Shown one piece after another: positions 1 to 7,925 of a stretch of 7,925 nt of DNA; the stretch's first letter is position 1; each line of letters opens with the position of its first letter. The DNA lies in assembly GCA_003661385.1 (NCBI GenBank), contig QMWA01000077.1:1-7925 (forward strand). The letters run 5' to 3'. Both the position numbers and the translations under genes were made by a program. Source of the stretch: Thermoproteota archaeon. Lineage in GTDB: Archaea; Korarchaeota; Korarchaeia; B14-G2. Under the pieces are notes generated by a model. That model did no database searches, was not told where the DNA came from, and saw only the letters and a program-made list of their open reading frames with translations.

Positions 1-205
1 CTGTGAACTCTCTTGACTCCCTTATCAGCTGGTTGGTGAGGGATTCCTTGCTCACTGCTACGGCTATTAGAGGGGGGTCCTCGCTTACTGGCGTACACCA
101 GCTGCACGCCATCACGTTGACTTTCTCACTGCTCTTTGAGACCAGGAGCACCGTGAGAGACGGGTGTAGGAGCCTGTAGAAGTAGTCTCCTACATCTGCC
201 TTCAA
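1..205 (-). CDS. Flavin reductase-like (FMN-binding split barrel) protein, 3' end outside window
   Basis: The first 68 codons of a gene read leftward and leave the window at base 1. The sequence reads as the start of the flavin reductase/flavoredoxin split-barrel family: an opening YRLLHP followed by a hydrophobic strand (TVLLVS), then NVMACSWCTPVSEDPPL, which matches the family pattern N-x-M-T-x-S-W-x-x-P-x-S-x-x-P-P. Family members bind FMN and reduce it or pass electrons from it; substrate and partner cannot be read from this fragment. The start is a TTG with GGTGA four bases upstream (210-214); no ATG or GTG lies in a better position. Two cysteines in the core motif (ACSWC) differ from the more usual T/S residues. 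The gene diverges from the small ORF at 307. The family call is fairly secure; the exact role is unknown. Confidence 0.8.
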   Translation of the reverse strand, partial: MKADVGDYFYRLLHPSLTVLLVSKSSEKVNVMACSWCTPVSEDPPLIAVAVSKESLTNQLIRESREFT

Positions 206-257
206 GCTCTCACCACGTGCATGTGTACCAGGTTAGTGAGCCTAATGCCAGCTAAGG

Positions 258-265
258 TTTTTATA
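258..265. promoter_or_regulatory. TATA-like box in the 206-306 divergent intergenic region
   Basis: TTTTTATA on the plus strand reads as TATAAAAA on the minus strand. Counting about 26 bp downstream puts a plus transcript start near 288, just before the GGTGA and ATG of the small ORF at 307. The same distance on the minus strand puts a start near 236, giving about a 31-nt leader for the flavin-reductase gene. The minus reading is closer to the textbook archaeal box; the plus reading has AA in the BRE position (CTAAGG). One box may serve either or both genes. Nothing else is evident in this gap. Confidence 0.5.
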
Positions 266-306
266 CTCGCTGAGCTCCCGCAGCGGAACATGCGTGGTGA
301 GAGGTG

Positions 307-438
307 ATGGACGGCACAGCTATAGCCATACCGCTTGCAATGCTGCTGATGTCTCTGTCTCTAGCTGTAGCTGCAGCAGCATCTAAGGCCCTGTCCCATG
401 TGGCTAGGAGGCTATCCAGGATTAGAGTTCACCTCTGA
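307..438 (+). CDS. Small single-helix membrane protein, 43 aa, unknown function
   Basis: I do not recognise this gene. It starts at ATG 307 with GGTGA six bases upstream (296-300) and a TATA-like box at 258-265, so it carries a full set of expression signals despite its length. The product has a short N-terminus with one acid (MDGTA), one long hydrophobic stretch at about residues 5-29 rich in Ala, Leu and Met, and a basic tail containing RR and several further Arg and His residues. That layout fits a single membrane helix with the basic tail inside, by the positive-inside rule. Its last 17 bases overlap the 3' end of the convergent membrane-protein gene at 422. It could be a genuine small membrane protein or a chance ORF behind the minus-strand promoter. 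Confidence 0.5.
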   Translation: MDGTAIAIPLAMLLMSLSLAVAAAASKALSHVARRLSRIRVHL

Positions 439-850
439 GGAGCTTGCCTCTGTTCCTCCAGGAGAACAGGATGAGCACCACCCCCAGGGTTAGGGTGTAG
501 ATGTTGATGACAAGCTCAAACTGCATCTCGCTGCTCTCAGATACCAGCTGGTAGAGGCTGTTCTCCAGGTTGAATGTTATGTCCATGAGGGCTAGGAATA
601 TGAGGGCGCTTGCAGCTAGGAGCATGAAGAGCAGGCTGTAGTCCTTCCTCTTTATGAGAGCTGCTGCAGCTAGTGTGCAGCATGCTGCCATCCACATGTC
701 TGCAGCTGGGAATGCTGCCTCAAACTTCAGGTACCACTCCTCCTCTAGGACGTGCACTGCTCCAGCTGTGAAGAAGTCTATCCAGTAGTAGACTGTCACT
801 GCCGCCGTTAGAAGCAAGAAAAAGGCTAGGGTGTAGGCTGCTAGCCTCAG
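422..850 (-). CDS. Four-helix integral membrane protein, unknown family, probable CTG start
   Basis: I do not recognise the family. The 142-residue product has four hydrophobic segments at about residues 3-25, 50-66, 72-90 and 110-131, and a basic C-terminus (WRNRGKLLRG). Between helices 1 and 2 lies a loop with three glutamates and several aromatics (EEEWYLKFEAAFP); helix 3 ends in an Asp-containing segment (LMDITFN). It is the last gene of the minus-strand operon and follows the SCP2-like gene. The strong GGAGGTGG at 856-863 sits five bases before CTG at 850-848, the spacing used at the ATG and TTG starts of its neighbours. The in-frame GTG at 859 lies inside that ribosome-binding site, so I prefer CTG; using GTG would add only three residues. 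The gene order suggests a role linked to the SCP2-like protein, but that is inference. Confidence 0.75.
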   Translation of the reverse strand: MRLAAYTLAFFLLLTAAVTVYYWIDFFTAGAVHVLEEEWYLKFEAAFPAADMWMAACCTLAAAALIKRKDYSLLFMLLAASALIFLALMDITFNLENSLYQLVSESSEMQFELVINIYTLTLGVVLILFSWRNRGKLLRGEL

Positions 851-851
851 C

Positions 852-1280
852 CTACCCACCTCCTATGTTGTACTTGGAGTACTCCCCGTGGAACTCTGTT
901 GGGATCGTCCTGAGGATCTCAAGCCACCTCTCTGTTGCCTTGGCTAGCTTGAGGAGCTTCATGAGGTTACCCCTCACCTTAAGCTTCCTGGTGAGGAAAG
1001 CCTTCGTAACCCCCATTTCTCCCCTGAGGATAGAGACCCAAACACCGTATTTCCCCGATATCACGAAGTCTGTCTTCTTCTCCCCAAGCCATATGTCAGT
1101 TATCCTCCCATTCTCGACGCTGTACCCCAGGACTATGGTCTTGTCGACCCCCTTCTCCGGCTCAGGCTCCATTATGAACGTATATGAGGCGTTCTCCTCT
1201 TTGGCTAGCTCGAGGTACTCCTCGTCCTCATTCGTCCGCTTCATGACCTCCTTAAGGTACTCCTCAGATGTGAACTCCAA
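852..1280 (-). CDS. SCP2-like (sterol carrier protein 2 domain) protein
   Basis: The gene encodes a soluble 142-residue protein with an SCP2-type fold. The recognisable part is about residues 70-122: TDFVISGKYGVWVSILRG, then the GxxxxxxAFLxRKLKVxGNLMKLLKL segment typical of SCP2 domains, then an amphipathic helix ending at about 125. SCP2 domains form a hydrophobic tunnel for lipids or fatty acyl compounds; archaeal members are mostly uncharacterised. No signal peptide or membrane helix is seen, so it should be cytosolic. GGTGA at 1286-1290 lies five bases before TTG 1280-1278, which I take as the start; the in-frame GTG three codons earlier is within the ribosome-binding site. The start codon is one base after the TAG of the dehydrogenase gene, suggesting coupled translation. 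The C-terminal Gly-Gly-Gly is encoded by the next gene's ribosome-binding site. Confidence 0.85.
   Translation of the reverse strand: MEFTSEEYLKEVMKRTNEDEEYLELAKEENASYTFIMEPEPEKGVDKTIVLGYSVENGRITDIWLGEKKTDFVISGKYGVWVSILRGEMGVTKAFLTRKLKVRGNLMKLLKLAKATERWLEILRTIPTEFHGEYSKYNIGGG
856..863 (-). promoter_or_regulatory. Ribosome-binding site GGAGGTGG for the CTG-started membrane protein
   Basis: This is the longest Shine-Dalgarno match in the operon and lies within the last codons of the SCP2-like gene (GGA GGT GGG TAG). Counted from GGTGG, the fifth base is followed by CTG. It overlaps the only in-frame GTG, which argues against that GTG as the start. Confidence 0.65.
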
Positions 1281-1281
1281 G

Positions 1282-2301
1282 CTACTCACCTGCTAGCTCG
1301 ACTACAATCTTGCACTCATCTGTGGGCTTAACCAGCCTCTTAAACCCTCTCTCGACCACGTCCTCTAGCGGTATAACCGAGGTTATGATCTTATCTGCGT
1401 CGATCTCCCCTTCTGCCAGGAGCTTTATGGCTAGAGGGTACTCGTTGTACCCCAGGTATGAGCCCTTGACTGTCAGCTGGTTTAAGACCAGCGTAAAGAA
1501 GTCTGCTTCAAATGGCTCCTCGCATATACCTATCACCACTATCTCTCCTCCCTTCTTGACGAGTGTGAAGTTGCTGCTCAGCGAAGCTGGGACGCCTGCT
1601 GCATCGAATACGATGTCCACGCCTTCTCCGCCTGTCTCCCTCTCTACTATGGCGCCTAGGTTCTCTGATGTCGGGTCTACTGTGACGTGTGCACCCAGCT
1701 CCTCGGCTATCCTGCGTCTCCCTGGGCTTGGCTCGCTCACCATTATCTTCGAGGCCCCAGCTAGCTCAGCTACCTCAACCGTGCACGCGCCTATTGGGCC
1801 TGCTCCCTGAACCAGCACAGTGTCTCCAGCCTTCAAGCTGGAGATCATGTAGGCGTGGAGCACGTCAGCTAGGGTGTCTACCAGAGTGGCGTGGAGCATT
1901 GAGAGGCTGTCTGGGAGCTTGTAGACTACCTTAGCTGGCATCACAATGTACTCTGCCATAGCTCCATTGAATGTCACGCCAGTCATCTGCAGGTCTTCGC
2001 ACTGGCTTGGCTTCCCTGTCAGGCAGTACTTGCAGCAGCCACAGGGGACTGCCCCGTTTCCTGTGACCCTGTCACCTGGCTTGAAGCCCTCTACCCCCTC
2101 ACCGACCTCCTCTATGTAGCCTGAGAACTCGTGGCCTATTACTAGGCCCTCAACGTAGTTTCCTGTCCTATAAGCTGCTACATCTGAGCCGCAGATGCCG
2201 CAGTAGGCTACCTTGATGAGGACCTCACCTGCCTTGGGCTCAGGCTTCGGTACATCAGCTACCCTGATGTCCTCCAAGCCCATGAAGACAGCTGCCTTCA
2301 A
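1282..2301 (-). CDS. Zinc-dependent medium-chain alcohol dehydrogenase (2,3-butanediol/threonine/sorbitol dehydrogenase-like)
   Basis: A full-length 339-residue MDR enzyme predicted to oxidise a secondary alcohol or polyol with a nicotinamide cofactor. Catalytic zinc ligands are Cys37 (CGICGSD), His57 and Glu58 (GHE). The structural zinc lobe is complete, with Cys87, Cys90, Cys93 and Cys101. The Rossmann motif GAGPIG is at 166-171, and an acidic residue follows strand 2 (VSEP, Glu190), favouring NAD over NADP. The glutamate of the usual EPLA motif near position 142, a zinc ligand in threonine dehydrogenases, is replaced by Asp (DTLAD). TTG at 2301 is preceded by GGTGG at 2306-2310; its start shares TTGA with the TGA stop of E1 beta. 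The N-terminus resembles bacterial (R,R)-butanediol dehydrogenases, which fits acetoin chemistry next to an E1 pair, but the substrate is not proven. Confidence 0.88.
   Translation of the reverse strand: MKAAVFMGLEDIRVADVPKPEPKAGEVLIKVAYCGICGSDVAAYRTGNYVEGLVIGHEFSGYIEEVGEGVEGFKPGDRVTGNGAVPCGCCKYCLTGKPSQCEDLQMTGVTFNGAMAEYIVMPAKVVYKLPDSLSMLHATLVDTLADVLHAYMISSLKAGDTVLVQGAGPIGACTVEVAELAGASKIMVSEPSPGRRRIAEELGAHVTVDPTSENLGAIVERETGGEGVDIVFDAAGVPASLSSNFTLVKKGGEIVVIGICEEPFEADFFTLVLNQLTVKGSYLGYNEYPLAIKLLAEGEIDADKIITSVIPLEDVVERGFKRLVKPTDECKIVVELAGE
1286..1290 (-). promoter_or_regulatory. Ribosome-binding site GGTGA deciding the TTG start of the SCP2-like gene
   Basis: The GGTGA is formed by the final Gly-Glu codons of the alcohol dehydrogenase gene (GGT GAG TAG). 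TTG follows five bases later. It overlaps the alternative in-frame GTG. Confidence 0.7.
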
Positions 2302-3305
2302 GCTTCCACCAGCTTCAAAGCCTCCTTTACAATCTTATCCTCAGATGGGAGCACAGCCTTCTCGAGAGGCTCTGAGAAGGGCACTGGGACGCCTGGGTTC
2401 CCTACCCTAGCTGGAGGAGCCTTGAGCGCCTTGAAGGCTTCAGCGTCCTCAGCTATGGTGGCTATGACCTCACCTGTCAGCCCATATGGGAGGTAGTCTT
2501 CGTCTACTACAAGGAGCCTGCCGGTCTTCTCCACGGACTTCCTGAGCGCATGTTTGTCGAGTGGCACTAGAGTCCTCAGGTCTATGACCTCAGCGCTTAC
2601 ACCCTGCTCTCTTAGCCTGTCAGCTGCCTTCTCAGCCAGGTACGCTGTGTAAGCTGCTCCGACTATCGTGATGTCCTCTCCTTCAGCTGCTATCCTGGCT
2701 TCCCCGAGTGGGAGCTCATATGGCTCCTCAGGCACCTCTCCGAAGGAGCCTGGTGGAAGGTAGAATAGCCCGTAGAGGAGCTTGTGCTCCAGGAACACAA
2801 CTGGGTCGTCGCATCTTATCGACGAGATGAGCAGGCCCTTGGCGTCATAGGGGTTTGAGGGAGCTACCACCTTTAGCCCTGGGATGTGGGCGAATATCGA
2901 GTACAGGACTTGGGAGTGCTGTGCTGCATCCCCGTAGCCTCCTCCTATAGGAGCTCTTATCACAACTGGGAGCTTAAACTGGCCTCCAGACATGTACCTG
3001 AGCTTGGCTAGGTGGTTGTATATCTGGTCCCAGGCCACCCCGAAGAAGTCCACGAACTGGAGCTCTACTATCGGCCTCAGCCCGACTAGAGCTGCTCCAA
3101 TGGCCATCCCCATGAAGCCTGCCTCGCTTATCGGTGTGTCTATCACCCTGGAGCTGCCGAACTGCTCTAGCAGCCCTTGGGTGCACCAGAAGGCTCCACC
3201 CATCTTCCCTATGTCCTCTCCTAGGACTATTATCCTGCTGTCCCTCTCCATCTCCTGCCTTATAGCCTCGTTTATGGCCTCCCACATCGCTATCTCGCGT
3301 GGCAT
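2298..3305 (-). CDS. pdhB: 2-Oxoacid dehydrogenase E1 component, beta subunit
   Basis: The 335-residue product is the transketolase-like beta subunit of a heterotetrameric thiamine-diphosphate E1 enzyme (pyruvate, branched-chain 2-oxoacid or acetoin type). Family marks in order: GED at 29-31, DTPISE at 56-61 with Glu61 as the thiamine-activating glutamate, ELQFVDFF at 81-88, AQHSQ at 128-132, the interdomain EVIDLRTLVPLD at 239-250, and a C-terminal PFSEPLEKAVLPS. Length is normal for the family. With the alpha subunit it would decarboxylate a 2-oxoacid and acylate the lipoyl group of E2. ATG at 3305 has GGTGA five bases upstream, so it is preferred over the GTG three codons earlier. It starts one base after the alpha stop and overlaps the dehydrogenase gene by four bases. 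The name pdhB gives the family only; acoB or bkdA2-type function is equally possible. Confidence 0.9.
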   Translation of the reverse strand: MPREIAMWEAINEAIRQEMERDSRIIVLGEDIGKMGGAFWCTQGLLEQFGSSRVIDTPISEAGFMGMAIGAALVGLRPIVELQFVDFFGVAWDQIYNHLAKLRYMSGGQFKLPVVIRAPIGGGYGDAAQHSQVLYSIFAHIPGLKVVAPSNPYDAKGLLISSIRCDDPVVFLEHKLLYGLFYLPPGSFGEVPEEPYELPLGEARIAAEGEDITIVGAAYTAYLAEKAADRLREQGVSAEVIDLRTLVPLDKHALRKSVEKTGRLLVVDEDYLPYGLTGEVIATIAEDAEAFKALKAPPARVGNPGVPVPFSEPLEKAVLPSEDKIVKEALKLVEA

Positions 3306-3306
3306 G

Positions 3307-4335
3307 CTACTCACCTGAGAAGATGTCTCTAAAGGCCTCTTCTGGAGCTGGCAGCGGCGAGCTGAGGGCTCTCTGGAAGGCCTCCTCTACCAGCTTCCTT
3401 GCCTCAGCTTTGATCTGCTCGAAGTCCTCCTTGGAAGCCAGCTTCAGCTCCACAGCCTGCTCCTCCAGCCTCCTGACTGGGTCGAGCTTCTCCCACTTCT
3501 CCTTCTCGCCTTCAGGCCTGTACTCCTCTGTGTCGACTATCTCGAGGTGAGGTGAGAGCCTGTATGTCTTGCAGTCCAACAGGGATGGCCCCTCTCCCCT
3601 TCTGGCCCTCTCTACCGCCCACTTTGCTGCCGTGTACACTGCTATCACGTCGTTCCCGTCTACCTCCAGGGCTGGCATGCTGTAGCCTAGTGCCCTGATC
3701 GCGTTGCTTTCAACTGCAGTGGACTCGCTTCTCCTCGTGCTGAAGGCGTACTGGTTGTCCTCGAGGACAAACACCACTGGAAGCCTGTAGATTGACGCTA
3801 GGTTGAGTGACTCGTGGAATGTGCCCTGGTTTGCTGCCCCATCTCCGAAGAAAGCTACTGCAACGCTGTCCTCTCCTAGGGTCTTGAAGGCTAGTGCAGC
3901 GCCCGCAGCGATGGGGATGCCGCCTCCAACTATGCCTGTGGCCAGGAACCTCTTGCTGCTGCTCGCGAGGTGCATGTGGCCTCCCTTACCCCTGCAGACT
4001 CCTGAAGCTCTCCCGTACAGCTCTGCTATGATGCCGTCTAGGGGAAGCCCCTTGCATACAGCGTGAGCTATGCACCTGTGGGTAGCTGAGACGAAGTCCC
4101 TGTCGGAGAGAAGCTCACACACGCCAGCTGGGATCGCCTCCTGGCCTCGGCCGAGGTGCAGCTCCCCTCTCATCTCGAAGCTCTCATACCTCCTCTTGAG
4201 CTCGTCTTCTAGCGTCCTGGCGAGCACCATCTTCCTGTAGAAGCTTAAGGCCAGCTCTCTTGTCACCTCAGCCTCCAGCTTCTCCTCCCTCTCGGCTAAA
4301 GAGTAGCTCTTGAAGCTCAGCAGGACTCTACTCAA
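3307..4335 (-). CDS. pdhA: 2-Oxoacid dehydrogenase E1 component, alpha subunit
   Basis: The 342-residue product is the thiamine-diphosphate-binding alpha subunit that pairs with the beta subunit encoded next. Marks in order: RTLEDEL at 40-46 and HLGRGQEA at 60-67; the CRGKGGHMH loop at 114-122; and the thiamine diphosphate/Mg signature from GDGAAN (164-169) to EDN (192-194), where most relatives have ENN. The later SPHLE loop (261-265) keeps its histidine but has Pro where YGH/RGH-type relatives have Gly. The EYRP segment follows. TTG at 4335-4333 is chosen because GGTGA (4340-4344) lies four bases upstream. A longer reading from ATG 4404 would run into the transporter gene and add residues unlike the family. 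No E2 or E3 gene is present here, so the rest of the complex must lie elsewhere. The substrate is not determined by these motifs. Confidence 0.9.
   Translation of the reverse strand: MSRVLLSFKSYSLAEREEKLEAEVTRELALSFYRKMVLARTLEDELKRRYESFEMRGELHLGRGQEAIPAGVCELLSDRDFVSATHRCIAHAVCKGLPLDGIIAELYGRASGVCRGKGGHMHLASSSKRFLATGIVGGGIPIAAGAALAFKTLGEDSVAVAFFGDGAANQGTFHESLNLASIYRLPVVFVLEDNQYAFSTRRSESTAVESNAIRALGYSMPALEVDGNDVIAVYTAAKWAVERARRGEGPSLLDCKTYRLSPHLEIVDTEEYRPEGEKEKWEKLDPVRRLEEQAVELKLASKEDFEQIKAEARKLVEEAFQRALSSPLPAPEEAFRDIFSGE
3311..3315 (-). promoter_or_regulatory. Ribosome-binding site GGTGA deciding the ATG start of E1 beta
   Basis: GGTGA is built from the last two codons of E1 alpha (GGT GAG TAG), followed by C and ATG. 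The spacer is five bases, matching the ADH/SCP2 junction. Confidence 0.7.
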
Positions 4336-4339
4336 GTGC

Positions 4340-4344
4340 TCACC
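4340..4344 (-). promoter_or_regulatory. Ribosome-binding site GGTGA deciding the TTG start of E1 alpha
   Basis: GGTGA lies in the 46-nt gap after the transporter gene, four bases before TTG. The preceding bases TTCTCAGGTGAG are identical to those at the E1 alpha/E1 beta junction. It rules out the longer ATG reading from 4404. Confidence 0.7.
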
Positions 4345-4381
4345 TGAGAAATAGGGGGAAGCTCGCTTTAACTGTTGTGCT

Positions 4382-5122
4382 CTACCTGCGTAGCTTGAGC
4401 ACACCTGATGCCCTGACAGCGTACATCACGGGGACGCCTATTATGGCTAGAAGCAGGAGCATGGTTGCCCTCTCTACTGCTGACAGAAGCAGCACGCCCT
4501 TGAAGATGCTAGCCAGCTTCTCAGGGGACGTAGGGGCCCCGAGGAGAGGGCCTCCGAGGGATATGAAGAGGAGGTTGCCGACCATGTGGTCTGAGACTAT
4601 GCCAGCGTAGCCTGCTAGCACAGCTGCAGCAGGCATGGACTTCCTCCCATCATAGAGCTTAGGAAGCCACCTGCCTGTGGTGAGGAGCACAGCTAAGCCA
4701 GCCCAGTGGAGCACAGGATACCAGTAGGCTATCCTCCCTACTGCCGTGAGATACCAGCCAGCTATCAGAGCTGCTAGGACAGCTGAAGCCAGGATCCAGC
4801 CTCTCACCTTGCTGACCCTGTGGGTGACAGCTAGCCCAGAGACCAAGGCCGCTGTAGCTGGGCAAAGCGTCGTGGCAAGCCCCCATGGGCCTGATGCTCC
4901 AGGCGGTAGGACCCAGCCCACGAACGCGCCAAGCCATGCTGCAGCAAACCCTGTGAATGGGCCTATCAGCATGCCGTAGACTGGCCCCAGGAAAGCTGCT
5001 AGCTCTATCTTCCCCTTACCACCTCCCCCAACCACAGGTATCCCTGGGAGCATAGATGCCATCGCATACACTGCTGCTAGGACTGCTATGAGAGCTAGGT
5101 GCCTAGATGAGATGCTAGGCAC
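4382..5122 (-). CDS. ECF-type vitamin transporter S component (substrate-binding membrane protein)
   Basis: The 246-residue product is an integral membrane protein with about six or seven hydrophobic segments, at roughly residues 8-25, 40-72, 80-97, 108-126, 137-149, 164-190 and 208-236. The start (LALIAVLAAVYAMAS) followed by a short polar Gly/Lys loop (GGGGKGKIELAAFLGP), and then the small-residue-rich GPxYGxLxGPxxGxxA segment, fits the S component of energy-coupling-factor transporters. S components bind a vitamin or cofactor and work with an EcfT/EcfAA' module, which is not in the window. The ligand cannot be read from the sequence. Its position ahead of thiamine-diphosphate-dependent E1 genes makes thiamine or lipoate reasonable guesses. 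GTG 5122 has GGTGA four bases upstream (5127-5131). It is the first gene of the minus operon and diverges from the winged-helix kinase gene. Confidence 0.72.
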   Translation of the reverse strand: MPSISSRHLALIAVLAAVYAMASMLPGIPVVGGGGKGKIELAAFLGPVYGMLIGPFTGFAAAWLGAFVGWVLPPGASGPWGLATTLCPATAALVSGLAVTHRVSKVRGWILASAVLAALIAGWYLTAVGRIAYWYPVLHWAGLAVLLTTGRWLPKLYDGRKSMPAAAVLAGYAGIVSDHMVGNLLFISLGGPLLGAPTSPEKLASIFKGVLLLSAVERATMLLLLAIIGVPVMYAVRASGVLKLRR

Positions 5123-5126
5123 GAGA

Positions 5127-5131
5127 TCACC
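5127..5131 (-). promoter_or_regulatory. Ribosome-binding site GGTGA of the transporter gene
   Basis: GGTGA followed by TCTC and GTG. It lies right after the transcript start expected from the TATA box at 5155-5161, so the leader is predicted to be only about 10 nt. Confidence 0.65.
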
Positions 5132-5154
5132 AGGCTAGGGGGGCCAGTGCAGCG

Positions 5155-5161
5155 TTTTAAA
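5155..5161 (-). promoter_or_regulatory. TATA box of the transporter/E1 operon promoter
   Basis: The minus strand reads TTTAAAA (AAGTTTAAAACGC). A start about 26 bp downstream falls near 5132, just before GGTGA and the GTG at 5122. The operator-like array begins only about 4 bp upstream of this box, where a regulator would touch TFB or block it. No other promoter as good is seen upstream of the six minus genes. Confidence 0.65.
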
Positions 5162-5164
5162 CTT

Positions 5165-5205
5165 GCCTGGAAGCCCTGGAACAGGGGCTTCCATAGGTTC
5201 CAGCC
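5165..5205. promoter_or_regulatory. Operator-like dyad with four TGGAA half-sites
   Basis: TGGAA occurs at 5168-5172 and 5177-5181, and its complement TTCCA at 5189-5193 and 5198-5202. Both pairs are spaced 9 bp apart and all four are symmetric about base 5185, with C/G flanks continuing the symmetry at 5167/5203 and 5165/5205. Nested in it are perfect inverted repeats GGAAGCCC/GGGCTTCC (5169-5176, 5185-5192) and CTGGAAC/GTTCCAG (5176-5182, 5197-5203). The site lies between two divergent promoters and touches the transporter TATA box. A binding site for a dimeric or tetrameric winged-helix regulator is the natural reading; the divergent HTH-kinase is the obvious candidate. Confidence 0.6.
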
Positions 5206-5225
5206 GCCTGAGCCAGCACCCACAG

Positions 5226-5232
5226 TTTAAAG
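5226..5232 (+). promoter_or_regulatory. TATA-like box of the winged-helix kinase gene
   Basis: TTTAAAG on the plus strand, 47 bp before the TTG start. A start about 26 bp downstream falls near 5255, giving a leader of roughly 18 nt. It faces away from the transporter promoter and leaves the operator-like dyad between the two boxes. Confidence 0.5.
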
Positions 5233-5247
5233 AGCTGCATGTACGGG

Positions 5248-5268
5248 GCCACCAGCTGAGCAGGTGGC
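5248..5268. repeat. Inverted repeat GCCACC/GGTGGC overlapping the kinase RBS
   Basis: Perfect six-base arms GCCACC (5248-5253) and GGTGGC (5263-5268) are separated by nine bases. The right arm contains the ribosome-binding site GGTGG. With a transcript start near 5255 the left arm would mostly be outside the mRNA, so a DNA site over the initiation region is more likely than an RNA hairpin, unless transcription starts earlier. Confidence 0.4.
5263..5267 (+). promoter_or_regulatory. Ribosome-binding site GGTGG deciding the TTG start of the HTH-kinase gene
   Basis: GGTGG is followed by CTTGC and then TTG at 5273. The five-base spacer matches other junctions in the window. The in-frame GTG at 5264 lies within the site and is therefore disfavoured. 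Confidence 0.6.
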
Positions 5269-5272
5269 TTGC

Positions 5273-6643
5273 TTGAGCAGCATATGGCCCTACATCCTCC
5301 CTCTTCCAGTTAAGCTCAATGAGCAGGCTAGGGTACTGCTTTCAGCATTCGGCTCAGAGGACGCCATAGAGATCTTGAGGTTCATGCCGGTAAGGGGCTT
5401 CGTCAGCCAGCAGGAGATAGTGGACCTGTTCAAGGACAAGAGGTCTGATAAGACTGTTGTGAAGAGGCTCAAGCAGCTTGTGAGGGCAGGGCTCCTCGAG
5501 GAGTCTACTGGGAGAGCTGAGTCTAGGGGGAAGACGGTTTGGGTCAGGAGGTATAGGCTGACCAAGCTTGGCGCCTGGATATCGATGCTCCTCTCCTCCC
5601 CCAAGCTTGTTGAAGACGAGTATGTGAGAGAGCTCTCAGTGGAGCTCTTCAAGCTGTACGCTGAGAGCGTAGCCAGGTTCTGCGTCGACTACAAGGTCAG
5701 CCCCAGGCTCCTGCTCAAGTCCTTCCTCAAGTCCTACCTGAGCAGCTTAGCTGCCTCAACCAGGAGGAGCGTGGATGCAGCTGTGTTCGGCTCCATGGCG
5801 CTAGACTACGAGATCCCTGTTGGGAGCCTTCCACTGGCTGAGGAGACTTACTTCACATCTGAGGCTGTTGTGCTCCCAGGTGGGATGGCAGCTAACGTGG
5901 CTGCAGCTCTAGCTCAGATGGGCGTTGCAGTCGCCCTAATGGCTAGGGTTGGCGCTGACGAGGCTGCTCTCATAGCCATGGCTAGGCTAGCTGAGCTCGG
6001 TGTAGACTTGAGCAGCATAGTGGTATCAGAGGAAGCTGAGACAGCCAGGACCTTCGTGCTTATCGCTGAGGATGGGAGGAAGCAGGTTGTGCTGCCAGCT
6101 AGGAGGGAAACCTCACTCTCACTGACCTCGCCTAGTGAGGTCAGCTGGAGCAGGGTTGAGGAGAGCAAGCTCGTGTATGTTGGTGAGGTCTACACTGAGA
6201 TAGCTAGGGTGGTGGCCGGCTACGCCAGGGACAGGGAGAAGACCGTGGTCTATAGGCCTGGGCTGCCAATCCTCAAGAGCAGGGGGAGGCAGGCTCTTGA
6301 GGTGGCTAAGCTGGCAGACGTCTTCATCCTGAACATGGAGTCAGCTAGGGCCATCGGAGGCTGGAGGGAGAAGCTTATGGAGCTGGTGAGGGATGGCTGT
6401 GAAGCTGTCATCGTGACGCTCGGGAGCAGAGGGTGCATGGTATTGAGGAGGGAGGGTGTTGTGGAGCTGCTAGCTGAGAGAGCCTCAGCCAGAGACACAA
6501 CTGGCGCTGGAGATGTCTTCTCAGCTGGATTGGCTAGGGAGCTGCTGAGGGGCGCTGACATCGAGCATGCCGCTGAGTTCGGCTTGAGGCTCTCAGCTAG
6601 ATCCGTGTCAGAGGTTGGAGGCAGATACAAGCTAGCTGACTAG
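5273..6643 (+). CDS. Winged-helix DNA-binding domain fused to a PfkB-family kinase domain
   Basis: This 456-residue fusion probably acts as a ligand-sensing regulator, a kinase, or both. Residues about 15-108 form a winged helix: a first helix (DAIEILRFMP), SQQEIVDLF, the recognition helix SDKTVVKRLKQLVRAGLLEE and a basic wing (SRGKTVWVRRYRLT). A helical linker spans about 110-166. The PfkB/ribokinase domain starts at about 168 with AAVFGSMALDYE, then the sugar-binding LPGGMAANVAAALAQMG (201-217) and the ATP/anion-hole motif DTTGAGD (408-414) with the expected catalytic base Asp414. The family's NxxE motif is altered to NMES (354-357), which could weaken Mg/ATP use. The phosphate acceptor is unknown; PfkB members use sugars, nucleosides or pyridoxal. 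It is divergent from the transporter/E1 operon across an operator-like dyad, so local control is the likely job. TTG 5273 is chosen from the GGTGG spacing. Confidence 0.82.
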   Translation: MSSIWPYILPLPVKLNEQARVLLSAFGSEDAIEILRFMPVRGFVSQQEIVDLFKDKRSDKTVVKRLKQLVRAGLLEESTGRAESRGKTVWVRRYRLTKLGAWISMLLSSPKLVEDEYVRELSVELFKLYAESVARFCVDYKVSPRLLLKSFLKSYLSSLAASTRRSVDAAVFGSMALDYEIPVGSLPLAEETYFTSEAVVLPGGMAANVAAALAQMGVAVALMARVGADEAALIAMARLAELGVDLSSIVVSEEAETARTFVLIAEDGRKQVVLPARRETSLSLTSPSEVSWSRVEESKLVYVGEVYTEIARVVAGYARDREKTVVYRPGLPILKSRGRQALEVAKLADVFILNMESARAIGGWREKLMELVRDGCEAVIVTLGSRGCMVLRREGVVELLAERASARDTTGAGDVFSAGLARELLRGADIEHAAEFGLRLSARSVSEVGGRYKLAD

Positions 6644-6671
6644 CTGGGAGGGCTGGCTAGCGTAGCCCACC

Positions 6672-6678
6672 TTTAAAA
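6672..6678 (+). promoter_or_regulatory. TATA box of the hdrA gene
   Basis: TTTAAAA lies 39 bp before the ATG at 6711. A start about 26 bp downstream falls near 6701, giving a roughly 10-nt leader. This indicates that hdrA is transcribed separately from the HTH-kinase gene, which ends 28 bp upstream of the box. Confidence 0.6.
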
Positions 6679-6710
6679 GCCTGGGCTGGTGGGGCGGTCA
6701 GGGCAGCTTT

Positions 6711-7925
6711 ATGAGCGAGCCTAGGATCGGAGTCTACATATGCCACTGTGGCAAGAACATAGCTGGAGTCATAGATGTCTCTAAGCTAGTCGAGTACGCG
6801 TCGAAGCTCCCTGGGGTAGTGGTCGCCAGGGAGTACCCGTACATGTGCTCTTCTCCAGGGCAGGAGCTGGTGGCCAAGGACATAAGGGAGCTTGGCGTGA
6901 ACAGGGTTGTGATAGCAGCCTGCAGCCCAAAGATGCATGAGCAGACTTTCCAGAAGGTGCTTGAGAAAGCTGGTGTAAACCCCCACCTCCTGGAGTTCGC
7001 TAACATAAGAGAGCATGTCACATGGGTCCACAGCTCAGAGCCGGAGAAGGCCCTGGAGAAAGCCAAGGCCCTGGTAGCTGGCGCTGTGGCGAAGGCAGCC
7101 CTCCTGGAGCCCATTGAGCCTGAGAGGGTCAGCGTAAAGGGAGCTGCACTCGTGGTCGGGGGAGGGATAGCTGGAATAAGGGCTGCACTCGACATAGCTA
7201 ACGCCGGGTTCAAGGTCTACCTCGTTGAGAAGCAGCCTAGCATAGGAGGGCACATGGCTAAGCTCGACAAGACCTTCCCAACGCTAGACTGCTCACAGTG
7301 CATCCTAACCCCCCTGATGGTTGAGGCTGCAAGCCACCCTAACATAGAGCTCATGACATACTCTGAAGTCGAGAGCGTAGAGGGCTACGTGGGTAACTTC
7401 AAGGTGAAGGTGAGGAGGAAGGCAGCATACGTAGACTGGGACAAGTGCGTCGGCTGCGGGCTATGTGCTGAGAAGTGCCCTGTCAAGAAGGTCCCAGACG
7501 AGTTCAACGAGGGCCTCGGGTACAGGACAGCAATATACTTCCAGTTCCCTCAGGCTGTCCCGAGGAGGCCTGTGATAGACAGCGAGCACTGCCTCTACTT
7601 CACGAAGGGGGTCTGCAGGGTGTGTGAGAAGGTGTGCCCAGCTGGCGCCATAGACTTCAGCCAAGAGGACAGAATAGAGGAGATAGAGGTTGGAGCGATA
7701 GTCGTGGCCACAGGGTTCAAGCTGCTAGACCCAAGGGAGGTCCCAGAGTACGGCTACGGGAGGTTCAGAAACGTCATAACAGGCCTAGAGCTGGAGAGGC
7801 TGTCCTCAGGTGGAGGCCCGACAGCAGGGAAGATCCTCAGGCCATCAGATGGGGAGCCGCCCAAGCGAGTGGCTATACTCCTGTGCGTCGGCTCCAGAGA
7901 CGAGAAGCACCTCCCATACTGCTGC
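6711..7925 (+). CDS. hdrA: CoB--CoM heterodisulfide reductase-like subunit A (HdrA), 3' end outside window
   Basis: The first 405 codons are present without a stop. HdrA is the flavoprotein of soluble Hdr complexes, where FAD splits electron pairs and iron-sulfur clusters carry them; it acts in the cytosol with HdrB and HdrC. Visible parts are the N-terminal domain with Cys11/Cys13 (CHCG), Cys46 and Cys71 (ACSPKMHE); the FAD Rossmann motif VVGGGIAG (148-155) with VEK at 172-174; IGGHMAKLDKTFPTLDCSQC (178-197); a ferredoxin motif with Cys246, 249, 252 and 256; and a second with Cys294, 302, 305 and 309, using the wider CLYFTKGVC spacing seen in HdrA. A second nucleotide-binding part follows (VVATGF). 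ATG 6711 fits the family N-terminus, but the ribosome-binding site is poor (AGGG only). Methanogenesis does not follow, because many non-methanogenic archaea carry HdrA. Partner genes lie outside the window. Confidence 0.92.
   Translation, partial: MSEPRIGVYICHCGKNIAGVIDVSKLVEYASKLPGVVVAREYPYMCSSPGQELVAKDIRELGVNRVVIAACSPKMHEQTFQKVLEKAGVNPHLLEFANIREHVTWVHSSEPEKALEKAKALVAGAVAKAALLEPIEPERVSVKGAALVVGGGIAGIRAALDIANAGFKVYLVEKQPSIGGHMAKLDKTFPTLDCSQCILTPLMVEAASHPNIELMTYSEVESVEGYVGNFKVKVRRKAAYVDWDKCVGCGLCAEKCPVKKVPDEFNEGLGYRTAIYFQFPQAVPRRPVIDSEHCLYFTKGVCRVCEKVCPAGAIDFSQEDRIEEIEVGAIVVATGFKLLDPREVPEYGYGRFRNVITGLELERLSSGGGPTAGKILRPSDGEPPKRVAILLCVGSRDEKHLPYCC

Follow-up and report, generated by a model that had tools for sequence, protein, structure and literature searches.

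RbkR, an archaeal HTH domain fused to a CTP-dependent riboflavin kinase, is listed in an annotation table of PMC8305020 as a bifunctional gene regulator and enzyme. The protein of this study is encoded in a 7,925-nucleotide stretch of korarchaeal DNA (hereafter, the window). Like RbkR, it is an archaeal protein in which an HTH is joined to a small-molecule kinase, and its enzyme domain may double as a sensor. However, the kinase of RbkR is of another fold and family. The window protein lacks a riboflavin-kinase domain and has a PfkB/ribokinase-type domain instead, and its target would be an ECF transporter S component (ECF-S). A further contrast is that the kinase motif has been lost in part of the wHTH-PfkB family. 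In Bacteria, PRK09954/YeiI-type proteins carry an HTH ahead of a PfkB kinase. Their domain order is that of the window protein and their model weakly matches its PfkB part, but the score is 31 bits where membership requires 561, so the window protein is not a member. The PRK09954/YeiI type is not known to pair with ECF-S. No description of a wHTH(-PfkB)/ECF-S regulator family was found in the limited body of literature searched, and these regulators are apparently an undescribed family.

As listed in Table 1, the regulator gene is divergent to the ECF-S gene, and the gap between them is 141 bp. The window ECF-S protein scored 25.6 bits with the folate-type model NCBIfam TIGR04518, whose cut-off is 60. 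No E2 or E3 genes accompany the two E1 subunit genes (2298-4404) on this contig, and acetoin- or polyol-type oxidation by these subunits is possible. On the 3′ side of the regulator gene, an HdrA-like iron-sulfur protein (6711-7925), identified by eye only, is cut by the contig end. The regulator has 459 residues. A structure model of residues 1-169 (mean pLDDT 70) has a winged helix with a likely recognition helix at residues 62-74, while a Foldseek search with this model returned ArsR-, MarR-, and HxlR-type regulators, none with E < 0.001. Since the GAGD anion-hole/catalytic motif is intact, the PfkB domain would be an active kinase.

Table 1. Features of the window around the divergent regulator and ECF-S genes
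Feature	Position	Strand	Basis
SCP2-like protein	852..1289	-	
Zinc-dependent alcohol/polyol dehydrogenase	1282..2301	-	
E1 dehydrogenase beta subunit	2298..3314	-	
Thiamine-diphosphate E1 dehydrogenase alpha subunit, downstream in presumed operon	3307..4404	-	
ECF transporter S component, weakly matching S models of folate/riboflavin type	4382..5122	-	family models
Transporter-operon promoter element AGTTTAAAACGCTGCA (TATA-like box and GCTGCA), rival or accessory operator	5148..5163	-	
Four-half-site symmetric element, candidate operator	5168..5202	.	pattern and shuffles
Perfect 9-bp inverted repeat TGGAAGCCC-N8-GGGCTTCCA, alternative reading	5168..5193	.	same bases
Regulator promoter element AGTTTAAAGAGCTGCA, second copy	5224..5239	+	
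Regulator: winged helix (~residues 1-165) and PfkB/ribokinase-fold domain (172-455), DTTGAGD intact	5264..6643	+	

The gap contains a 35-bp element, TGGAA-GCCC-TGGAA-CAGGGGC-TTCCA-TAGG-TTCCA. The initial annotation had described it as four half-sites symmetric about base 5185, and both the pattern and the dyad are exact. The distances that it quoted to the two TATA boxes also hold: AGTTTAAA, the TATA-like box of the minus-strand operon (5156-5163), lies 4 nt off, and the regulator box begins at 5224, with TTTAAA at 5226. The symmetry about 5185 has an alternative: the same bases also form a perfect 9-bp inverted repeat. The layout TGGAA-N4-TGGAA-N7-TTCCA-N4-TTCCA has a single match in the 1.74-Mb host assembly with up to three mismatches allowed; thus, the frequent occurrence at unrelated loci that the initial annotation had named as evidence against its reading was not seen. 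The element supplies 4 of the 16 TGGAA/TTCCA copies of the window. An RNA hairpin or terminator was ruled out because the element is upstream of both promoters.

Is such an order unlikely by chance, as first claimed? I counted symmetric four-copy layouts of any 5-mer, in direct or inverted copies with spacers of 0-15 and 0-25, in shuffled sequences. They arose in 67 of 76,275 sequences (~9e-4) when the 141-bp intergenic region was dinucleotide-shuffled, and in 177 of 3,616 (5%) when the whole window was shuffled. The order is therefore strong for its location but only modest for a freely read 8-kb sequence. It is very improbable that the TGGAA repeats are a chance arrangement without function. 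The 5% figure and the fact that the element was picked by eye speak for chance, while the frequency in the gap speaks against it, as does the rarity of the 4-6/7-4 spacing used by the relatives described below, which any 5-mer produced in only 8 of 1,933,954 shuffles (4e-6).

Do relatives of the regulator keep the same gene pair? In the 29 genomes of the window's own phylum, no close copy was found, and a whole-protein search of the genome contigs did not find a relative. The ECF-S homologues of these own-phylum relatives lie with full ECF modules and without a recognisable wHTH neighbour. There is thus no footprint of the TGGAA element itself. A search with the winged helix only revealed standalone homologues in G038, G060, G102, G227, and G244 (27-29% identity over ~150 residues, E 1e-8 to 1e-18), and in all five the divergent neighbour is an ECF S component. 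Genomes G102, G227, and G244 belong to Altiarchaeota or Altiarchaeales. With a profile built from these homologues, E values went down to 1e-71, and the profile found a homologue in 35 genomes of the phylum of G038, mostly as fusions of 440-490 residues. Weak wHTH matches elsewhere (E ~1e-4 to 1e-7) were classed as generic winged helices. In total, 30 loci besides the window could be read with both genes; each has a wHTH homologue divergent to an ECF S-component gene, usually with a fused PfkB domain. The hosts are Altiarchaeota and, by inference, Asgard archaea (the phylum of G038). The Altiarchaeota members and those of G038 and G060 lack the PfkB domain and are standalone wHTH proteins. Pfam identifies PfkB in L082, and ribokinase-type NCBIfam models match L082, L091, and L086. 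The PfkB part of the window protein is homologous as well, being 34% identical to that of G403 and 33% to that of G404, with a further homologue in G566. The window protein and the other fusions are thus homologous over their full length.

The gaps of these relatives were then compared with that of the window. A symmetric multi-half-site element is present in 29 of the 30, and one gap was left without a resolved element. In 12 gaps, it is a double dyad, TGT-N8-ACA-N6/7-TGT-N8-ACA, with four half-sites in 34-35 bp; the dyads are 20-21 bp apart, and TGT is invariant in all 48 half-sites. The spacer is 6 nt in nine loci and 7 nt in three (L091, L105, and L106). A second symmetric layout occupies 17 gaps. 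In the large family f42, CAGTGTAG-N5-TAAACTACATAGG...TGTACACTG-like sites are common to fourteen loci, and three loci diverge. The gap of L110, which was left out of the alignment, has TGTAG-N9-CTACA by eye. A genome scan for the four-site pattern, proposed in the initial annotation, was run in the relatives with the N6 form: the double dyad was present at the wHTH/ECF-S gap in 10 of 10 genomes and was the only match in eight, while a reversed control gave 0. Genomes G403 and G404 have two matches each, and the extra ones are dissimilar and look unrelated. In G405, a contig end holds the N6 double dyad next to ECF-S. Counted from the ECF-S start, the operator begins at 6-24 bp in 9 of the 12 loci and at 51-52 bp in the three loci with a 7-nt spacer. 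At 6-24 bp, a bound protein would overlap the core promoter, making repression the first choice.

The window element shares with these operators the gap, the divergent gene pair, the four 5-bp half-sites, and an overall symmetric 5-4-5-6/7-5-4-5 spacing; its own spacing, 5-4-5-7-5-4-5, exactly matches that of the three relatives with a 7-nt spacer. On the other hand, TGT-N8-ACA dyads 20-21 bp apart are absent from the window. Position 3 of the half-site is G in the window and T in 48 of 48 half-sites of the relatives, the inner half-sites are reversed, and the distance to the ECF-S start (46 bp) is larger than in most relatives. The 14-mers of the window element are not dyads because of this reversal, and with the relatives' 14-mer matrix the best of them ranked 77th, the rest far below. 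Thus, phylogenetic footprinting, as the initial annotation had suggested, recovered the divergent pair and symmetric elements in the gaps but not the half-site letters.

The difference in the half-site may have a counterpart in the protein. Every relative aligned has SNK at the start of the recognition helix (motif SNK[TS]), whereas the window protein has SDKT, with D62 in place of N opening the predicted helix. D62 is a family variant and no ground for denying homology. It is a plausible reason for the change from T to G in the operator, and from the two sequences together it is reasonable to infer that helix and site changed jointly in the window lineage. Alternatively, the element could be a real operator of another regulator encoded elsewhere, the wHTH-PfkB protein binding other DNA or acting only as an enzyme. 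The unfamiliar half-site and orientation would agree with this alternative, which is nevertheless improbable, given that the genome has no second such site, as fits a local regulator, and that a symmetric element nearly always lies in the gap beside a member of the neighbouring regulator family.

A second candidate, missed by the initial annotation, lies in the promoters themselves. AGTTTAAA-N2-GCTGCA is common to both promoters in inverted orientation, and these two copies are the only matches in the genome at 0-1 mismatch. A general core promoter does not explain the sequence: there are no 1-mismatch matches, and those with two mismatches come to roughly the number expected by chance. The two copies may be the regulator's real sites, the TGGAA element being accessory or belonging to another factor; I consider this unlikely, but it deserves more weight than an operator for a regulator encoded elsewhere. 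The half-site would then be TGCAG, one base off the TGTAG of the relatives, and the protein would sit between the TATA box and the start site of each promoter. Besides their uniqueness, the copies rank 2nd and 6th of 15,812 positions with a matrix of the ECF-S-proximal half-operator of f42, and 13th and 17th of 7,912 with the 14-mer dyad matrix, where they are the best two in the gap. About 22 nt separate the left copy, CAGTGCAG-N5-TAAACT, from the ECF-S start, as is the case for the CAGTGTAG-N5-TAAACT-like site of f42, and given the TATA boxes the flank identity of 8/10 has a probability of 6e-4. However, an AT-rich TATA box alone raises these scores in a window of 57% GC. When the TATA boxes are not taken as given, an equally good inverted pair arose in 184 of 56,375 shuffles, and the copies lack the four-half-site layout of the relatives. 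It may also be that the TGGAA element and the promoter copies are parts of one composite operator region.

On balance, I regard it as fairly probable that the 141-bp gap is the regulator's autoregulated operator region for the ECF-S operon and that the TGGAA element is a lineage-diverged double dyad. The wHTH-PfkB regulator and the ECF-S operon under its control would have this region in common, and the TGGAA half-sites would stand at the same position as the double dyad of the relatives. Two regulator dimers, or one tetramer, might bind the element about two helical turns apart. The bound protein would lie against the transporter promoter on its TATA/BRE side, probably blocking TFB/TBP there, and would also tune the promoter of the regulator gene itself. 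A small-molecule ligand or substrate may be sensed by the PfkB domain, which would still be an active kinase in the window protein but a kinase-dead sensor in some of the relatives. Binding by the adjacent regulator, repression, and ligand sensing are what I infer from the locus and its relatives. The initial proposal that the adjacent regulator binds the element as a tetramer or two dimers thus gains from the relatives' double dyads and loses from the unlike half-sites and orientation.

What might be transported? The neighbours of the relatives include MptD, MptE-like, 5,10-methylene-H4MPT reductase-like, and methionine synthase genes, which point to pterin or C1 metabolism; such genes were not seen in the window operon. 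The ECF-S proteins of the relatives, like that of the window, weakly match folate- and riboflavin-type models. The regulated transporter is most likely of a cofactor type. More broadly, it can be proposed, tentatively, that an undescribed archaeal family of metabolite-sensing wHTH-PfkB proteins, with the kinase either active or degenerate, controls pterin/C1-cofactor-related ECF uptake through paired double dyads, and that the window has re-specified both the helix (N to D) and the operator (TGT to TGG, with the inner half-sites flipped). Such a family would provide a regulator with a clear operator in archaea, where specific regulons are hardly known, and would link ECF transport to pterin/C1 genes.

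Several fusions retain the GAGD motif, and f42 as well as L087, L088, and L090 have lost it. This pattern fits a sensor role of the PfkB domain. Judged by this motif, the GAGD-less fusions are candidate kinase-dead sensors, and the series from active to dead kinases among DNA-binding fusions is a direct case for the enzyme-to-sensor question. The f42 loci, within L095-L114, have a PfkB domain without GAGD and keep the ECF-S pairing; L105 and L106, though numbered within this range, are members of another family and have GAGD intact. Loci L087, L088, and L090 also have PfkB without GAGD and keep the pairing with pterin genes.

Several further arrangements were observed. In L084, L086, L089, and L092, wHTH-PfkB fusions lie between MptD (dihydroneopterin aldolase, PF04038) and MptE-like (PF01973) genes, and a palindrome, TGTTATTAACA or TGTTATTAAACA, is found upstream of MptD. 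L018 (129-8841), from the same class as the window, has a PfkB fragment at the contig end, an alcohol dehydrogenase 34% identical to that of the window, an FGGY kinase, and ECF A, T, and S genes on one strand. This suggests a carbohydrate-like substrate in this lineage. In L095 (1486-3135), the fusion ORF runs into a match to the C-terminal part of PriS, the DNA primase small subunit (residues 436-546); this PriS-like extension is either a gene fusion or a frame error.
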